Below, piece by piece: positions 1 through 64,000 of a stretch of DNA of 64,000 nt. Both the position numbers and the translations under genes were made by a program. Numbering within the stretch: position 1 is the stretch's first letter; each line of letters starts with the position of its first letter. The notes beneath the pieces are model-generated. The model made no database searches and was not told where the DNA came from. It saw only the letters and a list, made by a program, of their open reading frames with translations. Source of the stretch: Actinomyces oris (GTDB taxonomy: Bacteria; Actinomycetota; Actinomycetes; Actinomycetales; Actinomycetaceae); NCBI RefSeq assembly GCF_006546825.1, contig NZ_VICC01000002.1:1-64000 (forward strand), in the 5' to 3' direction.

Positions 1-281
1 GCCCCAACCAACCACAAACAAGCAGCCAGCCAGAACCCAATAGTCAGTACAACAGTCCAGAAAACCAGACCAGGCCCAACCCAACCCCACAACAAAAAGA
101 GAGCCAGGCAAACCAAAACAAAACAAAACCCCAAAAACCACACACAACCAAAACCATGCGCAGCCCCCAGGGCCATGGCATAAAAAACATGACACACTAT
201 CGAGTTCTCAAACAACACACCCACCGAGAACTTGTCGTAAGGCATTTTGCCTTTCGCTTTGCTCTCAGAAGCACCTGAGAA
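1..281 (-). other. Leader of an rRNA operon (16S gene lies beyond the left edge)
   Basis: This stretch holds no credible ORF and is read on the minus strand. It follows a strong promoter (282-310) and contains an antitermination/processing-like element: the arms AGTTCTC and GAGAACT (203-209 and 226-232) pair perfectly, and the sequence around 195-215 reads TTGTTTGAGAACTCGATAGTG on the minus strand, cut here as the boxA-like core TTGAGAACTC. Such TTGAGAACT blocks are typical of actinobacterial rRNA leaders and spacers. The last 170 bases are a T/G-rich tract on the minus strand with no gene. A tyrS-rrn neighbourhood is common in Actinobacteria. The 16S gene itself is not in the window, so the assignment is inference. 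Confidence 0.65.
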
Positions 282-310
282 ACTTTAGCGAGCCGGATTT
301 TCTGAGTCAA
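282..310 (-). promoter_or_regulatory. Strong sigma-70-type promoter for the rRNA operon
   Basis: On the minus strand the -35 box is TTGACT (305-310) and the -10 box is TAAAGT (282-287), separated by exactly 17 nt. This is close to consensus and is unusually good for this GC-rich genome, as expected for an rrn P1-type promoter. It fires leftwards into the boxA-like leader. Confidence 0.75.
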
Positions 311-443
311 ACGAATGGGCGGTGACCCTCGTCTCTCTTCGGCTCTCTTCAGTTCTCAGTCCCCGGCCGGTCTGAGGAAATTCATCCTCCCCGTTTCGGG
401 CCGGAGAGAACATTACGCACCGACCACCAACCCGTCAAACTGA

Positions 444-482
444 TGAGCGGTGACGGTGCCCACAAGGCATCGTCACCGCTCA
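444..482 (-). terminator. Hairpin terminator of tyrS
   Basis: The 17-nt arms 444-460 and 466-482 pair with a single G-U, around a 5-nt loop. The hairpin lies about 45 bp past the tyrS stop and before the rRNA promoter. It has no clear U-tract. Confidence 0.7.
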
Positions 483-525
483 ACAACCGTGTTCGCAAGG
501 TAAGGATTTCCCTTGACGGTGGAGC

Positions 526-1788
526 CTAAACCGCACGTCCGACGGCCAGGTTCCGCCGTCCCTTGCGCACCAGCACCACTCCCCCGGCGAGCAGGTGCTC
601 GGAACCGATGACCGCGGTCTCGTCGGCCACCTTGACGTTGTTGATGTAGGCCCCGCCTCCGGCAATGGTCTTGCGGGCCGCATTGCGCCCGCGCTCCAGC
701 CCCGTACCCACGAGCAGGTCCACGATCGTGGTCTGTCCGACTGCCACGTCACCGGAGGCGAGATCAGCCGTGGCCGCCAGGATCGTCGCCTCATCGATGT
801 CGGCGAGGTCGCCGCGGCCCCACAGTGCGGAGGTCGCCGCTTCGGCCTGGGCAGTCGCGTCGGCTCCGTGGACCCACGTGCAGACTTCGTGCGCCAGAAC
901 CCGCTGCGCCTCACGTGCCTTCGGGTTCTCGGCCGTCACCGCCTCCAGGCGCTCAATCTCCTCGCGTTCCAGGAAGGTGAAGACCTTGAGGAAGCGCACG
1001 ACGTCGGCGTCGTCGACCTGGAGCCAGAACTGGTAGAAGGCGTAGGGGCTGAGCATCTCGGGGTTGAGCCAGATCGCCCCGCCCTCAGACTTACCGAACT
1101 TGGTGCCGTCGGCCTTGGTGATGAGGGGGTTGGTCATGACGTGGACCGAGGCGCCCTCGACCTTGTGGATGAGGTCCATCCCGCCCACGAGGTTGCCCCA
1201 CTGGTCATTGCCGCCGACCTCCAGGGTGCAGCCGTAGCGTCGGTAGAGCTCGAGGTAGTCGTTGGCCTGGAGGACCTGGTAGCTGAACTCGGTGTAGGAG
1301 ATGCCCTCCTCGCTGGCCAGGCGCCGGGCGACGATGTCCTTGGAGAGCATGGTGCCCATGCGGAAGTGCTTACCCAGGTCCCGCAGGAAGTCAATGGCGC
1401 TCATCGCCTGGGTCCAGTCCAGGTTGTTGACGATCTGCGCCGGGTTGTCCCCGCTGAAGTCGAGAAGGTTCTCGAGCTGTTCCTGCAGGCTGGCCGCCCA
1501 GCCGGCAACGACGTCCTTGGTGTTGAGGCTGCGCTCCCCCTTGGCGCGCGGGTCGCCGATGAGGCCGGTCGCCCCACCCACCAGCGCCAGCGGACGGTGC
1601 CCGGCCAACTGAAGATGGCGCATGACCTTGACGGCTACGAGGTGCCCGTGGTGAAGGCTCGGCGCCGTGGGGTCGAACCCGCAATAGAAGGTGACGGCCC
1701 CGTCGCTGAGCGCCGCTCGCAGCGCGTCAATGTCGGTGTGCTGGGCGATGAGCCCGCGCCACTGCAGTTCGTCCAGGATGTCCGTCAC
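526..1788 (-). CDS. tyrS: Tyrosyl-tRNA synthetase
   Basis: Class I aminoacyl-tRNA synthetase that charges tRNA-Tyr in the cytoplasm. The 420-residue protein has the HIGH-type motif HHGH at residues 46-49, the tyrosine-site motif GGNDQWGN around 192-199, and the KMSKS-loop equivalent KFGKS at 230-234. A C-terminal S4-like RNA-binding part follows (VDLLVGTGLERGRNAARKTI region). The reading frame is open to 1956, but GTG at 1788 is preferred: it is preceded by GGAAGG 10 nt upstream and gives the standard N-terminus (V/M)TDILDELQWRG. The gene sits directly upstream of a terminator and then the rRNA promoter. Confidence 0.95.
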   Translation of the reverse strand: MTDILDELQWRGLIAQHTDIDALRAALSDGAVTFYCGFDPTAPSLHHGHLVAVKVMRHLQLAGHRPLALVGGATGLIGDPRAKGERSLNTKDVVAGWAASLQEQLENLLDFSGDNPAQIVNNLDWTQAMSAIDFLRDLGKHFRMGTMLSKDIVARRLASEEGISYTEFSYQVLQANDYLELYRRYGCTLEVGGNDQWGNLVGGMDLIHKVEGASVHVMTNPLITKADGTKFGKSEGGAIWLNPEMLSPYAFYQFWLQVDDADVVRFLKVFTFLEREEIERLEAVTAENPKAREAQRVLAHEVCTWVHGADATAQAEAATSALWGRGDLADIDEATILAATADLASGDVAVGQTTIVDLLVGTGLERGRNAARKTIAGGGAYINNVKVADETAVIGSEHLLAGGVVLVRKGRRNLAVGRAV

Positions 1789-1952
1789 TGTCCAGTCGCC
1801 TTCCGTGGGTTGTCGTGCTTGCCGCACGCATGATCCCGGCGCGTCACGCTCGGGTCCGGCTGATACCTCCGGCGCAGATAGTCTGCCATGCTCCGGCTCG
1901 GCTTCCACGAAGAGGCCAGGCCACGGAGCCGTGAGCCGGATACGGGAAGCCT

Positions 1953-2567
1953 TCACGAGCCCTCAGTCGGGCGATCCCATATGAGGGTGTATCGGTAGTA
2001 GAAACGCCGTCGAGTCCTGGCCCCGGGAAGCAGCCGGACTGCCGCCCTACGAATCTCGGCCAGGGACTCTCGTGGAACACGAGTGACCACACCGATGTCT
2101 GAGCTCTCCCGTCGCAGGGCGCCGACCACGCGCAGAGGCAGGACGGCCAGTGCGGACAGCGTCCAGTCCCACAGGCTCTTGTTGGCGGCCAAGCCGATGA
2201 CGATCAGACGCCCGCCGGGTGCCACCAGCTGACTCAGCCTCACCAGGGCGGGTTCCAGTGGGAGGTGGTGCAGCGTGGCCACGCAGGTGACCGTCTCAAA
2301 GGTGCCGATGCGCTGAGGAAGGTCCAGATCCATGACGCCGTCGAGCAGCACTTCGGCCTGCGGAGTCCGTTCGAGACGTCTGCGCGCTCGAGCAGCTGCC
2401 TGTCCGTCGGTTTCAAGTCCGACGGCGCGCCGGCACACCGCCGCCAGGCGTGCGAGCAGGAGCCCGTCACCGCATCCGACATCGAGCGCGCTTCCACCGC
2501 GCAGCGCCGCGTCCCGCACGATGCGCCGGTGAAAGGCGACGTTGTGGTTCCAGTAGTCACTGGCCAC
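1953..2567 (-). CDS. Class I SAM-dependent methyltransferase
   Basis: Predicted cytosolic small-molecule or macromolecule methyltransferase, substrate unknown. SAM-binding motif I is clear (ALDVGCGDGLLLARL, about residues 27-41), with an acidic motif II (VGLETD) and a post-core segment containing LHHLPLEPALVRLSQLVAPGG. Length (204 aa) is normal for a UbiE/Trm-like single domain. The GTG start at 2567 overlaps the end of the upstream marR-type gene by 11 nt, so the two are translationally coupled. It is the last gene of a three-gene operon with a MarR regulator and an SRPBCC protein. Confidence 0.8.
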   Translation of the reverse strand: MASDYWNHNVAFHRRIVRDAALRGGSALDVGCGDGLLLARLAAVCRRAVGLETDGQAAARARRRLERTPQAEVLLDGVMDLDLPQRIGTFETVTCVATLHHLPLEPALVRLSQLVAPGGRLIVIGLAANKSLWDWTLSALAVLPLRVVGALRRESSDIGVVTRVPRESLAEIRRAAVRLLPGARTRRRFYYRYTLIWDRPTEGS

Positions 2568-3117
2568 TGCGGGAGCCTGGTGGAGCAGCCGCCGTGGTCG
2601 GACCGGCTGTGTCGCTCGAGGTCTTGGGGCTCTCAGCCCGCTCGGTAGACGCAGCGGTCTCCTCGTTGGGCTGCGTCGCTGATCCGCGCGCTACGACGCC
2701 GGCTTCACGCAGCAGTGCCTCGCGCAGGTGGGGCACGGCAGCGAAGTACGCCTCATCGGCGTCCTCCACCAAACACGTTGCCCGGGCCCCGACATCTCTC
2801 CCTGCCGCTGTCATGGTCACGATCCGGGCACGGGCGTCCTTGGGATCCGGCTGCCGCGACACCAGACCGGCCCGCTCCAGCCGGCGCAGCACCTGGCTGG
2901 TGGTCTTCACGTCCATTCCCGCCTGGGTCGCGACCATCACCTGGCTGGCCCCGTCCCCGTGCTCCTCGAGCCACTGCGTGCAGGCCAGGAGGACGAACTG
3001 GGAGTGTGTCAGTCCAACTGGCTCCAGGGCGGCAGCGATGTCTCGCTGCCAGGCCAGCGCGGCCCTCCACATGAGGAAGCCGGGGCTCGCCTCAGGACCC
3101 TGGAACCTTGTCTTCAC
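2557..3117 (-). CDS. MarR-family transcriptional regulator
   Basis: 186 aa with a winged-helix MarR core at about residues 35-130: VGLTHSQFVLLAC, a recognition-helix region MDVKTTSQVLRRLERAGLVSR, and the wing DPKDARARIVTMT. The last 45 residues are a low-complexity A/T/S/E tail. It starts at GTG with a 4-nt overlap (GTGA) with the stop of the upstream SRPBCC gene and overlaps the methyltransferase gene at its own 3' end. It probably autoregulates the operon. Ligand unknown. Confidence 0.85.
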   Translation of the reverse strand: MKTRFQGPEASPGFLMWRAALAWQRDIAAALEPVGLTHSQFVLLACTQWLEEHGDGASQVMVATQAGMDVKTTSQVLRRLERAGLVSRQPDPKDARARIVTMTAAGRDVGARATCLVEDADEAYFAAVPHLREALLREAGVVARGSATQPNEETAASTERAESPKTSSDTAGPTTAAAPPGSRSGQ

Positions 3118-3539
3118 ATATCGACCCTAGCAGCCTCAACGAGCGAGTCGATGGCCTGCGGAAAGTCCTCGGCGATTCCCGGACCGATCGTCGGGCCTAC
3201 ATCGTCGGCACCGGGGCCGTCGATGTCGAGGCGGGTGGTCACAACGCTCTTCCCTTGTGTCTGCGCGGGCATGAAGGAGTGGGTAAAGGTCAGCTCCACT
3301 CCCCCGTAGGAGACCCGGTCCGCCTGGACATGAGGGGGTTCCCAGCGGATCACCGTGATCTCGATACTGTCCTGCCCCTCCGGAGTCATCGTGATCGAGG
3401 CGCCGGGTCCCACGGGCTCGCGCGGCTCGTAGCGATCCCCCTGGGGGAGCTCGATCTCACCGGAGAGAACCTTGATCCAGGTCTCCCACAGGTCCTCCGC
3501 CGGGAGATCCACTGTCCGTTGGCACTCAGTCGACCACAT
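3114..3539 (-). CDS. SRPBCC-fold (polyketide cyclase/AHSA1-like) protein
   Basis: 141-residue protein with the START/Bet v1-type pattern: an N-terminal strand with AEDLWETWIKVL, central strands (SITMTPEGQDSIEITVIRW), then ELTFTHSFMPA and a long C-terminal helix (FPQAIDSLVEAARVD). Such proteins bind hydrophobic ligands; the ligand here is unknown. Start: ATG at 3539 rather than the longer frame to 3584, because AGGAAGGGG lies 6-7 nt upstream of 3539. First gene of the operon SRPBCC-marR-methyltransferase. The AT-richer spacer upstream (about 3585-3640) probably holds its promoter. Confidence 0.75.
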   Translation of the reverse strand: MWSTECQRTVDLPAEDLWETWIKVLSGEIELPQGDRYEPREPVGPGASITMTPEGQDSIEITVIRWEPPHVQADRVSYGGVELTFTHSFMPAQTQGKSVVTTRLDIDGPGADDVGPTIGPGIAEDFPQAIDSLVEAARVDM

Positions 3540-3679
3540 GGCCGTCCCCTTCCTCGTCCTCCGCGCTCGGAGGTTCCGCACCACAAATAGTCTTTGCAGC
3601 GATAATCTGTGTACCCATTATTAGCGGACAGGAGTGGCATGGGCAAGTGGCGACCCATCGGAGTTGGGCTCGGCGAGGT

Positions 3680-4351
3680 TCAGCCCTGTGAGCGTCGCCT
3701 GGTGACGGCCGGCCGGTATGGCGAGACGGTGGGCTCTCCGTCCAGCCAGAAGCGCCACGGGAAGGCTTCTCCATCACCCCCGGGGCCGGCCACCCCGGTG
3801 CGTGGCCCACAGCGGATGCGTCCGGCATCCGGTGCCTGCTGCGGCAGCGTCAGGCTGATGCGTGATCCCGGCCCGCCCAGCAGCGCGCCGTCGTCGGAGC
3901 GGTCCAGTCCCAGTGCGGCGCACAGTCTGGCCGGGCCACGGGCCAGGTCGCGGTCAGTGCGGGCTGCGGGGCGGCGTCCCCTGGCCTGCTCGAGCCCTTC
4001 GACGACCTCTCCCCCGCGCAGCAGCACCGCGCGTGAGACCCCGGCGGGTCCGGTGACGATGTTGAGGCAGTGGTGCATGCCGTAAGTGAAGTAGACGTAG
4101 ATGCACCCGCCGGCCTCGAACATGGAGGCGTTGCGCGCTGTGCGTCCCCGGAAGGCGTGGGAGCCCGGGTCCTTCTCGCCGCGGTAGGCCTCCACCTCGG
4201 TCAGGCGGATCGCGACGCGCCCGGCCGGGTCTGCAACGGTGATGACGGCACCCAGCAGCGCCGGGGCCGCCTCCAGACTGTCACATCTGAGCAGCGAGGC
4301 AGCTTCGGCGCTCAGCTCGATCGCCGTCTCCCTCAGGGAAGCGTCTGACAT
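3680..4351 (-). CDS. 3-methyladenine DNA glycosylase (AAG/MPG family)
   Basis: Base-excision repair enzyme that removes alkylated purines. The 223-aa product shows the family landmarks: a catalytic-region block TEVEAYRGEKDPGSHAFRGRTARN (glutamate in EVEAY activates water; quoted here over adjacent blocks), YVYFTYGMHHCLN with the intercalating tyrosine, and LARGPARLCAALGL. ATG at 4351 is chosen over the longer frame to 4393 because the upstream argH gene stops at 4369. That leaves a 17-bp gap, so it is probably co-transcribed with argH. Confidence 0.9.
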   Translation of the reverse strand: MSDASLRETAIELSAEAASLLRCDSLEAAPALLGAVITVADPAGRVAIRLTEVEAYRGEKDPGSHAFRGRTARNASMFEAGGCIYVYFTYGMHHCLNIVTGPAGVSRAVLLRGGEVVEGLEQARGRRPAARTDRDLARGPARLCAALGLDRSDDGALLGGPGSRISLTLPQQAPDAGRIRCGPRTGVAGPGGDGEAFPWRFWLDGEPTVSPYRPAVTRRRSQG

Positions 4352-4368
4352 CGACCTGCCGCCCCGGC

Positions 4369-6132
<1,764 letters not shown>

Positions 6133-7014
6133 ATGCCCGCCGAACAAGATGCACTTTTCCCAGGCAAGCAGTTCATCTCCACCGTGCTCGAGGCCCTCGA
6201 GACCAAGACCCGGATGACCGGGGTGATCGCCCACCGCTATCTCATGCGCGCGGCGATGGCCGGCATGATCGTGGCGGCCTTCTATGTCGTGAACTACGCC
6301 ATCGTCGGTGTCTTCGATGGCCTGCGCCTCGGGGACACCTCGCTCGCGGGGATCGGGAAGATGCTCGGGGCTCTGTCCTTCGGACCCGCTCTCGTCTTCA
6401 TCTACTACACGAAGTCCGAGCTGCTCACCAGCAACATGATGGTGGTGGCCATCGGCCACTACTACAAGCGGATCTCGACGTGGCGGGCTCTGAGGGTGCT
6501 GGTCATGTGCCTGGCCGGCAACTTCGCCGGAGGGCTGGTCTTCGCGGCCATGTACCGCTTCTCCACCCTCGTAGAGGCGGCAACCGGTGAACAGGCCACC
6601 CACTCAGTGGCCGCCAAGCTCCTCTACCTGTCGTCGGCCTCGGGGATCGGCGACCTCTTCGTGCGGGCGGTCCTGTGCAACTTCATGATCAACCTGGCGA
6701 TGCTCCTCATCTACAACGGCTTCATCCGCGAGGACTGGTCCAAGATCTTCGCGATGCTCATCTCCGTGTTCGTCTTCGCCTTCCTCGGCCTTGAGCACTC
6801 CGTGGCCAACACGGTCCTGTTCACGGTCGTCGGTCTGACGCATGGGATCGATGTCTTGACGGCGCTGGGGAATGTGGCTGTGGCACTGCTGGGCAACTTC
6901 GTGGGCGGCGGGCTGCTGATCGGCGGCTACTACGCCTACGCCAACGACGACTCCCGCTGGCTGCGCCGACAGCCCCAGAAGAACGGGGCACAAGCGGCTG
7001 AGTCGACTGGGTGA
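6133..7014 (+). CDS. Formate/nitrite transporter (FNT) family channel
   Basis: Predicted pentameric membrane channel or proton symporter for small monovalent anions such as formate, nitrite or lactate. The 293-aa product has about six membrane segments. It shows the FNT features of paired half-helix repeats with CLAGNFAGGLVFA and LLGNFVGGGLLIGGYYAYA, and the ELLTSNMM segment resembling the family's E-L-x-T-G-x block. Start: ATG at 6133 (MPAEQDALFPG), since the longer frame from 5947 adds an implausible basic, non-conserved leader. It is convergent with argG, with two hairpins between them. Confidence 0.85.
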   Translation: MPAEQDALFPGKQFISTVLEALETKTRMTGVIAHRYLMRAAMAGMIVAAFYVVNYAIVGVFDGLRLGDTSLAGIGKMLGALSFGPALVFIYYTKSELLTSNMMVVAIGHYYKRISTWRALRVLVMCLAGNFAGGLVFAAMYRFSTLVEAATGEQATHSVAAKLLYLSSASGIGDLFVRAVLCNFMINLAMLLIYNGFIREDWSKIFAMLISVFVFAFLGLEHSVANTVLFTVVGLTHGIDVLTALGNVAVALLGNFVGGGLLIGGYYAYANDDSRWLRRQPQKNGAQAAESTG

Positions 7015-7016
7015 TC

Positions 7017-7052
7017 GGGACGGCCGGCTCCCTGCCGTGAGCCGGCCGTCCC
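7017..7052 (+). terminator. Terminator hairpin of the FNT gene
   Basis: Perfect 13-bp stem (7017-7029 with 7040-7052) around a 10-nt loop, starting 2 nt after the FNT stop codon. No U-tract follows. Confidence 0.7.
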
Positions 7053-7074
7053 CGTCGGCGAGGCGCAGCCAGCA

Positions 7075-7126
7075 TGACGAACCGGTTGTCTCCGCTTTTC
7101 TGCCTGCGGAGGCAACCGGTTCGTCA
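7075..7126. terminator. Long hairpin between convergent FNT and argG
   Basis: A 21-bp stem with one G-U pair (arms 7075-7095 and 7106-7126; loop 7096-7105). The outer 14 bp are perfect and contain AACCGGTT. It lies 58 bp beyond the argG stop and probably terminates argG transcripts; being symmetrical it may act on both strands. Confidence 0.7.
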
Positions 7127-7184
7127 CGGTCAGTCGGTTTCGGGCATCCCCGCACCGTAGAACCTGAGACGGTTTATGTCCCGG

Positions 7185-8417
7185 TCAGAACCCCTGACCG
7201 TTGCCAGCGCGCACGTCGCGGGCGGCGGCGAGCTTGGACTGCATCCCGTAGATCTCGATGAAGCCCCGCGAGGAGGACTGGTCGAAGGTGTCTCCGCTCT
7301 CGTAGGTGGCCAGGTTGAAGTCGTACAGGCCCGTCTCGGAGCGACGCCCGTTGACGGTCGCCCGGCCGCCGTGCAGGACCATTCGGATGTCACCGTTGAC
7401 ATAGCGCTGCGTGTCCTCGATGAAGGCGTCCATGGAGCGCTTGAGCGGGGAGTACCACTGGGCCTCGTATACGAGCTCGGCCCAGGTCTGCTCCATGCTC
7501 CGCTTGTAGCGGCGCTGCATGCGCTCCAGGGTGACGGCCTCGAGCGCTCGGTGGGCCTCGATCAGGGCCACGGCACCGGGGGCCTCGTAGATCTCGCGGG
7601 ACTTGATCCCCACGAGCCGGTCCTCGACCATGTCGATGCGCCCCACGCCCTGGGCGCCTGCCCTACGGTTGAGCTCCTGAATCGCTTCCAGGGGGCTGAC
7701 GTCGCGGCCGTCGATGGCCACAGGGATTCCTTCCTTGAAGGTGAGGGTCACTTCGTCGGGCAGGGGCGGGTAGGCGGGGTCATCGGTATAGACGTAGACA
7801 TCCTTGGTGGGAGCGTTCCACAGGTCCTCGAGGTACCCGGTCTCAATGGCACGGCCCCAAACATTCTGGTCGATGGAGAAGGGGTTGTGCTTGGTGGTCT
7901 CGATCGGCAGGTTGTGCTTCTCGGCGTAGTCGATGGCCACGTCACGGGTCAGCGCCAGGTCGCGTACCGGGGAGATGCAGTCCATGTCGGGGGCCATGGA
8001 GGTGATGGAGACCTCGAAGCGGACCTGGTCGTTGCCCTTGCCGGTGCAGCCGTGGGCCACGGTGTGCGCGCCGAACTCGCGGGCGGCCTTGACCAGGTGG
8101 CGGGCGATGACCGGGCGGGACAGGGCCGACACGAGCGGATAGGTCCCCTCGTAGAGGGCGTTGGCCTTGAGCGCCGGCATGCAGTAGTCGTTGGCGAACT
8201 CGTCTCGGGCGTCGGCGACATAGGCCTCGACGGCTCCGCAGTCGAGGGCTCGCTGACGGATCACCTCAAGGTCCTCGCCGCCCTGGCCGACGTCAACGGC
8301 GACGGCCACAACCTCTCGACCAGTGGCCTCGCCGATCCAGCCAATGGCGACGGACGTGTCCAGGCCTCCGGAGTAGGCCAGGACGACACGGTCCTTGTGG
8401 ATGCTCAATGGGATCAC
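7185..8417 (-). CDS. argG: Argininosuccinate synthase
   Basis: ATP-dependent joining of citrulline and aspartate to argininosuccinate. The 410-aa protein has the N-type ATP pyrophosphatase loop AYSGGLDTS at residues 14-22, the [14 protein letters not shown] block, and [12 protein letters not shown]. Length agrees with the family. It lies 71 bp downstream of argR on the same strand, so it may be read from the argC promoter or from its own. The spacer 8418-8488 shows no ARG-box-like sequence to my eye. Confidence 0.97.
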
Positions 8418-8488
8418 TCTTCTCTTCGTGATGACGCCGACGCAGCGGCGCTCAGGTGACTGGGGATGTCAAGGGTGGTGGGGAGAGG

Positions 8489-9076
8489 TCAGGCTCGGGC
8501 TGAGGGGTCAGCCAGAGCGAGCAGGTGCCTGGCCACATCGGCTGCGACCTGAGCGCCGCGGGTGATGACCAGGACGGTGTCGTCGCCGGCGATGCACCCC
8601 ATGACGCCAGGCATCATGGCGTCGTCAACGGCCCCGGCGAGCAGCTGGGCGGCGCCGGCGGGCGTTCGCAGGACCACCTGGGGGCCGGCCCACTCGGCAG
8701 TAACGAGTAGCTCTGCGCACCACCGGGACAGACGGGGGGTGGTGTGGGCACGCAAAGAGTCCTCGGTCTCCTCCGGCTCGGAAAGGGCACCGGTATGGAC
8801 CTGGCCGGGGGCACCGGCCTCGGGCATGGAGTAGATGAGTTCTCCGCCCGGGGCGCGGATCTTCGTGGCCCGCAGCTCCACCAGATCCCGTGAAAGCGTG
8901 GCCTGGGTAGTACTGATGCCGCGCTGTGCCAGGGCCTTGCGCAGCTGGGCCTGGGAGCTGATACGTTCCCGCGACAGGATCTGGACGATGCTGGCGTGCC
9001 GGGCGGTCTTGGTCCCGGGTACCAGGGGGGCCGTTGCCTCCAGGTCGCGCTGAGAGGCCTCGATGGTGGCGCTCAT
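8489..9076 (-). CDS. argR: Arginine repressor
   Basis: Hexameric arginine-responsive repressor of arginine biosynthesis. The N-terminal winged helix (about residues 25-90) contains SSQAQLRKALAQRGISTTQATLSRDLVELRATK (a contiguous family block, quoted here only by its core ISTTQATLSRDL). The C-terminal domain has the arginine-binding/oligomer motif GCIAGDDTVLVI. Two features extend it to 195 aa: an N-terminal extension of about 20 residues and an insert between the domains. ATG overlaps the argD stop by 4 nt (ATGA), so it is translationally coupled to the operon it controls. Confidence 0.95.
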   Translation of the reverse strand: MSATIEASQRDLEATAPLVPGTKTARHASIVQILSRERISSQAQLRKALAQRGISTTQATLSRDLVELRATKIRAPGGELIYSMPEAGAPGQVHTGALSEPEETEDSLRAHTTPRLSRWCAELLVTAEWAGPQVVLRTPAGAAQLLAGAVDDAMMPGVMGCIAGDDTVLVITRGAQVAADVARHLLALADPSARA

Positions 9077-10347
9077 GAACCGGCTTTCTCTGACAGTGCC
9101 CGGTCAAGGACCTCGGACAGCGTGGTGGTGAAGGCCCTGGCGTCATCGTCGGAGAGGATGAAGGGCGGAGCCAGGCGGATCGTGTCGGGGCGCGGCGCAT
9201 TGACAATGAAACCGCGAGCCGCCAGGGCAGCAGCGATCTCAGCAGCGGGCGGGAGCCCGTCGTCCAGCCCGACGCCGAGCAGCAGGCCCCGGCCGCGCAC
9301 CTGGTTGACTCCGTCCACGACCGCCAGCTCCCGGGACCAGGCCGAGCCGAGCTGCTGAACCCTCTCCAGCAGGGACTGGCTACGGATAGTCCCGATGACG
9401 GCGAGCGCTGCTGCGCAGGCCACCGGGTTGCCGCCGAAGGTGGTGCCGTGCTGCCCCGGCTCGAGAAGAGCGGCGGCCTGCCCACTGGCGACGACTGCGC
9501 CGATGGGGACGCCTCCGCCCAGTCCCTTGGCCAGGGTGACGACGTCGGGGACGATGCCCGGTGCCAGCAGATGGTGCGCCATCCAGGCGCCGGTGCGTCC
9601 CATTCCGGTCTGAACCTCATCGATGATGAGCAGCGCGCCAGCGGCCTCAGTCAGCTCGCGGGCCGCCTCCAGGTACCCGGCAGGCAGCTCACGCACCCCG
9701 GCCTCGCCCTGTATGGGTTCGACGACGAGTGCCGCCACATCCGGCCCCAGCGCGGTGCGCAGTGCTTCGACGTCACCGGCGGGGATGAACTCGACCCCAC
9801 CGGGCAGCGGCTCGAAGGGCTCCCGGTAGGCGGCCTTGTAGGTCAGGGCCAGGGCACCCATGGTCCTGCCGTGGAAGGCGTCCTGGAGGGCCAGGACCCG
9901 GGGGCGTCGGCTACCGCCGTGACGGCGGGCGATCTTGAAAGCGGCCTCATTGGCCTCGGTACCGGAGTTGGCCAGGAAGACGCGGGAGTCGTGAGCGGGG
10001 CGACCGGGGATAGTGAGCCGGACGAGCTCCTCGGCGAGGCCGACCTGGGCGGGGGTGGTGAAGAAGTTCGACACGTGCCCCAGCTCGGAGAGCTGCTCGG
10101 TGACGGCCCGGATGATCGCGGGGTGCGCATGGCCCAGGCAGTTGACGGCGATGCCTGCCAGCAGGTCGATGTACTCCTGACCGTCGGCGTCCCAGACGTG
10201 GGCACCCCTCCCCCGGACCAGGACCCGGCCGGGGGTGCCGAAGGTGTTCATGACGGCGTCGGTGTAGCGCGCCAGCCAGCCGGCGTTGCCGGTGCCGGGT
10301 CCCTTCGCCTCTGCGGTGGGTGCCGGTGCTTGCGAGGAGTGGGTCAT
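9073..10347 (-). CDS. argD: Acetylornithine aminotransferase
   Basis: PLP-dependent class III aminotransferase converting N-acetylglutamate semialdehyde to N-acetylornithine. The 424-aa protein shows [15 protein letters not shown], the substrate-site [18 protein letters not shown], the cofactor aspartate in [15 protein letters not shown], and the Schiff-base lysine in [15 protein letters not shown]. The start overlaps the argB stop (4 nt) and its end overlaps argR. No argF follows it, unlike the usual actinobacterial order. Confidence 0.95.
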
Positions 10348-11270
10348 AGGCTCTTGCCTCCGTTCAGTGGTGGGACCGGAGCGTCTCCGGGGTGGATGAC
10401 GGTGCCGACTCCCTGGTCGGTGACGATCTCGAGCAGCATGCTGTGGGCCTGGCGTCCGTCGACGACGTGCGCCTGCGCGACTCCCCCGTAGACGGCCCGC
10501 AGGCAGGCCTCCATCTTGGGGATCATCCCGGCCTCGAGCGTGGGCAGGAGCTCCTCCAGCGCGGAGGCGCTGATGAAGGGCACCAGCGTGCTGCGGTCGG
10601 GCCAGGCGGAGTAGAGCCCCTCGACGTCGGTGAGCATGAGCAGGGTGCGGGCCTTGAGGGCCACGGCGATCGCGGCAGCGGCCGTGTCGGCGTTGACGTT
10701 GAGGACGGTCTCGGAGTCCGTCGTCAACGGGGCGACCGAGGAGATGACCGGGATGCGGCCCTGGTCGAGCAGGTCGATGATGGGCTGCGGGCTGACGTCG
10801 ACGACGTCACCGACCAGGCCGACATTAACCTTGTGCCCGTCCACCGTGGCCAAGCGCTGCCGAGCCCGCAGGAGCCCGCCGTCCTCACCGCTGATGCCGA
10901 CGGCGGCAGAGCCGTCGGTGTTGAGCAGGGAGACGAGCTCGCGCTGCACGGAGCCGGTGAGCACCATGCGGACCACGTCCATGACCTCGGGGGTGGTGAC
11001 GCGCAGTCCTCCGCGGAACTCCGAGGTGATGCCCAGCCGCTTGAGCATCGCGTTGATCTGGGGCCCGCCACCGTGAACGACGACGGGGCGCACCCCGACC
11101 TGGTGCAGGAAGAGGATGTCCTGGGCGAAGGCGCGCTTGAGCTCATCGTTGACCATGGCGTTGCCGCCGTACTTGATGACCATGGTGGCGCCCTTGTAGG
11201 TGCGCAGCCACGGCACGGCCTCCAGCAGGACGGAGGCCTTGGTCTGTGGGTCGAGAGGGGTACGTTTCAT
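10344..11270 (-). CDS. argB: Acetylglutamate kinase
   Basis: Second step of the acetylated arginine pathway, phosphorylating N-acetylglutamate. It is usually the arginine-feedback point. The 308-aa amino-acid kinase fold has KYGGNAM near the N-terminus, [11 protein letters not shown] (phosphate and substrate binding), [13 protein letters not shown], and [12 protein letters not shown] near the C-terminus. The frame is open further upstream to 11552, but ATG at 11270 overlaps the argJ stop by 4 nt and begins the conserved protein ([18 protein letters not shown]). Confidence 0.95.
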
Positions 11271-12463
11271 GTCGTGTAGTCCGCGTTGATGGTGACGTAT
11301 CCGTGAGTGAGGTCGTTGGTCCACACGGTGGCCTGGGCCGGGCCCGCCGACAGCTCGATGTCGATGCGGGTCTCGCGTGGGCTCATGTCCACGGCGTCCC
11401 GGTTGGGTTGGGGGGCGCCGTGGCTGAAGATCGTGATGCCGTTGATGGCGACGTCGACCTCGTCGGGGTTGAAGGGGCAGACGTCCTCGGGCACGGTTCC
11501 CAGCTGGGAGAGGATGCGCCCCCAGTTGGGGTCGGCCCCGGCGACGGCGCACTTGAGAAGGTTGGAGGAGCTGACGGTGCGGGCTGCGGCCTCGGCGGCC
11601 TCCTCGCTGACAGCGCCGGAGACGGTGATGGCGATGTCGTGGGTGGCACCCTCGGCATCGGCCACGAGGCGCCGGCCGAGCCGGCTCATCACCTCGGTGA
11701 GCGCCTCGTCGAGCTCGGCCTGGGAGGGCGTGACGTCGGAGGCCCCGGAGGCCAACAGGAGAACCGTGTCATTGGTGGACATGCACCCGTCGGAGTTGAT
11801 CCGGTTGACGGTTCGCGCTGTGGCGGAGGTCAGGGCGTCCTGGGCCTGCTGAGGGATGAGGACGGCGTCGGTGGTGATGACGGCGAGCATGGTGGCCATC
11901 CCGGGGGCCAGCATGCCCACCCCCTTAATCATGCCGCCGATGGTCCAGCTCTGATCGCCGGCACCGACCGTGAGGGTGTCCTCCTTGGAAACGGTGTCGG
12001 TCGTCATGATGGCGGTGGCGGCGTCGGTCCCGGCCTGGGCCGTGTCGGCCAGGGCGAGCGCGGCGACGTCGACTCCCTCCAGGAGGACGGGCATATCAAT
12101 GCGCTGCCCGATGACGCCGGTGGAGCAGACCAGCACCTGGCCCGGTTCAGCTCCCAGCAGGCCGGCGGCGTGGGCGGCCGTGGCCTCGGTGTCCTCCAGG
12201 CCCTGAGCACCAGTGCAGGCGTTGGCGCTGCCGGAGTTGAGGACGACGGCGCGGGCATGGCCCGGCTGCCCGCCTTCCTGGCCGGCCAGGAGCCGGCGTG
12301 ACCAGACCACGGGGGCCGCGACGACCCGGTTGGTGGTGAACACTCCCGCCGCGGTGTCCAGCGGTCCGTCATTGATGACGAGGGCGAGGTCGGGCTTGCC
12401 GGAGGCCTTGAGGCCGGCGCGCACGCCGGCAGCGCGGAATCCCTGGGCTGCGGTCACGCTCAC
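11267..12463 (-). CDS. argJ: Bifunctional ornithine acetyltransferase / N-acetylglutamate synthase
   Basis: Recycles the acetyl group from N-acetylornithine to glutamate and, in bifunctional forms, also makes N-acetylglutamate from acetyl-CoA. The 398-aa precursor is expected to self-cleave at the conserved Ala-Thr bond in [13 protein letters not shown]. Other landmarks are [12 protein letters not shown] near residue 75 and [15 protein letters not shown] at 12463 overlaps the argC stop (GTGA). No argA-like gene is present in the window. Confidence 0.95.
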
Positions 12464-13569
12464 GGTGCGACTCCTTGGGCGGTGATGGCGGTGGTCTCCT
12501 CCAGCCCGAGGGCGAGGTTGAGGGACTGAATGGCGGCACTGGCGGTGCCCTTGCCGAGGTTGTCGATGGCGCACGTGGCCACGACGGCGTCCGCGCCACG
12601 GTCGATGGCGACCTGAACGGTGGCGGTTCCGCTCCCCAGGACGGTGCCGGTGGTGGGCCAGGTCCCCTCGGGCAGCAGCTGGATGAGGCTCTCGCCACTA
12701 CCGGTGGCCCCATAGGCGTCATCCCAGGCGGCTCGCAGGGCGGCTTCGGGGTCGGGGGCCTCGCGCAGAGCTGCAGTCATGGGGGCGGTGACGGTGGCCA
12801 GGATGCCGCGGCTCATGGGGACCAGGACCGGGGTGAAGGACAGGCGTGCTGCTCCGGCGGCGGCTCCGGCCACCTCCAGGTTCTGGACGATCTCGGGAAT
12901 GTGCCGGTGGGTGCCTCCGACGGCGTAGGGCTGAGCCGATCCCAGCGCCTCGGCAGCGGTGAGATGGGGCTTGAGGGCCTTGCCTGCGCCGGAGTATCCG
13001 ACGGCCAGCACCGCGGTCAGCCGGGAGGGGTCGAGAAGTCCGGCGGCGATGCCGGGCTGGACCGCCAGGGTGACGGCGGTGACGTTGCAGCCGGGGACGG
13101 CGATGCGCCTGGAGGCTGCCAGTTCCTCGCGCTGGGCGCGGGCTCGCGTCTCACCGTGGTGCAGGAGCTCGGGCATGCCGTAGGTCCAGGCGCCGGCGTA
13201 GTCCGAGCCGTAGAAGGCCTCCCACGCCTGCTGACTGGTCAGACGGTGGTCCGCGCCGCAGTCGATGAGTAGCGGTGCGTTGCTGCCGCCCGAGGCGAGC
13301 TCTTCAAGGGCCGCCGTGACGGTTCCGGAAGCCCCGTGCGGCAGGGCCAGGACGACGACGTCGTGCTCGGCGAGGATCTTCGCCTCGGTGGGCTGGACGA
13401 TGCGGTCCGCCAGGGAAAGCAGGTGCGGGTGGTGCTCGCCGAGCCGACTGCCGGCGGACGAGGCCGCGGTGAGTGCGCCGACCTCCACCTCCGGGTGGGC
13501 CGTGAGCAGGCGCAGAACCTCGCCACCGGCGTACCCGGTGGCTCCAGCAACAGCAACTGACCAAGTCAT
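12460..13569 (-). CDS. argC: N-acetyl-gamma-glutamyl-phosphate reductase
   Basis: Third arginine step, NADPH-dependent reduction of N-acetylglutamyl phosphate. The 369-aa protein has an N-terminal Rossmann motif [17 protein letters not shown] and the catalytic cysteine in [15 protein letters not shown] at 13569 gives the family N-terminus; the frame extends to 13608 but that part overlaps the operator. First gene of argC-J-B-D-R, with 4-nt overlaps at each junction. Confidence 0.95.
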
Positions 13570-13606
13570 GCAGCAACCATACATCCGCATGCATAGAAAT
13601 GCATTC
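13568..13606 (-). promoter_or_regulatory. ARG box(es): predicted ArgR operator before argC
   Basis: The core palindrome ATGCATAGAAATGCAT at 13589-13604 is perfect (6-bp arms, 4-nt centre) and resembles the ARG box described for Streptomyces (CCATGCATGCCCATTGCATA). A second, poorer half-matched copy, ATGCAGCAACCATACAT, spans 13568-13584 and touches the argC start codon. ArgR works on paired boxes in characterised systems, so this arrangement fits arginine-dependent repression of argCJBDR. Binding is inferred. Confidence 0.75.
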
Positions 13607-13672
13607 ATCGCCTGTTGCTGTGACTCATCTCCCCTCCGCCCTCAGGGCCGGGGACGCCAGGGACGCCGGGAG

Positions 13673-14191
13673 CTAGGAGCGGTCGCGGCGACTGGTGAGT
13701 GTGTCGTCATAGAGGGAGGTGGCGATGGCGTCGGCCCACTCGCGCACCTCGTCCCAGTTGCGGTAGTCGCCCTCACTCGCTCCTCCGAGCTTGGCGATGG
13801 AGCGCTCGCGCAGGCTGAGCTTGGAGGGGTCGAAGCGGCCCGCGAAGGTCATGTGGTCCTCCGGGTCGATGGCCAGCAGCACCGGGCCGATGCGCATGGG
13901 GTCGGCGACCTTTCCCTTGGGCAGGCCGGAGAGCCCCACGGAGAAGGCCCACACGGGCCTGGCCCTGAGGACGTCACGGAAGCGCTCGGTGAAGTCAACG
14001 GCCTGCGGCGTCCACTTGGTCATGTAGACCGCGCTGCCCAGGATGAAGGCGTCGTACTCCTCGACGCTGTCGACATCCTCGGGGCGCTTGGTCTCCACAT
14101 CGATCTGGGCGGCCTGGAGCCGCTCGGCAATCACCGCGGCCACCTCGTCGGTGGACCCGTGCTTGGAGGAAGAGGTCAGCAGGATCTTCAT
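13673..14191 (-). CDS. Flavodoxin-domain protein (protoporphyrinogen-oxidase HemG-like)
   Basis: 172-aa protein beginning KILLTSSSKHGSTDEVA, an FMN phosphate-binding loop of the flavodoxin fold, followed by AFILGSAVYMTKWTPQAVDF and the aromatic GLSGLPKGKV region. HemG-like menaquinone-dependent protoporphyrinogen oxidases share this pattern, but no haem genes are near, so the substrate is uncertain. ATG at 14191 is preferred (AGGCGG upstream); a longer frame reaches into the inverted repeat at 14258-14302. It lies between argC and the pheST terminator. Confidence 0.8.
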   Translation of the reverse strand: MKILLTSSSKHGSTDEVAAVIAERLQAAQIDVETKRPEDVDSVEEYDAFILGSAVYMTKWTPQAVDFTERFRDVLRARPVWAFSVGLSGLPKGKVADPMRIGPVLLAIDPEDHMTFAGRFDPSKLSLRERSIAKLGGASEGDYRNWDEVREWADAIATSLYDDTLTSRRDRS

Positions 14192-14257
14192 GCCGCCTAG
14201 TATTACCGAGACCACACCCGCTGTCCGGGATCCTCTGCTCGACAAAAGCACGGAAGG

Positions 14258-14302
14258 AGCACTGAAGGCCATGATGTGCATCACATCATGGCCTTCAGTG
14301 CT
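14258..14302 (-). terminator. Perfect 21-bp inverted repeat after pheT
   Basis: The arms 14258-14278 and 14282-14302 are perfectly complementary over 21 nt with a 3-nt loop, 29 bp beyond the pheT stop. The most likely role is terminator of the pheST operon. There is no adjacent U-tract, although CTTTTGT occurs about 10 nt later on the minus strand. Confidence 0.65.
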
Positions 14303-14331
14303 GCCGGGACAACTGGCGTGACCTGCGTGGA

Positions 14332-16989
14332 TCAGCTGCGCAGCTCGGCTCCGAGGAGCTTGGCGGCGCGCTTGACCACGCGCTTGCGCACGCCGGCAGT
14401 CTCCTCGGCGGTCAACGTGCGGTCAGGGGCTCGCAGCACCAGGGAGAACGCCAGCGACTTCTTGCCCTCGCCGAGCTGGGGGCCGCGGAAGACGTCGAAG
14501 AGGCGGACCTCTTCGGCCAGGTCCCCGGCGGCCTGCCTGACCAGGGCCTCAACCTCAGCGGCGGTGGTGGTCTCGTCGACAACCAGGGCGATGTCCTCCT
14601 TGGCCGCAGGGAAGGTGGAGACGGCCTTGACCTGGAGCGCCCCGGCGTCGCGGGCGGTCTCCAGCAGCGGGCCGAGGTCGATCTCGACGGCGCAGGCCCG
14701 CTCGGGGAGTCCGAGCGCGCGGACGACCCGCGGGTGGAGCTCGCCGGCGTGGGCGACGAGCCTGCCGGGCTCGATCTCCTTGCCCCGACGTCGGCCAGGC
14801 AGGCGGATCTCCGCGGTGCGGCCGGGGTGCCAGGGGGCGTAGGGGTACTCGGGGGCGCGGACCTCGATCGTGACCCCGAGCGCGGCGGCCACGGTGCGGA
14901 CCACCTCGACGGCGTCGGCCCAGTCCCAGGGCCGGCCGGCCCCGAGAACCCCGGAGCGCTCGTGCTCACCGGTCATGACGGCGCCGACGTGGGTGGGCTG
15001 GGCGGGAATGCCCGCCTCGAGGGCTGCCTCCTCGGACTGGCTGGGGCGCGCGGAGACTCCGGGGATCGGGGCGGGAACGGTACCGGCCGGGTGGGTGACG
15101 GAGCCGACCTCGAAGACGGCAACGTCAGTCAGGCCGCGCGAGACGTTGCGCCGGGCGACGTCGACCAGGGAGTCGAGCACGCTGGTGCGCAGGTAGGGGG
15201 CGTCCTCGGCCAGGGGGTTGGCCAGACGGACCGTCTGTCGGCGAGCATCGTCGGCGGGAATCTCGAGCAGGTCGTGGATGTCCCCGATGAAGGGGTAGGA
15301 CAGGACCTGGGTGAGTCCGGCGTCGGCCAGGGCGCGCACGATGTCGCGGCGGGCCCTCTGGTCGGCGCTCAGCCCCGTGCCGGCGGGGGCCGTGGGCACG
15401 ATGACCGGGATGGCATCGTATCCGTCGAGGCGGGCGATCTCCTCGGCCAGGTGGGCAGGCCCCACCAGGTCCGGGCGCCAGGTCGGCGGGGTGACGGTCA
15501 GCAGCGCGGTTCCGTCGTCGGCGGAGCCACCGCGCTCCACGGTGCAGCCGATGGTGGTGAGCAGCTCGGTGACGCGCTCGGTTCCGTAGGCGACGCCGGT
15601 GAGGCGCTCGGCGGCGTCGGCGCGCATGGTGATGGGCTCGGGGGCCCGGGTGCGGTTGATGTCGGTGGCCACGGGATCAGCGGTGCCGCCGCCGTACTCC
15701 ACGAGCAGGTCAACGGCGCGCTGGGCGGCGATGGGGGCCAGCTCGGTGTCCACGCCACGTTCGTTGCGCTTGGAGGACTCGGTGGGCAGCTTGTGCCGTC
15801 GGGAGGAGCGGGCCACGCTGACCGGGTCGAAGTGGGCGGCCTCGATGAGGACGTCGCGGGTGTCGGTGTCGACCTCGCTGAGGGACCCCCCGAAGACGCC
15901 GGCCAGGACCAGGGCCCGGGAGCCCTCGCTCTCCGGGGAGTCGGAGATGACCAGGTCCTCGGGGTCGAGGCTGCGGGTGACCTCGTCGAGGAAGGTGAGG
16001 CGCTCCCCCTCTTGAGCGCGTCGCACGACGATGGGGGCGGTGAGCTTGCCGGCGTCGAAGGCGTGCAGCGGCTGGCCCAGGTCGAGCATGACGTAGTTGG
16101 TGACGTCCACGGCCAGGGAGATGGGCCGCATGCCTGCGGCGGTGAGGCGGTCCTGCATCCAGGTCGGCGAGGGGGCGCTCGGGTCGATACCGCGCACGAG
16201 GCGGGCGACGTAGCGGTCACATCCGGGGCGCCCGTGGATGGGGCGGGTGTCCTCGGGGATGACGACGTCGAAGCCGCCCTCCCCGGCGGGGGCCACGCCG
16301 TTGGGGTAGAGCCCCGCGTTGGTGGCGTCGGCGGGGTCGGTGAAGCGGGCGCCGGTGGAGTGGGAGTACTCGCGGGCCACGCCGCGCATGGAGAAGCAGT
16401 AGCCGCGGTCCGGGGTCACGTTGATCTCCAGGACCTCCTCCCCCAGGCCGAGGATGCCGATGGCGTCGGTCCCGGGGGCGGGCGGCTCCTCGCCCTCGTG
16501 GCCGTGCTCGGCCAGCCACTGCTGGAGCACGATGATGCCGGAGTGGTCCTCCCCGATGCCGAGCTCGCGGGCCGAGCAGATCATGCCGTCGGAGACGTGT
16601 CCGTAGGTCTTGCGCGCGGCGATGCGGAAGTCGCCGGGCAGGACGGCGCCGGGCAGGCAGACCACAACGTAGTCCCCGACGTCGAAGTTGTGGGCGCCGC
16701 AGACGATGCCGCGGCTGGGCAGGTCGGAGGGCTCCTTGCCGGTGCCGGGGGCGTCGTTGTGCTCGGGGCCGACGTCGACGCGGCAGTAGTTGATGACCTT
16801 GCCGTTGGACTGCTCCTTGGCCTCGCGGGTGAGGACCTTGCCGACGACGAGGGGGCCGGTGACGGCCGGGGGAACGATGCGCTCCTCCTCCAGGCCCACG
16901 CGCACGAGGTCGGCGGCGAGCTGCTCGGCGCTCAGGCCGGTGGGGACGTCGACGTGCTCGCGCAGCCATTCAATGGGGACGTAGGGCAT
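14332..16989 (-). CDS. pheT: Phenylalanyl-tRNA synthetase beta chain
   Basis: Large subunit of the (alpha-beta)2 enzyme charging tRNA-Phe. The 885-aa protein shows the usual order: an N-terminal EMAP/OB-like tRNA-binding domain (GAHNFDVGDYVVV, KTYGHVSDGMICS), B3/B4 editing domain (VTNYVMLDLGQPLHAFD), B5 (ANAVTDIN-like TDINRTRAPEPITM), the class II-like core, and the C-terminal ferredoxin-fold anticodon-binding domain (STFPAAKEDIALVVD). ATG at 16989 starts 1 nt after the pheS stop; the frame to 17055 is within pheS and is rejected. Confidence 0.96.
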   Translation of the reverse strand: MPYVPIEWLREHVDVPTGLSAEQLAADLVRVGLEEERIVPPAVTGPLVVGKVLTREAKEQSNGKVINYCRVDVGPEHNDAPGTGKEPSDLPSRGIVCGAHNFDVGDYVVVCLPGAVLPGDFRIAARKTYGHVSDGMICSARELGIGEDHSGIIVLQQWLAEHGHEGEEPPAPGTDAIGILGLGEEVLEINVTPDRGYCFSMRGVAREYSHSTGARFTDPADATNAGLYPNGVAPAGEGGFDVVIPEDTRPIHGRPGCDRYVARLVRGIDPSAPSPTWMQDRLTAAGMRPISLAVDVTNYVMLDLGQPLHAFDAGKLTAPIVVRRAQEGERLTFLDEVTRSLDPEDLVISDSPESEGSRALVLAGVFGGSLSEVDTDTRDVLIEAAHFDPVSVARSSRRHKLPTESSKRNERGVDTELAPIAAQRAVDLLVEYGGGTADPVATDINRTRAPEPITMRADAAERLTGVAYGTERVTELLTTIGCTVERGGSADDGTALLTVTPPTWRPDLVGPAHLAEEIARLDGYDAIPVIVPTAPAGTGLSADQRARRDIVRALADAGLTQVLSYPFIGDIHDLLEIPADDARRQTVRLANPLAEDAPYLRTSVLDSLVDVARRNVSRGLTDVAVFEVGSVTHPAGTVPAPIPGVSARPSQSEEAALEAGIPAQPTHVGAVMTGEHERSGVLGAGRPWDWADAVEVVRTVAAALGVTIEVRAPEYPYAPWHPGRTAEIRLPGRRRGKEIEPGRLVAHAGELHPRVVRALGLPERACAVEIDLGPLLETARDAGALQVKAVSTFPAAKEDIALVVDETTTAAEVEALVRQAAGDLAEEVRLFDVFRGPQLGEGKKSLAFSLVLRAPDRTLTAEETAGVRKRVVKRAAKLLGAELRS

Positions 16990-16990
16990 G

Positions 16991-18076
16991 TCAGTTTCCC
17001 TTTCCGGTGGTGCCGAACTGCTGGGAGAAGCGGATGTCGCCCTCGACGATGTCATGCATGTCGGCGATTCCGTGGCGCAGCATGAGGGTGCGCTCCAGGC
17101 CCATGCCGAAGGCGAAGCCCGTGTAGACCTCGGGGTCGATGCCGCAGGCGGTGAGCACGTTGGGGTTGACCATGCCGCAGCCTCCCCACTCGATCCAGCC
17201 AGCGCCGCCCTTCTTCTGGGGGAACCACAGGTCCATCTCGGCGCTGGGCTCGGTGAAGGGGAAGAAGGAGGGGCGCAGGCGAGTGCGTGCCTCGGGGCCG
17301 AACATGGCCTTGGCGAAGTGGTCGAGGACGCCCTTGAGGTGCGCCATGGTCAGGCCCTTGTCCACGGCCAGGCCCTCGACCTGGTGGAAGACGGGGGTGT
17401 GGGTCTGATCGAGCTCGTCGGAGCGGAAGACCTTGCCGGGGCAGGCCACGTAGATCGGGGGCTGCTGATCGAGCATGACGCGGGCCTGGACCGGGGAGGT
17501 GTGGGTGCGCAGCACGAGGTTGGCAGCCTGCCCCACTCCGGCCCCGACGCTGGCGCCGTCGATGTAGAAGGTGTCCTGCATCTGGCGGGCGGGGTGGTCG
17601 GCGTCGAAGTTGAGGGCGTCGAAGTCGAACCACTCGTGCTCGACCTCCGGGCCCTCGGCGATGGACCAGCCCATGGCGACGAACAGGTCGGTGACCTCGT
17701 CGATGAGGACGTCGAGGGGGTGCCGGGCACCGGCCTGCGTGCGCGAGGTGGGGATGGTGACATCGACGGCCTCGGTGCGCAGCATCTCCTCCTCGGCGGC
17801 GGCTTCGAGGGTCTCCTGCCTGGCGGTCAGAGCCTTGGCGATGCGCCCGCGAGCGCCGCCCAGGAGCTTGCCGGCGGTGGGCTTGTCCGCCTTGTCCAGG
17901 GTGCCGATGAGCCGGTTGGCCAGGGTCAGGGGCGAGGCGTCGCCGGTGTGGGCCAGGCGGGCCTCCTTGAGCTCGGCGAGGGTGCCGGCTGCGGCGAAGG
18001 CGGCCAGGGCCTCCTCGACGGCGGCGTTGATGCCGTCCTCGTCCAGGGGCGAGAGCGCGCCGGGAGCGTCAGTCAT
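16991..18076 (-). CDS. pheS: Phenylalanyl-tRNA synthetase alpha chain
   Basis: Catalytic class II subunit, 361 aa. An N-terminal coiled-coil region (about residues 15-100, [22 protein letters not shown]) is followed by class II motifs: motif 2 in [22 protein letters not shown] and motif 3 near the C-terminus in [17 protein letters not shown]. The specificity region [15 protein letters not shown] is intact. First gene of pheST. The upstream spacer 18077-18290 is shared with a divergent merR gene. Confidence 0.96.
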
Positions 18077-18253
18077 ATTGCGGTGCCTTCCACCAGGTGT
18101 CTCCGGGGTTGTCCGCCCTTAAGGGTAGTCCGCGCCGTCGCGTGGGTGTGAATCGTCCCGTCACCGGGGTGGCGCGGTGGCCGCTGCCCAACTCAGTCGT
18201 GGGTTGGGCATGGGTTGGTTCTGGGCTCCGACGAGGTTGCCGCCACGTGGGAC

Positions 18254-18284
18254 TTGACGGTGACGTGACGTCACCTGCTGGGAT
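18254..18284 (+). promoter_or_regulatory. MerR-type promoter/operator, probably autoregulatory
   Basis: TTGACG (-35, 18254-18259) and TGGGAT (-10-like, 18279-18284) are separated by 19 nt, the long spacer typical of MerR-controlled promoters. The palindrome GGTGACGTGACGTCACC (18259-18275; perfect 8-bp arms, 1-nt centre) fills the spacer. The -10 lies 6 nt before the ATG of the merR gene, so the mRNA would be leaderless. Confidence 0.6.
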
Positions 18285-18290
18285 GGATTC

Positions 18291-19154
18291 ATGAACGTCA
18301 AGGAGCTCGCCCGGATCGCCGGTACCACGCCGAGGGCGGTGCGCTACTACCACCACCTGGGTCTGCTGGAGATTCCGCCCACGGTGCGGGGGCGGCGCGA
18401 GTACGGCGTCGAGCACGTGGCCCGTCTGCTGCGTATCCGGTGGCTGGCCGACGGCGGACTGTCGCTGACCCAGGTGGCGGAGATGCTCGCCTCGGACACG
18501 ATCGGCACCGATCAGGACTCCCGCCGTGAGGCGGTGCTGCGCGATCTGCGCGCCACGCGAGGCACGATCGAGGCCCAGCAGCGCAGCCTGGCCGAGCAGG
18601 CGTCCCGGGTCGATGAGCTCATCGCCCGGGTGGAGCGCGGTGAGGGCCTGTCCCCCGCTCCCAGTGCCCTGAGCCGTTTCTACGACGACATCGAGGCTCG
18701 GATCGTCCGGCTGGGCGGCAGTGTGCGCGGCCTGCGGGCTGAGCGCCAGATGATGGTGGTGCTCGCCTCTCTGGGCATGGTACCCGACAGTGCGATCCCC
18801 TTCATCGAGGCGCTCGATGAGGACGATCGCGAGCTGTCCGCCCAGCAGGTCGCGGACTTCGCCCGCCTGGCCACGCTGAGCGAGGCCGAGGGGCGCGCTG
18901 AGGCGCACCGGCTCGCGCACAACAGCTGGACACTGGCGTGCCGCCACAAGAAGCACGCCCTGGCAGTCCTGAACGATCTTCCCTCGGGAGCCCTGGGGCG
19001 CGCTATGTGGCGACTGACCCATGTGCTGACCACTTGCAGCTACCCCCATCCTGCTCAGCAGGCCTTCGTGGCTGAGCTCATCGAGCTCATGCTCACCGAT
19101 CCGGACTTCGCCGCAACAATCCGCCGCTCGGCGGGAGAGGAACCAGTGCTGTGA
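18291..19154 (+). CDS. MerR-family transcriptional regulator
   Basis: 287 aa. The N-terminal MerR helix-turn-helix and wing (residues 1-70: MNVKELARIAGTTPRAVRYYHHLGLL, cited as its core TTPRAVRYYHHLG) is followed by a coiled-coil dimer helix (about 85-115) and a roughly 170-residue C-terminal effector domain. That domain has no recognisable metal-binding cysteines, so a drug-type rather than metal ligand is likely. The stop overlaps the GTG start of the ABC ATPase gene (GTGA), forming a regulator-ATPase-permease operon. Confidence 0.9.
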   Translation: MNVKELARIAGTTPRAVRYYHHLGLLEIPPTVRGRREYGVEHVARLLRIRWLADGGLSLTQVAEMLASDTIGTDQDSRREAVLRDLRATRGTIEAQQRSLAEQASRVDELIARVERGEGLSPAPSALSRFYDDIEARIVRLGGSVRGLRAERQMMVVLASLGMVPDSAIPFIEALDEDDRELSAQQVADFARLATLSEAEGRAEAHRLAHNSWTLACRHKKHALAVLNDLPSGALGRAMWRLTHVLTTCSYPHPAQQAFVAELIELMLTDPDFAATIRRSAGEEPVL

Positions 19155-20167
19155 GAGTCAAGAGCGCCAAGGCGCAGAAGGCAACGAGTATGTCAGCAGC
19201 GACGTCCCGCTCGGATAGGGATGAGCCCACCACGGACTCCTCTCCCACCGCGGTTCGTGACCTGGGCTCCGGCGGCGAGCCGCCGGTGCGCGTGTGCGGC
19301 TTGGTCAAGCACTTCGGGCGCTTCAGGGCGCTCGACGGCCTGGACCTGACGGTGGAGGCGGGCAGCGTCCACGGCTTCCTCGGCCCCAACGGGGCGGGGA
19401 AATCCACCACGATCCGTGTCCTGCTGGGGCTCTACCGGCCCGATGGTGGAAGCGTGAGCGTGCTGGGCAGCGAGCCGTGGCGGCAGGCCGCGCTCATCAA
19501 CCGGCAGGTCTCCTATGTTCCCGGTGACGTGGCGCTGTGGCCGGCCCTGACCGGTGGCCAGGTGCTCGACGCCCTGGCCGGGCTGCGCGGCTCTCGCGAC
19601 GCCGAGCGGGAGGCCGAGCTCATTGAGCGCTTTGACTTGGATCCGAGCAAACGGGTACGGACCTACTCCAAGGGGAACCGGCAGAAGGTGGCACTCGTGG
19701 CCGCCCTGGCCGCGCCCACGAGCCTGCTGGTGCTCGATGAGCCCACCAGCGGCCTGGATCCGCTCATGGAACGGGTCTTCACCAAGGAGGTTGCCAGAGC
19801 CGCTGCCGAGGGCCGCACGGTTCTGCTCTCCAGTCACATCCTGGCCGAGGTCCAGCGCCTGTGCAGTGCGGTGACGATCATCAAGGACGGCCGGGTCGTC
19901 GAGCAGGGCGACCTGGGGACCCTGCGGCGGCTGTCGCGCACCCGCATCGAGCTGGGGGCCGCAAGCGACAAGCTCGGCACCGTCAGGCAGGCGGTGGAGG
20001 CCCTGGGGCTCGACGTCGTCGAGGATGGTGGCCGCCTGAGCCTTGAGGTGGCGGCGGAGCAGGTGCCGGCGGTGCTGAGCCTGGCGGGCGAGCACCGGAT
20101 CCAGGACGTCACCTGCGAGCCGGCCAGCTTGGAGGATCTCTTCCTGCGTCACTACGAGGAGGCCTGA
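19151..20167 (+). CDS. ABC transporter ATP-binding protein (drug/polyketide exporter type)
   Basis: 338 aa. Walker A GPNGAGKST, Q-loop region RQVSYVPGD, the variant signature YSKGNRQKV (in place of LSGGQ, as in the tetronasin/anthracycline exporter ATPases), Walker B LLVLDEPTSGLDP, and H-loop LLSSHILAE are all present. The C-terminal about 80 residues form the accessory domain seen in DrrA-like proteins. The first 45 residues are a polar extension; an ATG at 19190 is an alternative start. It is followed by its membrane partner with a TGATG overlap. Confidence 0.92.
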   Translation: MRVKSAKAQKATSMSAATSRSDRDEPTTDSSPTAVRDLGSGGEPPVRVCGLVKHFGRFRALDGLDLTVEAGSVHGFLGPNGAGKSTTIRVLLGLYRPDGGSVSVLGSEPWRQAALINRQVSYVPGDVALWPALTGGQVLDALAGLRGSRDAEREAELIERFDLDPSKRVRTYSKGNRQKVALVAALAAPTSLLVLDEPTSGLDPLMERVFTKEVARAAAEGRTVLLSSHILAEVQRLCSAVTIIKDGRVVEQGDLGTLRRLSRTRIELGAASDKLGTVRQAVEALGLDVVEDGGRLSLEVAAEQVPAVLSLAGEHRIQDVTCEPASLEDLFLRHYEEA

Positions 20168-21837
20168 TGAGCGCCGTATTGAGCACAGCTGCGGGCGCGT
20201 CAGCACCAACTATCAGCTCTAACGCAACCAGCGCCCTTGCCGGCTGGGACGCCTACCTGCGGATTCTGCTCAGACGATTCCGGTTTCAGATCGTGGCCTG
20301 GCTGGTGCCCCTGTGGCTACTGGTCGGTGTCACCGCACCGAGCTACGAGAGCGTCTACCCCTCATTGGCGACCCGGACAGTGCTCATCGAGCAGATGCGC
20401 AAGTCTCCGGGGACTCGCCTGCTCTACGGCTATGTCCCCTTGCCCGGCCGGCTCGGCCAGCTCCTGCAGTGGGAGACGGGGACCTTCCTGCTCGTGTGCA
20501 CCGCACTCATGGCGATTCTGCTGACCTGCCGGGTACTGCGGGCCGATGAGGATGAGGGGCTCGTCGAGGTTCTGCGCGCCACGGGCGCGGGCAGGTCGGT
20601 TCCTTTTCTCGTACCGGTGGCCCTGGTCTGGGCGGTGGTCGGCGCCCTGTCTGCGGGCGTCGGAGGCCTTCTGACCTGGCAGACCGGGAGCATCGAGGAG
20701 CTGACGGTGAGCGGGGCCTGGGCACTGGCCGGGACGATCTGCGTGACGGGCTGGGCGTTCTCGACTATCGCGGCAGTGGCCTGCCAGCTGGGTCGTCAAG
20801 TGGGCCAGGCCAGGGGCCTGTCCATGCTGGTGCTCGCACTCGCCTTCGCGATGCGGGTGAGCGCCGACCAAATCTCCGACAGCACCGACTCGGACTGGCT
20901 CCGGTGGCTGACTCCCCTGGGGTGGCGCGACCTCGTGCGCCCTTACACCGATGACCGGTTCGCGGTGCTCCTGGCTTGCTGCGCCATCGCCATCGCTGTG
21001 ATGCTCAGCGCCGCAGTGCTCGCCGCGCGCCGTGAGTACCTGGACGGCTACCTGCCCGACCGCAGCTCGTCTCGGCGCCGGTGGCGGGTGCGGGGGCACA
21101 TGGATCTGCTCGGGCGCCTGTCATGGCGGAGCCTCGTCGGCTGGGCCCTGGCCTCGACGGCTCTGGCACTCCTGTACGGCTCGGTGTCCGGCAGCATCAA
21201 GGATCTGCTGGCCCCCGGTTCTCCGACGGCCTCCTGGGTCGGCAAGATGGCCGTGGGGTCCCCGGTGGAGCAGTTCATGTCCCTCATGACGGTGGTCACG
21301 ACGCTGCTTGTGGCCGTGGCGGCAGTGCGACGGGTGAACGGGTTGGCGGGCCTGGAGCGCGCGGGACTGGTGGAGGTCGAGCTGGCCGTCGGGGTGAGTC
21401 GTGGCCGAGTGCTCCTCTCCCAGGTTCTGTGCGCACTGATCGAGTCAATCGTCCTGCTGCTGGTCTCGGCGACGGTTCTGGCGGCGACGACGGCGACTCA
21501 GCTCACCGACGACCACGCCGTGGCGCGATCCTTCGTGTTCACCGTGAGCCAGCTGCCCGGCATGGTGGCAGCCATCGGGATCGCGACGGCCCTGGTGGGT
21601 CTGGCACCAAAACTGGCCGGCCTGTCCTGGGCGGCCGTCACCTGGAGCGCTTTCGCCCAGTTCTTCGGCGGACTCGTCGAGCTCAAGGACTGGGCCAAGG
21701 ATCTCAGCGTGCTCGGCCACCATCTCGACGTCGTCGGAACCCCGGACTGGAAGCCCTTGGCCGTCCAGGCCCTGGTTGGCCTCATCGGCATCACGATCGG
21801 GCTGGTCGCCTACACCCGACGCGACCTGCCCGCCTGA
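20167..21837 (+). CDS. ABC transporter permease (polyketide antibiotic/TnrB3-like exporter)
   Basis: 556-aa membrane protein with about twelve hydrophobic segments, organised as two similar halves (LLRRFRFQIVAWLVPLW near residue 35; GRLSWRSLVGWALASTAL near 315). This architecture and the preceding YSKGN-type ATPase match the actinobacterial 'exporter of polyketide antibiotics' group. Substrate unknown; export and self-resistance is the usual role. The last 57 nt (21781-21837) are repeated almost exactly at 22808-22864. Confidence 0.88.
   Translation: MSAVLSTAAGASAPTISSNATSALAGWDAYLRILLRRFRFQIVAWLVPLWLLVGVTAPSYESVYPSLATRTVLIEQMRKSPGTRLLYGYVPLPGRLGQLLQWETGTFLLVCTALMAILLTCRVLRADEDEGLVEVLRATGAGRSVPFLVPVALVWAVVGALSAGVGGLLTWQTGSIEELTVSGAWALAGTICVTGWAFSTIAAVACQLGRQVGQARGLSMLVLALAFAMRVSADQISDSTDSDWLRWLTPLGWRDLVRPYTDDRFAVLLACCAIAIAVMLSAAVLAARREYLDGYLPDRSSSRRRWRVRGHMDLLGRLSWRSLVGWALASTALALLYGSVSGSIKDLLAPGSPTASWVGKMAVGSPVEQFMSLMTVVTTLLVAVAAVRRVNGLAGLERAGLVEVELAVGVSRGRVLLSQVLCALIESIVLLLVSATVLAATTATQLTDDHAVARSFVFTVSQLPGMVAAIGIATALVGLAPKLAGLSWAAVTWSAFAQFFGGLVELKDWAKDLSVLGHHLDVVGTPDWKPLAVQALVGLIGITIGLVAYTRRDLPA
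21781..21837 (+). repeat. Direct repeat copy 1 (3' end of permease gene)
   Basis: 57 nt ending in the permease stop codon. It matches 22808-22864 at 53 of 57 positions by direct comparison. The two copies flank the DUF4267-like/marR pair. Confidence 0.9.
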
Positions 21838-21877
21838 CAACAAGACGCATTCTCTACCTCGTCATCTTCTGTTGCTC

Positions 21878-22228
21878 TCAGAGCACACAGGCCGCAGTGA
21901 CCAGGTGAAGAAGGGCCACGACAAGAGGGAACGCAACCATTCCCGGCACGCGGTGCACGACACCGATAGCGACGTCTCCTAGCTGGGCGACCGCCGCTGC
22001 GACCAGGACAAGCAAGGTCAGCGGCCGAGCAGGATCCAGCCAGACAACAACAGCGACCAGCAATCCGAGCGGGATGCCTCGAGCCGCGTACATGGCCGGA
22101 TAGAAACGCCCCTCTCGCCCGCCATAGCCAGACGGCGCAAGTGCCTGCGGACGGATCACCGCACCGACACCGAACCCTGCACAGACGATTCCCAACGCCG
22201 AGTTCAGCAACGCAAGCCACCACGGCAT
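21878..22228 (-). CDS. Small membrane protein, DUF4267-like
   Basis: 116 aa with four hydrophobic helices (WWLALLNSALGIVCAGFGVG; AARGIPLGLLVAVVVWL; TLLVLVAAAVAQLGDVAIG; VAFPLVVALLHLVTAACVL). The GxRDI/ARGIPLG and GDVAIG positions resemble DUF4267 proteins; function unknown. ATG at 22228 is chosen because AAGGGG lies 8 nt upstream; the GTG at 22237 would overlap that site. It is divergent from a marR-type gene that probably controls it, and lies inside a segment bounded by a 57-nt direct repeat. Confidence 0.7.
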   Translation of the reverse strand: MPWWLALLNSALGIVCAGFGVGAVIRPQALAPSGYGGREGRFYPAMYAARGIPLGLLVAVVVWLDPARPLTLLVLVAAAVAQLGDVAIGVVHRVPGMVAFPLVVALLHLVTAACVL

Positions 22229-22284
22229 GAGGACCACCCCTTATCGTTCACTTCTGAATCGTTCTGTATTGTACCGTTGTTCTC
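22229..22284. promoter_or_regulatory. Divergent promoter region between DUF4267-like and marR genes
   Basis: 56 bp, AT-richer than the surroundings. TATTGT (22267-22272) on the plus strand and TACAAT (22269-22274, minus) are -10-like and overlap. The repeated hexamer TCGTTC (about 22244 and 22259) could be a regulator half-site. No clear -35 box. Confidence 0.35.
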
Positions 22285-22743
22285 ATGACCGGAGAAGATG
22301 GCCACACAATCCTGTCCTCAACATGCTTCCAGCTCGGCGTCACGGGCAGCCAGATCACCCAGTCCTTCTCGAGACATATCGAGCACATCGGCCTGTCCCA
22401 CAAACAAGTGGGACTGCTTGCCGTCGTCGACGCCGGAGTGGCGACCTCTCAACGCGAGATCGCCACACAACTTCATGTCGCCCCAAGCCTGGTGGTCACA
22501 CTGGTCGACCAGCTCACCAGCGCCGGTGCCGTGCGCAGGACACGCAGTCGGAGCGATCGTCGAGTGCAGACCATCGAGATCACCGACGAAGGGCGCAGAC
22601 TATTGAAGGCTGCCACCGACGTCGCCAGCAGACTCGACGCCGACCTGCGCACACACCTCACCCCCGACGATCAACAAGCCTTGGATAGGTTCCTGCCTTC
22701 CCTCCTTCACGCCGCTACGGCAACAGGTCAAGACGAGGCCTAG
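22285..22743 (+). CDS. MarR-family transcriptional regulator
   Basis: 152 aa, with the MarR winged helix in residues 35-105: LSHKQVGLLAVVDAG, ATSQREIATQLHVAPSLVVTLVDQL (core), and the wing SRSDRRVQTIEITDEG. It is divergently arranged with the small membrane protein, the classic MarR layout for controlling a neighbour and itself. No obvious SD before the ATG. Confidence 0.85.
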   Translation: MTGEDGHTILSSTCFQLGVTGSQITQSFSRHIEHIGLSHKQVGLLAVVDAGVATSQREIATQLHVAPSLVVTLVDQLTSAGAVRRTRSRSDRRVQTIEITDEGRRLLKAATDVASRLDADLRTHLTPDDQQALDRFLPSLLHAATATGQDEA

Positions 22744-22807
22744 CCCAGGTACACTCACCGGCCCCGACGCGAGGAACGAACCTTGGTCCGCCCACGCCAC
22801 GGTCGAC

Positions 22808-22864
22808 CTCATCGGCATCATGACCGGCCTGGTCGCCTACACCCGACGCGACCTGCCCACCTGA
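22808..22864 (+). pseudogene. Detached C-terminal fragment of an ABC permease (direct repeat copy 2)
   Basis: This stretch translates to LIGIMTGLVAYTRRDLPT and a stop, against LIGITIGLVAYTRRDLPA at the end of the permease at 20167-21837. At the DNA level 53 of 57 bases agree. Nothing upstream of it is recognisably permease-derived beyond weak similarity for about 15 nt. It is either the remnant of a second permease copy or the far side of an insertion at the permease 3' end. Confidence 0.8.
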
Positions 22865-22904
22865 CGACGGAAGGCGGTGCTACAGTTGCTACGGGGTGAT
22901 GTAC

Positions 22905-23162
22905 ATGCAGACGATCATGCACCGGGAACTGCGCAACAACAGCGCCGCGATCCTCCACCGAGTTCAGGCTGGTGAAACGTTTGAGATCACCAACAATGGT
23001 GAACCTGTTGCGATACTCTCGCCTATTTCCCGGGACCGGCTCTCCATCCTCAAGTGGCAAGGAGCGGTCCGTGAAGCGACGCATGTCGACTTCAGGGCCC
23101 TGAAACGCACAGCAGACGTGAGTTCCCAAGACGTACTGGACGATCTTCGCGGGGAACAATGA
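22905..23162 (+). CDS. Phd/YefM-type antitoxin
   Basis: 85 aa. The N-terminal Phd/YefM fold is recognisable: MHRELRNNSAAILHRVQAGETFEITNNGEPVAIL, here cited as HRELRNNSAAILHRVQAG and NNGEPVAILSP, with a disordered C-terminal tail (SSQDVLDDLRGEQ) that would wrap the toxin. ATG at 22905 is chosen over GTG 22896 because GGGG sits 8 nt upstream. Its stop overlaps the toxin ATG (ATGA), the usual antitoxin-first operon, which it probably represses itself. Confidence 0.85.
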   Translation: MQTIMHRELRNNSAAILHRVQAGETFEITNNGEPVAILSPISRDRLSILKWQGAVREATHVDFRALKRTADVSSQDVLDDLRGEQ

Positions 23163-23554
23163 GCGTCTACTACCTCGATACCTCCGCGGCCTTGAAGCTC
23201 CTCATTGAGGAGAAGGAGTCTGAGCCACTGGCTGCCTGGCTCACATCGCATACAACCGACGGAGACTCACTATGTTCCTCTTTCCTCCTGCACACTGAGC
23301 TCCACTGCGCCGCTCGACGACGTAGTGAACTCGATCAGGAGACGGTCGCATCTCTCCTTTCAGGGATCAACCTCATCGACATATCAAGGTCGAAGCTCAT
23401 TGACGCAGCTAGAACATCGTTGGGATTGAGGGCAGCAGACGCCATCCACCTGACAGTGGCACTGGATATTCAAGCAGACGCCATCATCACCTATGACATC
23501 GAGATGCAAAATGCCGCACGTCACTGCAACCTCTCGCCAGTGGCACCCTCCTAA
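23159..23554 (+). CDS. PIN-domain ribonuclease toxin (VapC family)
   Basis: 131 aa. The four acidic residues of the PIN active site are present: Asp in YLDTSAALKLL (residue 7), Glu in HTELHC, Asp in LRAADAIHL and Asp in TYDIEM. Family members cut tRNA or rRNA and are neutralised by the cognate antitoxin, here the Phd/YefM-like protein encoded just upstream with a 4-nt overlap. Fold and length are intact, so it is probably functional. Confidence 0.88.
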   Translation: MSVYYLDTSAALKLLIEEKESEPLAAWLTSHTTDGDSLCSSFLLHTELHCAARRRSELDQETVASLLSGINLIDISRSKLIDAARTSLGLRAADAIHLTVALDIQADAIITYDIEMQNAARHCNLSPVAPS

Positions 23555-23566
23555 GAGATGACTCCT

Positions 23567-23608
23567 CCCGCTGAGGGTGAGGCAAAAGGTCGCCCCGCCC
23601 TCAGCGGG
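23567..23608. terminator. Inverted repeat between convergent toxin and gluD genes
   Basis: Perfect 11-bp arms CCCGCTGAGGG / CCCTCAGCGGG (23567-23577, 23598-23608), 20-nt loop with an inner GGC/GCC pairing. The right arm overlaps the gluD stop codon. It may terminate both the toxin operon and the glu operon. Confidence 0.6.
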
Positions 23609-24476
23609 TACGCGACTCGATGTAGCGGGCCAGCGCCCCCAGGGACCAGTTCACGATGATGTAGAGCACGGCGATGATGACGTAGGTCTGGAAGAAGACC
23701 GACAAATGGGCATCGATCTTCGCCTGGCCGATCATGGTGGAACCGCGATACATGAGCTCGGGGTAGGCGAGCACGTATGCCAGCGTCGTCCCCTTGATGA
23801 TGGTCACCATCTGCGTGATAAGGGTTGGGAGCATGAGGCGCAGGGCCTGCGGCGCCAGGATGAGGCGCATCGTGAGCGATGGACTCATCCCCAGTGCCCA
23901 AGCGGCCTCCGTCTGGCCACGGTCCAGCGCCCGAACACCGGAGCGGAAGACCTCCGCCGTCGTCGCCGAGGTGCACATGACGATGGGCAGTGCCAGCTTC
24001 CAGAAGTCCGAGATCGTGGCGAAGCGGGGAACCACCAAGAGGAAGAAGTAGACGAGCAGCAGCATCGGCACCGCCCGCATGGCATCGATCCACAGGCCTA
24101 TCAGCCACTTGATGGGGCGGTTGTCCAGCAAGCGGAGCCAGCCCAAGGCGATTCCCAGAGGGAAGGTGAGCACCGCGGCAACGCCTCCCAGGGTCAACGT
24201 GGTCCTGGCCGCCTCCAGGAGCTGGCTGACCACCGACTGCCCCAGGAAGTAGCGCCACTTGGGATAGTCGAGCTGTCCCGCGAGGTCCAGCCGGTAGAGG
24301 ACCGCGGCCGCCAGCGCCGCGATTCCAATGACGGCGACGACTGATCCGATGGCGATCAGGATGCGCCCCCGCGGCCCGGGCTCATCGAAGAGCAGTGCCG
24401 CATCCGCCACCCCGGAGCTCTGACTCCGCTGACGGCGTGGACGGGGCTCTGTCATCGGCATGATGTCTGAGCTCAT
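23601..24476 (-). CDS. gluD: Amino-acid ABC transporter permease (GluD-like)
   Basis: 291-aa polar-amino-acid permease of the HisM type. An N-terminal arginine-rich extension of about 35 residues precedes five membrane segments, and the EAA cytoplasmic loop is present as ALDRGQTEAAWALGMSPSLTMRLILAPQALR (core EAAWALGMS). The start overlaps the gluC stop (ATGA). Last gene of gluA-B-C-D; in Corynebacterium this layout is a glutamate uptake system. Specificity here is inferred and could be another polar amino acid. Confidence 0.85.
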   Translation of the reverse strand: MSSDIMPMTEPRPRRQRSQSSGVADAALLFDEPGPRGRILIAIGSVVAVIGIAALAAAVLYRLDLAGQLDYPKWRYFLGQSVVSQLLEAARTTLTLGGVAAVLTFPLGIALGWLRLLDNRPIKWLIGLWIDAMRAVPMLLLVYFFLLVVPRFATISDFWKLALPIVMCTSATTAEVFRSGVRALDRGQTEAAWALGMSPSLTMRLILAPQALRLMLPTLITQMVTIIKGTTLAYVLAYPELMYRGSTMIGQAKIDAHLSVFFQTYVIIAVLYIIVNWSLGALARYIESRTR

Positions 24477-25129
24477 GCTCGCCCCCTCCCCATGAACTCG
24501 AGGCGCCTCTCAAGGAGCCCGCCGACCTTCGTGGCGGCGAAGGCGATGGCCAGGTAGGTAAGGCCGGAGGTGAGGAAGGTGATGACTCCCGCGGCTCGTT
24601 CCTGGTTGATTCTCTGCGTCACGGCCGTCAGCTCGACGACGCCGATCGCCGCGGCGAGCGAGGAGCCGATGAGGCAGGCGATGAAGATGTTGACCAGTGG
24701 CTGGATCGTGCGGGCCAGCGCCTGAGGCAGGACGATGCCGCGAATGATGAGCCCGAAGGGCATGCCCAGTGCACGGGCGGCCTCAATCTGCCCCTTGGGC
24801 ACCGAGTTGATCCCGCTGCGGACCGTCTCACACACGAATCCCGATGAGGAGAAGACCAGCGCCACGATCACCGACCAGAACAGCGGGATGGTGATACCAA
24901 CATGAGGCAGCGCCAGGCCGACAAGCACCATGAGGCACAGATTGGGGATATTGCAGGCCACCGTCACCCACGCCGCACCCAGCGCACGCAGCGGAGGAAT
25001 GGGACCGACCCGGAAGATGGCCATAAGCGACCCCAGGAGCAGCCCACCCAGGTAGGACAGGACGGAGATCACCAGCGTGACCAGCAGCCCCCAACCGATA
25101 GCGGGGAGATTGTCGGTAATGGCACTCAC
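24473..25129 (-). CDS. gluC: Amino-acid ABC transporter permease (GluC-like)
   Basis: 218 aa, five membrane segments, with the EAA loop GQIEAARALGMPFGLIIRGIVLPQALAR (core EAARALGMPFG). It forms the channel with the GluD-like partner whose gene overlaps its 3' end. The 125-bp spacer to the binding-protein gene holds no clear terminator. Confidence 0.85.
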   Translation of the reverse strand: MSAITDNLPAIGWGLLVTLVISVLSYLGGLLLGSLMAIFRVGPIPPLRALGAAWVTVACNIPNLCLMVLVGLALPHVGITIPLFWSVIVALVFSSSGFVCETVRSGINSVPKGQIEAARALGMPFGLIIRGIVLPQALARTIQPLVNIFIACLIGSSLAAAIGVVELTAVTQRINQERAAGVITFLTSGLTYLAIAFAATKVGGLLERRLEFMGRGRA

Positions 25130-25254
25130 AGTCGCCTCCTTGAACGATGCAGGTCGTCACCATGACGGGAATGCTATCGGCTGCCGCGCCGTCGGCCCTG
25201 CGGCGAGTCCGCTCAGGCCGACGACGCAGCGAGCCTGACAGGCAATGAGGACGT

Positions 25255-26235
25255 TCAGGAGCTCTGCGCGGTCGCGTCGCCGCCGGCCGAGGACCCGGGC
25301 ACCGAGCCGAGGGCCGGGGGCTGAGGAGCGTCACCACCGAGGGACTTGCCGATCGTCGCCTCCCAGATCCTCTTCCAGGTGCCGTCATCCTCGATCGTCT
25401 TGAGGAAGGTGTTGACGAAGGCCTGTGCCCCGGAGTCCTTGGGAAGTCCGATGCCGTAGGGGTCCTCGGCGAAGGTCTCACCGACGATCTTGACCTTGTC
25501 ATTGGACAGGACCTCGCTCTTGAGCAGGGACTGGTCCACGACGTAGGCCTTGACCTGCCCGCTCTCGACGGCGGCGACGCACTTGGCCTGGGTGTCGAAG
25601 GGCTTGGCGGTGGCCTTGGGGGCGTACTTCTTCAGGGCGGCGGCCGACGAGGAGTTGGACTGGACCGCGACGTCCCCGGTGAGGGTGTCGACGCCGGTGA
25701 TGTCCTTGTTATCGGCCTTGACCAGGATGGCCTGGCTGGAGGCGTAGTAGGGGCCTGCGAAGTCGATCTTCTTGGCCCGCTCCGGGGTGATCGTGTAGGT
25801 GGCGATGACGGCCTTGACCGTACCGTTGGTCAGGACGGTCTCGCGCGTCTCGGAGGTGACCTGCTGGACCTCGAGGAGGGAGCGGGCGTCGTCTCCGCCG
25901 ATGATGTAGCGGGCCAGCGCCTGGGCGATGGCCGCATCGAAGCCGGAGATCTTCTTCGTCTTGGAGTCCTCCCAGGAGAAGACCTCGGAGGTTTTGGTCC
26001 CACCGGTGACGAGCTTTTTCGCCTGCTTCACGGAGGCGGCCCAGGGGGAGGCGGCCACGACGTCGGCGGCGGCCACCGGACCGGAGTTGATGGCCTTGTC
26101 GTAGTCGGCGTCGGAAGCCGACGACGAGGCGACGGCCTTGCCATCGGCGCCCGTGTCTGCGCAGGCGGCCAGGACGCCTGCCAGGGAGAGGGCGCCGGTC
26201 GTGGCCAGGAGTCCGCGGCGGGAGAGGGTGGTCAT
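25255..26235 (-). CDS. gluB: Extracellular solute-binding lipoprotein (GluB-like)
   Basis: 326-aa family 3 binding protein. The signal has a twin Arg (SRRGLL) and hydrophobic stretch, then the lipobox VLAAC with the lipidated cysteine at about residue 25, so it is anchored outside the membrane. Binding-protein motifs are ISGFDAAIAQALARYI, TITPERAKKIDFAGPYYASSQAILV (core PERAKKIDFAGPYY) and EDPYGIGLPKDS. A proline/glycine-rich tail closes it. It lies between the ATPase and permease genes. Confidence 0.88.
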   Translation of the reverse strand: MTTLSRRGLLATTGALSLAGVLAACADTGADGKAVASSSASDADYDKAINSGPVAAADVVAASPWAASVKQAKKLVTGGTKTSEVFSWEDSKTKKISGFDAAIAQALARYIIGGDDARSLLEVQQVTSETRETVLTNGTVKAVIATYTITPERAKKIDFAGPYYASSQAILVKADNKDITGVDTLTGDVAVQSNSSSAAALKKYAPKATAKPFDTQAKCVAAVESGQVKAYVVDQSLLKSEVLSNDKVKIVGETFAEDPYGIGLPKDSGAQAFVNTFLKTIEDDGTWKRIWEATIGKSLGGDAPQPPALGSVPGSSAGGDATAQSS

Positions 26236-26324
26236 GGTGTTCCTTTCGTTCGGACGGGGAGGGGCCGTCCCAGGCGCTGGGCCTGCGGTGGTCGCCGCAC
26301 TCGGGAGAGGATGCGGTTCGGGGC

Positions 26325-27110
26325 TCAGTGGCTGAGCACCTTGGAGAGGAAGTCGCGGGCGCGCTCGGTGCGCGGGGAGGAGAAGAACTCGGCGGGCCGG
26401 CCGGACTCAACGATCTGGCCGCCGTCCATGAAGACGACCCGGTCGGCGACCGAGCGGGCGAAGCCCATCTCGTGGGTGACGACGAGCATGGTCATACCCG
26501 AGGCCGCCAGGTCCTTGATGACGTCGAGGACCTCGTTAATCATCTCCGGGTCCAGGGCGCTGGTGGGCTCATCGAAGAGCATGAGCTTGGGGTCCATCGC
26601 CAGCGCGCGGGCGATGGCGACGCGCTGCTGCTGACCTCCGGAGAGCTGAGAAGGACGCTTGTCGGCCTGGTCCTCCAGGCCGACTCGGGCCAGCAGCTCA
26701 CGGGCACGTTCCTCAGCCCGCCCCCGGGGGATGCCGCGCACCTTGATGGGCGCCAGGGTGATGTTGTCCAGGACCGTGCGGTGCGGGAAGAGGTTGAAGG
26801 ACTGGAAGACCATTCCCACCTCGGCGCGCAGCTGAGCCAGGGCCCGGCCCTCCTGAGGCAGCGGGATTCCGTCGATCTCGATCTGCCCTTCCTGGATCGG
26901 CTCGAGGCGGTTGACGGTACGGCATAGGGTCGACTTGCCCGATCCGGAGGCGCCGATGACGGCGACAACCTCACCACGGTGGATGTCGAGGGAGACGTCG
27001 TCGAGAGCCTTGAAACGGCCGTAGTACTTGGTGACGTTGCTGATCCGCACCAGGACGTCATCGTCCCGGTCTGCGGCGGTCTGGTCAGGAGAGGGTGCGG
27101 ATGCGGTCAC
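26325..27110 (-). CDS. gluA: Amino-acid ABC transporter ATP-binding protein (GluA-like)
   Basis: 261 aa. Walker [11 protein letters not shown]-loop [10 protein letters not shown], signature [16 protein letters not shown], Walker [14 protein letters not shown] and H-loop VVTHEM are all intact. The FNLFPH block is typical of polar-amino-acid ATPases (GlnQ/GluA). First gene of the transporter operon. The spacer upstream holds a sequence that shares 12 nt with the argC ARG-box region. Confidence 0.92.
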
Positions 27111-27375
27111 GAGTACCTCGTCTCAACATGGGTATGGGAGCGTCATCTGTCTCATCGACAGCAACAGCAACACATCCGCATGCGCACTGCATTCCTCCTT
27201 GGCTTGTGTCGGCCTACACATATCAGAGAGTTCCAACCTCTCGTCAGGAAGAGTAGCACCGTCTCCAACCGGAGCGTCAACCGTCTCACAACTCCCCCGA
27301 ACCTGGGACGATGCTCACACGCCATACAGAGCGCCTAACCGCGTACGCCGACCACGCGGTCGTAGTCTCATCTGC
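27111..27375. promoter_or_regulatory. Divergent regulatory region gluA / tetR, with ARG-box-like site
   Basis: 265 bp between divergent genes. At 27172-27194 the sequence ACATCCGCATGC followed 5 nt later by GCATTC repeats, with different spacing (8 nt there), the ACATCCGCATGC...GCATTC of the argC operator (13581-13606). For tetR, TAGTCT (27363-27368) lies 7 nt before the ATG, suggesting a leaderless transcript. CGACCACGCGGTCG (27347-27360) is a short palindrome next to it and may be an operator. Confidence 0.45.
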
Positions 27376-27996
27376 ATGAGCCCCGCGAATACCACCGATC
27401 CGCGCCGCCGACTCCAGCCCGAGCAGCGTCGGGAGGAGCTGGTGAGAGTCGGCGTCGAGCTGTTCGCGGAGGGGACGCTCGACCGCACTCACGTCAACGA
27501 GATCATCAAGCGGGCCGGTGTCTCACGCACGCTCTTCTATCACTACTTCCCCTCCAAGATGGCCTTCGCCCGCGCCATCGTGGAGTACGAGATCCTTCAC
27601 CTTCACGGCCTGGTCGAGCAGCAGACGGCACTGACCCTGGAAGGGGCGATCTCCACGTTCGCGGGCTACGTGAAGGCCAGGCCAGACAGCCTTCGAGCGC
27701 TTCACACCGGAGGTCTTGACCAGGACCCTGAGATCGCGGCCGCGCTGGCCACCAGCTTCGAGCGTTACGAACGCCTCGTCCTCATGCTCATGGGCATCCC
27801 CGAGCCCGACGCGCGCGCCATGTTCGCCGCCCACGTGTGGATCAGCACCATGATCTCCCTGTGCCTGGCCTGGCTGGATCACCCCGAGATCAGCCAGGAG
27901 ACCATCACGAACATGTCCGCCCAGACACTGCGGAGCCTGGTGTCCCAGGCTCGCCAGGGCGCCGAGCACACCCCCGAGCCGGTGAGCGACCGCTGA
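27376..27996 (+). CDS. TetR-family transcriptional regulator
   Basis: 206 aa. Residues about 15-65 are the TetR DNA-binding domain: RREELVRVGVELFAEG, THVNEIIKRAGVSRTLFYHYFPSKMAFARA (core KRAGVSRTLFYHYFPSK). The rest is an all-helical ligand domain without recognised specificity. ATG at 27376 is chosen; the open frame upstream to 27028 runs through the regulatory spacer. It probably regulates the downstream glycosyltransferase gene, whose promoter holds a good palindromic site. Confidence 0.88.
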   Translation: MSPANTTDPRRRLQPEQRREELVRVGVELFAEGTLDRTHVNEIIKRAGVSRTLFYHYFPSKMAFARAIVEYEILHLHGLVEQQTALTLEGAISTFAGYVKARPDSLRALHTGGLDQDPEIAAALATSFERYERLVLMLMGIPEPDARAMFAAHVWISTMISLCLAWLDHPEISQETITNMSAQTLRSLVSQARQGAEHTPEPVSDR

Positions 27997-28095
27997 GGGC
28001 GAGCACTAAGGGCGAACCGAGCCGCATCGAGACTCAGACCTTCCCCGGGGCCGCTCACACTTTCTTCCAGTATTTCGAACCCATCGTAAAAAAGG

Positions 28096-28115
28096 CGTTC
28101 GCGTAGGCGCGAACG
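28096..28115 (-). terminator. Hairpin with U-tract on the minus strand
   Basis: CGTTCGCG and CGCGAACG pair perfectly around TAGG. On the minus strand the stem is followed by CCTTTTTTAC, the form of an intrinsic terminator for leftward transcription. No minus-strand gene lies just upstream of it, so it may shield tetR from antisense reading. On the plus strand it is a hairpin without U-tract after tetR. Confidence 0.55.
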
Positions 28116-28133
28116 TGCTACTCTCTCCCCCGG

Positions 28134-28151
28134 TTGTACAAGACGTACAAT
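28134..28151 (+). promoter_or_regulatory. TetR-type operator overlapping a promoter
   Basis: TTGTACAAGACGTACAA (28134-28150) has perfect 6-bp arms with a 5-nt centre, and TACAAT (28146-28151) inside it is a good -10 hexamer for the glycosyltransferase gene. Position and form fit repression by the TetR protein encoded upstream. Confidence 0.55.
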
Positions 28152-28213
28152 AGAACAACGATGAGGGCTCACCCGCACTGTGGCACCCCTCGCTCTCAGA
28201 AGGAGAGCCGATC

Positions 28214-29494
28214 ATGCCTCAAGGCACCACTGGAGATGTGGTAGCTGTACGCCGCAGGACGTCGCGCGTCCTCTTCGCTCCGGAGACATTCAACTTCGCC
28301 GAGGTGACCCGTGCGATCGAGGTGGCCCGCCGGATGCCTTCGCACGTCGAGTGCGTCTTCGCCGGCTTCTCGCCACGTAACACTGAGTACATCAGGGCCG
28401 CGGGCTTCGAGTTCCGCCTGCTGACCCCCTACCTCAGTGAGGAGGAGGGAAGGCTGGCGCTGGACTTCGACCAGGGCCGCAGTCTGCGTCACCCGTTCAC
28501 GGAGAAGATGCTCGCCCAGCGGGTGACGAGTGAGCGCGTCCTGCTGCGTTCCTTGCGTCCGGACGCCGTTGTCATCGGAGTAACTCCCAGCCAGTTTATT
28601 TCTGCGCGGGCGGAGTGCGTGCCGCTGGTTTTCGTACGGCCCTTCGCCTACTCCCTGGCGCACCTGGAAGCAGCGCGCGCCGCCGGGGCCACCGGATTCC
28701 TGCCCCGTACCTCCCCGGAGGAGTGCCTGGTCGACAACGTGGCCGCTCACGCGCTCCATGCGCTCGGGACGCGGCTCCCCCTGCCTCGTTCCTTCCATTC
28801 TGTGGCCAGGGCCAATGGCGTCTCGCTGCCCCAGGGGGTGCTCAACGGGCTCACTGCCGATCTCAATCTCATCGCTACTGCCCCGCACCTGCTGCCCGAG
28901 TGGCTGAGGATGCCTCAGGGGCACCGGGTGGTGGGGCCGGTCTACGCCCAGCTGCCCGGGGAGCTCCCCGAGTTCCTGGCCGACCTGGCCGCCGGCCCCC
29001 AGCCCCTGGTGTACTTCGCCATGGGCTCATCGGGGAACCGTGACCTCGTCCTTCACGTGCTGGCAGGCCTGGGCCGGGCGGACTGCCAGGTACTGGCTCC
29101 GGTACGTTCACACCTTCGCCAGGAGGACCTGGAGACTCTTCCACACAATATCCACGTCACTGACTGGCTTCCGGCCCACCAGCTGGGCGACGCTGTCGAC
29201 CTGGCCATCACTCACGGCGGGGAGGGAACGGTACAGACCAGCTGTGTCCAGGGGTGGCCCTTCATCGGGATTCCGTTGCAGTTCGAGCAGCGTTTCAACG
29301 TGCAGCGTTGTGCGGCCTTCGGCTCGGCCAGGCTCGTGTCGCAACGGGAGACTCGCAGGACCGACTGGGCGGAGCTGGTGCGCCAGGCCCTGGCCGACGA
29401 CGGCATGCGTTCACGCGCCAGGCGGATGGCCGGGCTCATGGAGGGACTCGACGGACCGGGCCGGGCCGCTGAGGCGATCTGCGAGCTGCTGTGA
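28214..29494 (+). CDS. Family 1 (MGT-type) glycosyltransferase
   Basis: 426 aa, GT-B fold. The C-terminal nucleotide-sugar site has the macrolide-type pattern DLAITHGGEGTVQTS followed by GWPFIGIPLQFEQRFN. The N-terminal acceptor half is variable (FAPETFNFAEVTRAIEVARRM). Relatives glycosylate antibiotics, sterols or other small molecules; the acceptor here is unknown. The ATG has a strong SD (AAGGAGAG, 8-9 nt). It follows a TetR gene and a palindromic operator. It ends 1 nt from the convergent rRNA methyltransferase gene, so the two stops nearly touch. Confidence 0.85.
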   Translation: MPQGTTGDVVAVRRRTSRVLFAPETFNFAEVTRAIEVARRMPSHVECVFAGFSPRNTEYIRAAGFEFRLLTPYLSEEEGRLALDFDQGRSLRHPFTEKMLAQRVTSERVLLRSLRPDAVVIGVTPSQFISARAECVPLVFVRPFAYSLAHLEAARAAGATGFLPRTSPEECLVDNVAAHALHALGTRLPLPRSFHSVARANGVSLPQGVLNGLTADLNLIATAPHLLPEWLRMPQGHRVVGPVYAQLPGELPEFLADLAAGPQPLVYFAMGSSGNRDLVLHVLAGLGRADCQVLAPVRSHLRQEDLETLPHNIHVTDWLPAHQLGDAVDLAITHGGEGTVQTSCVQGWPFIGIPLQFEQRFNVQRCAAFGSARLVSQRETRRTDWAELVRQALADDGMRSRARRMAGLMEGLDGPGRAAEAICELL

Positions 29495-29495
29495 G

Positions 29496-30428
29496 TCAGC
29501 TGCGGCCAGAGTTCTGGGCCTGTGCCCGGGCGCTGGCGTAGAGGCAGACGGCTGCGGCCGCGGCGACGTTGAGGGACTCCGCCTTGCCGTAGATGGGGAT
29601 GGAGACGACGGCGTCGGCTCGGCTCAGCGCCTCTGATGGCAGTCCGTGGGCCTCGTTGCCGAGCAGCCAGGCGCTGGGGGCCTCCAGGAGGGACTCGGCC
29701 TCGAAGAGGTCGAAGTCCCCGCGTCCGTCGGCGGCGAGGACGGTGAGTCCGGCGTTGTGGAGAGCGGTGACGGCGTCGTCGAGGGCAACGCCGGTGACCA
29801 CGGGCAGGTGGAAGAGGCTTCCGGCGGTGGAGCGCACGACCTTCGGTGCGGTGGGGTCCACGCTGCCGCGCACGAGGACGACGGCGTCGGCGCCGGCGGC
29901 GTCGGCGGCCCGGATGATGGTGCCTGCGTTCCCGGGGTCCTGGGCCTGGGTGAGGACGGCGACGAGCCTGGCCCCCTCCAGGGCGGCGGCCAGCGCCTCG
30001 GAGCCGGTGGCCTCCTCGGTGGCCACGACGGCGAGGAGGCCCTGGGCGTCGGGGCTCATGGCGTCCATGACCTGCTGGGTGGTGACGTGCACGTAGAGCC
30101 CGGCGGCCACGGCCTCGTCCCAGATATCGCTGTGGCGCTCGAGGGCCGCCTCGGTGAGGTAGACGTCGAGCACGCGGCCGGGGGCGTGCCGGACGGCCTC
30201 GCGCACGCCCTGGGGTCCTTCGACGAGGAAGCGCCGATGCTTGGTCCGCGAGTTGCGGCGGGACAGGCCCGCCACCCGGGAGGTTCGGGCCGAGGTCGGA
30301 TTGCTCAGCACCTCGTGGCCGGCGGCCGGGCCCTCACTGACGGTGCGCCGCCGCGGCCCGCGGGCATGCGGACGCTCGGCGGAGTCATCTAGAAGTTCGT
30401 CAGGGTCCTCAGATACCGCAAATTTCAT
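29496..30428 (-). CDS. TrmH/SpoU-family RNA 2'-O-methyltransferase (RlmB-like)
   Basis: 310 aa. An N-terminal basic part and substrate-binding domain (LSRRNSRTKHRRFLVEGPQGVREAV, core HRRFLVEGPQGV) is followed by the SPOUT knot with motifs DPGNAGTIIRAADAAGADAV (core PGNAGTIIRAADA), WLLGNEAHGLP and IPIYGKAESLNVAAAAAVCLY (core ESLNVAAAAAV). It methylates a ribose in rRNA or tRNA. In Actinobacteria such a gene commonly sits between rplT and pheS; here it is separated from both by insertions. ATG at 30428 opens an acidic leader of about 40 residues; internal starts are possible. Confidence 0.9.
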   Translation of the reverse strand: MKFAVSEDPDELLDDSAERPHARGPRRRTVSEGPAAGHEVLSNPTSARTSRVAGLSRRNSRTKHRRFLVEGPQGVREAVRHAPGRVLDVYLTEAALERHSDIWDEAVAAGLYVHVTTQQVMDAMSPDAQGLLAVVATEEATGSEALAAALEGARLVAVLTQAQDPGNAGTIIRAADAAGADAVVLVRGSVDPTAPKVVRSTAGSLFHLPVVTGVALDDAVTALHNAGLTVLAADGRGDFDLFEAESLLEAPSAWLLGNEAHGLPSEALSRADAVVSIPIYGKAESLNVAAAAAVCLYASARAQAQNSGRS

Positions 30429-30755
30429 AGCGACATCCTACGGGAGAGCAAGACGAAGGGCAGAACATCAACAGTATGTCGCCCCAGACCCAACAACCTT
30501 TCATCACCTCACATCGCATCAGGTGGTGACTCTACACACACCCATCACCTACCATGGCACTAGACCTCAGCTGTGATCGGCTTCCAAGTTCTTCAACTGC
30601 GCCACACCCCACTCACACCACTCCATACCAGAATGATTGACAGAGGCTCCAAACCACCACTCGACAACACGCGCTAACGCTGTCAATCAACACCTAGAAT
30701 ACACAGCAAACTTCAAGCCAAACGCAACATTTCGAGAATAGCAACAGGAAACACA
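30429..30755. promoter_or_regulatory. AT-rich spacer with promoter region of the CHAT protease operon
   Basis: 327 bp without a credible gene. The arms TGATTGACAG (30634-30643) and CTGTCAATCA (30680-30689) are a perfect 10-bp inverted repeat 36 nt apart. TAGAAT (30695-30700) is a good -10 hexamer just after the second arm, about 55 nt before the ATG. A weaker pair TCATCACCT/AGGTGGTGA (30501-30509, 30521-30529) lies nearer rlmB. The base composition changes sharply from GC-rich to AT-rich around 30440-30470. Confidence 0.5.
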
Positions 30756-33146
30756 ATGTCATCGCTTGTCCCAGAAACATATTTAAATATAACGCAATAC
30801 GGAGACACCAGGTGGCCTTGGAAGCTGCGCAGAACTCACCGCAAGGCAATAAAAGTTGCTGCCATACCAATCGACAACCTAAACGAGAGCAACATAAATA
30901 AAGCGAGAGAGATATCCGCCAAACTCACTACCTTCCTTAATGACGTCCGCTCAGAAAGCTGGGGAGACCTGGCTGAAATATATCAGCTTCAGCAATACCT
31001 CGACCTGCTTGGAGAGTTCCCAAAGCGAGACAGATTTGAAACACTATGCAGTGTCCTGCCCATCATGTGCGGACGATTTTTCAACGACGATCACTATAAA
31101 AAAATCCACAAAGACTCTATTCTTTCAAACTGCTTTCAAATTGTGGGGATGGAGTACCTTAAAGCCGGAGAATTCGATAACGCATTCGATGCCTTCGGAT
31201 ACGCTTGGGCCACAGCCAAACAAAGATTACTGGTACAGCGACTCACTCAACTCTCCGCCGCGTGCGCATACCTTTCCAAAAACCCAGAGCTTATCGAACT
31301 TGTAGACGACATGATCGAAGACGTCATACAGTACTCTGCGCACCTACAATCCTTATATCGATGCTTCCACGACCGCCTTGCCGAAAAAACATCTCCACAA
31401 GATCTTCTCGGTGATATATGCCTGCTCGGTCAAAACGATCCCCTACTTGCATTGCTAGCCGCTGAAAGAGTCATTGAAACCCTCCTAAAGCAACACCACA
31501 CAGAAACTGCGGAACAGGTAGTTTCAGCACTACGAAAGCTATTTGCATCATGCGAACCCTGGGTTGAATCACTCATACTCCAGTTTGAAGCACAGATTTC
31601 TTTCGCAAAGAACGACTTTGCGTCGGCTCGCGACAACGCAAACTATGCACTCAAGCTAAGTGAATACCTGCTTTTACAGCCCTGCCTGCCGACATCCAGG
31701 AAATCGGTGTTTGAACGATACGATAAGTCTAGGACAATAGCACTTAAGAGCTATTTGGAACTGAATGACGCGAGAGGAATGGCGCAGTTTATAGAAGACC
31801 ACCGTTTGAAAGTGACCGTCGATGCCAGCATTGAAGAGGTTGAGGAAGAGCCGCTAGCCGCCCCCAGAGAACCTAATTCGGATGCCGGAAACACCACTCA
31901 GAACGACGATCTTTTCGCTCCAAGCTTGATTCTGGATGTATGGCATGAAATTACTACCTGCTACTCCATGACTTCGATAAATCAAAGCGCTCATGACACC
32001 GATGAGTTGCTCGGTTTGCCATTATCATTGTCCTACGCCAGGGTAAAGTCATCTATATTCTGGGCAGCAGCATCGAACGGAATTCCTCTGGGTTGTGGCG
32101 AACTCAGCCTAACTCAAAATCGCGATCTTAGTGAAATAATCAATACCTTCGAACAATACTTCACTAAGTTACACTCCGACACAGATCAGTTTCCCGAAAT
32201 CGATTTATTCCACTACCTGAGGGAATGGGGAACTCCGGAAGAGACCTGGATTACCGAAACACTAGGGACTCTTATTCCAGATTGCGTCAAGAATGTAATC
32301 TTTGGTTCTGAGACTAGAACTACGCTAACTATATCGACAGATTTCCAGATCCCCCCTTTGCCGTGGCCTATTTTTCGCATAGCTCACACAGGCGTCAGTT
32401 CGTCTTTAATTGAATCAACCGACATTCATCACTGGCTTTCAGCGAGACTTAGCTCGGCAAGCCGTAAGCACTTGCATTCTGAGTCCATACCTTTGCTTTT
32501 GGTTATAGACAATCCGGATGGTCGGTTGACGACTCAGCCTCCCCCGGAGTTTAGCGTTTCTCAGGAAATTTTTAGTGGTCCCATCTTACAGCATGGCAAT
32601 AGTGTCTGGGAGTATGCAGTAAATAGTTTCGTCAACCATCCCGCTGGAGTGCTGTACTATCGAGGTCATTTAGAATCAAGAAGAAGCCCTGCTGACGCAT
32701 ATTTTAAGTTCCCCACACCAATAGGAACTTCCGAGAGTGACGAGTCTTCTTTCCTTGCTGTTGGTCAGTTATTCGGAAAATTCGAGGATGGCAAACCGTG
32801 GTTTCCGCTTCCGACAAGGGTCATTCTGTCGTGTTGTTCAAGCTCAGGAACGGGTCAACTTGCTGGCGAAGCAATCGGTCTAGCTGCGGCTTGCATTGAG
32901 GGAGGTGGGGCCTCTGAAGTGATTGCAACGTCAATTGACATTCTTGACGATCCATTCACATCTCGCTTCGATGGAATGCTTACGCAGGTCAGTGTAGATA
33001 GCCCCCCTCTATACAAAGGCCTCTCAATGCTACAGAATAGAGTATACTTGGACTGGAGAAACTATTCCCTCAGAGGTGGTGAACCAGAGTCGACTAGAAC
33101 AGCTTGGCCCCACCCACTCATTTGGGCGATGTATCAGGCATACTAA
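30756..33146 (+). CDS. TPR-like + CHAT (caspase-like) domain protein
   Basis: 796-aa protein, unlike its neighbours in composition (frequent ATA, TTA and AGA codons). Residues about 120-350 are helical with TPR-like spacing (EYLKAGEFDNAFDAFGYA; FEAQISFAKNDFASARDNANYAL). An acidic linker (about 358-390) leads to a C-terminal half that ends in a CHAT-type peptidase core. The candidate catalytic His638 is in VLYYRGHLE, and Cys694 is in VILSCCSSS, followed by GEAIGLAAACIEGGGASEVIATSIDILDD (core GEAIGLAAACIEGGGA), the typical CHAT order. CHAT peptidases act as effectors in bacterial conflict systems, cleaving proteins such as gasdermins or partner factors. The target here is unknown. SD AGGAAA precedes the ATG by 4-5 nt. 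A small gene follows after 19 bp. Function in defence is inference. Confidence 0.75.
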   Translation: MSSLVPETYLNITQYGDTRWPWKLRRTHRKAIKVAAIPIDNLNESNINKAREISAKLTTFLNDVRSESWGDLAEIYQLQQYLDLLGEFPKRDRFETLCSVLPIMCGRFFNDDHYKKIHKDSILSNCFQIVGMEYLKAGEFDNAFDAFGYAWATAKQRLLVQRLTQLSAACAYLSKNPELIELVDDMIEDVIQYSAHLQSLYRCFHDRLAEKTSPQDLLGDICLLGQNDPLLALLAAERVIETLLKQHHTETAEQVVSALRKLFASCEPWVESLILQFEAQISFAKNDFASARDNANYALKLSEYLLLQPCLPTSRKSVFERYDKSRTIALKSYLELNDARGMAQFIEDHRLKVTVDASIEEVEEEPLAAPREPNSDAGNTTQNDDLFAPSLILDVWHEITTCYSMTSINQSAHDTDELLGLPLSLSYARVKSSIFWAAASNGIPLGCGELSLTQNRDLSEIINTFEQYFTKLHSDTDQFPEIDLFHYLREWGTPEETWITETLGTLIPDCVKNVIFGSETRTTLTISTDFQIPPLPWPIFRIAHTGVSSSLIESTDIHHWLSARLSSASRKHLHSESIPLLLVIDNPDGRLTTQPPPEFSVSQEIFSGPILQHGNSVWEYAVNSFVNHPAGVLYYRGHLESRRSPADAYFKFPTPIGTSESDESSFLAVGQLFGKFEDGKPWFPLPTRVILSCCSSSGTGQLAGEAIGLAAACIEGGGASEVIATSIDILDDPFTSRFDGMLTQVSVDSPPLYKGLSMLQNRVYLDWRNYSLRGGEPESTRTAWPHPLIWAMYQAY

Positions 33147-33165
33147 AGCAGGAAGGATTCTCGTC

Positions 33166-33492
33166 GTGATTAATATTTCCATTCCCGAATCTCTCGCCGA
33201 TTCCCTTATTGAACAGGGATACGCTAGACGTTCTGGAATGCAACGGGGAACATTTTCGGAGTGGCTTATTGTCGGCGCAAATGAGGCTTCGGTGTGGGTT
33301 ACGCTACTCCAAACTCCTGCAGTACTTGAATACTATGCCGGACTATTGATTGGCCGCTCGAAGAAAGAAGGGGGCAGAATTGAAGTATCAGTGGATTCTC
33401 CTTCGATGTCCAAACATTTGACCTTTGAAGTAAATTCAGACGTGAAAATTGACAAACTAGTAGACGCTCTTGAAAAGCTTCTCGCGGATTAA
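33166..33492 (+). CDS. Small partner protein of the CHAT protease, unknown function
   Basis: 108 aa. The GTG start at 33166 is chosen since GGAAGG lies 9 nt upstream and the protein then begins (M)INISIPESLADSLIEQGYARRSG; the frame to 33076 lies inside the CHAT gene. A helical N-terminal half (FSEWLIVGANEASVWVTLL; AVLEYYAGLLIGRSKK) is followed by a strand-rich part (GRIEVSVDSP, KHLTFEV) and a final helix (KIDKLVDALEKLLAD). It has no signal peptide and shares the AT-rich composition of the upstream gene, 19 bp away. In position and size it resembles the small adaptor components that accompany caspase-like effectors. I cannot assign it to a family. Confidence 0.7.
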   Translation: MINISIPESLADSLIEQGYARRSGMQRGTFSEWLIVGANEASVWVTLLQTPAVLEYYAGLLIGRSKKEGGRIEVSVDSPSMSKHLTFEVNSDVKIDKLVDALEKLLAD

Positions 33493-33769
33493 AATACCGC
33501 CTCGAAAGCAAGTTTTTTCATTTCATTATGTGCAGTCTTGGGCAATTTTAGAACTGCGGGTTTTATTCACGTCTGTGCGGATTCTGCTCCTGGATTCAAC
33601 CCTTCATTCATGATACGTGCGTGCTGTAGAGATCTGCGCGGTTTCGGTTGATACAGACTCTGTATCGAGACTTACTCTGCAAACTCTAACGTTGTGTCCG
33701 TCCCACGGTCACTTGAACACACGTGCGCCTGAAGCCACCCAACACAACATACGTGACATTTAGAGGACG
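33493..33769. other. AT-rich spacer after the CHAT operon
   Basis: No gene visible. The only structure seen is the inverted repeat GATACAG-ACT-CTGTATC (33650-33666), a possible terminator stem or protein site without U-tract. Composition returns to GC-rich near the rplT terminator, which marks the right side of the island. Confidence 0.4.
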
Positions 33770-33815
33770 TCAACAGCGGTGGCGCCACCCGATCAGGTAG
33801 CGCCACCGCTGTTGA
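33770..33815 (-). terminator. Terminator of the infC-rpmI-rplT operon
   Basis: Perfect 16-bp stem (33770-33785 with 33800-33815), 14-nt loop, 39 bp beyond the rplT stop. No U-tract follows. Its presence here shows that the ribosomal operon no longer reads into rlmB. Confidence 0.75.
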
Positions 33816-33854
33816 AAGGTATCGATCAGTAGACCATCTGTCTACTGGCCAATA

Positions 33855-34235
33855 TCAGGCCTTGGGGGCGTTGACGTCCTCGGGAAGGGCCTTGCGGGCC
33901 ACCTCCACAAGGGCCTTGAAGCCCGCGGGCTCGTTGACGGCCAGCTCTGCGAGCATACGGCGGTCGATCTCCACGCCGGCCAGGCCAAGACCCTGGATGA
34001 AGCGGTTGTAGGTCAGGCCCTCGGCGCGGGCGGCAGCGTTGATGCGCTGGATCCACAGGCGACGGAAGTCGCCCTTGCGGGCGCGACGGTCGCGGAACGC
34101 GTAGACGCCGGAGTGGGTGACCTGCTCCTTGGCCTTGCGGTAGAGGCGCGAGCGCTGGCCGCGGTAGCCCGAGGCCTTCTCGAGAACGGAACGACGCTTC
34201 TTCTGGGCGTTAACAGCCCGCTTCACACGTGCCAT
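33855..34235 (-). CDS. rplT: 50S ribosomal protein L20
   Basis: 126 aa, basic, 23S rRNA-binding assembly protein. The conserved sequence [23 protein letters not shown] (core [12 protein letters not shown]) and [16 protein letters not shown] is present. Last gene of infC-rpmI-rplT, 27 bp after rpmI, with SD AAGGAG before the ATG. In other bacteria L20 represses its own operon; no L20 site was identified here. Confidence 0.97.
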
Positions 34236-34262
34236 GGTGAGACTCCTTGGTGGGTTGGGCGG

Positions 34263-34457
34263 TCAGCGACCGAGCAGCTTCTTGACCTGGCGGACGTCGG
34301 CCGGGGCGACCGGCTGGTCCTGGGACAGCTTGCGCTTGCGGCGGGAGGACTTGACCTCCAGCAGGTGGCGCTTGTTGGCCTGCTCGCGCATGAGCTTGCC
34401 GCTGCCGGTGACCCGGAAGCGCTTCTTGGCACCGGAGTGCGTCTTGTTCTTCGGCAT
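34263..34457 (-). CDS. rpmI: 50S ribosomal protein L35
   Basis: 64 aa, very basic, with the family start [21 protein letters not shown] and the block [15 protein letters not shown]. It lies between infC and rplT in the standard order; SD AGAGGAAAT just upstream. Confidence 0.97.
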
Positions 34458-34580
34458 GGGTAATTTCCTCTTCTCGGTCCCTGGGAGACCAGTGGTCGCC
34501 GGGACTGCGGACCCCGCTCACGGTGGCGAGGGGGTGGGTCAGTGGTGTCAGGTGAGTGTCGAGTGCACCCTCAGGCGCTC

Positions 34581-35222
34581 TCAGGCGTTCTCGCCGGCAG
34601 GCGCCCCGTCCGAGGCCTTGGCGCCCTTGGGCGCCCGGCCCGCATGCTTCTCGGCACGGCGGGCGGCGCGGGCCTCCTCGCGGCGGCGGCGCTGGTCGGA
34701 CTTGACCTCAGCCTTCTTGCGGACCGGGGCCAGGACCATGACCATGTTGCGGCCGTCCTGACGGGGGTGGGACTCGATAGTGCCCAGCTCGGCCATCTCC
34801 TCGGCCAGGCCCTGCAGGAGCCTGATACCGAGCTCGGGCCGAGACTGCTCACGGCCGCGGAAGCGGACGATGCACTTGACCTTGTCCCCGCCCTTGAGGA
34901 ATCGCTCGACGTGGCCGCGCTTGGTGGCGTAGTCGTGCTCATCGATCTTGGGGCGGAACTGGATCTCCTTGAGCTGGGTGTTTGCCTGGTTGCGTCGCGC
35001 GTCGCGCGCCTTCATGGCCGACTCGTACTTGAACTTGCCGTAGTCCATGAGCTTGCACACCGGAGGGCGGGCGTCGGGTGCCACCTCGACCAGGTCGAGA
35101 TCGGCCTCCTCAGCCAGACGCAGGGCGTCCTCCACGCGGACAACGCCGACCTGCTCGCCGCTGGGGCCGACGAGACGCACTTCGGGAACGCGGATCCGTT
35201 CGTTGATACGGGGCTCGCTGAT
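34581..35222 (-). CDS. infC: Translation initiation factor IF-3 (AUC start codon)
   Basis: 213 aa. The N-domain includes [17 protein letters not shown] and [23 protein letters not shown] (core [14 protein letters not shown]); the C-domain has [21 protein letters not shown] (core [12 protein letters not shown]) and [13 protein letters not shown] basic tail of about 30 residues follows. The first ATG/GTG in frame (GTG, 35180) would remove the conserved [10 protein letters not shown] block. Upstream of it the frame has only ATC at 35220-35222, with GAGG 7 nt before it and an in-frame TGA just beyond. IF-3 genes of many bacteria use AUU or AUC so that IF-3 can repress its own translation. AUC is therefore the assigned start. 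Confidence 0.9.
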
Positions 35223-35452
35223 GTCGGTTCCTCACTCTGAGTCGCGGATGGTTGCGGAACGAGGAAAGGCCCCCGTTCCTGCCGCGCAGGTCGGAGGCCT
35301 CGTGATGAGCGCGATCACCGCACGGCCGTGGCCGAGCAGAGACCGCGAAGGGCTGGTCACCCTCGCATGAACCCGATTCCCGAAAGGAACCCAGGTGGGA
35401 TCGCTCCGCTTGCGCACCGGGGCGAACCCCGGGTGGTCAGTGAGGGATACTA
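35223..35452 (-). promoter_or_regulatory. infC leader: promoter and attenuator-like hairpin
   Basis: A -10 box TAGTAT lies at 35447-35452 on the minus strand (no good -35). It would give a leader of about 220 nt. Two structures are visible. One is CCGGGG-TTCG-CCCCGG near 35416-35434. The other is a composite hairpin at 35267-35300 (9-bp outer stem with one G-U, inner CCTGC/GCAGG) followed by UUU on the minus strand, 45 nt before the infC start. The latter looks like a terminator or attenuator. The remainder to 35544 holds nothing recognised. Confidence 0.45.
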
Positions 35453-35544
35453 CCAGGACACGGGCTCGCTCTCCCACCGTGTCCTCGCCCCTCTTGACGT
35501 GAGTCCTCCCACGTGTGAGGCCTGCGTCGAGGCGAGGCAGGTCG

Positions 35545-37155
35545 TCAGGAGGCCCGGCGGTTCGTGCGGACTCCCCACATGACGACGACGGCACCGGCTG
35601 CGGCCTGGATCCCGAGGAGCATCGTCGTCGGCACCGCCATACCGCTGGCGACCAGCGCCACGGTCAGTGCTCCGACGACGACGGCGTCGGGCCCTTGAGT
35701 CAGCATTTGCAGCACTCCCGGCGGCAGGGACCCCATGGGAGAGGCGACGAGCCCGGCGGCGAAGTCGGGCATCTCCCGGTACCCGGAGCGCAGCGCCGCC
35801 CCGGCCCAGGCCCAGCCGCTCACCAGGGCCAGGGCAACCACGATGGCCAGCCCATTCCAGGCGGCCGCAGCCCCAAGGGCCGCCATGGCGGGAGCCAGGC
35901 TCAGCAGGGACCAGGCGCTCATGAGGACGGCCGGCACGAGCAGGTGGCCTGCTCGCACCACCCACGGCGCCACCGGCCAGGAGGCATCAGGACCGCCGTC
36001 GAACCAGGCCTGGCGCGCCGGCTCGGCAACGGCCAGGGTCGCGATCCAGCCTCCGATGAGGTACCCGACGGCGCGCAGCGGGGCGCCGACCGCCCCGGAC
36101 AGGAGCGGCAGCATCGCAATGGCCAGCCCGACCCCCATCTGCAGCAGGCGCCGGCGCTGGCGGCACAGCAGGATCCAGTCCGCCTGAGCCACTGCTATCA
36201 GCACCCCCAGCGGTCGGGGCAGTCGACTCCCGATCCGCGCCGCCCGCAGCGGTGAAGGATCGGCGGGCCGGGTGGGATCCGGGGAGAGCAGCCGCCCCAG
36301 GGCCCTGGTGTCCAACGACAGCAGCGAGACGTGCGCGCCGAAGGACCGCGCGACGACGGCCAGGAGCGCAGCATCATGCACCTGTCCCAGGCTGCCTCTG
36401 GCCCGCCGCCATCCCAGCACAGCCAGGAAGGCCAGCACGCCGGCCAGCAGGGCGACCGCCGTGTTGCCGAGCAAGGAGCGTGGGAAGGCAAGCACCACAC
36501 CGGCCAGGCATGCTGCAGCCCCCGCCACGATGAGACGGCGCCGCAGCGGCTCGACATAGCGGTCAAGAATCTGGGCCTTGATGAGTTCGGTGAGGACCAG
36601 GCAGGTCCCGGCCGAAAGCAGGGCAGGCCACGCGATGGCGGCGAGCCAGCCGCCTCCGGCCGCCACCGCCGGGAGCACGCCCGCCGTGGCTCCTACGGTG
36701 GCCGCGATGAGGTACTCAACGCGGGCCACCGGCACCAGGAGACTGCCCCGGTCTCCAGGCATGGGCAGCCACCAGGCCGCCTCGTGGGGGCGCAGGAACA
36801 GTGGGCCGAGCCGGCCGAGTGAACCGACACCGACCGCCACCAGCAGCATGAGCAGCGCCAGGAGCCCCCACCCGGGGTCGAGGCCCACCGCGGCGAAGCC
36901 GCCGAGCGCACCGGCCCCAACCGCTGAACCAGGCGGGGTCACAACCATCCGACGCAGATACGGGGCCAGGATCGTCACGACGACGATGAGTGTCAGGAGT
37001 ACGGAGTAGACGTCCCCCACGAGCGCCCAGACACCGTGGAGGTGCCGCCGAGTACGGCGCCGCACCCACCTGCGCAACGCGGCCCCATCGGGAAAGGTCA
37101 TCGTTTCCAGCTCGGTGGAGAGGACCGGCGCCATCCGGTCACCCAGCGGCGTCAT
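35545..37155 (-). CDS. Polytopic membrane protein (DUF6297-like), putative ABC permease
   Basis: 536 aa with roughly ten to twelve hydrophobic segments, for example VYSVLLTLIVVVTILAPYL, LLALLMLLVAVGVGSL, TAVALLAGVLAFLAVL and the final VVGALTVALVASGMAVPTTMLL. A WWLPMPGDR block near residue 127 and basic cytosolic loops are notable. The ATG overlaps the ABC ATPase stop by 4 nt, which makes it the likely membrane partner of that ATPase. Substrate unknown. The DUF6297 assignment rests on size, topology and pairing only. Confidence 0.7.
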   Translation of the reverse strand: MTPLGDRMAPVLSTELETMTFPDGAALRRWVRRRTRRHLHGVWALVGDVYSVLLTLIVVVTILAPYLRRMVVTPPGSAVGAGALGGFAAVGLDPGWGLLALLMLLVAVGVGSLGRLGPLFLRPHEAAWWLPMPGDRGSLLVPVARVEYLIAATVGATAGVLPAVAAGGGWLAAIAWPALLSAGTCLVLTELIKAQILDRYVEPLRRRLIVAGAAACLAGVVLAFPRSLLGNTAVALLAGVLAFLAVLGWRRARGSLGQVHDAALLAVVARSFGAHVSLLSLDTRALGRLLSPDPTRPADPSPLRAARIGSRLPRPLGVLIAVAQADWILLCRQRRRLLQMGVGLAIAMLPLLSGAVGAPLRAVGYLIGGWIATLAVAEPARQAWFDGGPDASWPVAPWVVRAGHLLVPAVLMSAWSLLSLAPAMAALGAAAAWNGLAIVVALALVSGWAWAGAALRSGYREMPDFAAGLVASPMGSLPPGVLQMLTQGPDAVVVGALTVALVASGMAVPTTMLLGIQAAAGAVVVMWGVRTNRRAS

Positions 37156-37940
37156 CTCAGCCCCTCCTCAATGGCGCGCACGCCGTCGTCCACGCTGAGC
37201 ATCCGGGTGTCGCGTCCGACGAGGAGCACGTCGGTGGCCGCCTCCTCGACGATCTCCGGGTCGTGGGAGACCATGAGCACTCCCCCGCCGGCCTCGCGCT
37301 CCTCAACGAGGATGTCGGCCAGGAGCAGGCGGGTCACCCGGTCCAGGCGCTGCTCGGGCTCGTCGAGGACCAGCAGCCTGCGGGGCCGGACCAGGACTGA
37401 CGCCAGTGCCAGTCGGCGCCGTTGCCCCGAGGAGAGCTCCTCGGGAAGGTGTCCCGCGAGTCGTCGCAGCTCCAGGTCCTCCAGCAGGTCACTGACCCGC
37501 TCGTCGGCCTCGACGACGCCGTGCCCGAAGCAGACCATTCGCAGGTGCTCGGCGACGGTCAGGGTGGGGAAGAAGGACTCCTGCCCCAGATCCGTGGCGA
37601 GGGCGGTGCGCTGGGCGCCTGAGCGGGGATCCGGGAGGTGTCCGAGTACGTGAACCTGCCCCGCCAGCGGGTGCAGTAGCCCGCAGCAGGTGCGCAGGAT
37701 CGTCGACTTGCCGGCCCCGTTGACCCCGACAAGGGCCAGCACCTGGCCGGGAAGCAGATCGAAGGTCGCCGGGGCGCAGACCGGCTGGTCACCGTATCCG
37801 ACACTGAGGTCGCGGGCGCTCACCAGCGGCTCACGACTCCCCGTCGGGGGCTGGGGACCGCCATTGACATCATGCCGGAAACCGGGTGTTGACGCCGGGT
37901 CTGGATGAGATGGGGCTGAGGCGGTCGACTTCGTGCTCAT
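37152..37940 (-). CDS. ABC transporter ATP-binding protein
   Basis: 262 aa with Walker A GVNGAGKST, Q-loop DLGQESFFPTLT, a variant signature LSSGQRRRLALASVLV, Walker B RLLVLDEPEQRLD and switch MVSHDPE. In Walker B the usual DEPTSGLD reads DEPEQRLD, as in several MlaF/DUF6297-associated ATPases. The first about 40 residues are a polar extension. ATG at 37940 is chosen; the longer frame to 38102 overlaps the divergent small gene. Translationally coupled to the membrane protein downstream. Confidence 0.85.
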   Translation of the reverse strand: MSTKSTASAPSHPDPASTPGFRHDVNGGPQPPTGSREPLVSARDLSVGYGDQPVCAPATFDLLPGQVLALVGVNGAGKSTILRTCCGLLHPLAGQVHVLGHLPDPRSGAQRTALATDLGQESFFPTLTVAEHLRMVCFGHGVVEADERVSDLLEDLELRRLAGHLPEELSSGQRRRLALASVLVRPRRLLVLDEPEQRLDRVTRLLLADILVEEREAGGGVLMVSHDPEIVEEAATDVLLVGRDTRMLSVDDGVRAIEEGLR

Positions 37941-38007
37941 CGGTACTATTCCAACACACGTTATTTTCGGTGGCCTGGTCGAATCGGATGCCTTACGCTC
38001 CGCAGTC

Positions 38008-38325
38008 ATGGATTGGAACAGCGTGAGGACCACGGACCCGAATGGCGCGTCCGACGACGATTCCGCCCTCTCCCGTGAGGCCGGGACCGACTGGAGCACC
38101 ACGAGGGACCCGGGCCCCGGTCGGGTGATGGTCTCGACCCGGGATCTCGCCCAGATCCGTGGGATCGCTGAGGCCTGTGCCAGGATCGCTCAGAGAGACG
38201 AACGTCCCCAGGACGGCCAGGTTCTGCGCGATGTCGTTGCGCGCTTCGATCAGGTGGCCGGGCCGATGGAGGACCACTACGGACAGGTCGAGCAGTGGGA
38301 GGCCCTCATCCTGGGCCGCTCCTGA
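38008..38325 (+). CDS. Small hypothetical protein
   Basis: 105 aa, acidic and mostly helical in its second half (TRDLAQIRGIAEACARIAQ; GQVLRDVVARFDQVAGPMEDHY). No signal peptide or membrane segment, no family recognised. The TANNNT-type box TACGCT (37994-37999) lies 8 nt before the ATG, so it may be leaderless. It is divergent from the ABC ATPase gene and convergent with the SseB-like gene 22 bp away. A spurious ORF cannot be excluded, but codon use looks coding. Confidence 0.55.
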   Translation: MDWNSVRTTDPNGASDDDSALSREAGTDWSTTRDPGPGRVMVSTRDLAQIRGIAEACARIAQRDERPQDGQVLRDVVARFDQVAGPMEDHYGQVEQWEALILGRS

Positions 38326-38347
38326 GATCGGGTTCCAGCCGCTCGGA

Positions 38348-39250
38348 TCAGGCGGGAAGCGGGCACAGCTCCACAGTGTCGACGAGGTCGCCCCAGGCCG
38401 GGTTGACCATGACGTGCTGGCAGCCCTCCAGGCTGCGGGCCACGCCGGCGCGACCGCCTGCGGCGTCGATGCGGATGAAGACCCGCAGCTCGGCGCTCTC
38501 ACCGGGGCCGAAGGCCACACCGGTGACTCCGTCGACCTCCTGGAGCTGGGCGCGTACCTCGGCCTGAACCGGTTCGTTGCGCCATGAGGGCACCCACTCC
38601 TCTCCCCCGGCCAGGGCCACGACGGCGGGACGCGGCAGTCGCAGGTCCCGGCTTCCGGGGTCGAGCACCCACAGCTGGTCGGTGGACAGGCAGGCGACCT
38701 GGGCCGCTCGTTGGGGCGAGACGGGCACGGGGCGCACGTCGCTGCGCCACTGGTTCATGGCCTCAGCGCTGGTGAACACCGGTAGGGCGATGTGCCCGTC
38801 GGGCAGGTTCACCGCCAGGGTCGCCGCATCCTGACAGGCGTCAGCAGTGTGCACCTCATGAGCCGGGAACTGCGGCGCACCATCGCCCGACGGGCCATGC
38901 GGCAGGCCCGCGGACTGCGCCAGACTCCCCTCCAGGCGTCCGGGAAGGGCGTGAGCGGCCACGGGAACGATCAGCCGGCCGCCGACGAGGGCCGCCCACA
39001 GCTCATCGAGGTACTGATGACGCGGCAGGTCCACGGCCTCCAGCGCCTTGCGCACCTCCGGACTGATGGAGCCGTCGTCGTCGGCGAAGGGGGCCGGTGC
39101 AGCCAGAAGACGCTCCAGCTTGGCCCGTGCGGCCACGGCCGCCGCCACCTGGGGGTCCTGCGGGGGCTCGGCTGTCGAGTCGCCGACCGGCGCATGCGCT
39201 GGTGCGGGAACTGCTTGCTGATTCTGCGCTGACTGGCTCACGGCCCTCAC
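38348..39250 (-). CDS. SseB-family protein
   Basis: 300 aa. The SseB N-domain pattern is present: LDELWAALVGGRLIVPV, HIALPVFTSAEAMNQW, QVACLSTDQLWVLDPGSRDLRLPRPAVVAL (core LWVLDPGSRDLRLPR). Then comes a C-terminal part GVTGVAFGPGESAELRVFIRI with WGDLVDTVELCPLP. Actinobacterial homologues of unknown function frequently follow priA, as here (86 bp after it). GTG at 39250 is chosen with AAGG upstream; GTG 39241 is an alternative. Confidence 0.75.
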   Translation of the reverse strand: MRAVSQSAQNQQAVPAPAHAPVGDSTAEPPQDPQVAAAVAARAKLERLLAAPAPFADDDGSISPEVRKALEAVDLPRHQYLDELWAALVGGRLIVPVAAHALPGRLEGSLAQSAGLPHGPSGDGAPQFPAHEVHTADACQDAATLAVNLPDGHIALPVFTSAEAMNQWRSDVRPVPVSPQRAAQVACLSTDQLWVLDPGSRDLRLPRPAVVALAGGEEWVPSWRNEPVQAEVRAQLQEVDGVTGVAFGPGESAELRVFIRIDAAGGRAGVARSLEGCQHVMVNPAWGDLVDTVELCPLPA

Positions 39251-39335
39251 GGTAGCGCCTTTGACGTCCCCCTGTCCCTGACGCCGGTGAGCATGCCGGC
39301 GATGCGGGAACCGGGGCGCCAGAGGCCCGGAGTAG

Positions 39336-40088
39336 TCAGGAACGAGCCTTTGAGGGCTGCCTCTTGTCCTCGTCACCGGCAACGGCCAGGGCCTCCTGGA
39401 GGGTGAAGTTGCCGTTGTAGAGTGCCTTGCCGACGATCGCGCCCTCCAGTCCCAGTGGCACCAGGCGACGCAGCGCGACCAGGTCGTCGAGGTGGGCGAT
39501 ACCTCCGGAGGCGACCACCGGGGCGGGGCTGCGCTGGCAGACCTCGGTGAGGAGCTCCGTGTTGGGGCCGCTCAGCGTGCCGTCCCGCGTGACGTCAGTG
39601 ACGACGTAGCGCGCGCATCCTGCGGCGTTGAGCCGCTCGAGGGTCTCCCACAGGTCTCCGCCCTCCTTGGTCCAGCCGCGGGCCGCCAGGGTGGAGCCGC
39701 GCACGTCGAGGCCGACCGCGATCTTCTCCCCGTGCTCGGCGATGACCCGTTCGGTCCACTCGGGGTCCTCCAGCGCCGCCGTGCCCAGGTTGACCCGGGC
39801 GGCGCCGGCTGCCAGGGCCCGGGCCAGTGAGGCGTCATCACGGATGCCCCCGGACAGCTCCACCTTGATGCCGACCTCGCCGACGATGCGCGCGAGCAGC
39901 TCATGGTTGGAGCCGCGCCCGAAGGCGGCGTCGAGGTCCACCAGGTGGATCCATTCGGCCCCGGCGCGCACCCAGTCCCGGGCGGCGTCGACGGGGCTGC
40001 CGTAGTCCGTCTCTGAGCCGACCTCTCCCTGAAGGAGGCGGACGGCCTTGCCATCGGCGACGTCGACGGCGGGAAGTAGAGTGAGCAT
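39336..40088 (-). CDS. priA: Phosphoribosyl isomerase A (HisA/TrpF type)
   Basis: 250-aa (beta/alpha)8 barrel acting in histidine synthesis (ProFAR isomerase) and, in Actinobacteria, also in tryptophan synthesis. Catalytic aspartates lie in [13 protein letters not shown] (near residue 9) and in [15 protein letters not shown]. The phosphate loops [10 protein letters not shown] and [12 protein letters not shown] are present. PriA rather than single-function HisA is inferred from the actinobacterial setting and the [10 protein letters not shown] loop. It lies 41 bp after hisH. Confidence 0.92.
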
Positions 40089-40129
40089 GTGTTTCTCCTG
40101 CAGTGGTCGTGGGATGGCTCGGGTGGGGC

Positions 40130-40768
40130 TCAGAGGGTCGTCAACCAGTTGCGCAGCAGCTGGGCCCCTGCGTCACCGGACTTCTCGGGGTGGAACTGCG
40201 TGGCGCTCAGGGAACCGTTCTCTACGGCGGCGATGAAGTCGTGGCCGTGAGTGGCCCACGTGACCTGCGGCGGGCGGGTGGGACCGGGGCCGAGCAGCTC
40301 GGCGGGGTCCTGGGTGGCCGCATAGGAGTGGACGAAATAGAAGCGCTCCTCGGCGACGCCGTCGAACAGGACGGAGCCCGAGGGAGGGCGGACCAGACTC
40401 CACCCCATATGCGGAACGACGTCGGCTCTCAAGTGGGACACGGTGCCGGGCCACTGCCCCAGCCCCTCCTCCGCGGTCCCGTGCTCGTCGGAGCGCTCGA
40501 ACATGACCTGCATGCCCACGCAGATTCCCAGGACCGGCCGCCCACCGGCCAGGCGCCGCTCGATGAGACGGGGGGCATCGACCTTCCGCAGCTGCCTCAT
40601 GACCGCGCCGAAGGCACCCACCCCGGGGACCACGAGCCCATCGGCCTCGGTGACATCGTCCGGTTCGCAGGAGAAGGTCACCTGCGCTCCGACGCGTTCC
40701 AGAGCACGCATCGCTGAGCGGACATTGCCGGATCCGTAGGACAGGAGGGTGACGCGCGGCGCTTGCAT
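40130..40768 (-). CDS. hisH: Imidazole glycerol phosphate synthase, glutaminase subunit
   Basis: Supplies ammonia to HisF. The 212-aa class I amidotransferase has the nucleophile elbow [11 protein letters not shown] with the catalytic Cys, the YGSGNVRSA oxyanion region, VPGVGAFGA, and His/Glu in [12 protein letters not shown]. hisF is not in the window. ATG at 40768 is chosen over the frame to 40816. It lies 5' of priA, but is cut off from hisB by a divergent kinase gene. Confidence 0.95.
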
Positions 40769-40994
40769 GTGACACACCCTACCGTCCCGGTAGATCGTTC
40801 TGAGTATCCTCCACACTCTGAAACGCCCTGTGACGTGCGCAGAACCAGCACCGGCTGCACAGCCGCAACAACCTGGAGCGGCGGTTCGGGACGCGTCGCG
40901 CTGATCGTGGCCTCGCGCGGGGACAGTGAGAAGGCCGGGGCAAATGTGCGATCCCGAATCCGGGTCGTCGGCTTCCTTTCACGAATCACCCAAG
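40769..40994. other. Divergent spacer between hisH and the Ser/Thr kinase gene
   Basis: 226 bp that must hold promoters in both directions. I see no convincing hexamers, palindrome or gene. The open frame into the kinase N-terminus from 40926 has no ribosome-binding site. Confidence 0.35.
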
Positions 40995-42776
40995 ATGGGC
41001 GAGTATTCATCCGTGAGCATGCAGTTCCCCTCCGGCCAGGCCTCTGCGCCGCCTTGGCCGGCACCCCCGTCCCCACCGCATTCGCAGGCAGCCTCGCCCC
41101 ACTCCCCCGCAGCGGCCGAGGCAGGTTCGGGCGGCTCCAGCGGATCGCGCAGCGCTGCGCCGTTCTCCATTCCCGGAGTGCGGATCACCTCAGTGCTGGG
41201 GCGCGGTGGCTTCGCGACGGTCTATGCCGGGGTTCAGGACTCCCTGGAGCGTCCGGTCGCCGTCAAGGTGGACTCCCGCCCCTTGGATGATCCCCGCAAT
41301 GAGCGGCGGTTCATGCGTGAGGTGCAGGCAGCCTCGAGGATCTCGGGGCATCCTCACGTGGTCTCGCTGGTCGACACCGGCAAGCTGCCCGATCTGCGCC
41401 CCTACCTGGTCATGGAGCTGTGCGCGGGCGGCAGCCTCTATGACCTCGTCTCGCGCGGGCCGACCCCCGCCTCCGACGCCGTGGCCCTCGTGGAGGCCGC
41501 TGCCTCGGCCCTGGGGGCCGCCCATGCGGCCGGCGTCATGCACCGGGACGTCAAGCCCGCCAACATCCTTCTGGACTCCTACGGCTCTCCCCGGCTGTCG
41601 GACTTCGGTATCGCCGCTGTCCAACGCGAGGGTCAGGACCCCACCGTGACCCTGGAGTGCCTCACCCCCGACTTCGCCGCGCCGGAGGCCTTCATGCTGG
41701 CCAGCCCCGGCCCCGAGGGGGACGTGTGGTCCATGGGTGCGGTGCTCTTCGCCCTGCTGACGGGCCGAGGCCCCCGGCGCGGTCCCGACGGCGTGCAGCG
41801 CAGCCTGCCGGAGATCGTCCGTTCCCTCGACAACCCCCTCAACCTCACCGACCCGAACGTCCCTGAGCTCCTGCTGCCGATCCTGAGCAAGGCGATGGAT
41901 CCGGATCCCACGCACCGCTTCCGCAACGGTACGGAGCTCACGGAGGCCCTGGGGCAGATCCGTGAGGCTCTGGGGACGGGAAACCTGGCCGTCCGCGGGC
42001 CGGTGACCTCGTTGCGGCTGGTTGAGGCCGGGCTGGCACCGCCTCCGCGCAGTGAAGAGGCGGGCTCACCCAGTTCCTACGCTCCCAGCAGTGCATCGCA
42101 GTGGGCGCCATCGGACTCCGTCTTCCCGGTCCGCCCGACCGGCTCCTCGGGGTCCGCCGCCTCGGCGCCCTCCATCGTCTCAGGCGGGCTGGATCGCTCC
42201 GACAAGGCGCTGCTGAACGCGCCCGTGTCAGCACAGCGGAGTCAGTCGCTGCGACTCTCCGGCCGAGAACGTCGGCGGATCACGCTGCGCTCCGCAGCGG
42301 TCGGCGCGGTTGCCGGCCTGGTCGTCGGTCTGGGCGCAGGGTGGGTGGCGGGTGCCCGTCTGGCTCCTGCGGCCAGTGCCACCGGCCCGTCAGGAGCCGT
42401 GTCTCAGCCCTCGTCGTCGGGTCAGGACAACGCCTCGACCCCACCGTACCCGGTGGGTACCTGCCTGGCGGGCACCACCTCGATCTCGGGCCAGACCACG
42501 GCCAGGAAGGTCAGCTGCAACGAGCCCCATTCCTGGGAGGTCTACCAGGTGGGGACCCTGGCGGAAAGCACCTCGGGTTCCAGTGATGACGACCTGGCGG
42601 CCGATCCCAACGTGCAGGCCACCTGTACCGCGCAGGCCGCCCAGCAGTACGGGGCCGCCGATCCGAGCACATCGGTACTGGGGCCGGGGGAGGCCGGCTG
42701 GAACGCCGGGAAGCGGGGCTTCTCCTGCATCGCCTCCGACAAGGACGGGCAGCGGACGAGCTCCTACGCCGGCTAG
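40995..42776 (+). CDS. Transmembrane Ser/Thr protein kinase with extracellular septum-formation-like domain
   Basis: 593 aa from ATG 40995. A Pro/Ala/Ser-rich leader precedes a complete Hanks kinase: GRGGFATVYAG loop, Lys in PVAVKVD, catalytic HRDVKPANIL, DFG in LSDFGIAAV, and PDFAAPEA in place of APE. After a Ser/Pro linker comes one membrane span (SAAVGAVAGLVVGLGAGW, about residue 440). The outside domain has four cysteines (VGTCLAG, VSCNEPH, ATCTAQ, FSCIAS) matching the septum-formation domain pattern, instead of PASTA repeats. Likely senses or acts at the cell envelope. Start uncertain; ATG 41019 is possible. Confidence 0.88.
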   Translation: MGEYSSVSMQFPSGQASAPPWPAPPSPPHSQAASPHSPAAAEAGSGGSSGSRSAAPFSIPGVRITSVLGRGGFATVYAGVQDSLERPVAVKVDSRPLDDPRNERRFMREVQAASRISGHPHVVSLVDTGKLPDLRPYLVMELCAGGSLYDLVSRGPTPASDAVALVEAAASALGAAHAAGVMHRDVKPANILLDSYGSPRLSDFGIAAVQREGQDPTVTLECLTPDFAAPEAFMLASPGPEGDVWSMGAVLFALLTGRGPRRGPDGVQRSLPEIVRSLDNPLNLTDPNVPELLLPILSKAMDPDPTHRFRNGTELTEALGQIREALGTGNLAVRGPVTSLRLVEAGLAPPPRSEEAGSPSSYAPSSASQWAPSDSVFPVRPTGSSGSAASAPSIVSGGLDRSDKALLNAPVSAQRSQSLRLSGRERRRITLRSAAVGAVAGLVVGLGAGWVAGARLAPAASATGPSGAVSQPSSSGQDNASTPPYPVGTCLAGTTSISGQTTARKVSCNEPHSWEVYQVGTLAESTSGSSDDDLAADPNVQATCTAQAAQQYGAADPSTSVLGPGEAGWNAGKRGFSCIASDKDGQRTSSYAG

Positions 42777-42822
42777 GAGCCGCCCGCCCCTGGTCGGCGG
42801 CGGGCGGCGCGTGCCGGTGTGG

Positions 42823-43737
42823 TCACTGCGGGGGACGGCGCAGGCCGCGTCCGAACCAGCGCATCGCCCGGGGCGCCTGGATCTCGGAGGACTTCACCGC
42901 TCCGGGGACGTCGTCGGCGTCGATGACTCCCAGGAGGACGTCCTCGACGACCTGGTCCATGGAGGCCAGCAGGAGCCCCGCCGAGGCCTCCTCGCCGGGC
43001 TGGCCGTTGGTGAAGTGGCGGGCGGTGATCGTCCCGGACAGGCCGGACTCGATACCGACGTCGGTGGCCAGGTCAGCGGTCATGAGGACGGCGCCGGCCC
43101 GGGACAGGCGGGAGAGCTGGGCGGCCAGCTCCGCGGCCTCGGCCGGCTCGGAGTCGGAGCCACCGAGCAGCTCGGCCACGTCCCAGTCCGAATGGGCGGA
43201 GACGAACTGCTTGACCGCGAAGGCCCCGCTGGAGGAGGGCACCACGGTGCAGTCAAGGTCCAGCAGGGAGCACATTCCGGCCAGGCCGTCGGCCCGGTTC
43301 AGCGGAGTCATGACGACGGCGACCTTGACCGCCCGGGGAGGCTGGTCCTCGGACTGATCGGGCACGTAGGAGCTCAGGGATTCGGCCGCGGCGGCGATCT
43401 GCGCCTCCTGGGCATCGGTGAGCCGGGAGCGGTCGGAGTCCTCCGTTGTCTCGTCTCCCCCGTTCAGGGGACGGTAGGTGTTGTGGGGGACGTCGTCGGG
43501 CCTGACATCTGCCGGTCCGCTCTCCCCCGCGGAGCCGGTCGATACGGAGCCGCCCTCCACCGGGGTCTGCCGGCCCGGCTCACTGCCGGCCTCCTGAACA
43601 GCCCCCAGGTCCTCGGCTGAGAGGTCGTCGGGGATCTCTACGTCGCCCATGAGGGCGGCGAACTCGGCGTCCAGATCGCGCTGGTGGTCCTGGTGGTCGT
43701 CGCGGCTCTCGTCGGGTCGGGGGGTCTGGTCCATCAC
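42823..43737 (-). CDS. Conserved-looking hypothetical protein in the hisCB operon
   Basis: 304 aa. The first about 120 residues are acidic and disordered-looking. From residue 135 an alpha/beta domain follows: [74 protein letters not shown] (core [14 protein letters not shown]). No catalytic motif is recognised and there is no signal peptide. It starts with GTGATG overlapping the hisB stop, so it is co-translated with hisB. A role linked to histidine synthesis is possible but unsupported. Confidence 0.7.
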
Positions 43738-44333
43738 AGGCTTCCCTTCGTCGATGGGATGGTCTCGACACGGGGATCGTCCTCCACGGCTGCGCGCAGG
43801 GCACGGGCCAGGGCCTTGAACTCGGCCTCGGCGATGTGGTGGGGATCGCGCCCGGACAGGACCCGCACGTGCAGGCAGATGCCGGCATGGTAGGCGATGG
43901 CCTCCAGCACGTGGCGCACCATGGAACCGGTGAAGTGACCCCCGATGAGGTGGTGGACGAAGGCCTCCGACTCCCCCTCGTGCACCAGGTAGGGGCGTCC
44001 GGAGATGTCGACGACGGCATGAGCCAGAGCCTCATCCAGGGGAACGCTGGCCTCGCCGAAACGGCGGATGCCGCGCTTGTCCCCCAGGGCGACGCGCAGG
44101 GCCTCACCGATGCAGATGGCGGTGTCCTCCACGGTGTGGTGCACGTCGATCTCGGTGTCACCGGTGGCGCGCACCGTCAGATCGATGAGTGAGTGGCGCC
44201 CCAGCGCGGTGAGCATGTGGTCGTAGAAGGGAACGGTGGTGGAGATGTCGGTCTGGCCCGTGCCATCGAGGTTGATCTCGACGACGACGCTCGACTCGCT
44301 CGTGGCTCGCTCAATGCGCGCGGTACGGCTCAT
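43734..44333 (-). CDS. hisB: Imidazoleglycerol-phosphate dehydratase
   Basis: Sixth step of histidine synthesis. The 199-aa Mn-dependent enzyme has the His-rich motifs [48 protein letters not shown] and [17 protein letters not shown], all intact. It is the single-domain type without the phosphatase fusion. SD GAGGAAG precedes the ATG. Confidence 0.96.
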
Positions 44334-44376
44334 AGGTGCTTCCTCAGCATCGGGTGTCGTGCTTTTCCTGCACAGT

Positions 44377-44406
44377 GGTTGACAGGTATCTCAATCGATA
44401 GCAACC
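44377..44406. promoter_or_regulatory. Interrupted dyad in the hisC-hisB spacer
   Basis: GGTTG...CAACC outer arms (44377-44381, 44402-44406) and TATC...GATA inner arms (44387-44390, 44397-44400) form an imperfect dyad in the 111-bp spacer. It could be a regulator site or weak stem. No promoter hexamers support it. Confidence 0.25.
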
Positions 44407-44444
44407 CTACCGGTCCCAGGCGCCGATCGCTGCCGGCATCCCTC

Positions 44445-45587
44445 TCACCTGCCGATGGCTGAGGTCAGGGCGGCGCGCAGGCGTGCCATCTCCTCCGGCG
44501 TTCCGATGCTGGCCCGCAGGAAGCCCTCGGGGCCGACGACACGGATGAGGACCCCGGCGTCGAGCAGGGCCTGCCAGACAGCCTCCCGGTCGGGGAAGGG
44601 TCCGAACAGGACGAAGTTGGCGTCCGATTCGTGCGCGCTCAGGCCCTGGGTGCGCAGCCAGTCCACGAAGGCATCGCGCTCATCGCGCAGGGAGGCCACC
44701 TGAGCCATGAGCTCATCGCGGTGGGACAGGGCGGCCAGGGCGGCGGCCTGGGTGACGGCGGAGAGGTGGTAGGGCAGGCGCACCACGCGCAGGGCGTCTA
44801 CCAGCGCGCGGTCGGCGGCCAGGTAGCCCAGGCGCAGGCCGGCCGCTCCGAAGGCCTTGGACATGGTGCGGGTGACGGCCAGGTGCGGGTTGTCCGGCCC
44901 CACCAGCTCCAGGGCGCTAGGTACGCCCGGGCGGCGGAACTCGGCGTAGGCCTCATCGATGACGACGACGCAGTCGCTGGCCCGGGCGGGCGAGCCGATC
45001 TCGGCTCCGAGCATGGGGCCGTGGCCGCGGGCGACCTCAAGGATCCGCTTGATGTCCTCCAGCGGCAGGGCAGTTCCGGTCGGGTTGTTGGGGCTGGCCA
45101 GGATGACGACGGCCGGCCGCAGCTCCTTGATCGCGTTCACTGCGCCATCCACGTCGAGGGCGAAGTCCTTGCGGCGCGGTCGGGTGGCGTAGTCGGTCAG
45201 TGTGTTGCGGGCGTACTCGGGGTACATCGAGTAGGTGGGGGTGAAGCTCAGGCAGGTGCGCCCGGGGCCGCCGAAGGCCTGGAGCACGTGGAGCATGACT
45301 TCGTTGGAGCCGTTGGCCGCCCAGATCTGCTCAGGCGCCAGGTGCGCGCCGGACTCGACCTCGAGATAGTCCGCGAGCGCGGCCCGCAGCCGGGGGAAGT
45401 CCCGCTCCGGGTAGCGGTTGAGTCCCTGGGCGGCCTGAGCCACGGCGGTGGCGATCGACTCGATGACCGCGGCCGAGGGCGGGTAGGGGTTCTCGTTGAC
45501 GTTCAGTCTCACGGGGACGTCGATCTCGGGGGCCCCGTAGGGGGCCTCGCCCTCCAGGTCCGGTCTCAGGGGCAGGTTCGCGTTCAC
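44445..45587 (-). CDS. hisC: Histidinol-phosphate aminotransferase
   Basis: PLP-dependent class I/II aminotransferase, 380 aa. Landmarks are RLNVNENPYPPSA, WAANGSNEVMLHVLQAFGGPG (core AANGSNEVMLHV), LASPNNPTGTALP, VVIDEAYAEFR with the cofactor-binding Asp and Tyr, and the Schiff-base Lys in TRTMSKAFGAAGLRLGY (core TMSKAFGAAGLR). GTG at 45587; a -10-like TAGACT (45594-45599) lies 6 nt upstream, so the transcript is probably leaderless and hisC starts its own operon. hisD, its usual upstream neighbour, is 13.5 kb away. Confidence 0.95.
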   Translation of the reverse strand: MNANLPLRPDLEGEAPYGAPEIDVPVRLNVNENPYPPSAAVIESIATAVAQAAQGLNRYPERDFPRLRAALADYLEVESGAHLAPEQIWAANGSNEVMLHVLQAFGGPGRTCLSFTPTYSMYPEYARNTLTDYATRPRRKDFALDVDGAVNAIKELRPAVVILASPNNPTGTALPLEDIKRILEVARGHGPMLGAEIGSPARASDCVVVIDEAYAEFRRPGVPSALELVGPDNPHLAVTRTMSKAFGAAGLRLGYLAADRALVDALRVVRLPYHLSAVTQAAALAALSHRDELMAQVASLRDERDAFVDWLRTQGLSAHESDANFVLFGPFPDREAVWQALLDAGVLIRVVGPEGFLRASIGTPEEMARLRAALTSAIGR

Positions 45588-45688
45588 GCCTGGAGTCTAC
45601 GGCTCGGTCCGCTCCAGCGGTTGGCCCGCCCATCCGGTGGTACTGCGGCGCCGAGGGCGGCGGTCGCAGTGTCCTGCTGGCGGCGTTG

Positions 45689-47623
45689 TCAGTGCGGATC
45701 GCTGGTGAGCATGATCTCCTGGTAGTCGAGGCGGTTCAGGGCGTGCTCCAGGGAGTCGGCCGAGTAGAGGCCTTCGTCGCCGGCGTCGAGAAGGGCCTCG
45801 CGCTGGGCTCGGATCATGTCCAGGGCGCGTTCTCGCATGGGGGCGAGCTCGTCGTGGCGCCAGGTGGGGTCGGCCCAGGCCTTGGCAACGGCTGCTGGCG
45901 AGACGATGACGTCTTTGCCCTGCCTGCGTACGAGGCCGTGCTGCTCAGTGGTGGGGCCGAGGCTCTCGTTGTTCTCTGGGTCGGGGGCGGTTTGTGAGAC
46001 CTTGTCCAGGCCGGGAGCGCTCGTCGCCGTATGTGTGTCCGAGGCGTCGGGGTCTGCGGCGCCGGTGAGCACTGTGGGGGCGGCCTGTTGGGAGGCGCCG
46101 TGAGTGTCGATAGAGGCAACGTCGCGGGCGGCGTTGACCAGCAGCGAGATGACCGCGGCCTTCTCCTCCTCGTCGGCGGGCCCGGCCATGGCGGGTCTGG
46201 CGACGCAGACCAGGGCGGGCAGCGTGAGTCCTTGGATCGTCAGTGAGCCGGCGGCCACGAGCATGGCCACCAGGAGGAGGAAGGAGTAGTGCGGCGTTGT
46301 GACTGGCAGGGTCTGGGCGGCTGCCAGGGTGATGGCGCCGCGCATGCCCGCCCAGACGATGACGGCGCCTTCGCGTCTGCCCAGGGGCTCGGCTGCGAAG
46401 TAATCCAGGTCGGCGCCCCGGCGTCTGACTCGACTGGAGAGGCTGCGTGCACGCCGAGCGATGCTCTCGTGGTTGGTCGCCTGGCGGAGCTTGCGCTGGA
46501 CCTGTGCGAAGGGGCGCCGGTCCCAGGGGACCGGGGGCATCTCGGACTCTCCGCGCACGATGGCCGAGCAGCGGTTCTGGAACTGGTGGATGGCCTCCTC
46601 GTTCTCCTGCCAGTGAATCGCCCAGCGCGCGGTCCGGTGGCTGAGGAGCTTGAGCATGGGTGCCACCACGAGCGCCCGGATGACGACCGTCAGCGCGCCG
46701 GCGACGACAGCGACCGCGATAGCCCGGACAATACCGAGAGCTGAGGCACCGACCTTCTCCACGACGCCGAAGAACTCCAGCCCCATGACCAGGAAGATGA
46801 GTCCTTCCAAGGTGAGTTCGACGGTGTGCCAGTTGGTGCGTGAGGCCACCCGGTGGGCCGGCGGCAGCATCCGGGGACCGCGGTGGCCGGTGATGAGCCC
46901 GGCGACGACGGCTGCCACGAGACCCGAGCCGTGCATGTGCTCGGCCGGGAGCGCCGCGAGGAAGGGGACGGTGAAGGACACCACCGTGTCCACGGTGGGG
47001 TCGGTGATGTGGGAGCGCACCCGCAGGCTCGCCTCGCCGACGAGCCACCCCACCCCCAGGGCCACGAGGACCGCCAGGGCGAAACCGCCCAGGACGCCTC
47101 CGACACTCACTCCGCCGGAGGTGGCCGCGGAGACGGCGGAGGACAGGACCACCAGGGCGGTGGCGTCGTTGAGCAGCCCCTCCCCCTCCAGGACGGTGAT
47201 GATGCGTTGGGAGACTCCCAGCCGGCGGGCGATGGAGATGGCCACGGCGTCGGTGGGGCTGAGGATCGCCCCCATGGCGATGGCCCAGGCCAGGGAGAGC
47301 CCCGGAATCAGGAGGGTGAGGACCGCGCCGATCACCGCGGCGGACAGGGGCACCAGCAGGATGGCCAGCACCGCCACCGGGGCGAGCTCGCGGCGGAAAT
47401 TGATGGTGGAGATGCTCACCGCGGTGGAGAACAGCAGCGGAGGGAGGATCCCCTCCAGGACCACCTGGGGGTCCAGCTCGATCGCCGGGATGAAGGGCAG
47501 GAAGCCCACCGCCGTGCCGCCCGCCAGGAGGATCAGCGCCGGGGCGACACCGATGCGGTCGCTGAGCTGAGAGGCCGCCGCGATGGCCAAAGTGCCCAGC
47601 ACGGCGATGATGAGGAGGTCCAT
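45689..47623 (-). CDS. Na+/H+ antiporter, CPA1 (NhaP-like) family
   Basis: 644 aa with about twelve membrane helices in the first 430 residues, including the ion-binding region GAILSPTDAVAISIARRLGV (core SPTDAVAIS), EGEGLLNDATALVV (core LLNDATAL) and WAGMRGAITLAAA. These are the CPA1 hallmark sites. A hydrophilic C-terminal tail of about 150 residues likely gives regulation. It lies between hisC and a MarR gene on the same strand; the spacer to the latter is 42 bp, so both may share the MarR-controlled promoter. Confidence 0.9.
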   Translation of the reverse strand: MDLLIIAVLGTLAIAAASQLSDRIGVAPALILLAGGTAVGFLPFIPAIELDPQVVLEGILPPLLFSTAVSISTINFRRELAPVAVLAILLVPLSAAVIGAVLTLLIPGLSLAWAIAMGAILSPTDAVAISIARRLGVSQRIITVLEGEGLLNDATALVVLSSAVSAATSGGVSVGGVLGGFALAVLVALGVGWLVGEASLRVRSHITDPTVDTVVSFTVPFLAALPAEHMHGSGLVAAVVAGLITGHRGPRMLPPAHRVASRTNWHTVELTLEGLIFLVMGLEFFGVVEKVGASALGIVRAIAVAVVAGALTVVIRALVVAPMLKLLSHRTARWAIHWQENEEAIHQFQNRCSAIVRGESEMPPVPWDRRPFAQVQRKLRQATNHESIARRARSLSSRVRRRGADLDYFAAEPLGRREGAVIVWAGMRGAITLAAAQTLPVTTPHYSFLLLVAMLVAAGSLTIQGLTLPALVCVARPAMAGPADEEEKAAVISLLVNAARDVASIDTHGASQQAAPTVLTGAADPDASDTHTATSAPGLDKVSQTAPDPENNESLGPTTEQHGLVRRQGKDVIVSPAAVAKAWADPTWRHDELAPMRERALDMIRAQREALLDAGDEGLYSADSLEHALNRLDYQEIMLTSDPH

Positions 47624-47665
47624 GGGCCAAGGGTATCCAAGTGCATCGGCGATGATGCTGGGGCT

Positions 47666-48625
47666 TCAGCAGTCGTGGTCGGTGAAGCCGGGGAAGTCCA
47701 TGCCTGCCCCAGGGGTGCGCCGTGCACGACCGGCTCTGAACCTACGGTCCCCACGCTCGGGATAGTCCTCTCCAAGAAGAGCGTCGCCGCCTTGACGGGG
47801 ACGTCCCCCGCGGCGCGGCCCACCGTGGCCCGCCCGCCTACGTCGCCTGCCACAGTCCGCTGATGGGTCGACGTCGTCGACCTCCGGGCCGAAGGCGGGG
47901 CCGTAACCCGGAGCGAATGCGGGACCGGGGCCGAAGGGGCTGAAGGGGCCGAAACCGTGCTCGCGCATGCGCATCATGGCCTCGAAGCGCTCCTCGCCCA
48001 TGCGACGACGGGCGCCGGCGAAGCGCGGCCCGCGCTCACCGTCCTCATCCGGCCCGAGCTGAGTCTCCAGGGAGTCGATGATCTTGTCGAGAAGCCGAGC
48101 CAAGGTGGAGACCTCCTCATCGGTCAGAGACTCGAGGTAGTCGGCTCTGGGCCCGCTCAGTGGCGTACTGCGACCGGCCTCGGTGAGGTGGACGACCATG
48201 ACCCGACGATCCTCCTGACTGGGCCTGCGCTCGATGAGGCCATCGGTCTGGAGCTTCTTGAGAAGCTCGTTGAGGGACTGCTGGCGGATATCGAGGAGAA
48301 AGGCCAGGTCTCGGGTGGGGATCGGGCTCTGCATGCGCAGGGCGGCCAGAACCCGGCCGCGGCCGCGCGTGATGTCGGCGAAGGGGCCGTCGCGATGCGC
48401 CGTCATGCGGTTGCGGCGCATGAGGTGCTGCAAGCGCCGGAATCGTTCGTGAAGGGAGGCCCGCTGCGGGTGCTGCGACAAGGCTGCACCGTCAGCGGCC
48501 TTGGAAACATGGGGGTGGGAGCTGTTCGTCATATCGGTCTCCGTCTCAGCGCCTTGATAGGCGCCGTGTTGAGTGTCGTGTGAGGTGGTGCTCGGCTCGG
48601 TGTTCCTGATGCTCTTGGGATTCAT
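47666..48625 (-). CDS. MarR-family regulator with long Gly/Phe/Arg-rich tail
   Basis: 319 aa. Residues about 50-185 form the MarR core: GRGRVLAALRMQSPIPTRDLAFLLDIRQQSLNELLKKL (core RDLAFLLDIRQQSLNELL), wing PSQEDRRVMVVHLTEAG. The last 110 residues are low-complexity: a GFGPFSPFGPGPAF-type segment and then an Arg/Gly-rich stretch. ATG at 48625 is chosen with AGGAG 6 nt upstream; the frame to 48721 is unlikely. Three copies of a 10-bp motif lie upstream (48727-48806), consistent with autorepression and control of the antiporter gene. Confidence 0.85.
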   Translation of the reverse strand: MNPKSIRNTEPSTTSHDTQHGAYQGAETETDMTNSSHPHVSKAADGAALSQHPQRASLHERFRRLQHLMRRNRMTAHRDGPFADITRGRGRVLAALRMQSPIPTRDLAFLLDIRQQSLNELLKKLQTDGLIERRPSQEDRRVMVVHLTEAGRSTPLSGPRADYLESLTDEEVSTLARLLDKIIDSLETQLGPDEDGERGPRFAGARRRMGEERFEAMMRMREHGFGPFSPFGPGPAFAPGYGPAFGPEVDDVDPSADCGRRRRRAGHGGPRRGGRPRQGGDALLGEDYPERGDRRFRAGRARRTPGAGMDFPGFTDHDC

Positions 48626-48953
48626 GAGCTTCTCCTGACTCGTGAAGGCACCCGTGCGGATCTGCTGGCGTTCCCGTCGACACCGGTTCGCGCGGCCGTC
48701 ACGGACAGTGCGGCACCGCACTTCAGAAGGTGCCTGTTGTATCTTGACGACACCAAAACTACAGGCACCTTTCGATTTTGATCAAGGAGTTGTGGCAGGT
48801 ACCTGTATGTTGTGAGTCACTCTTCAAACGGTGTCTGGCCGCACCGGTCCCGGAACCTGTGTCGACAGCCGCAGCCGCGCAGACACGTCGATGGACGTCA
48901 GTGGAATCCGGTAGTCGGCAGTGGAAGTCAGCGGCCGGCGTTAGCGTTGCAGC
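48626..48953. promoter_or_regulatory. Divergent region marR / recQ with repeated operators
   Basis: The motif ACAGGCACCT occurs in inverted orientation at 48728-48737 and direct at 48761-48770 (the full arms AAGGTGCCTGT/ACAGGCACCTT are a perfect 11-bp inverted repeat). A variant palindrome CAGGTACCTG lies at 48796-48805. They cover the AT-rich stretch expected to hold the marR promoter. On the other side, TAGCGT (48942-48947) lies 6 nt before the recQ ATG, consistent with a leaderless recQ transcript. The rest of the spacer shows nothing else. Confidence 0.6.
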
Positions 48954-51263
48954 ATGTCTCAGACGACCATGACATCGGGATCCCCAGGGACGGGCGGCCC
49001 TGTTCGCGAGCGCGCCGAGGCCGTCCTGCGCGAGCTCGTGGGCCGCAGCGACGCGCGCCTGCGTGAGGACCAGTGGCGGGCGATCGAGGCGCTGGTCATC
49101 GCACGCCGCCGAGCCCTGGTGGTCCAGCGCACCGGGTGGGGGAAATCAGCGGTGTACTTCGTGGCGACGGTGCTGCTGCGAGAGGGCTGGGGAGGCTGGA
49201 GCCCGGGCACCCCACCGCCATCCCCCGGTGCGCGCTCCGGCACCGGGGCAAGCGTCATCATCTCGCCGCTGCTGGCCCTCATGCGCGACCAAGTGGCCGC
49301 CGCCGAGCGCGCCGGAATCCGGGCCGTGACCATGAACTCGGCCAATGTCACGCAGTGGGATGAGATTCAGGCCCAGGTGGCCGGTGGTGAGGTCGATGTC
49401 CTGCTGGTCTCCCCGGAGCGCCTCAACAACCCGGTCTTCCGTGATGAGGTCCTCCCCCACCTGGCTGCGGGCGCCGCACTGGTGGTCATCGACGAGGCCC
49501 ACTGCATCTCGGACTGGGGCCACGACTTCCGCCCTGACTACCGGCGCATCGCCACCCTGCTGGCCGGTCTGCCGCCGCGCACCCCGGTCCTGGCCACGAC
49601 GGCGACCGCGAACCGACGGGTCAGTGCCGACATCGCTGAGCAGCTGGGGGCGTCTGTGGAGGCAGGCGGGGCGGACGGCGAGCAGGTCCTGGTGCTGCGG
49701 GGGACCCTGGAGCGCGGCTCCCTCCACCTGGGAGTCAGGATGCTGCCGGATGCCGCCTCACGCCTGGCCTGGCTGACCGCCTATGTCCGCTACGCTCACG
49801 GCAGCGGCATCATCTACTGCCTGACGGTCTCGGCGGCGCAGGAGGTCGCCGAGCACCTGCGTGCGGCGGGCGTGGAGGTGGCCGCCTACACGGGGCAGAC
49901 CGAGGCCGCCGAGCGCGAGCGCCTGGAGGAGGATCTCAAGGCCAACCGGGTCAGGGCACTGGTGGCCACCTCCGCTCTGGGCATGGGCTTCGACAAGCCG
50001 GACCTGGCCTTCGTGGTGCACCTGGGGGCTCCTTCCTCGCCGGTGAGCTACTACCAGCAGGTGGGGCGGGCCGGCCGCGGAGTGGAGCGGGCCGAGGTGG
50101 TCCTGCTGCCCGGCCAGGAGGACCGGGCCATCTGGGAGTGGTTCGGCTCGCAGGGTTTCCCGCCCGAGGAGCAGGTTCGCGTGGTCCTCGATGCTCTGGA
50201 GGAGCGCAGGGCCGCGGGCGGCGGGGCGATGTCGACGGCGGTGCTGGAGACGGCGACCTCGTTGCGGCGCAGCCGGCTGGAGTCCATGCTCAAGGTCCTC
50301 GATGTCGACGGCGCCGTGCGCCGGGTTCGTGGCGGCTGGGAGTCCACCGGCCGGCCCTGGCGCTATGACGCGCAGCGTTATGCGCGAGTCGAGGCCGCGC
50401 GCCGGGCCGAGCAGGAGGCGATGGTCGCCTATGAGCGCCTCGGGACCGATACTGGCCCTGGGCGGACAACCGTGTCGTGCCGGATGGCCTTTCTGAGGTC
50501 GGTGCTCGATGATCCCTTGCTTGAGCCGGGATGGCGCTGCGGAGCCTGCGACCTGTGCGGGGGCCTGGACCTGCCTGACGCCCCTGACCAGGAGCAGGTC
50601 GGTGCCGCCCGAGCGGCGCTCGGACGGGTGGGGGTCGAGCTGCAGGCACGTCGCCAGTGGCCCTCCGGGATGGATCGGCTGGGCCTGGGCCGTTTCAAGG
50701 GTCGTATCGGGGCCGACCGTCAGGCGGCGACCGGGCTGGCGGTGGGCAGGCTGGATGGGTTGGGGACCTCGGTGGTGCTGCGCGAGCTGGTGGCCTGCGC
50801 CTCCGACGGCGAGGTCCCGGTGGCGCTCAGGCCACAGGTGCTTCAGGCGGTGGACCGGCTCGCTGAGATCATCCGCGACGAGCAGGAGGCCGCCGGCTCC
50901 GACGGGCCGCCGGGCGGAGAGCCGGCCGTCGTCGTCGTGGACTCCCGCACCCGCCCCCGCATGGTCCGCCGGCTGGGGCACGCCGTGGTCGCACGGCTGG
51001 GCGCACGGGCCTTGGGCGTCGTGGGCCTGTCCGGTCAGGAACCACCGCAGCACGATGTGGGCTCTGCGTTTCGCCTGGCGCAGGTGGCCCGCAGCCTGAC
51101 GCTCCAGGGCTGGTCGGCCCAGGCCCTTGACGAGCTGCGCGAGCGCACCGTGGTCCTCGTGGACGACTGGAGCGACTCCGGCTGGACGCTCACGACGGCC
51201 GCCTTCCTCCTGCGCGAGGCGGGGGCGGCGGCGGTCCACCCCTTCGTGCTGGCGCAGAGGTAG
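48954..51263 (+). CDS. RecQ-family DNA helicase with C-terminal phosphoribosyltransferase-like domain
   Basis: 769 aa. Helicase motifs: RLREDQWRAI (motif 0), Walker A RTGWGKSAVYF, IISPLLALMRDQV, VVIDEAHCISDWGHDFRPDY (core DEAHCISDWGHDFR), ATTATAN, SALGMGFDKPDL, YYQQVGRAGRG. The RecQ zinc site follows as SCRMAFL...CGACDLCGG. There is no HRDC domain. Instead the last about 170 residues look like a type I phosphoribosyltransferase, with a PRPP-loop-like VVLVDDWSDSGWTLTTAA near the C-terminus. Domain fusion suggests coupling of DNA unwinding to nucleotide sensing or salvage; that is inference. Confidence 0.88.
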   Translation: MSQTTMTSGSPGTGGPVRERAEAVLRELVGRSDARLREDQWRAIEALVIARRRALVVQRTGWGKSAVYFVATVLLREGWGGWSPGTPPPSPGARSGTGASVIISPLLALMRDQVAAAERAGIRAVTMNSANVTQWDEIQAQVAGGEVDVLLVSPERLNNPVFRDEVLPHLAAGAALVVIDEAHCISDWGHDFRPDYRRIATLLAGLPPRTPVLATTATANRRVSADIAEQLGASVEAGGADGEQVLVLRGTLERGSLHLGVRMLPDAASRLAWLTAYVRYAHGSGIIYCLTVSAAQEVAEHLRAAGVEVAAYTGQTEAAERERLEEDLKANRVRALVATSALGMGFDKPDLAFVVHLGAPSSPVSYYQQVGRAGRGVERAEVVLLPGQEDRAIWEWFGSQGFPPEEQVRVVLDALEERRAAGGGAMSTAVLETATSLRRSRLESMLKVLDVDGAVRRVRGGWESTGRPWRYDAQRYARVEAARRAEQEAMVAYERLGTDTGPGRTTVSCRMAFLRSVLDDPLLEPGWRCGACDLCGGLDLPDAPDQEQVGAARAALGRVGVELQARRQWPSGMDRLGLGRFKGRIGADRQAATGLAVGRLDGLGTSVVLRELVACASDGEVPVALRPQVLQAVDRLAEIIRDEQEAAGSDGPPGGEPAVVVVDSRTRPRMVRRLGHAVVARLGARALGVVGLSGQEPPQHDVGSAFRLAQVARSLTLQGWSAQALDELRERTVVLVDDWSDSGWTLTTAAFLLREAGAAAVHPFVLAQR

Positions 51264-51306
51264 GTGCCGGTGGGCACTGCCTGAGCAGGCAGCGCCCACC
51301 GGCACC
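51263..51306. terminator. Bidirectional hairpin between recQ and the glycosidase-like gene
   Basis: Outer arms GGTGCCGGTGGGC / GCCCACCGGCACC (51263-51275, 51294-51306) are perfect over 13 bp. Inside them, CTGCCT/AGGCAG adds 6 bp around GAGC. It starts at the recQ stop and ends 7 nt from the convergent gene's stop, serving both. Confidence 0.8.
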
Positions 51307-51312
51307 GGCGTC

Positions 51313-52806
51313 CTAGAAACCCGTGGAGACGGCGGCCAGTGCGGGAGCCACCTGGCCTCCGGGGGTTCCGACCTGATCCTCGAGGTAGTACCACCAGAAG
51401 GGGGCTCCCCAGGCGTCGGAGCGCCCCAGTGCCGCGCCGGTGACGTGCTCGGCGACGGCGGTGCGGGCCGCCACGGGGTCGGAGGCCGAGCCGAACCACC
51501 AGGGACCGGCGTTGAGGTCCGCTCCCCCGTACCCGAGCTCGGTCACGGCGATCCGGGAGGAGGAGAAGGCGGCCTCCAGGGTGCTGAGAACCCGGTCGGC
51601 GGCTGTTCCCAGCGGATGGAGCTGGGGGTAGACGGACAGTCCCACGACGTCGATCAGCTCCCTGATCGATGCGGGGAGCTCCCTGGCTGCATAGCTGAAC
51701 AGGGAGTAGGTCGGGTCCGCCTGCCCGAGCTGGTAGTACAGGGTGAGCACCGTCGTGGCGCTGGTGCGCTCGCGCACGGCCTTGGCCGCTCGCTGGGCCT
51801 TGGCCACCGGCCCGGTGCCCAGCCAGTCCCCACCGATCTCGTTGCCGATCTCCCAGGCGTCGACGTTGGGAAGCGCCTTGATAAGGGTGTCGACCCGCGT
51901 GTCCCAGGCGGAGTCGGTCAGGGCGGCCAGGTCGTGGGAGTCGCAGATCTGGACCAGGGCCTGCCCGCCCTGCGCGTGCAGGGCCTCCACCGTGTTGCGC
52001 CAACCGGTCATTTCCTCGGCGTCATTGGGGTCTCCGATGACGAGGCGGGCTGAGACCTTCCGCTTGCCGCCTCCCGGTCCGCTGGGGGCCAGTGCTGCGG
52101 CGATCTCGACGGAGGTGGGCACCCGGGTGAAGGTCACCCCGATCACGGCGTCCTGCGGCGCCTGAGCGGACAGCGCCCGGTCCAGGGAGAGCTGGGCCCC
52201 GGCAGCCGACTCCAGGGCGGAGTTCGCCAGGCGGCCCCGCTCCGTCCATGACTGGGCCTTGGCACAGGCATCCAGGGACTGCTGGGCGGAGGCCCGCAGC
52301 TTTTCCGCCTCGTCAGCGCCCTTGAAGCCCTTCGCAGTGGCCTGCGCGAGGCGCTCGGCCTGCCGACCGTGGAGGGTTCGGGCCGCCAGCTCCAGGAGAT
52401 CGTGCTCCCCGGAGGCCGGTAGATCCGCCATGAGTGCCGAGTACCCGTGGCTGGTCGGCCACGACAGGGTCAGCGTGCACTCACGCCCGGCAGGCACATC
52501 GATGCCAATGGCACCACCCTCATCCTGGTAGAGGGGGCCGACGGCGATGACCTCCAGGGTCTTGGCATCCAGCAGCGCGTCGTCATAGCCGACCTCGCCC
52601 TTGCCGTTGGACTGAATGCGTCGCAGCGCCTCGAGGTTGAGGGCACTGCCCTGCGCATCACTGACGTGAAGGCTCACATGGGTGGTCGCCCCGTCCCCCA
52701 TGGCCGTCGGAGTCACGTTCGCGTGCCCACAGGAGGACACTGACGCTCCCAGAATCCCGGTGCCCAGGAGCGCCAGCACCCTTCTGCGGTTGGTCTCGAT
52801 TGTCAT
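51313..52806 (-). CDS. Lipoprotein with glycoside-hydrolase-like TIM barrel
   Basis: 497 aa. Signal peptide with RRRVLALLGTGILGASVSSC; the lipobox Cys at about residue 26 predicts an outward membrane anchor. The N-terminal about 200 residues are not recognised. The C-terminal about 260 residues have clan-A glycosidase features: NVDAWEIGNEIGGDW with the acid/base-type Glu, IDVVGLSVYPQLHP, and IAVTELGYGG with the nucleophile-type Glu. It probably trims the exopolysaccharide made by the operon upstream. An extended -10 (TGGGATACT) ends 6 nt before the ATG, so it may also be transcribed separately. Confidence 0.75.
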   Translation of the reverse strand: MTIETNRRRVLALLGTGILGASVSSCGHANVTPTAMGDGATTHVSLHVSDAQGSALNLEALRRIQSNGKGEVGYDDALLDAKTLEVIAVGPLYQDEGGAIGIDVPAGRECTLTLSWPTSHGYSALMADLPASGEHDLLELAARTLHGRQAERLAQATAKGFKGADEAEKLRASAQQSLDACAKAQSWTERGRLANSALESAAGAQLSLDRALSAQAPQDAVIGVTFTRVPTSVEIAAALAPSGPGGGKRKVSARLVIGDPNDAEEMTGWRNTVEALHAQGGQALVQICDSHDLAALTDSAWDTRVDTLIKALPNVDAWEIGNEIGGDWLGTGPVAKAQRAAKAVRERTSATTVLTLYYQLGQADPTYSLFSYAARELPASIRELIDVVGLSVYPQLHPLGTAADRVLSTLEAAFSSSRIAVTELGYGGADLNAGPWWFGSASDPVAARTAVAEHVTGAALGRSDAWGAPFWWYYLEDQVGTPGGQVAPALAAVSTGF

Positions 52807-52900
52807 GGAAGCAGTATCCCAGTCTTCTGAAAGAGATTTCGACCGAACGGCCCTATTTCCGTGGTTCGGAGACTGCTGAGTCTCACCGCCTGCGCCGCGG

Positions 52901-54856
52901 TCATCTCAGCTCCGAGGCCGGCACGAAGGTGTACCCCTCGGCCTTGATACCGGCGACGATCTTCTTCAGCTCGGCCAGCGGGTAGTAGGGGTGGAAGAAG
53001 AAGCTGGCGGTGGCGTGAGTGTTGACCAGGTTGAGCTTGGCCGCGTCAATGACCTCCTGAGCCAGGCGCGGCGGGTGCTGGTTGATCTCGTTGGGCTCGA
53101 AGTTGCCCAGGTTCTCGGGCAGGACGTGAGTCCCGTAGGGGTCGTTGACCGCGTAGGGGAAGAACTGCCCGTAGTAGTCGTGGGGACCGGCCTGGGTGTT
53201 GGTCAGGGTGCCGGCGTAGAGGAGCTCGCGCTCATAGCGCACCGGGTAGTGCTCGCCGATGCCGTAGTAGGCCTCACGGGTGGCCGAGTAGTGCGGGGTC
53301 TCGAAGATCTCCGGAGTCGGCAGGCCGACCTCGCCGAAGATCTGGCGCCCCTGCTCCACGCGCTCGGAAGCCCACTCCTGGGAGGTACCCGGCAGGGTGC
53401 CTCCGATCTGCACGAAGGACTTGTCCTGGCAGTCGATGGGTGGGGCCTTGGTGTCGTTGGTGGCCGAGCACCACGAGCGGATGAACTCGAAGTCGTCGGC
53501 GGAGACGGCGTTGTAAGGATTGTCCAGGGTCCCGAACTGGTGGGTGGTGCCGTGCTGAACGATCGTTCCGCCCTTGTTCACCGCGTCCTGCAGGACCTCC
53601 ACCAGCTCCGGGGCGTCCTTCAGGGTGAGCTCCTTGGGCGTCCCGTTGTTCTCGGTGCCCTTGGGGTCGATGTACTTGGGCACCACCGCCATCTGGAAGG
53701 GCACGTTCTGACTGTGGAGGTAGTCGACGATCGCCTGCAGCTCCTCGGGGTCGCTGTCCGGGGTCACGTCCTCCAGGCGCACAGCGGCCTGACGGAACTG
53801 CTGGGCACCGGGCTGGAGGAAGTCCAGGAGGATGTCGGCGGCCGCGATGTAGCGGTCCTGCTCCCCCAGGTAGGTCAGGGGGATCTCACCGATGAAGGTC
53901 ATTCCCGAGGAGCTGACCGCCCAGGGGAAGGAGGTGGTGCCGGACTGGGCGACGGAGGCGCAGGCGGTGGCCGCGCCGTCGGGCTTGGAGCACTCGGCGC
54001 GCCCCAGGACCTTGACGTCCTTGTCCCGGACGATGTGCGGAGCGATGATCCCACCGGAGTTGAGCTCATTGCGCTTCAGGGAGGCGCCGTTGTAGCTGAT
54101 CTTGGTGACCCGGTCGGTGGAGTCGATGTAGGAGGTGGCCGCGTCCCAGCCGTAGCGCTGGGTGAAGGCGGCGCGGTCGGCGTCGGTCTTGGCCAGCTGC
54201 CAGATGTTGAAGCCGGACCACATGACGGGGACGTTGCCGGTCAGGGCGTCGTCGATGAAGGCCCGCGGCAGGGGCTCGTCGTAGGTGGAGCCGATGTAGA
54301 CCACGTTGGTGAAGCGACCGGCCAGGCCGGCGACGTAGTCCTTGACCGGGAGGGTCGTCACGGTCCCGGAGTGGCTGGCCAGGGTACCCATGCTCAGGGC
54401 GTAGTACTCCCCCAGCTTGGCGTAGTCACCGGTGGTGTCGAACAGGACCAGGGTCGATGCCGGCCCCGCCTCCTGGTTGGAGAAGCTCACCGCTCCGACG
54501 GGAACCTCGGGCGCGTTCTGCTTCAGGTCGCGGATCTTGACCTGTCCTGCGGCGGGCGCGGGCTTGTTGAGATCCACGTCGGCCTGCTTGTCGCCCTTGA
54601 GAGGGAGCTCCTTCTTGGCCGCGGCGGCCGGCTCGGGCGGAGCCGGAAGCGGGTTCTTGGCCGGGTCGGCGTCATTGGCCTGGTCCCCACCTGCGGGCTT
54701 GGCCGCGGCGGCCTGGATCGCGGCCGGCACCTGCGCGCCGGCGGCGGGTGCGGCCTGAGCGGGGCCAACTGCGGCGATGGAGCTGCCCAGGCACACCGCG
54801 ATGGCGGCCAGTGCGCAGCGGCGGCGTCGTGCGGTCATAAGGGTCGGGGGGATCAT
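52901..54856 (-). CDS. Secreted DUF2334 polysaccharide-deacetylase-like protein
   Basis: 651 aa. A signal peptide (RRRRCALAAIAVCLGSSIAAVGPAQA, core ALAAIAVCLGSSIAAV) and a Pro/Ala/Lys-rich linker precede the catalytic region. From about residue 370: AAVRLEDVTPDSDPEEL, FQMAVVPKYIDP, GGTIVQHGTTHQFG (metal-type His pair) and TASFFFHPYYPL. These match the NodB-like circularly varied DUF2334 domain. Expected to de-N-acetylate a secreted amino-sugar polymer. ATG at 54856 overlaps the wecB stop (ATGA). Confidence 0.82.
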   Translation of the reverse strand: MIPPTLMTARRRRCALAAIAVCLGSSIAAVGPAQAAPAAGAQVPAAIQAAAAKPAGGDQANDADPAKNPLPAPPEPAAAAKKELPLKGDKQADVDLNKPAPAAGQVKIRDLKQNAPEVPVGAVSFSNQEAGPASTLVLFDTTGDYAKLGEYYALSMGTLASHSGTVTTLPVKDYVAGLAGRFTNVVYIGSTYDEPLPRAFIDDALTGNVPVMWSGFNIWQLAKTDADRAAFTQRYGWDAATSYIDSTDRVTKISYNGASLKRNELNSGGIIAPHIVRDKDVKVLGRAECSKPDGAATACASVAQSGTTSFPWAVSSSGMTFIGEIPLTYLGEQDRYIAAADILLDFLQPGAQQFRQAAVRLEDVTPDSDPEELQAIVDYLHSQNVPFQMAVVPKYIDPKGTENNGTPKELTLKDAPELVEVLQDAVNKGGTIVQHGTTHQFGTLDNPYNAVSADDFEFIRSWCSATNDTKAPPIDCQDKSFVQIGGTLPGTSQEWASERVEQGRQIFGEVGLPTPEIFETPHYSATREAYYGIGEHYPVRYERELLYAGTLTNTQAGPHDYYGQFFPYAVNDPYGTHVLPENLGNFEPNEINQHPPRLAQEVIDAAKLNLVNTHATASFFFHPYYPLAELKKIVAGIKAEGYTFVPASELR

Positions 54857-56055
54857 GAACGCTCCTTCGATGAGGTGGGAACCGGTTCAAACTCGGGAAG
54901 GGGGACACCGCGGCCGAACAGGGCTGCGGTGGCGGCCAGGATGCGCTTGCACGCGTGTCCGTCGCCATAGGGGTTAGCGGCCTGGGCCATGGCTGTGTAG
55001 GCCGCCTCGTCGGTCAGCAGGGTGGAGACTCTCTCGACGATGCGCTCCTCGTCGGTCCCGACCAGCTCGGCGACCCCGAAGGCGACCGCCTCGGGACGCT
55101 CGGTGTTGTCCCGCATGACCAGGACGGGCTTGGACAGCGCGGGCGCCTCCTCCTGGACGCCGCCGGAGTCGGTGAGCACGACGTCGCAGCGGTCGATGAG
55201 TGCACAGAAGGCGCCGTACTCCAGCGGGTCGCACCAGATGACGTTGGCGTGGCCCTCGATCTGGGGCAGGAGGTCCTCGCGAACCTTGGGGTTGCGGTGG
55301 ACCGGCAGCACGAAGAGCACCTCGGGGTGCTTGTCGGCCAGGCGCGCGACGGCGCGGCCAATGGCCCGCATCGGCTCGCCCCAGGACTCACGGCGGTGGG
55401 CGGTGACGAGCACGACTCGCCGGGAGGCGTCCTTCAGGGCTGCGGCCAGCTCCTCGTCCGGTGGCGGGACCCGGCGGTCGACGGCGACCAGGAGCGCGTC
55501 GATGACCGTGTTGCCCGTGACGCTGACGGTCTGCGGGTCGGTGTTCTCGCGCAGCAGGTTGTCCCGGCTGGTGGTGGTGGGGCACAGGTGCAGGGCGGTC
55601 ACCTGGCTGATGAGCCGCCGGTTGGCCTCCTCGGGGAAGGGTGAGGAGATGTCCCCGGTGCGCAGGCCTGCCTCGACGTGGAGGACTGGGACCTCGTGGT
55701 AGAAGGCCGCCAGCGCGGCGGCGAAGGCGGAGGTGGTGTCCCCCTGGACGACGACGGCGTCGGGCCGGTGGGCCTCAATGGCCTGCCCCACCCCTTGCAG
55801 GCAGCGGTTGGTGATCTGGGTGAGGGTCTGCCCCGGCGAGTGGATGTCGAGGTCGTCGTCGGGCACGATTCCGAAGAACTCGTGCACCTGGTCGAGCATC
55901 TCTCGGTGCTGTCCGGTGACGACGACGATCGGGTTGAAACGCTCGTCGTCGTGCATGGCGGCCACCAGAGGCGCGAGCTTGATCGCCTCTGGGCGGGTGC
56001 CGTAGACGAGCATGACCCTCAGGGGGCCGCCCGTTTGCGTGGGGTCGGTGGTCAT
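54853..56055 (-). CDS. wecB: UDP-N-acetylglucosamine 2-epimerase (non-hydrolysing)
   Basis: 400 aa, GT-B-like fold interconverting UDP-GlcNAc and UDP-ManNAc in the cytosol. Motifs: VYGTRPEAIKLAPLV, VVTGQHREMLDQV, VQGDTTSAFAAALAAFY (core VQGDTTSAFA), HVEAGLRTGDISSPFPEE (core VEAGLRTGD), RPEAVAFGVAELVGTD. ATG at 56055 is preferred because AGGAG lies 6 nt upstream; the frame is open to 56136. It implies that ManNAc or a derivative enters the polymer or its linkage. Confidence 0.92.
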   Translation of the reverse strand: MTTDPTQTGGPLRVMLVYGTRPEAIKLAPLVAAMHDDERFNPIVVVTGQHREMLDQVHEFFGIVPDDDLDIHSPGQTLTQITNRCLQGVGQAIEAHRPDAVVVQGDTTSAFAAALAAFYHEVPVLHVEAGLRTGDISSPFPEEANRRLISQVTALHLCPTTTSRDNLLRENTDPQTVSVTGNTVIDALLVAVDRRVPPPDEELAAALKDASRRVVLVTAHRRESWGEPMRAIGRAVARLADKHPEVLFVLPVHRNPKVREDLLPQIEGHANVIWCDPLEYGAFCALIDRCDVVLTDSGGVQEEAPALSKPVLVMRDNTERPEAVAFGVAELVGTDEERIVERVSTLLTDEAAYTAMAQAANPYGDGHACKRILAATAALFGRGVPLPEFEPVPTSSKERS

Positions 56056-56139
56056 GGGGTTCTCCTGGTCGTGTGTCGGGAGTGGGATGAGCTGGGCCTC
56101 AGTGGTGGTCGAGTCCGGCGTCGTCGAGGCGGGCATGCC

Positions 56140-56853
56140 TTACTGGTCCTCGATGATCGGGGTGAAGGTGACGTCGGAGTCCTCGCAGTAGGCCGCCACC
56201 TTGCCGGAGCGGTAGGGGGACTGCTTGTCGGTGACGGTTCCGAGCTCCTGCCCGTCCACGGTGATGGTGAAGGTCGCCTCTGAGGGCTTGGTCGTATCAA
56301 TGGTGACGGTGACGTCGTGGCTCTTCCCGGGTGGGTAGACGGGCGTGTTGCCCGATGACAGGAATCGCTGGTACCCGGGATATGCGGTGTCCTGCTTGGA
56401 GACCTCCCAGCCGTTGGGCTTGAGGGCCAGGGCGTAGAAGTGGTTGTTGTCGGTGTAGTTCCACAGGAGCCAGGCGACCTCCCAGGCGTTGGGATCACCG
56501 TCCTCACGCAGCTGCCTGACAGTGGTCATCGTGGTGTGGATGGTCTGGACGCCTCCCGCCTCGATCTCAACCGAGGTGGAGGTGGCCAGACCGGCGTGAG
56601 TCGTGTCATGAGAGTCGGCCGACGTCGGCTTGAGGCGCAGCAGGCCGTCGGAGCACGAGGCCTCGCCGTAACCGTCGAAGATGATCTCCCACTGGGAGCA
56701 GTCCGGTGCGTCGGTCTCTCGGGCGTGGCAGTACACAGTGACTCCTAGAACCAGTGCCAGGACGCAGACCGTCAGGAGGGCGCGACGCAGGATCCTGCCG
56801 CGACGAGAGCCGTCGACGGCTCCTGCGTGCTGAGGTGCGTTGGCAGCTGTCAT
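56140..56853 (-). CDS. Membrane-anchored LamG/concanavalin-like protein
   Basis: 237 aa. A basic N-terminus and one hydrophobic segment (ALLTVCVLALVLGVTVYC, about residues 25-42) suggest an N-in, C-out anchor. The outer part has the beta-rich pattern of a jelly-roll sugar-binding fold: WEIIFDGYGEASCSDGLLRL, TTMTTVRQLREDGDPNAWEVAWLLWNYTDNNHFYALAL (core AWLLWNYTDNNHFYAL), HDVTVTIDTTKPSEATFTITVDG. It probably binds or guides the polysaccharide. The stop of this gene and start of wecB lie 84 bp apart; its ATG overlaps the GT2 stop by 4 nt. Confidence 0.72.
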   Translation of the reverse strand: MTAANAPQHAGAVDGSRRGRILRRALLTVCVLALVLGVTVYCHARETDAPDCSQWEIIFDGYGEASCSDGLLRLKPTSADSHDTTHAGLATSTSVEIEAGGVQTIHTTMTTVRQLREDGDPNAWEVAWLLWNYTDNNHFYALALKPNGWEVSKQDTAYPGYQRFLSSGNTPVYPPGKSHDVTVTIDTTKPSEATFTITVDGQELGTVTDKQSPYRSGKVAAYCEDSDVTFTPIIEDQ

Positions 56854-58424
56854 CTCATCTCCTCATTGGTCAGGCTGCTGGATGTCGGACGGGGTCGGCG
56901 CACGATCACGGCGGTGGGGTTCAGCACGGGGCGGGTCGGCACAGCCGGGGTGGCCGGAACGGTTCTGTCCGGACCCGCGGCCTGGGGGGCCGCGAGGGGC
57001 TGCACCCTCTCCGGCCCGCTGGGCGGGCGCTGCTTGCTCGGTACCGGTGAGCCCATGGCTGCCGATCCGTTGGAGCCGGCCACCGGTGCGCTAGGTGCGC
57101 TCGGCGCTCCTTGCCCCGGTTCCGCCTCCCGCGCAGTCTTGGCCCACCCGGTGCGTCCGGTCAGCTCCCGGGCGACTGCTCGCCAGCCGTAGAGGCTGGG
57201 AAGGAGGCCGTAAAGGACGAACAGGTGCGCGTAGCCCACGGACTTGAGCAGGCTCAGGCCCTCACTGCGCTCGATGCGCCAGTAGATCCAGGCGTAGATG
57301 AGCGCCGGCCCGAAGGCGATGACATAGGCCCCCGCGAGCCACGCCCATGACTGCTCCCACCTCAGGACCGCGGCCACCCCGGCGGTCACCATGGTGATGA
57401 GGAAGGACAGGGTCAGCAGGGAGCCGGTCAGGAGCAGGTAGGGCGTGAGGATCTGCCAGAGCGTGTCGGCCCGCCCCAGGCCGCGCTGCTCGCGGGCCAC
57501 GGAGCGCAGCAGGTGCAGCGCCTGGAGGTTTCCCTGGAACCAGCGGGTGCGCTGACGCAGGAGGCGGCGCATGTTGGTCACGCCCTGCTGGTGAACGGAG
57601 GCCGCGCGCCAGAACTCGTTGGTCCAGCTGGTGGCGTTGAGCCGGATCCCCAGGTCGAAGTCCTCGGTCAGCGACCGGGTCCAGGGCCGGGGCCCCAAGG
57701 CGTCGAGTGCACTGAGACGGACGAACTGGGCGTTGCCCCCCATGCCGACGCTGCGGACCCGGCGCCGGCCTCGCTGGAAGACCTCGGTGAAGATGACGAA
57801 CTCCATGTCCTGCATGCGGGCGAGCAGGGAGCCGAAGCGGTTGTTGATGCGCACCCCCATCTGGACAGCACCGACCTCCTGCGGGGCGAAGGCCTTGCGC
57901 ACCTCCCCGATGGCGTGGGGGTCGAGCCTGCCATCGGCGTCCATGACTCCTACGACGACTCGCGAGGAGGACACCGTGGTGCACCGGGAGCGCACGATCG
58001 ACAGCGCGTCGTTGAGGGCCTCCCCCTTGCCCAGGCGGGCATGGGGAGGACGACGGCGAACCACCTCGACGCGCTCGTCGCCGGCCTGGGCGGCTACCTG
58101 GGCGGTGTCGTCGTCGGAGCCGTCGTCGATGACCATGATGCGCAGGCCGGGGTCCGGGATGGAGGTGAGCCGCCGGACGCTGGCGCCGATGACCGCCGCC
58201 TCGTTGAGGCAGGGCATGAGGATGACGACAAGCAGCGGCGCATCCGGATGCGAGAGACCGCCGTGCCGTGGGGCCCCGCGCGAGGCGATGAGCATGAAGA
58301 AGGTGTAGGCAAGGGCGACTGCGATCATCCCCAGGGCTCCCCACCAACCGATGCGGTCGAGGACTCCCAGGGGGCTCGAGGAATCGAAGCTCATGGGCAG
58401 GAACGGGGTCTGCGTCACCATCAC
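56850..58424 (-). CDS. Processive family 2 glycosyltransferase (exopolysaccharide synthase)
   Basis: 524 aa. One N-terminal membrane helix (about residues 28-46), a cytosolic GT2 domain, then several C-terminal membrane helices (about 335-425), the topology of PgaC/IcaA and other synthases. Catalytic sites: VVILMPCLNEAAVIG, MVIDDGSDDDT, GVMDADGRLD (DxD), SLTEDFDLG (base) and the product-binding QRTRWFQGN of processive enzymes. GTG 58424 / ATG 58421 overlap the stop of the small membrane protein. The cytosolic tail is Pro/Ala-rich. Confidence 0.88.
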   Translation of the reverse strand: MMVTQTPFLPMSFDSSSPLGVLDRIGWWGALGMIAVALAYTFFMLIASRGAPRHGGLSHPDAPLLVVILMPCLNEAAVIGASVRRLTSIPDPGLRIMVIDDGSDDDTAQVAAQAGDERVEVVRRRPPHARLGKGEALNDALSIVRSRCTTVSSSRVVVGVMDADGRLDPHAIGEVRKAFAPQEVGAVQMGVRINNRFGSLLARMQDMEFVIFTEVFQRGRRRVRSVGMGGNAQFVRLSALDALGPRPWTRSLTEDFDLGIRLNATSWTNEFWRAASVHQQGVTNMRRLLRQRTRWFQGNLQALHLLRSVAREQRGLGRADTLWQILTPYLLLTGSLLTLSFLITMVTAGVAAVLRWEQSWAWLAGAYVIAFGPALIYAWIYWRIERSEGLSLLKSVGYAHLFVLYGLLPSLYGWRAVARELTGRTGWAKTAREAEPGQGAPSAPSAPVAGSNGSAAMGSPVPSKQRPPSGPERVQPLAAPQAAGPDRTVPATPAVPTRPVLNPTAVIVRRPRPTSSSLTNEEMR

Positions 58425-58810
58425 GCCCGCAGACTCATCAGGCCGCTGCGCTGCTGCGCGTGACGCCCGGCGGAGCGCCTGGAGTGCGGGATCAGGGCGC
58501 GGGCCGCGCCATAGAGGTTGGTCAGCAGGAAGAAGGCCAGGATGGCGCCGAACACCAGACCGGCGCAGTCAATGAGGAAACGAGCGACGAGAGCGGGAAG
58601 GGAACCTGCCGGGGCGACATACCACACGACGAACAGTCCGGTTCCGGCGGCGAATGGGGAGTAGTGCATGAGGCCATCCATCTGGATCCAAGGGGTAGGG
58701 CCGGCGCCGACCGTCATCACCGCATGCGCGAGCAGGTCAGGTCGGCAACCAACGCCTCGGTGCGGCGCGCCCGGGGATGACGGGATGTGGGAACTCAGCC
58801 CGTCGGGCAC
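58421..58810 (-). CDS. Small two-helix membrane protein, PgaD/IcaD-like in position
   Basis: Up to 129 aa. Two hydrophobic segments (GTGLFVVWYVAPAGSLPAL and FLIDCAGLVFGAILAFFLLTNLYGAA, quoted as AGLVFGAILAFFLLTNLYG) flank a short loop; the C-terminus is basic. In poly-GlcNAc synthases a two-helix subunit (PgaD/IcaD) supports the GT2 enzyme. This gene has that size, topology and overlap, but sequence identity is not shown. The GTG at 58810 has no SD but is about 16 nt after the predicted transcription start. ATG 58717 or 58681 are alternatives. Confidence 0.65.
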   Translation of the reverse strand: MPDGLSSHIPSSPGAPHRGVGCRPDLLAHAVMTVGAGPTPWIQMDGLMHYSPFAAGTGLFVVWYVAPAGSLPALVARFLIDCAGLVFGAILAFFLLTNLYGAARALIPHSRRSAGRHAQQRSGLMSLRA

Positions 58811-58832
58811 GGCGCACCGTGCGTCACCACCA

Positions 58833-58860
58833 AATATAACAATAGAGTAACGCTTTGCAA
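58833..58860 (-). promoter_or_regulatory. Promoter of the exopolysaccharide operon
   Basis: On the minus strand TTGCAA (58855-58860) and TATATT (58833-58838) are 16 nt apart in an AT-rich patch. The palindrome AACACTGTGTT (58859-58869) touches the -35 and may be an operator. Confidence 0.6.
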
Positions 58861-58865
58861 CACTG

Positions 58866-59050
58866 TGTTATTCGACCATGCAATAAGCGCCCTCTTAGAG
58901 GTGGCTCACAAGAGAGGGAAACGGCAGGATTCCGCCAGTTGAATCGCCAACGAATCCGCGCCTCGCTCCAGCGCCGTCCCCTGACGCGGCAGAGCACGGT
59001 CACCAGAAGGTCACAGGATGATCTCAATCGGCCTGCTCAGCAGGCTTTTT
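58866..59050 (+). ncRNA. Candidate small RNA ending in an intrinsic terminator
   Basis: A plus-strand terminator GCCTGC-TCA-GCAGGC-TTTTT lies at 59031-59050, with no plus-strand gene upstream. The about 170 nt before it can form stems (CCCTCT with AGAGGG near 58890-58920; CGG/CCG near 58922-58936). TGTTAT (58866-58871) is a possible -10. Low confidence: the terminator may simply protect hisD from antisense reading, and the promoter is weak. Confidence 0.3.
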
Positions 59051-60390
59051 CACTGCCTTCGGGCACGGGCCGCCTCCCCGTGGGCGGGCAGATCCTCGCA
59101 GCTCGCCAGGACCTCCAGCGCCGGCGTCATGGACTCCAGGGCGCTCGCGCTGTACTCGATGAGCTGGACCGGTTTGAGGAAGGCCATCACGCTCAGCCCG
59201 GCCGCGAACCGGGCGGTGCCCCCGGTGGGCAGGACATGGTTGGAGCCGGCCAGGTAGTCCCCCAGGGGCACCGGGCTGCAGGGCCCGACGAAGATGGCTC
59301 CGGCATTGCGGATCCGACGCGCGACCCCAGGGGCGTCGGAGGTGTGGATCTCCAGGTGCTCGGCCGCGTAGGCGTTGGCGACCTCGATGGCCTGGGCGAG
59401 GTCACGCACCAGGACGGTTCCCGACTGCGGACCCCTCAATGCGGTCGATGCCCGCTCCCGGTGCCGGGTCGCGCTCAGTCTGCGCTCGAGCGCCGCATCG
59501 ACGGCGTCCGCCAGCTGCGGGGAGTCGGTGATGAGGACGCTGCCGGCATTGGGATCGTGCTCCGCCTGGGAGAGCAGGTCGGCGGCCACGTACTCGGGGT
59601 CGGCCCCGGCGTCGGCCAGGACGGCGATCTCGGTGGGTCCTGCCTCGGCATCGATGCCGACCGTCCCCATGACGGCTCGCTTGGCGGCCGCCACGTAGAC
59701 GTTGCCGGGACCGGTGATGACGTCCACGCCCCGGCACAGGACCTCTCCCCCGGCGTCCGCGCGGTCGGTGTCGTCCTGGGCGTCGGCGCCGTAGGCGAGC
59801 ATCGCGATGGCCTGGGCGCCGCCGACGGCGTAGACCTCGGTGATCCCCAGCAGCGCGCACGCCGCCAGGATCGTGGGGTGGGGCAGACCCGCGAACTCGG
59901 CCTGAGGCGGGCTGGCCAAAGCGATCTGTTCAACACCGGCGACCTGGGCGGCCACCGCATTCATCACCACGCTGGAGGGGTAGACCGCCAGTCCTCCGGG
60001 AACGTAGAGCCCCACCCGCTCCACGGGGATCCAGCGCTGGGTGATGGTGCCTCCGGGGACCACCTCCGTGCTGCGCTCAGCGGGCACCTGGGCGGCGTGC
60101 CCGGCCCGGTTGTGGGCGATGGACAGCTCGAGGGCCTCGCGCACCGCGGGGTCCAGGTCGTCGAGCGCCTGGGTGATGGCAGCAGCGGGCACACGCAGGT
60201 GAACGGGTCGCACGCCGTCGAATCGCTCCGCGGCGTCGCGCAGTGCGGCCGCTCCGCGACGGCGGACGTCCTCGATCAGTGGAGCCACGGCGGCCTGGGC
60301 GGCGGTGACGTCAAGGGCGGCCCGGGGCAGGGCCTGTGCCAGCTGGCGTGCGGAGAGTCGGGTACTGCGCAGATCGGTGCGGGTGAGCAT
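59050..60390 (-). CDS. hisD: Histidinol dehydrogenase
   Basis: Last two steps of histidine synthesis, NAD- and zinc-dependent. The 446-aa protein has GGLAVYPSSVVMNAVAAQVAGVE (core YPSSVVMNAVAA), the signature block MGTVGIDAEAGPTEIAVLAD (core IDAEAGPTEIAVLAD), LLSQAEHDPNAGSVLI and the ligand-rich NHVLPTGGTARFAAGLSV (core NHVLPTGGTARF). ATG at 60390 (MLTRTDLRSTRLS) is chosen over the longer frame. It follows metE with a strong terminator between, and is isolated from hisC-hisB. Confidence 0.96.
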   Translation of the reverse strand: MLTRTDLRSTRLSARQLAQALPRAALDVTAAQAAVAPLIEDVRRRGAAALRDAAERFDGVRPVHLRVPAAAITQALDDLDPAVREALELSIAHNRAGHAAQVPAERSTEVVPGGTITQRWIPVERVGLYVPGGLAVYPSSVVMNAVAAQVAGVEQIALASPPQAEFAGLPHPTILAACALLGITEVYAVGGAQAIAMLAYGADAQDDTDRADAGGEVLCRGVDVITGPGNVYVAAAKRAVMGTVGIDAEAGPTEIAVLADAGADPEYVAADLLSQAEHDPNAGSVLITDSPQLADAVDAALERRLSATRHRERASTALRGPQSGTVLVRDLAQAIEVANAYAAEHLEIHTSDAPGVARRIRNAGAIFVGPCSPVPLGDYLAGSNHVLPTGGTARFAAGLSVMAFLKPVQLIEYSASALESMTPALEVLASCEDLPAHGEAARARRQ

Positions 60391-60416
60391 GACCGTAAGC
60401 CTACCGGCCATGCACA

Positions 60417-60454
60417 AGGCGGCCCGGGAGAGCACGTTGTCTCCCGGGCCGCCT
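60417..60454 (-). terminator. Terminator of the metF-metE operon
   Basis: Perfect 15-bp stem (60417-60431 with 60440-60454), 8-nt loop, 28 bp beyond the metE stop and 27 bp before the hisD ATG. It separates the two transcription units. Confidence 0.8.
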
Positions 60455-60482
60455 CAGGCGCCTGCAGTTGAGTCAGAGCTCA

Positions 60483-62870
60483 TCAGGCCTCGCGCACGGC
60501 GCGCGCGGCACCGACCAGGCTGGTCAGGCTCGCCTCGGTCTCGGTGTAGCCGCGGGTCTTGAGACCGCAGTCGGGGTTGACCCAGACCTTCTCGGCGCCC
60601 AGGGCGTCGACGGCCCGCTGGAGCAGCTCGGTGCACTCGGCCTGGCTGGGCACGCGCGGGGAGTGGATGTCCCACACGCCCGGGCCGAGCTGACGCTCGA
60701 AGCCGTGCTCGGCCACCGCGGGCAGGATGTCCATGCGCGAGCGGGAGGCCTCGATGGAGGTCACGTCGGCGTCCAGGTGGTCGACCGCATCGATGACGAC
60801 GTCGAACTCCGAATAGCACAGGTGGGTGTGGATCTGGGTGGCAGGAGCCGCCCCTCCGGTGGCCAGGCGGAAGGAGCCGACGGACCACTCCAGGTAGGCG
60901 GGACGGTCGGCGCGCCGCAGCGGCAGGGTCTCGCGGATGGCGGGCTCGTCGACCTGGATGACGCCGATGCCGGCGGCCTCGAGGTCCGCCACCTCCGCGC
61001 GCAGGGCCAGGCCCAGCTGGTCGGCGACCTGGGCACGCGGGATGTCGTCGCGTACGAAGGACCAGGCCATGATCGTCACCGGGCCGGTGAGCATGCCCTT
61101 GAGGGGCTTGTCGGTCAGGGACTGGGCGTAGGCCGACCAGGTCACCGTCATGGGCTCAGGGCGGGCGACGTCACCCCACAGGATGGAGGGACGGGTGCAG
61201 CGCGAGCCGTAGGACTGGACCCAGCCGTGCTCGGTGGTCACGAAGCCGTCGAGCAGCTCGGCGAAGTACTGGACCATGTCGTTGCGCTCGGCCTCACCGT
61301 GGACCAGGACGTCCAGGCCGAGGCGCTCCTGAAGGGCGACGACGCTGGCGATCTCGGCACGCATGGCGGCGTCGTAGGCGGCGTCGTCGATCTCGCCCTT
61401 GCGCCAGGCGGCGCGGGCCTTACGGATCTCGGCGGTCTGCGGGAAGGAGCCGATGGTGGTGGTGGGAAGCTCCGGCAGGCCGAGGCGCTCGTCCTGGGCC
61501 GCCTTGCGCTCACCGTAGGGGGCGCGGGTGCGGTCGGCGTCCGTGACGGCGCCGACGGCGGTGCGGACCTCGTCGCGGTGCACGCCGGGGTGGGCGGCGC
61601 GCTGCTTGCGCAGGTCGGCGTCCTGAGACAGCTCAGCGGCGATGGCGTCACGCCCCTGCTCCAGACCCTTGGCCAGGGTGATGACCTCCCCGACCTTCTG
61701 GTCAGCGAAGGCCAGCCAGGAGCGGATCTCCGGGTCGATGGCGGTCTCGCGCTCGACGTCGTGGGGCACGTGCTGCAAGGAGGTGGAGGTCGCCACGGTG
61801 ATGGGGGTGCCCTCGGGAAGGCGCTCGCGCAGCTGCTCGAGCACGTCCATGGCCCGGTTCAGGTCGGTGCGCCAGATGTTGCGGCCCGAGACGACGCCGG
61901 CGACGACGGTCTTGCCCTCCAGGGCGGCCAGGTCTCCGGCCTCGGGCAGGGCGCCGGCCACGAGGTCCAGGCCCACGGCCTCGATCGGGGTCTGAGCGAG
62001 CACGGGCAGGGCGTCGCCCAGGGAGCCGTAGGTTCCGGCCACCAGGATCTGGGGGCGCTCCACGATGGCGCCCAGCCAGGTATAGGCGTCACGCACGGCG
62101 TCGAGGACGCGCTGGCGCTCCACGTTCCAGGAGTCGGAGACCAGGGCGGGCTCGTCGAGCTGGACCCAGGTGGCGCCGGCCTCGTGCAGGTCCATGAGGA
62201 GGTGGCCGTAGGCGTGCAGGACGTCGCTGAGGCGGTCCAGGGGGTGGAAGTCCTCGGCTGCCTCGTCGGAGGGCTTGGCCATGAGCAGGTAGCTCACCGG
62301 GCCCACGACGACGGGGCGGACCTCGGTCCCGACGGCCTTGGCCTCGCGGACCTGGTCGGCGATGGCGGTGTCGACGTAGTCGATGGGGGTGGAGGCGTCG
62401 ATCTCGGGGACCAGGTAGTGGTAGTTGGAGTCCAGCCACTTGGTCATCTCCATGGCGGGACGGGCGCCCTCACCACGGGCCAGTGTGAAGTAGCCCTCGA
62501 CATCGAGGGCGCCGTCGGCGTTCAGCAGGTCGCGGAAACGGGCGGGCGCAGCGCCCAGGGTGGCGGTCACCTGAAGAACCTGGTCGTACAGGGTGAAGTC
62601 CGCCGGCACCGAGGCGGGCTGAGTCAGCCCCAGGTCCGTCAGGCGCGAGCGGGTCGCCCCGCGCAGCTCGGCAGCGGCGTGCTTGAGCTCATCGACGCTC
62701 AGGTTCCCCTTCCAGAAGGACTCCACGGCGCGTTTGAGCTCACGGTCCCTTCCGATGCGGGGGTATCCCAGGATGGTGGCCCCCGGCAGGGGGGCGGAGG
62801 GGACCTGTGACTCGGTCACGGCGATCTCAGCCGGCGAGGCGGGGGCGACCGACTCAGGGGTGGCGCTCAT
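60483..62870 (-). CDS. metE: Cobalamin-independent methionine synthase
   Basis: Transfers methyl from 5-methyl-tetrahydrofolate (triglutamate) to homocysteine. 795 aa with two barrels. N-terminal ILGYPRIGRDRELKRAVE; C-terminal TTTIGSFPQTAEIRKARA (core TIGSFPQT). Zinc ligands are in IHTHLCYSEF (His and Cys), the Glu of VIQVDEPAIRE region, and NPDCGLKTRGY. The first 30 residues are a low-complexity leader. ATG overlaps the metF stop (ATGA), so it is coupled to the enzyme that makes its methyl donor. Confidence 0.97.
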   Translation of the reverse strand: MSATPESVAPASPAEIAVTESQVPSAPLPGATILGYPRIGRDRELKRAVESFWKGNLSVDELKHAAAELRGATRSRLTDLGLTQPASVPADFTLYDQVLQVTATLGAAPARFRDLLNADGALDVEGYFTLARGEGARPAMEMTKWLDSNYHYLVPEIDASTPIDYVDTAIADQVREAKAVGTEVRPVVVGPVSYLLMAKPSDEAAEDFHPLDRLSDVLHAYGHLLMDLHEAGATWVQLDEPALVSDSWNVERQRVLDAVRDAYTWLGAIVERPQILVAGTYGSLGDALPVLAQTPIEAVGLDLVAGALPEAGDLAALEGKTVVAGVVSGRNIWRTDLNRAMDVLEQLRERLPEGTPITVATSTSLQHVPHDVERETAIDPEIRSWLAFADQKVGEVITLAKGLEQGRDAIAAELSQDADLRKQRAAHPGVHRDEVRTAVGAVTDADRTRAPYGERKAAQDERLGLPELPTTTIGSFPQTAEIRKARAAWRKGEIDDAAYDAAMRAEIASVVALQERLGLDVLVHGEAERNDMVQYFAELLDGFVTTEHGWVQSYGSRCTRPSILWGDVARPEPMTVTWSAYAQSLTDKPLKGMLTGPVTIMAWSFVRDDIPRAQVADQLGLALRAEVADLEAAGIGVIQVDEPAIRETLPLRRADRPAYLEWSVGSFRLATGGAAPATQIHTHLCYSEFDVVIDAVDHLDADVTSIEASRSRMDILPAVAEHGFERQLGPGVWDIHSPRVPSQAECTELLQRAVDALGAEKVWVNPDCGLKTRGYTETEASLTSLVGAARAVREA

Positions 62871-64000
62871 GCATTCTCCTTGGTGATGGTGGTGAGGGGC
62901 TGAACGGGGTGGTGGGAAGACACTGTTGCGCGGGCAGAGCCACAGCGCAGGAAAGAAGGGCCTCGGCCGGGTGTGGCCTGGAGGTATCCGCGATCGACGG
63001 CGTCGCGCACCTCCCGATCGGGCGCGGCTCCAGCCAGGATGCCGCCCAGACGCAGGTGGCTGATGACGTCGAGGGCCGGTCGGGTACGGTTGAAGGTGTA
63101 CAGGTGCAGACCGGGGGCGCCGGCGCGCAGCAGCGCTGTGGCCAGGTCGAGCGTCGCGCCGATGCCGCGTTCCACGAGGGTGGCGCCGCTGGCCGATCCC
63201 AGCGAGGATCGCAGGCCGGCGGGCACGCGCACCCCGGTGAGCGCCTCAAGACGGGTGAGCCGACGCAGGTCGGTCAGTGGGATCACGCCGGGAAGGATCG
63301 GGATGCTCACCCCCGCGTAGGAGGCCGCGTTGGTCAGCGCCACATAGTCGGCCGCGTCGTAGAACACCTGGGTGATCGCCATGTCGGCCCCGGCGGCCTG
63401 CTTGGCGGCCAGGACCTCAATGGCCTCGATGTGGTCGTTGGTGGCCGGGTAGGCGGCCACGGCGATCGTGACGTGGCGCCTGCCGTCACCGAAGAAGTCG
63501 GCCTCGACCTCCCTAATGACCCGGACGAGGTCGTCGGCGTGGCGCAGTTCCCCGGCGACATCCTCGGCCCGGGTACCGGCTGGCGGGTCGCCGCGCAGGG
63601 CGAGGAAGCGCCGTACTCCCATGCGCAGGAAGCGAGTGACGATGTCGACGGCCTCCTGCTTGCGATAGCCGATACAGGTCAGGTGAGCCATGAGGGGGAT
63701 GGTGCTGGAGTCCAGCACGTGGGCGAGCACGCACTCGGAGGGGTTGGTCTGCTCCTGGACCGCGCGCACGCGGGGGGCCTCGCACCGGCCCGCCTCGGGC
63801 TCATGCGCGCTCCCCTGGCGCCCGCCGCCAGTGACCCCGCCGGCGGGGTCAGTGACGAAGGTCGGCCGGTAGGTCACCGAGACGAAGTCGGGCCCGGTGG
63901 CCAGGAGCCTGTCAATGCGGCCCCAGGTGGCCGAGGCTGCCTTACCCGGTCGAGGGGGGAACAGCTCCAGGCTGACGGTGGGCAGTCGCCGAGCGGTTCC
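62867..64000 (-). CDS. metF: Methylenetetrahydrofolate reductase, cut by the right edge
   Basis: Makes 5-methyl-tetrahydrofolate for MetE, FAD-dependent. 377 codons are visible. The frame stays open to the edge, beyond the GTG at 63877: the last 40 codons in the window read TVSLELFPPRPGKAA and GPDFVSVTYRP, the conserved MetF N-terminus with the catalytic Glu, so the true start is at or past 64000. Further motifs: HLTCIGYRKQEAVDI, LALRGDPPAG, ADMAITQVFYDAADYV (core AITQVFYDA), PILPGVIPL, GLHLYTFNR. An insertion after VTDPAG (about 25 residues, GGVTGGGRQGSAHEPEAG) is unusual. Confidence 0.93.
   Translation of the reverse strand, partial: GTARRLPTVSLELFPPRPGKAASATWGRIDRLLATGPDFVSVTYRPTFVTDPAGGVTGGGRQGSAHEPEAGRCEAPRVRAVQEQTNPSECVLAHVLDSSTIPLMAHLTCIGYRKQEAVDIVTRFLRMGVRRFLALRGDPPAGTRAEDVAGELRHADDLVRVIREVEADFFGDGRRHVTIAVAAYPATNDHIEAIEVLAAKQAAGADMAITQVFYDAADYVALTNAASYAGVSIPILPGVIPLTDLRRLTRLEALTGVRVPAGLRSSLGSASGATLVERGIGATLDLATALLRAGAPGLHLYTFNRTRPALDVISHLRLGGILAGAAPDREVRDAVDRGYLQATPGRGPSFLRCGSARATVSSHHPVQPLTTITKENA

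Follow-up and report, generated by a model that had tools for sequence, protein, structure and literature searches.

Why does a RecQ-type helicase end in a phosphoribosyltransferase (PRT) domain, and what could that domain do where the DprA-type partner known from related systems is missing? A gene from Actinomyces oris raises this question. It lies in a 64,000-nucleotide stretch of DNA, here called the window, and encodes a protein with the following parts.

48954..51263, plus strand: rqlH-like gene, 769 aa, ATG start, encoding a RecQ-type helicase, a linker, a four-Cys site and a PRTase-like C-terminal domain (ORF; PADLOC PsyrT model)
49065..49622, plus strand: first RecA-like helicase lobe (DEAD, residues 38-223), Walker A TGWGKS at 60-65 and DEAH at 180-183 (Pfam, alignment)
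49791..50078, plus strand: second RecA-like helicase lobe (Helicase_C, residues 280-375; QVGRAGRG at 369-376) (Pfam, RecQ-core structural matches)
50154..50477, plus strand: linker from motor to zinc site (residues 401-508) (37-sequence alignment and model)
50478..50558, plus strand: tetracysteine site C509, C529, C532 and C535, a putative zinc site (invariance across alignments)
50565..50921, plus strand: connector (residues 538-656) that co-folds with the PRT domain (model of residues 545-769; conserved residues)
50922..51260, plus strand: type I PRTase-like domain, ComFC-like (residues 657-769) (Pfam PF00156, hhalign to a ComF alignment, fold matches)
51150..51203, plus strand: PRPP-loop signature VVLVDDWSDSGWTLTTAA (residues 733-750; D737, D738, D741, W744, T745) (motif and conservation)

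The motor is readily recognized. Pfam places DEAD at residues 38-223 (8e-23) and Helicase_C at 280-375 (5e-19), and TIGR00614 scores 229.8 bits, above its cut-off of 219.8, indicating the core of a RecQ-family ATPase/helicase. The full protein, modelled with a 37-sequence alignment (pLDDT 85.5, pTM 0.85), matches RecQ-type cores over residues 9-540, with Z of 32.1 over 410 residues for 7aud and 30.8 over 390 residues for D. radiodurans RecQ (4q48); RecQ structures range from about 26 to 32. The alignment also reveals an extension at the N-terminus and a long insertion within the first lobe. Residues 401-508 are what we take to be the "RqlH-specific linker". The first-pass annotation, made from the sequence alone, described an intact helicase core and zinc site without HRDC. 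The core and the missing HRDC domain (no Pfam HRDC model at E<=1) stand, and so does a putative zinc site: RecQ_Zn_bind is below threshold (13.3 bits, cut-off 25), and all four Cys are invariant in 37/37 aligned orthologues. The protein shares helicase core and zinc site with the canonical RecQ of E. coli but reaches only 244.6 bits on TIGR01389 (cut-off 640.2), and on this score together with the missing HRDC we reject a canonical RecQ.

In place of HRDC the protein carries a PRT fold. Pribosyltran (PF00156) matches residues 718-767 at 3.3e-6 (26.9 bits, just above the cut-off of 26.3). The full-length fold search was uninformative on this part because the RecQ core took up the match list. 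Modelled alone, however, the C-terminal 225 residues (545-769) fold with a pLDDT of 93.6 and a pTM of 0.90, and PRT-fold proteins fill the top 50 Foldseek matches listed (best E 5.9e-5). A structure prediction without such a fold had been named as the result that would overturn the proposed fusion. Fusion of a RecQ-type helicase to a PRTase-fold domain is instead borne out by Pfam, the PsyrT model, the predicted fold and the PRPP-loop motif, although the domain begins near residue 657 and not at 600 as first delimited. The connector before it has conserved W569, P570, G572, G594, R599 and G604 in the alignment of 37 orthologues.

The nearest structural relatives are not salvage enzymes. VIA-align ranks ComF/ComFC of H. 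pylori (7p0h; Z 12.1, rmsd 4.5, 172 residues) as the top solved match of residues 545-769 and ShosT with PRPP-Mg (8zvc; Z 9.7, rmsd 4.1, 169 residues) second, followed by ShosT with phosphate and then salvage PRTases near Z 9. Aligning the domain by hhalign to 12 ComF-like proteins of relatives gives 97.5% probability over 110 columns; the best solved matches by sequence profile are PRPP synthetases, through the PRPP loop. The description as a nucleotide-metabolism domain is thus not supported, since by profile and fold the closest proteins, ComFC and ShosT, serve DNA uptake and toxin-antitoxin systems. Both ComFC and the window protein have a Cys4 site before the PRT domain, but they are only 10% identical and ComFC is a separate natural-transformation protein, not fused to a helicase. 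On TIGR00201 (comF) the window protein, whose PRT part is fused to a helicase and not stand-alone, scores 20 bits against a cut-off of 233.55 that true-looking ComF proteins of relatives also miss. ShosT, which presumably carries no helicase, shares the PRT fold at an identity of 12% or less. The ShosTA antitoxin is likewise a DprA homologue (PMC9122126); a literature search on the mechanism of ShosT gave no such study among the papers listed.

The predicted layout comprises a strand at 658-662 followed by SRTRP, a strand at 685-692 followed by a short loop, a strand at 732-740 with the PRPP loop and a last strand at 760-768, which in the model is compatible with a minimal PRT core. We assign loops to ligands only by analogy with ComFC, whose PRT part binds PRPP and nucleotides and which as a protein binds ssDNA, according to PMC9005727.

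Sequence comparison places the gene in a published family. PADLOC model PDLC03928 (PsyrT) matches residues 18-768 at E 1.4e-186, and the same model matches plasmid-borne proteins of E. coli and Nostoc at E 0. The window protein is 40% identical over the whole alignment to the plasmid-borne E. coli RqlH, whose domain order and VDD..DSGWT motif it shares, and 41% to the Nostoc RqlH, and in both records the gene after the helicase is annotated DprA and matches PsyrA. Judged by these matches, the window gene is a member of the RqlH family, together with M. smegmatis RqlH, E. coli RqlH and PsyrT of PsyrTA. The helicase-PRTase fusion is therefore real but already known, because this family has been published. 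According to PMC4670107, M. smegmatis RqlH is a RecQ-family helicase that does not need its PRTase domain to hydrolyse ATP or unwind DNA, the genotoxicity of E. coli RqlH depends on this domain and is prevented by RqlI, and RqlI is missing from nearly all RqlH-bearing Gram-positive bacteria. Two further papers list the toxin of PsyrTA as RecQ (PMC8790059) and couple a helicase-PRTase fusion to DprA (PMC5512222).

The family is widespread. The first-pass annotation considered the architecture uncommon outside Actinobacteria; this is not supported as a remark on the window gene, which itself comes from an actinobacterial genome. Relatives turned up in Escherichia, Acinetobacter, Sinorhizobium, Nostoc and a haloarchaeon, and PMC4670107 puts the number of genera with an RqlH or RqlI orthologue at 240. 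Nor is Ser-Gly in place of Thr-Gly in the PRPP loop a departure as had been suggested: both are widespread in the family, and E. coli RqlH also has SGWT. A plasmid of Halanaeroarchaeum sulfurireducens encodes an RqlH-like protein (L224, 2426-4507) with no annotated DprA partner adjoining it.

A strong match to the window protein (E 8.5e-136 or better) exists in 80 of 99 relatives, the own genome counted among them. The 19 without comprise 5/48 other genus members, 8/12 family members and 6/38 order members. A near-full-length match (694 bits or more) is present in 72/396 genomes drawn from the phylum, in one case with an internal TAG, and the nearest match among named genomes is that of an Actinomyces MAG (68%). 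The genus order hisB-hisC-antiporter-marR-rqlH-d1-d2-wecB is intact or almost intact in the closest relatives and has gaps in distant ones; three loci (L107, L108, L110) lack most of it, and hisC-hisB is still nearby in 4/20 order- and family-level loci (L032, L033, L034, L036). We conclude that this is an ordinary, vertically inherited chromosomal gene and not part of an island.

Other parts of the window show features of their own. An adjoining minus-strand gene (51313-52806) encodes a 497-aa protein that is conserved in the genus and has no Pfam match at E<=0.001. A stretch at 28001-36000 has a G+C content of about 0.59-0.61, against 0.64-0.71 around it, and may have been horizontally acquired. 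Its genes code for an EryCIII/UDPGT-like glycosyltransferase (28214-29494), a SpoU methylase (29496-30428) and, at 30756-33146, a protein of 796 aa whose CHAT protease domain narrowly passes the Pfam cut-off (2.5e-5). An SOS-box-like palindrome (up to 2 mismatches) occurs twice in the window, where 1.6 matches would be expected, both times away from the gene.

Partner-linked and solo helicases separate in the tree. We call a locus solo if neither of two PsyrA queries finds a tblastn match (E<=1e-3, >40 bits) between -100 and +900 nt of the helicase stop, a search that a very divergent partner would escape. No PsyrA-like gene turned up in the window or beside any of 40 genome loci and 80 named loci, and two positive controls were detected. 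From a list of 180 loci, L253 was left out as the same place as L261. Of the 179 loci read, 26 are linked and 145 solo, and in 8 the sequence beyond the stop was too short for a call; solo rows are over-sampled because the 80 named loci are those that best match an alignment headed by the window protein, and their readable names are all Actinomycetota. L118 duplicates L032 and was removed, and the truncated L138 (451 aa) was excluded from the tree. Genus loci L002-L030 stand outside this set, 20 of their genomes being represented by L092-L111.

A quick, midpoint-rooted tree of 169 rows, in which the program flagged long branches and uneven composition so that gain or loss of the partner cannot be told from it, divides with support of 100 into a side of 129 rows, all solo and including the window gene, and a side of 40 rows that unites all 26 linked loci with 14 solo ones. 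Among the linked rows are 21 Actinomycetota loci belonging to the class of genome G142; the phylum thus has linked pairs as well. The all-solo side also holds many Streptomyces rows and six from Mycobacteriaceae. M. smegmatis RqlH, reportedly described by Ordonez, Unciuleac and Shuman in 2012 (NAR gks046), resembles the window protein in its RecQ-like motor, tetracysteine site, C-terminal ComF-like PRT domain, lack of HRDC and solo gene. With 691 aa it is shorter than the window protein (769 aa).

The PRPP site is conserved on both sides of the tree. D737, W744 and T745 are invariant in 37/37 aligned orthologues and D738 nearly so, which argues that the motif first noticed at residues 733-750 is no chance resemblance. 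W744 is kept in all rows (129/129 all-solo, 40/40 mixed), both Asp (737 and 738) in 120/129 and 40/40, and the four Cys in 129/129 and 37/40. Nine of the 129 all-solo rows have lost one of the two Asp. Residue 743 is Gly in 106 of the 129 and Arg in 23, and Arg dominates on the mixed side (28/40). By a simple Nei-Gojobori-type count against ten close orthologues, dN/dS is 0.20-0.47 for the PRT domain, 0.18-0.25 for the helicase and 0.24-0.49 for the connector; purifying selection thus acts on the PRT domain, though less strongly than on the motor.

We propose, with a probability of roughly 0.7, that the window protein is a solo RqlH: a 3'-5' repair translocase/helicase carrying a ComFC-like module for sensing or docking that binds PRPP or nucleotides. 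The predicted motor, two RecA lobes of the RecQ superfamily with a tetracysteine site, would move 3'-5' along ssDNA at the expense of ATP, and a ComFC-like PRT-fold domain would take the place of HRDC. The protein likely serves housekeeping DNA repair, as the only RecQ-family match above model cut-off in the genome (all others are below 64 bits). Its C-terminal domain would most likely bind PRPP or a nucleotide together with ssDNA and is most likely a sensing or docking module of the motor, not a salvage enzyme. Domain content, predicted fold, family membership, vertical inheritance, the absence of RqlI/PsyrA and PRPP-site conservation are seen directly in our data, whereas helicase activity (M. 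smegmatis), PRT-dependent toxicity (E. coli) and PRPP binding (ComFC) would carry over by analogy from papers on relatives. Against this proposal we count that the gene is dispensable, lacking a strong match in 19/99 relatives (5/48 in the genus), and that dN/dS of the PRT domain tends to exceed that of the helicase. The loss of an Asp in 9/129 rows and of an acid at 741 in 23/129 would fit a tolerant binding module and also decay in part of the clade.

The alternative that survives best, although we consider it unlikely, is that the domain has phosphoribosyltransferase activity and modifies either DNA itself or a base or nucleotide carried by it, as in the model of Russell and Mulvey for E. 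coli RqlH. The window protein has D737, D738 and D741, the last of which probably corresponds in the alignment to E. coli D663; an Ala substitution at D663 removed most of the toxicity (PMC4670107). Residue 741 is Asp or Glu in 106/129 all-solo and 33/40 mixed-branch rows, yet the remaining 23 and 7 have no acid there. The chain moreover stops right after the strand that follows the PRPP loop, the nearest relatives are PRT proteins outside salvage, and no product is known.

The protein could also be the toxin half of an anti-phage system like PsyrTA or RqlHI, either without its DprA-type partner or with one encoded elsewhere, which we regard as improbable. It matches the PsyrT model over its full length, and in E. 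coli and Acinetobacter the linked pair adjoins restriction or BREX genes. In E. coli, however, the helicase stop overlaps the dprA-type partner gene, whereas the window gene has no such neighbour, nor have its relatives in the flanks searched, and falls into the separate all-solo clade. A PsyrA query finds matches in 58 of 59 relatives, via DprA homology; in the own genome the best one reaches 63.4 bits and is a canonical DprA by Pfam (DNA_processg_A and DprA_WH), about 120 kb from the helicase. True linked pairs in G142, of the same phylum, score 281-296 bits on PsyrA and start close behind the helicase stop. The window gene is therefore not classed as PsyrTA or RqlHI, because it lacks an adjacent DprA-type partner and the best candidate in the genome falls so far below the linked pairs. 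As the sole good DprA is the canonical one, we reject an unlinked RqlI, and on synteny and the absent partner also a mobile defence-island gene at this locus.

DprA-like genes occur in other arrangements too. One actinobacterial contig (C10 of G142) carries two RqlH-PsyrA pairs about 21 kb apart (L261 and L262), with PsyrA a few bases behind each helicase. Three genomes of the same genus (G027, G015 and G014) encode a second DprA-like protein of the ShosA type (L112:1468-2760, L113:1450-2403 and L114:1228-2217; 202-212 bits, PADLOC ShosA). In L113 and L114 this gene overlaps by 4 bases an ORF of 246 or 395 aa without a PADLOC match, the 246-aa ORF also lacking a Pfam match, and in each case this may be a DprA-linked pair whose other member is undescribed.

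An inert structural remnant that only stabilizes the protein would agree with site residues lost in some Actinomycetes and with a PRT domain dispensable for M. smegmatis helicase activity (PMC4670107), but is doubtful given W744 in every solo row, both Asp in 120 of the 129 and a dN/dS well below 1.

We therefore return to a solo RqlH with a sensing or docking module. Its published architecture makes the window gene a data point and not a discovery. What we add is its placement: an all-solo clade, synteny in the genus, PRPP-site residues under purifying selection, and all 26 DprA-linked loci on the other side of the tree. The split between the all-solo clade and the partner-linked loci is a modest addition. 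The gene touches a puzzle raised by PMC4670107, namely why RqlH is retained without RqlI in many bacteria when on its own it is toxic in E. coli. We tentatively speculate that there are two RqlH lineages: one holding the partner-linked loci and a large all-solo one in Actinomycetota, to which this gene belongs. In the latter the PRT domain may be, from the outset or by later change, a non-toxic gauge of PRPP or nucleotides linking a repair helicase to the state of the nucleotide pool. Being solo and syntenic, with its PRPP site conserved and no second clear RecQ in the genome, the gene would offer a clean setting for the role of the PRT domain without a partner.
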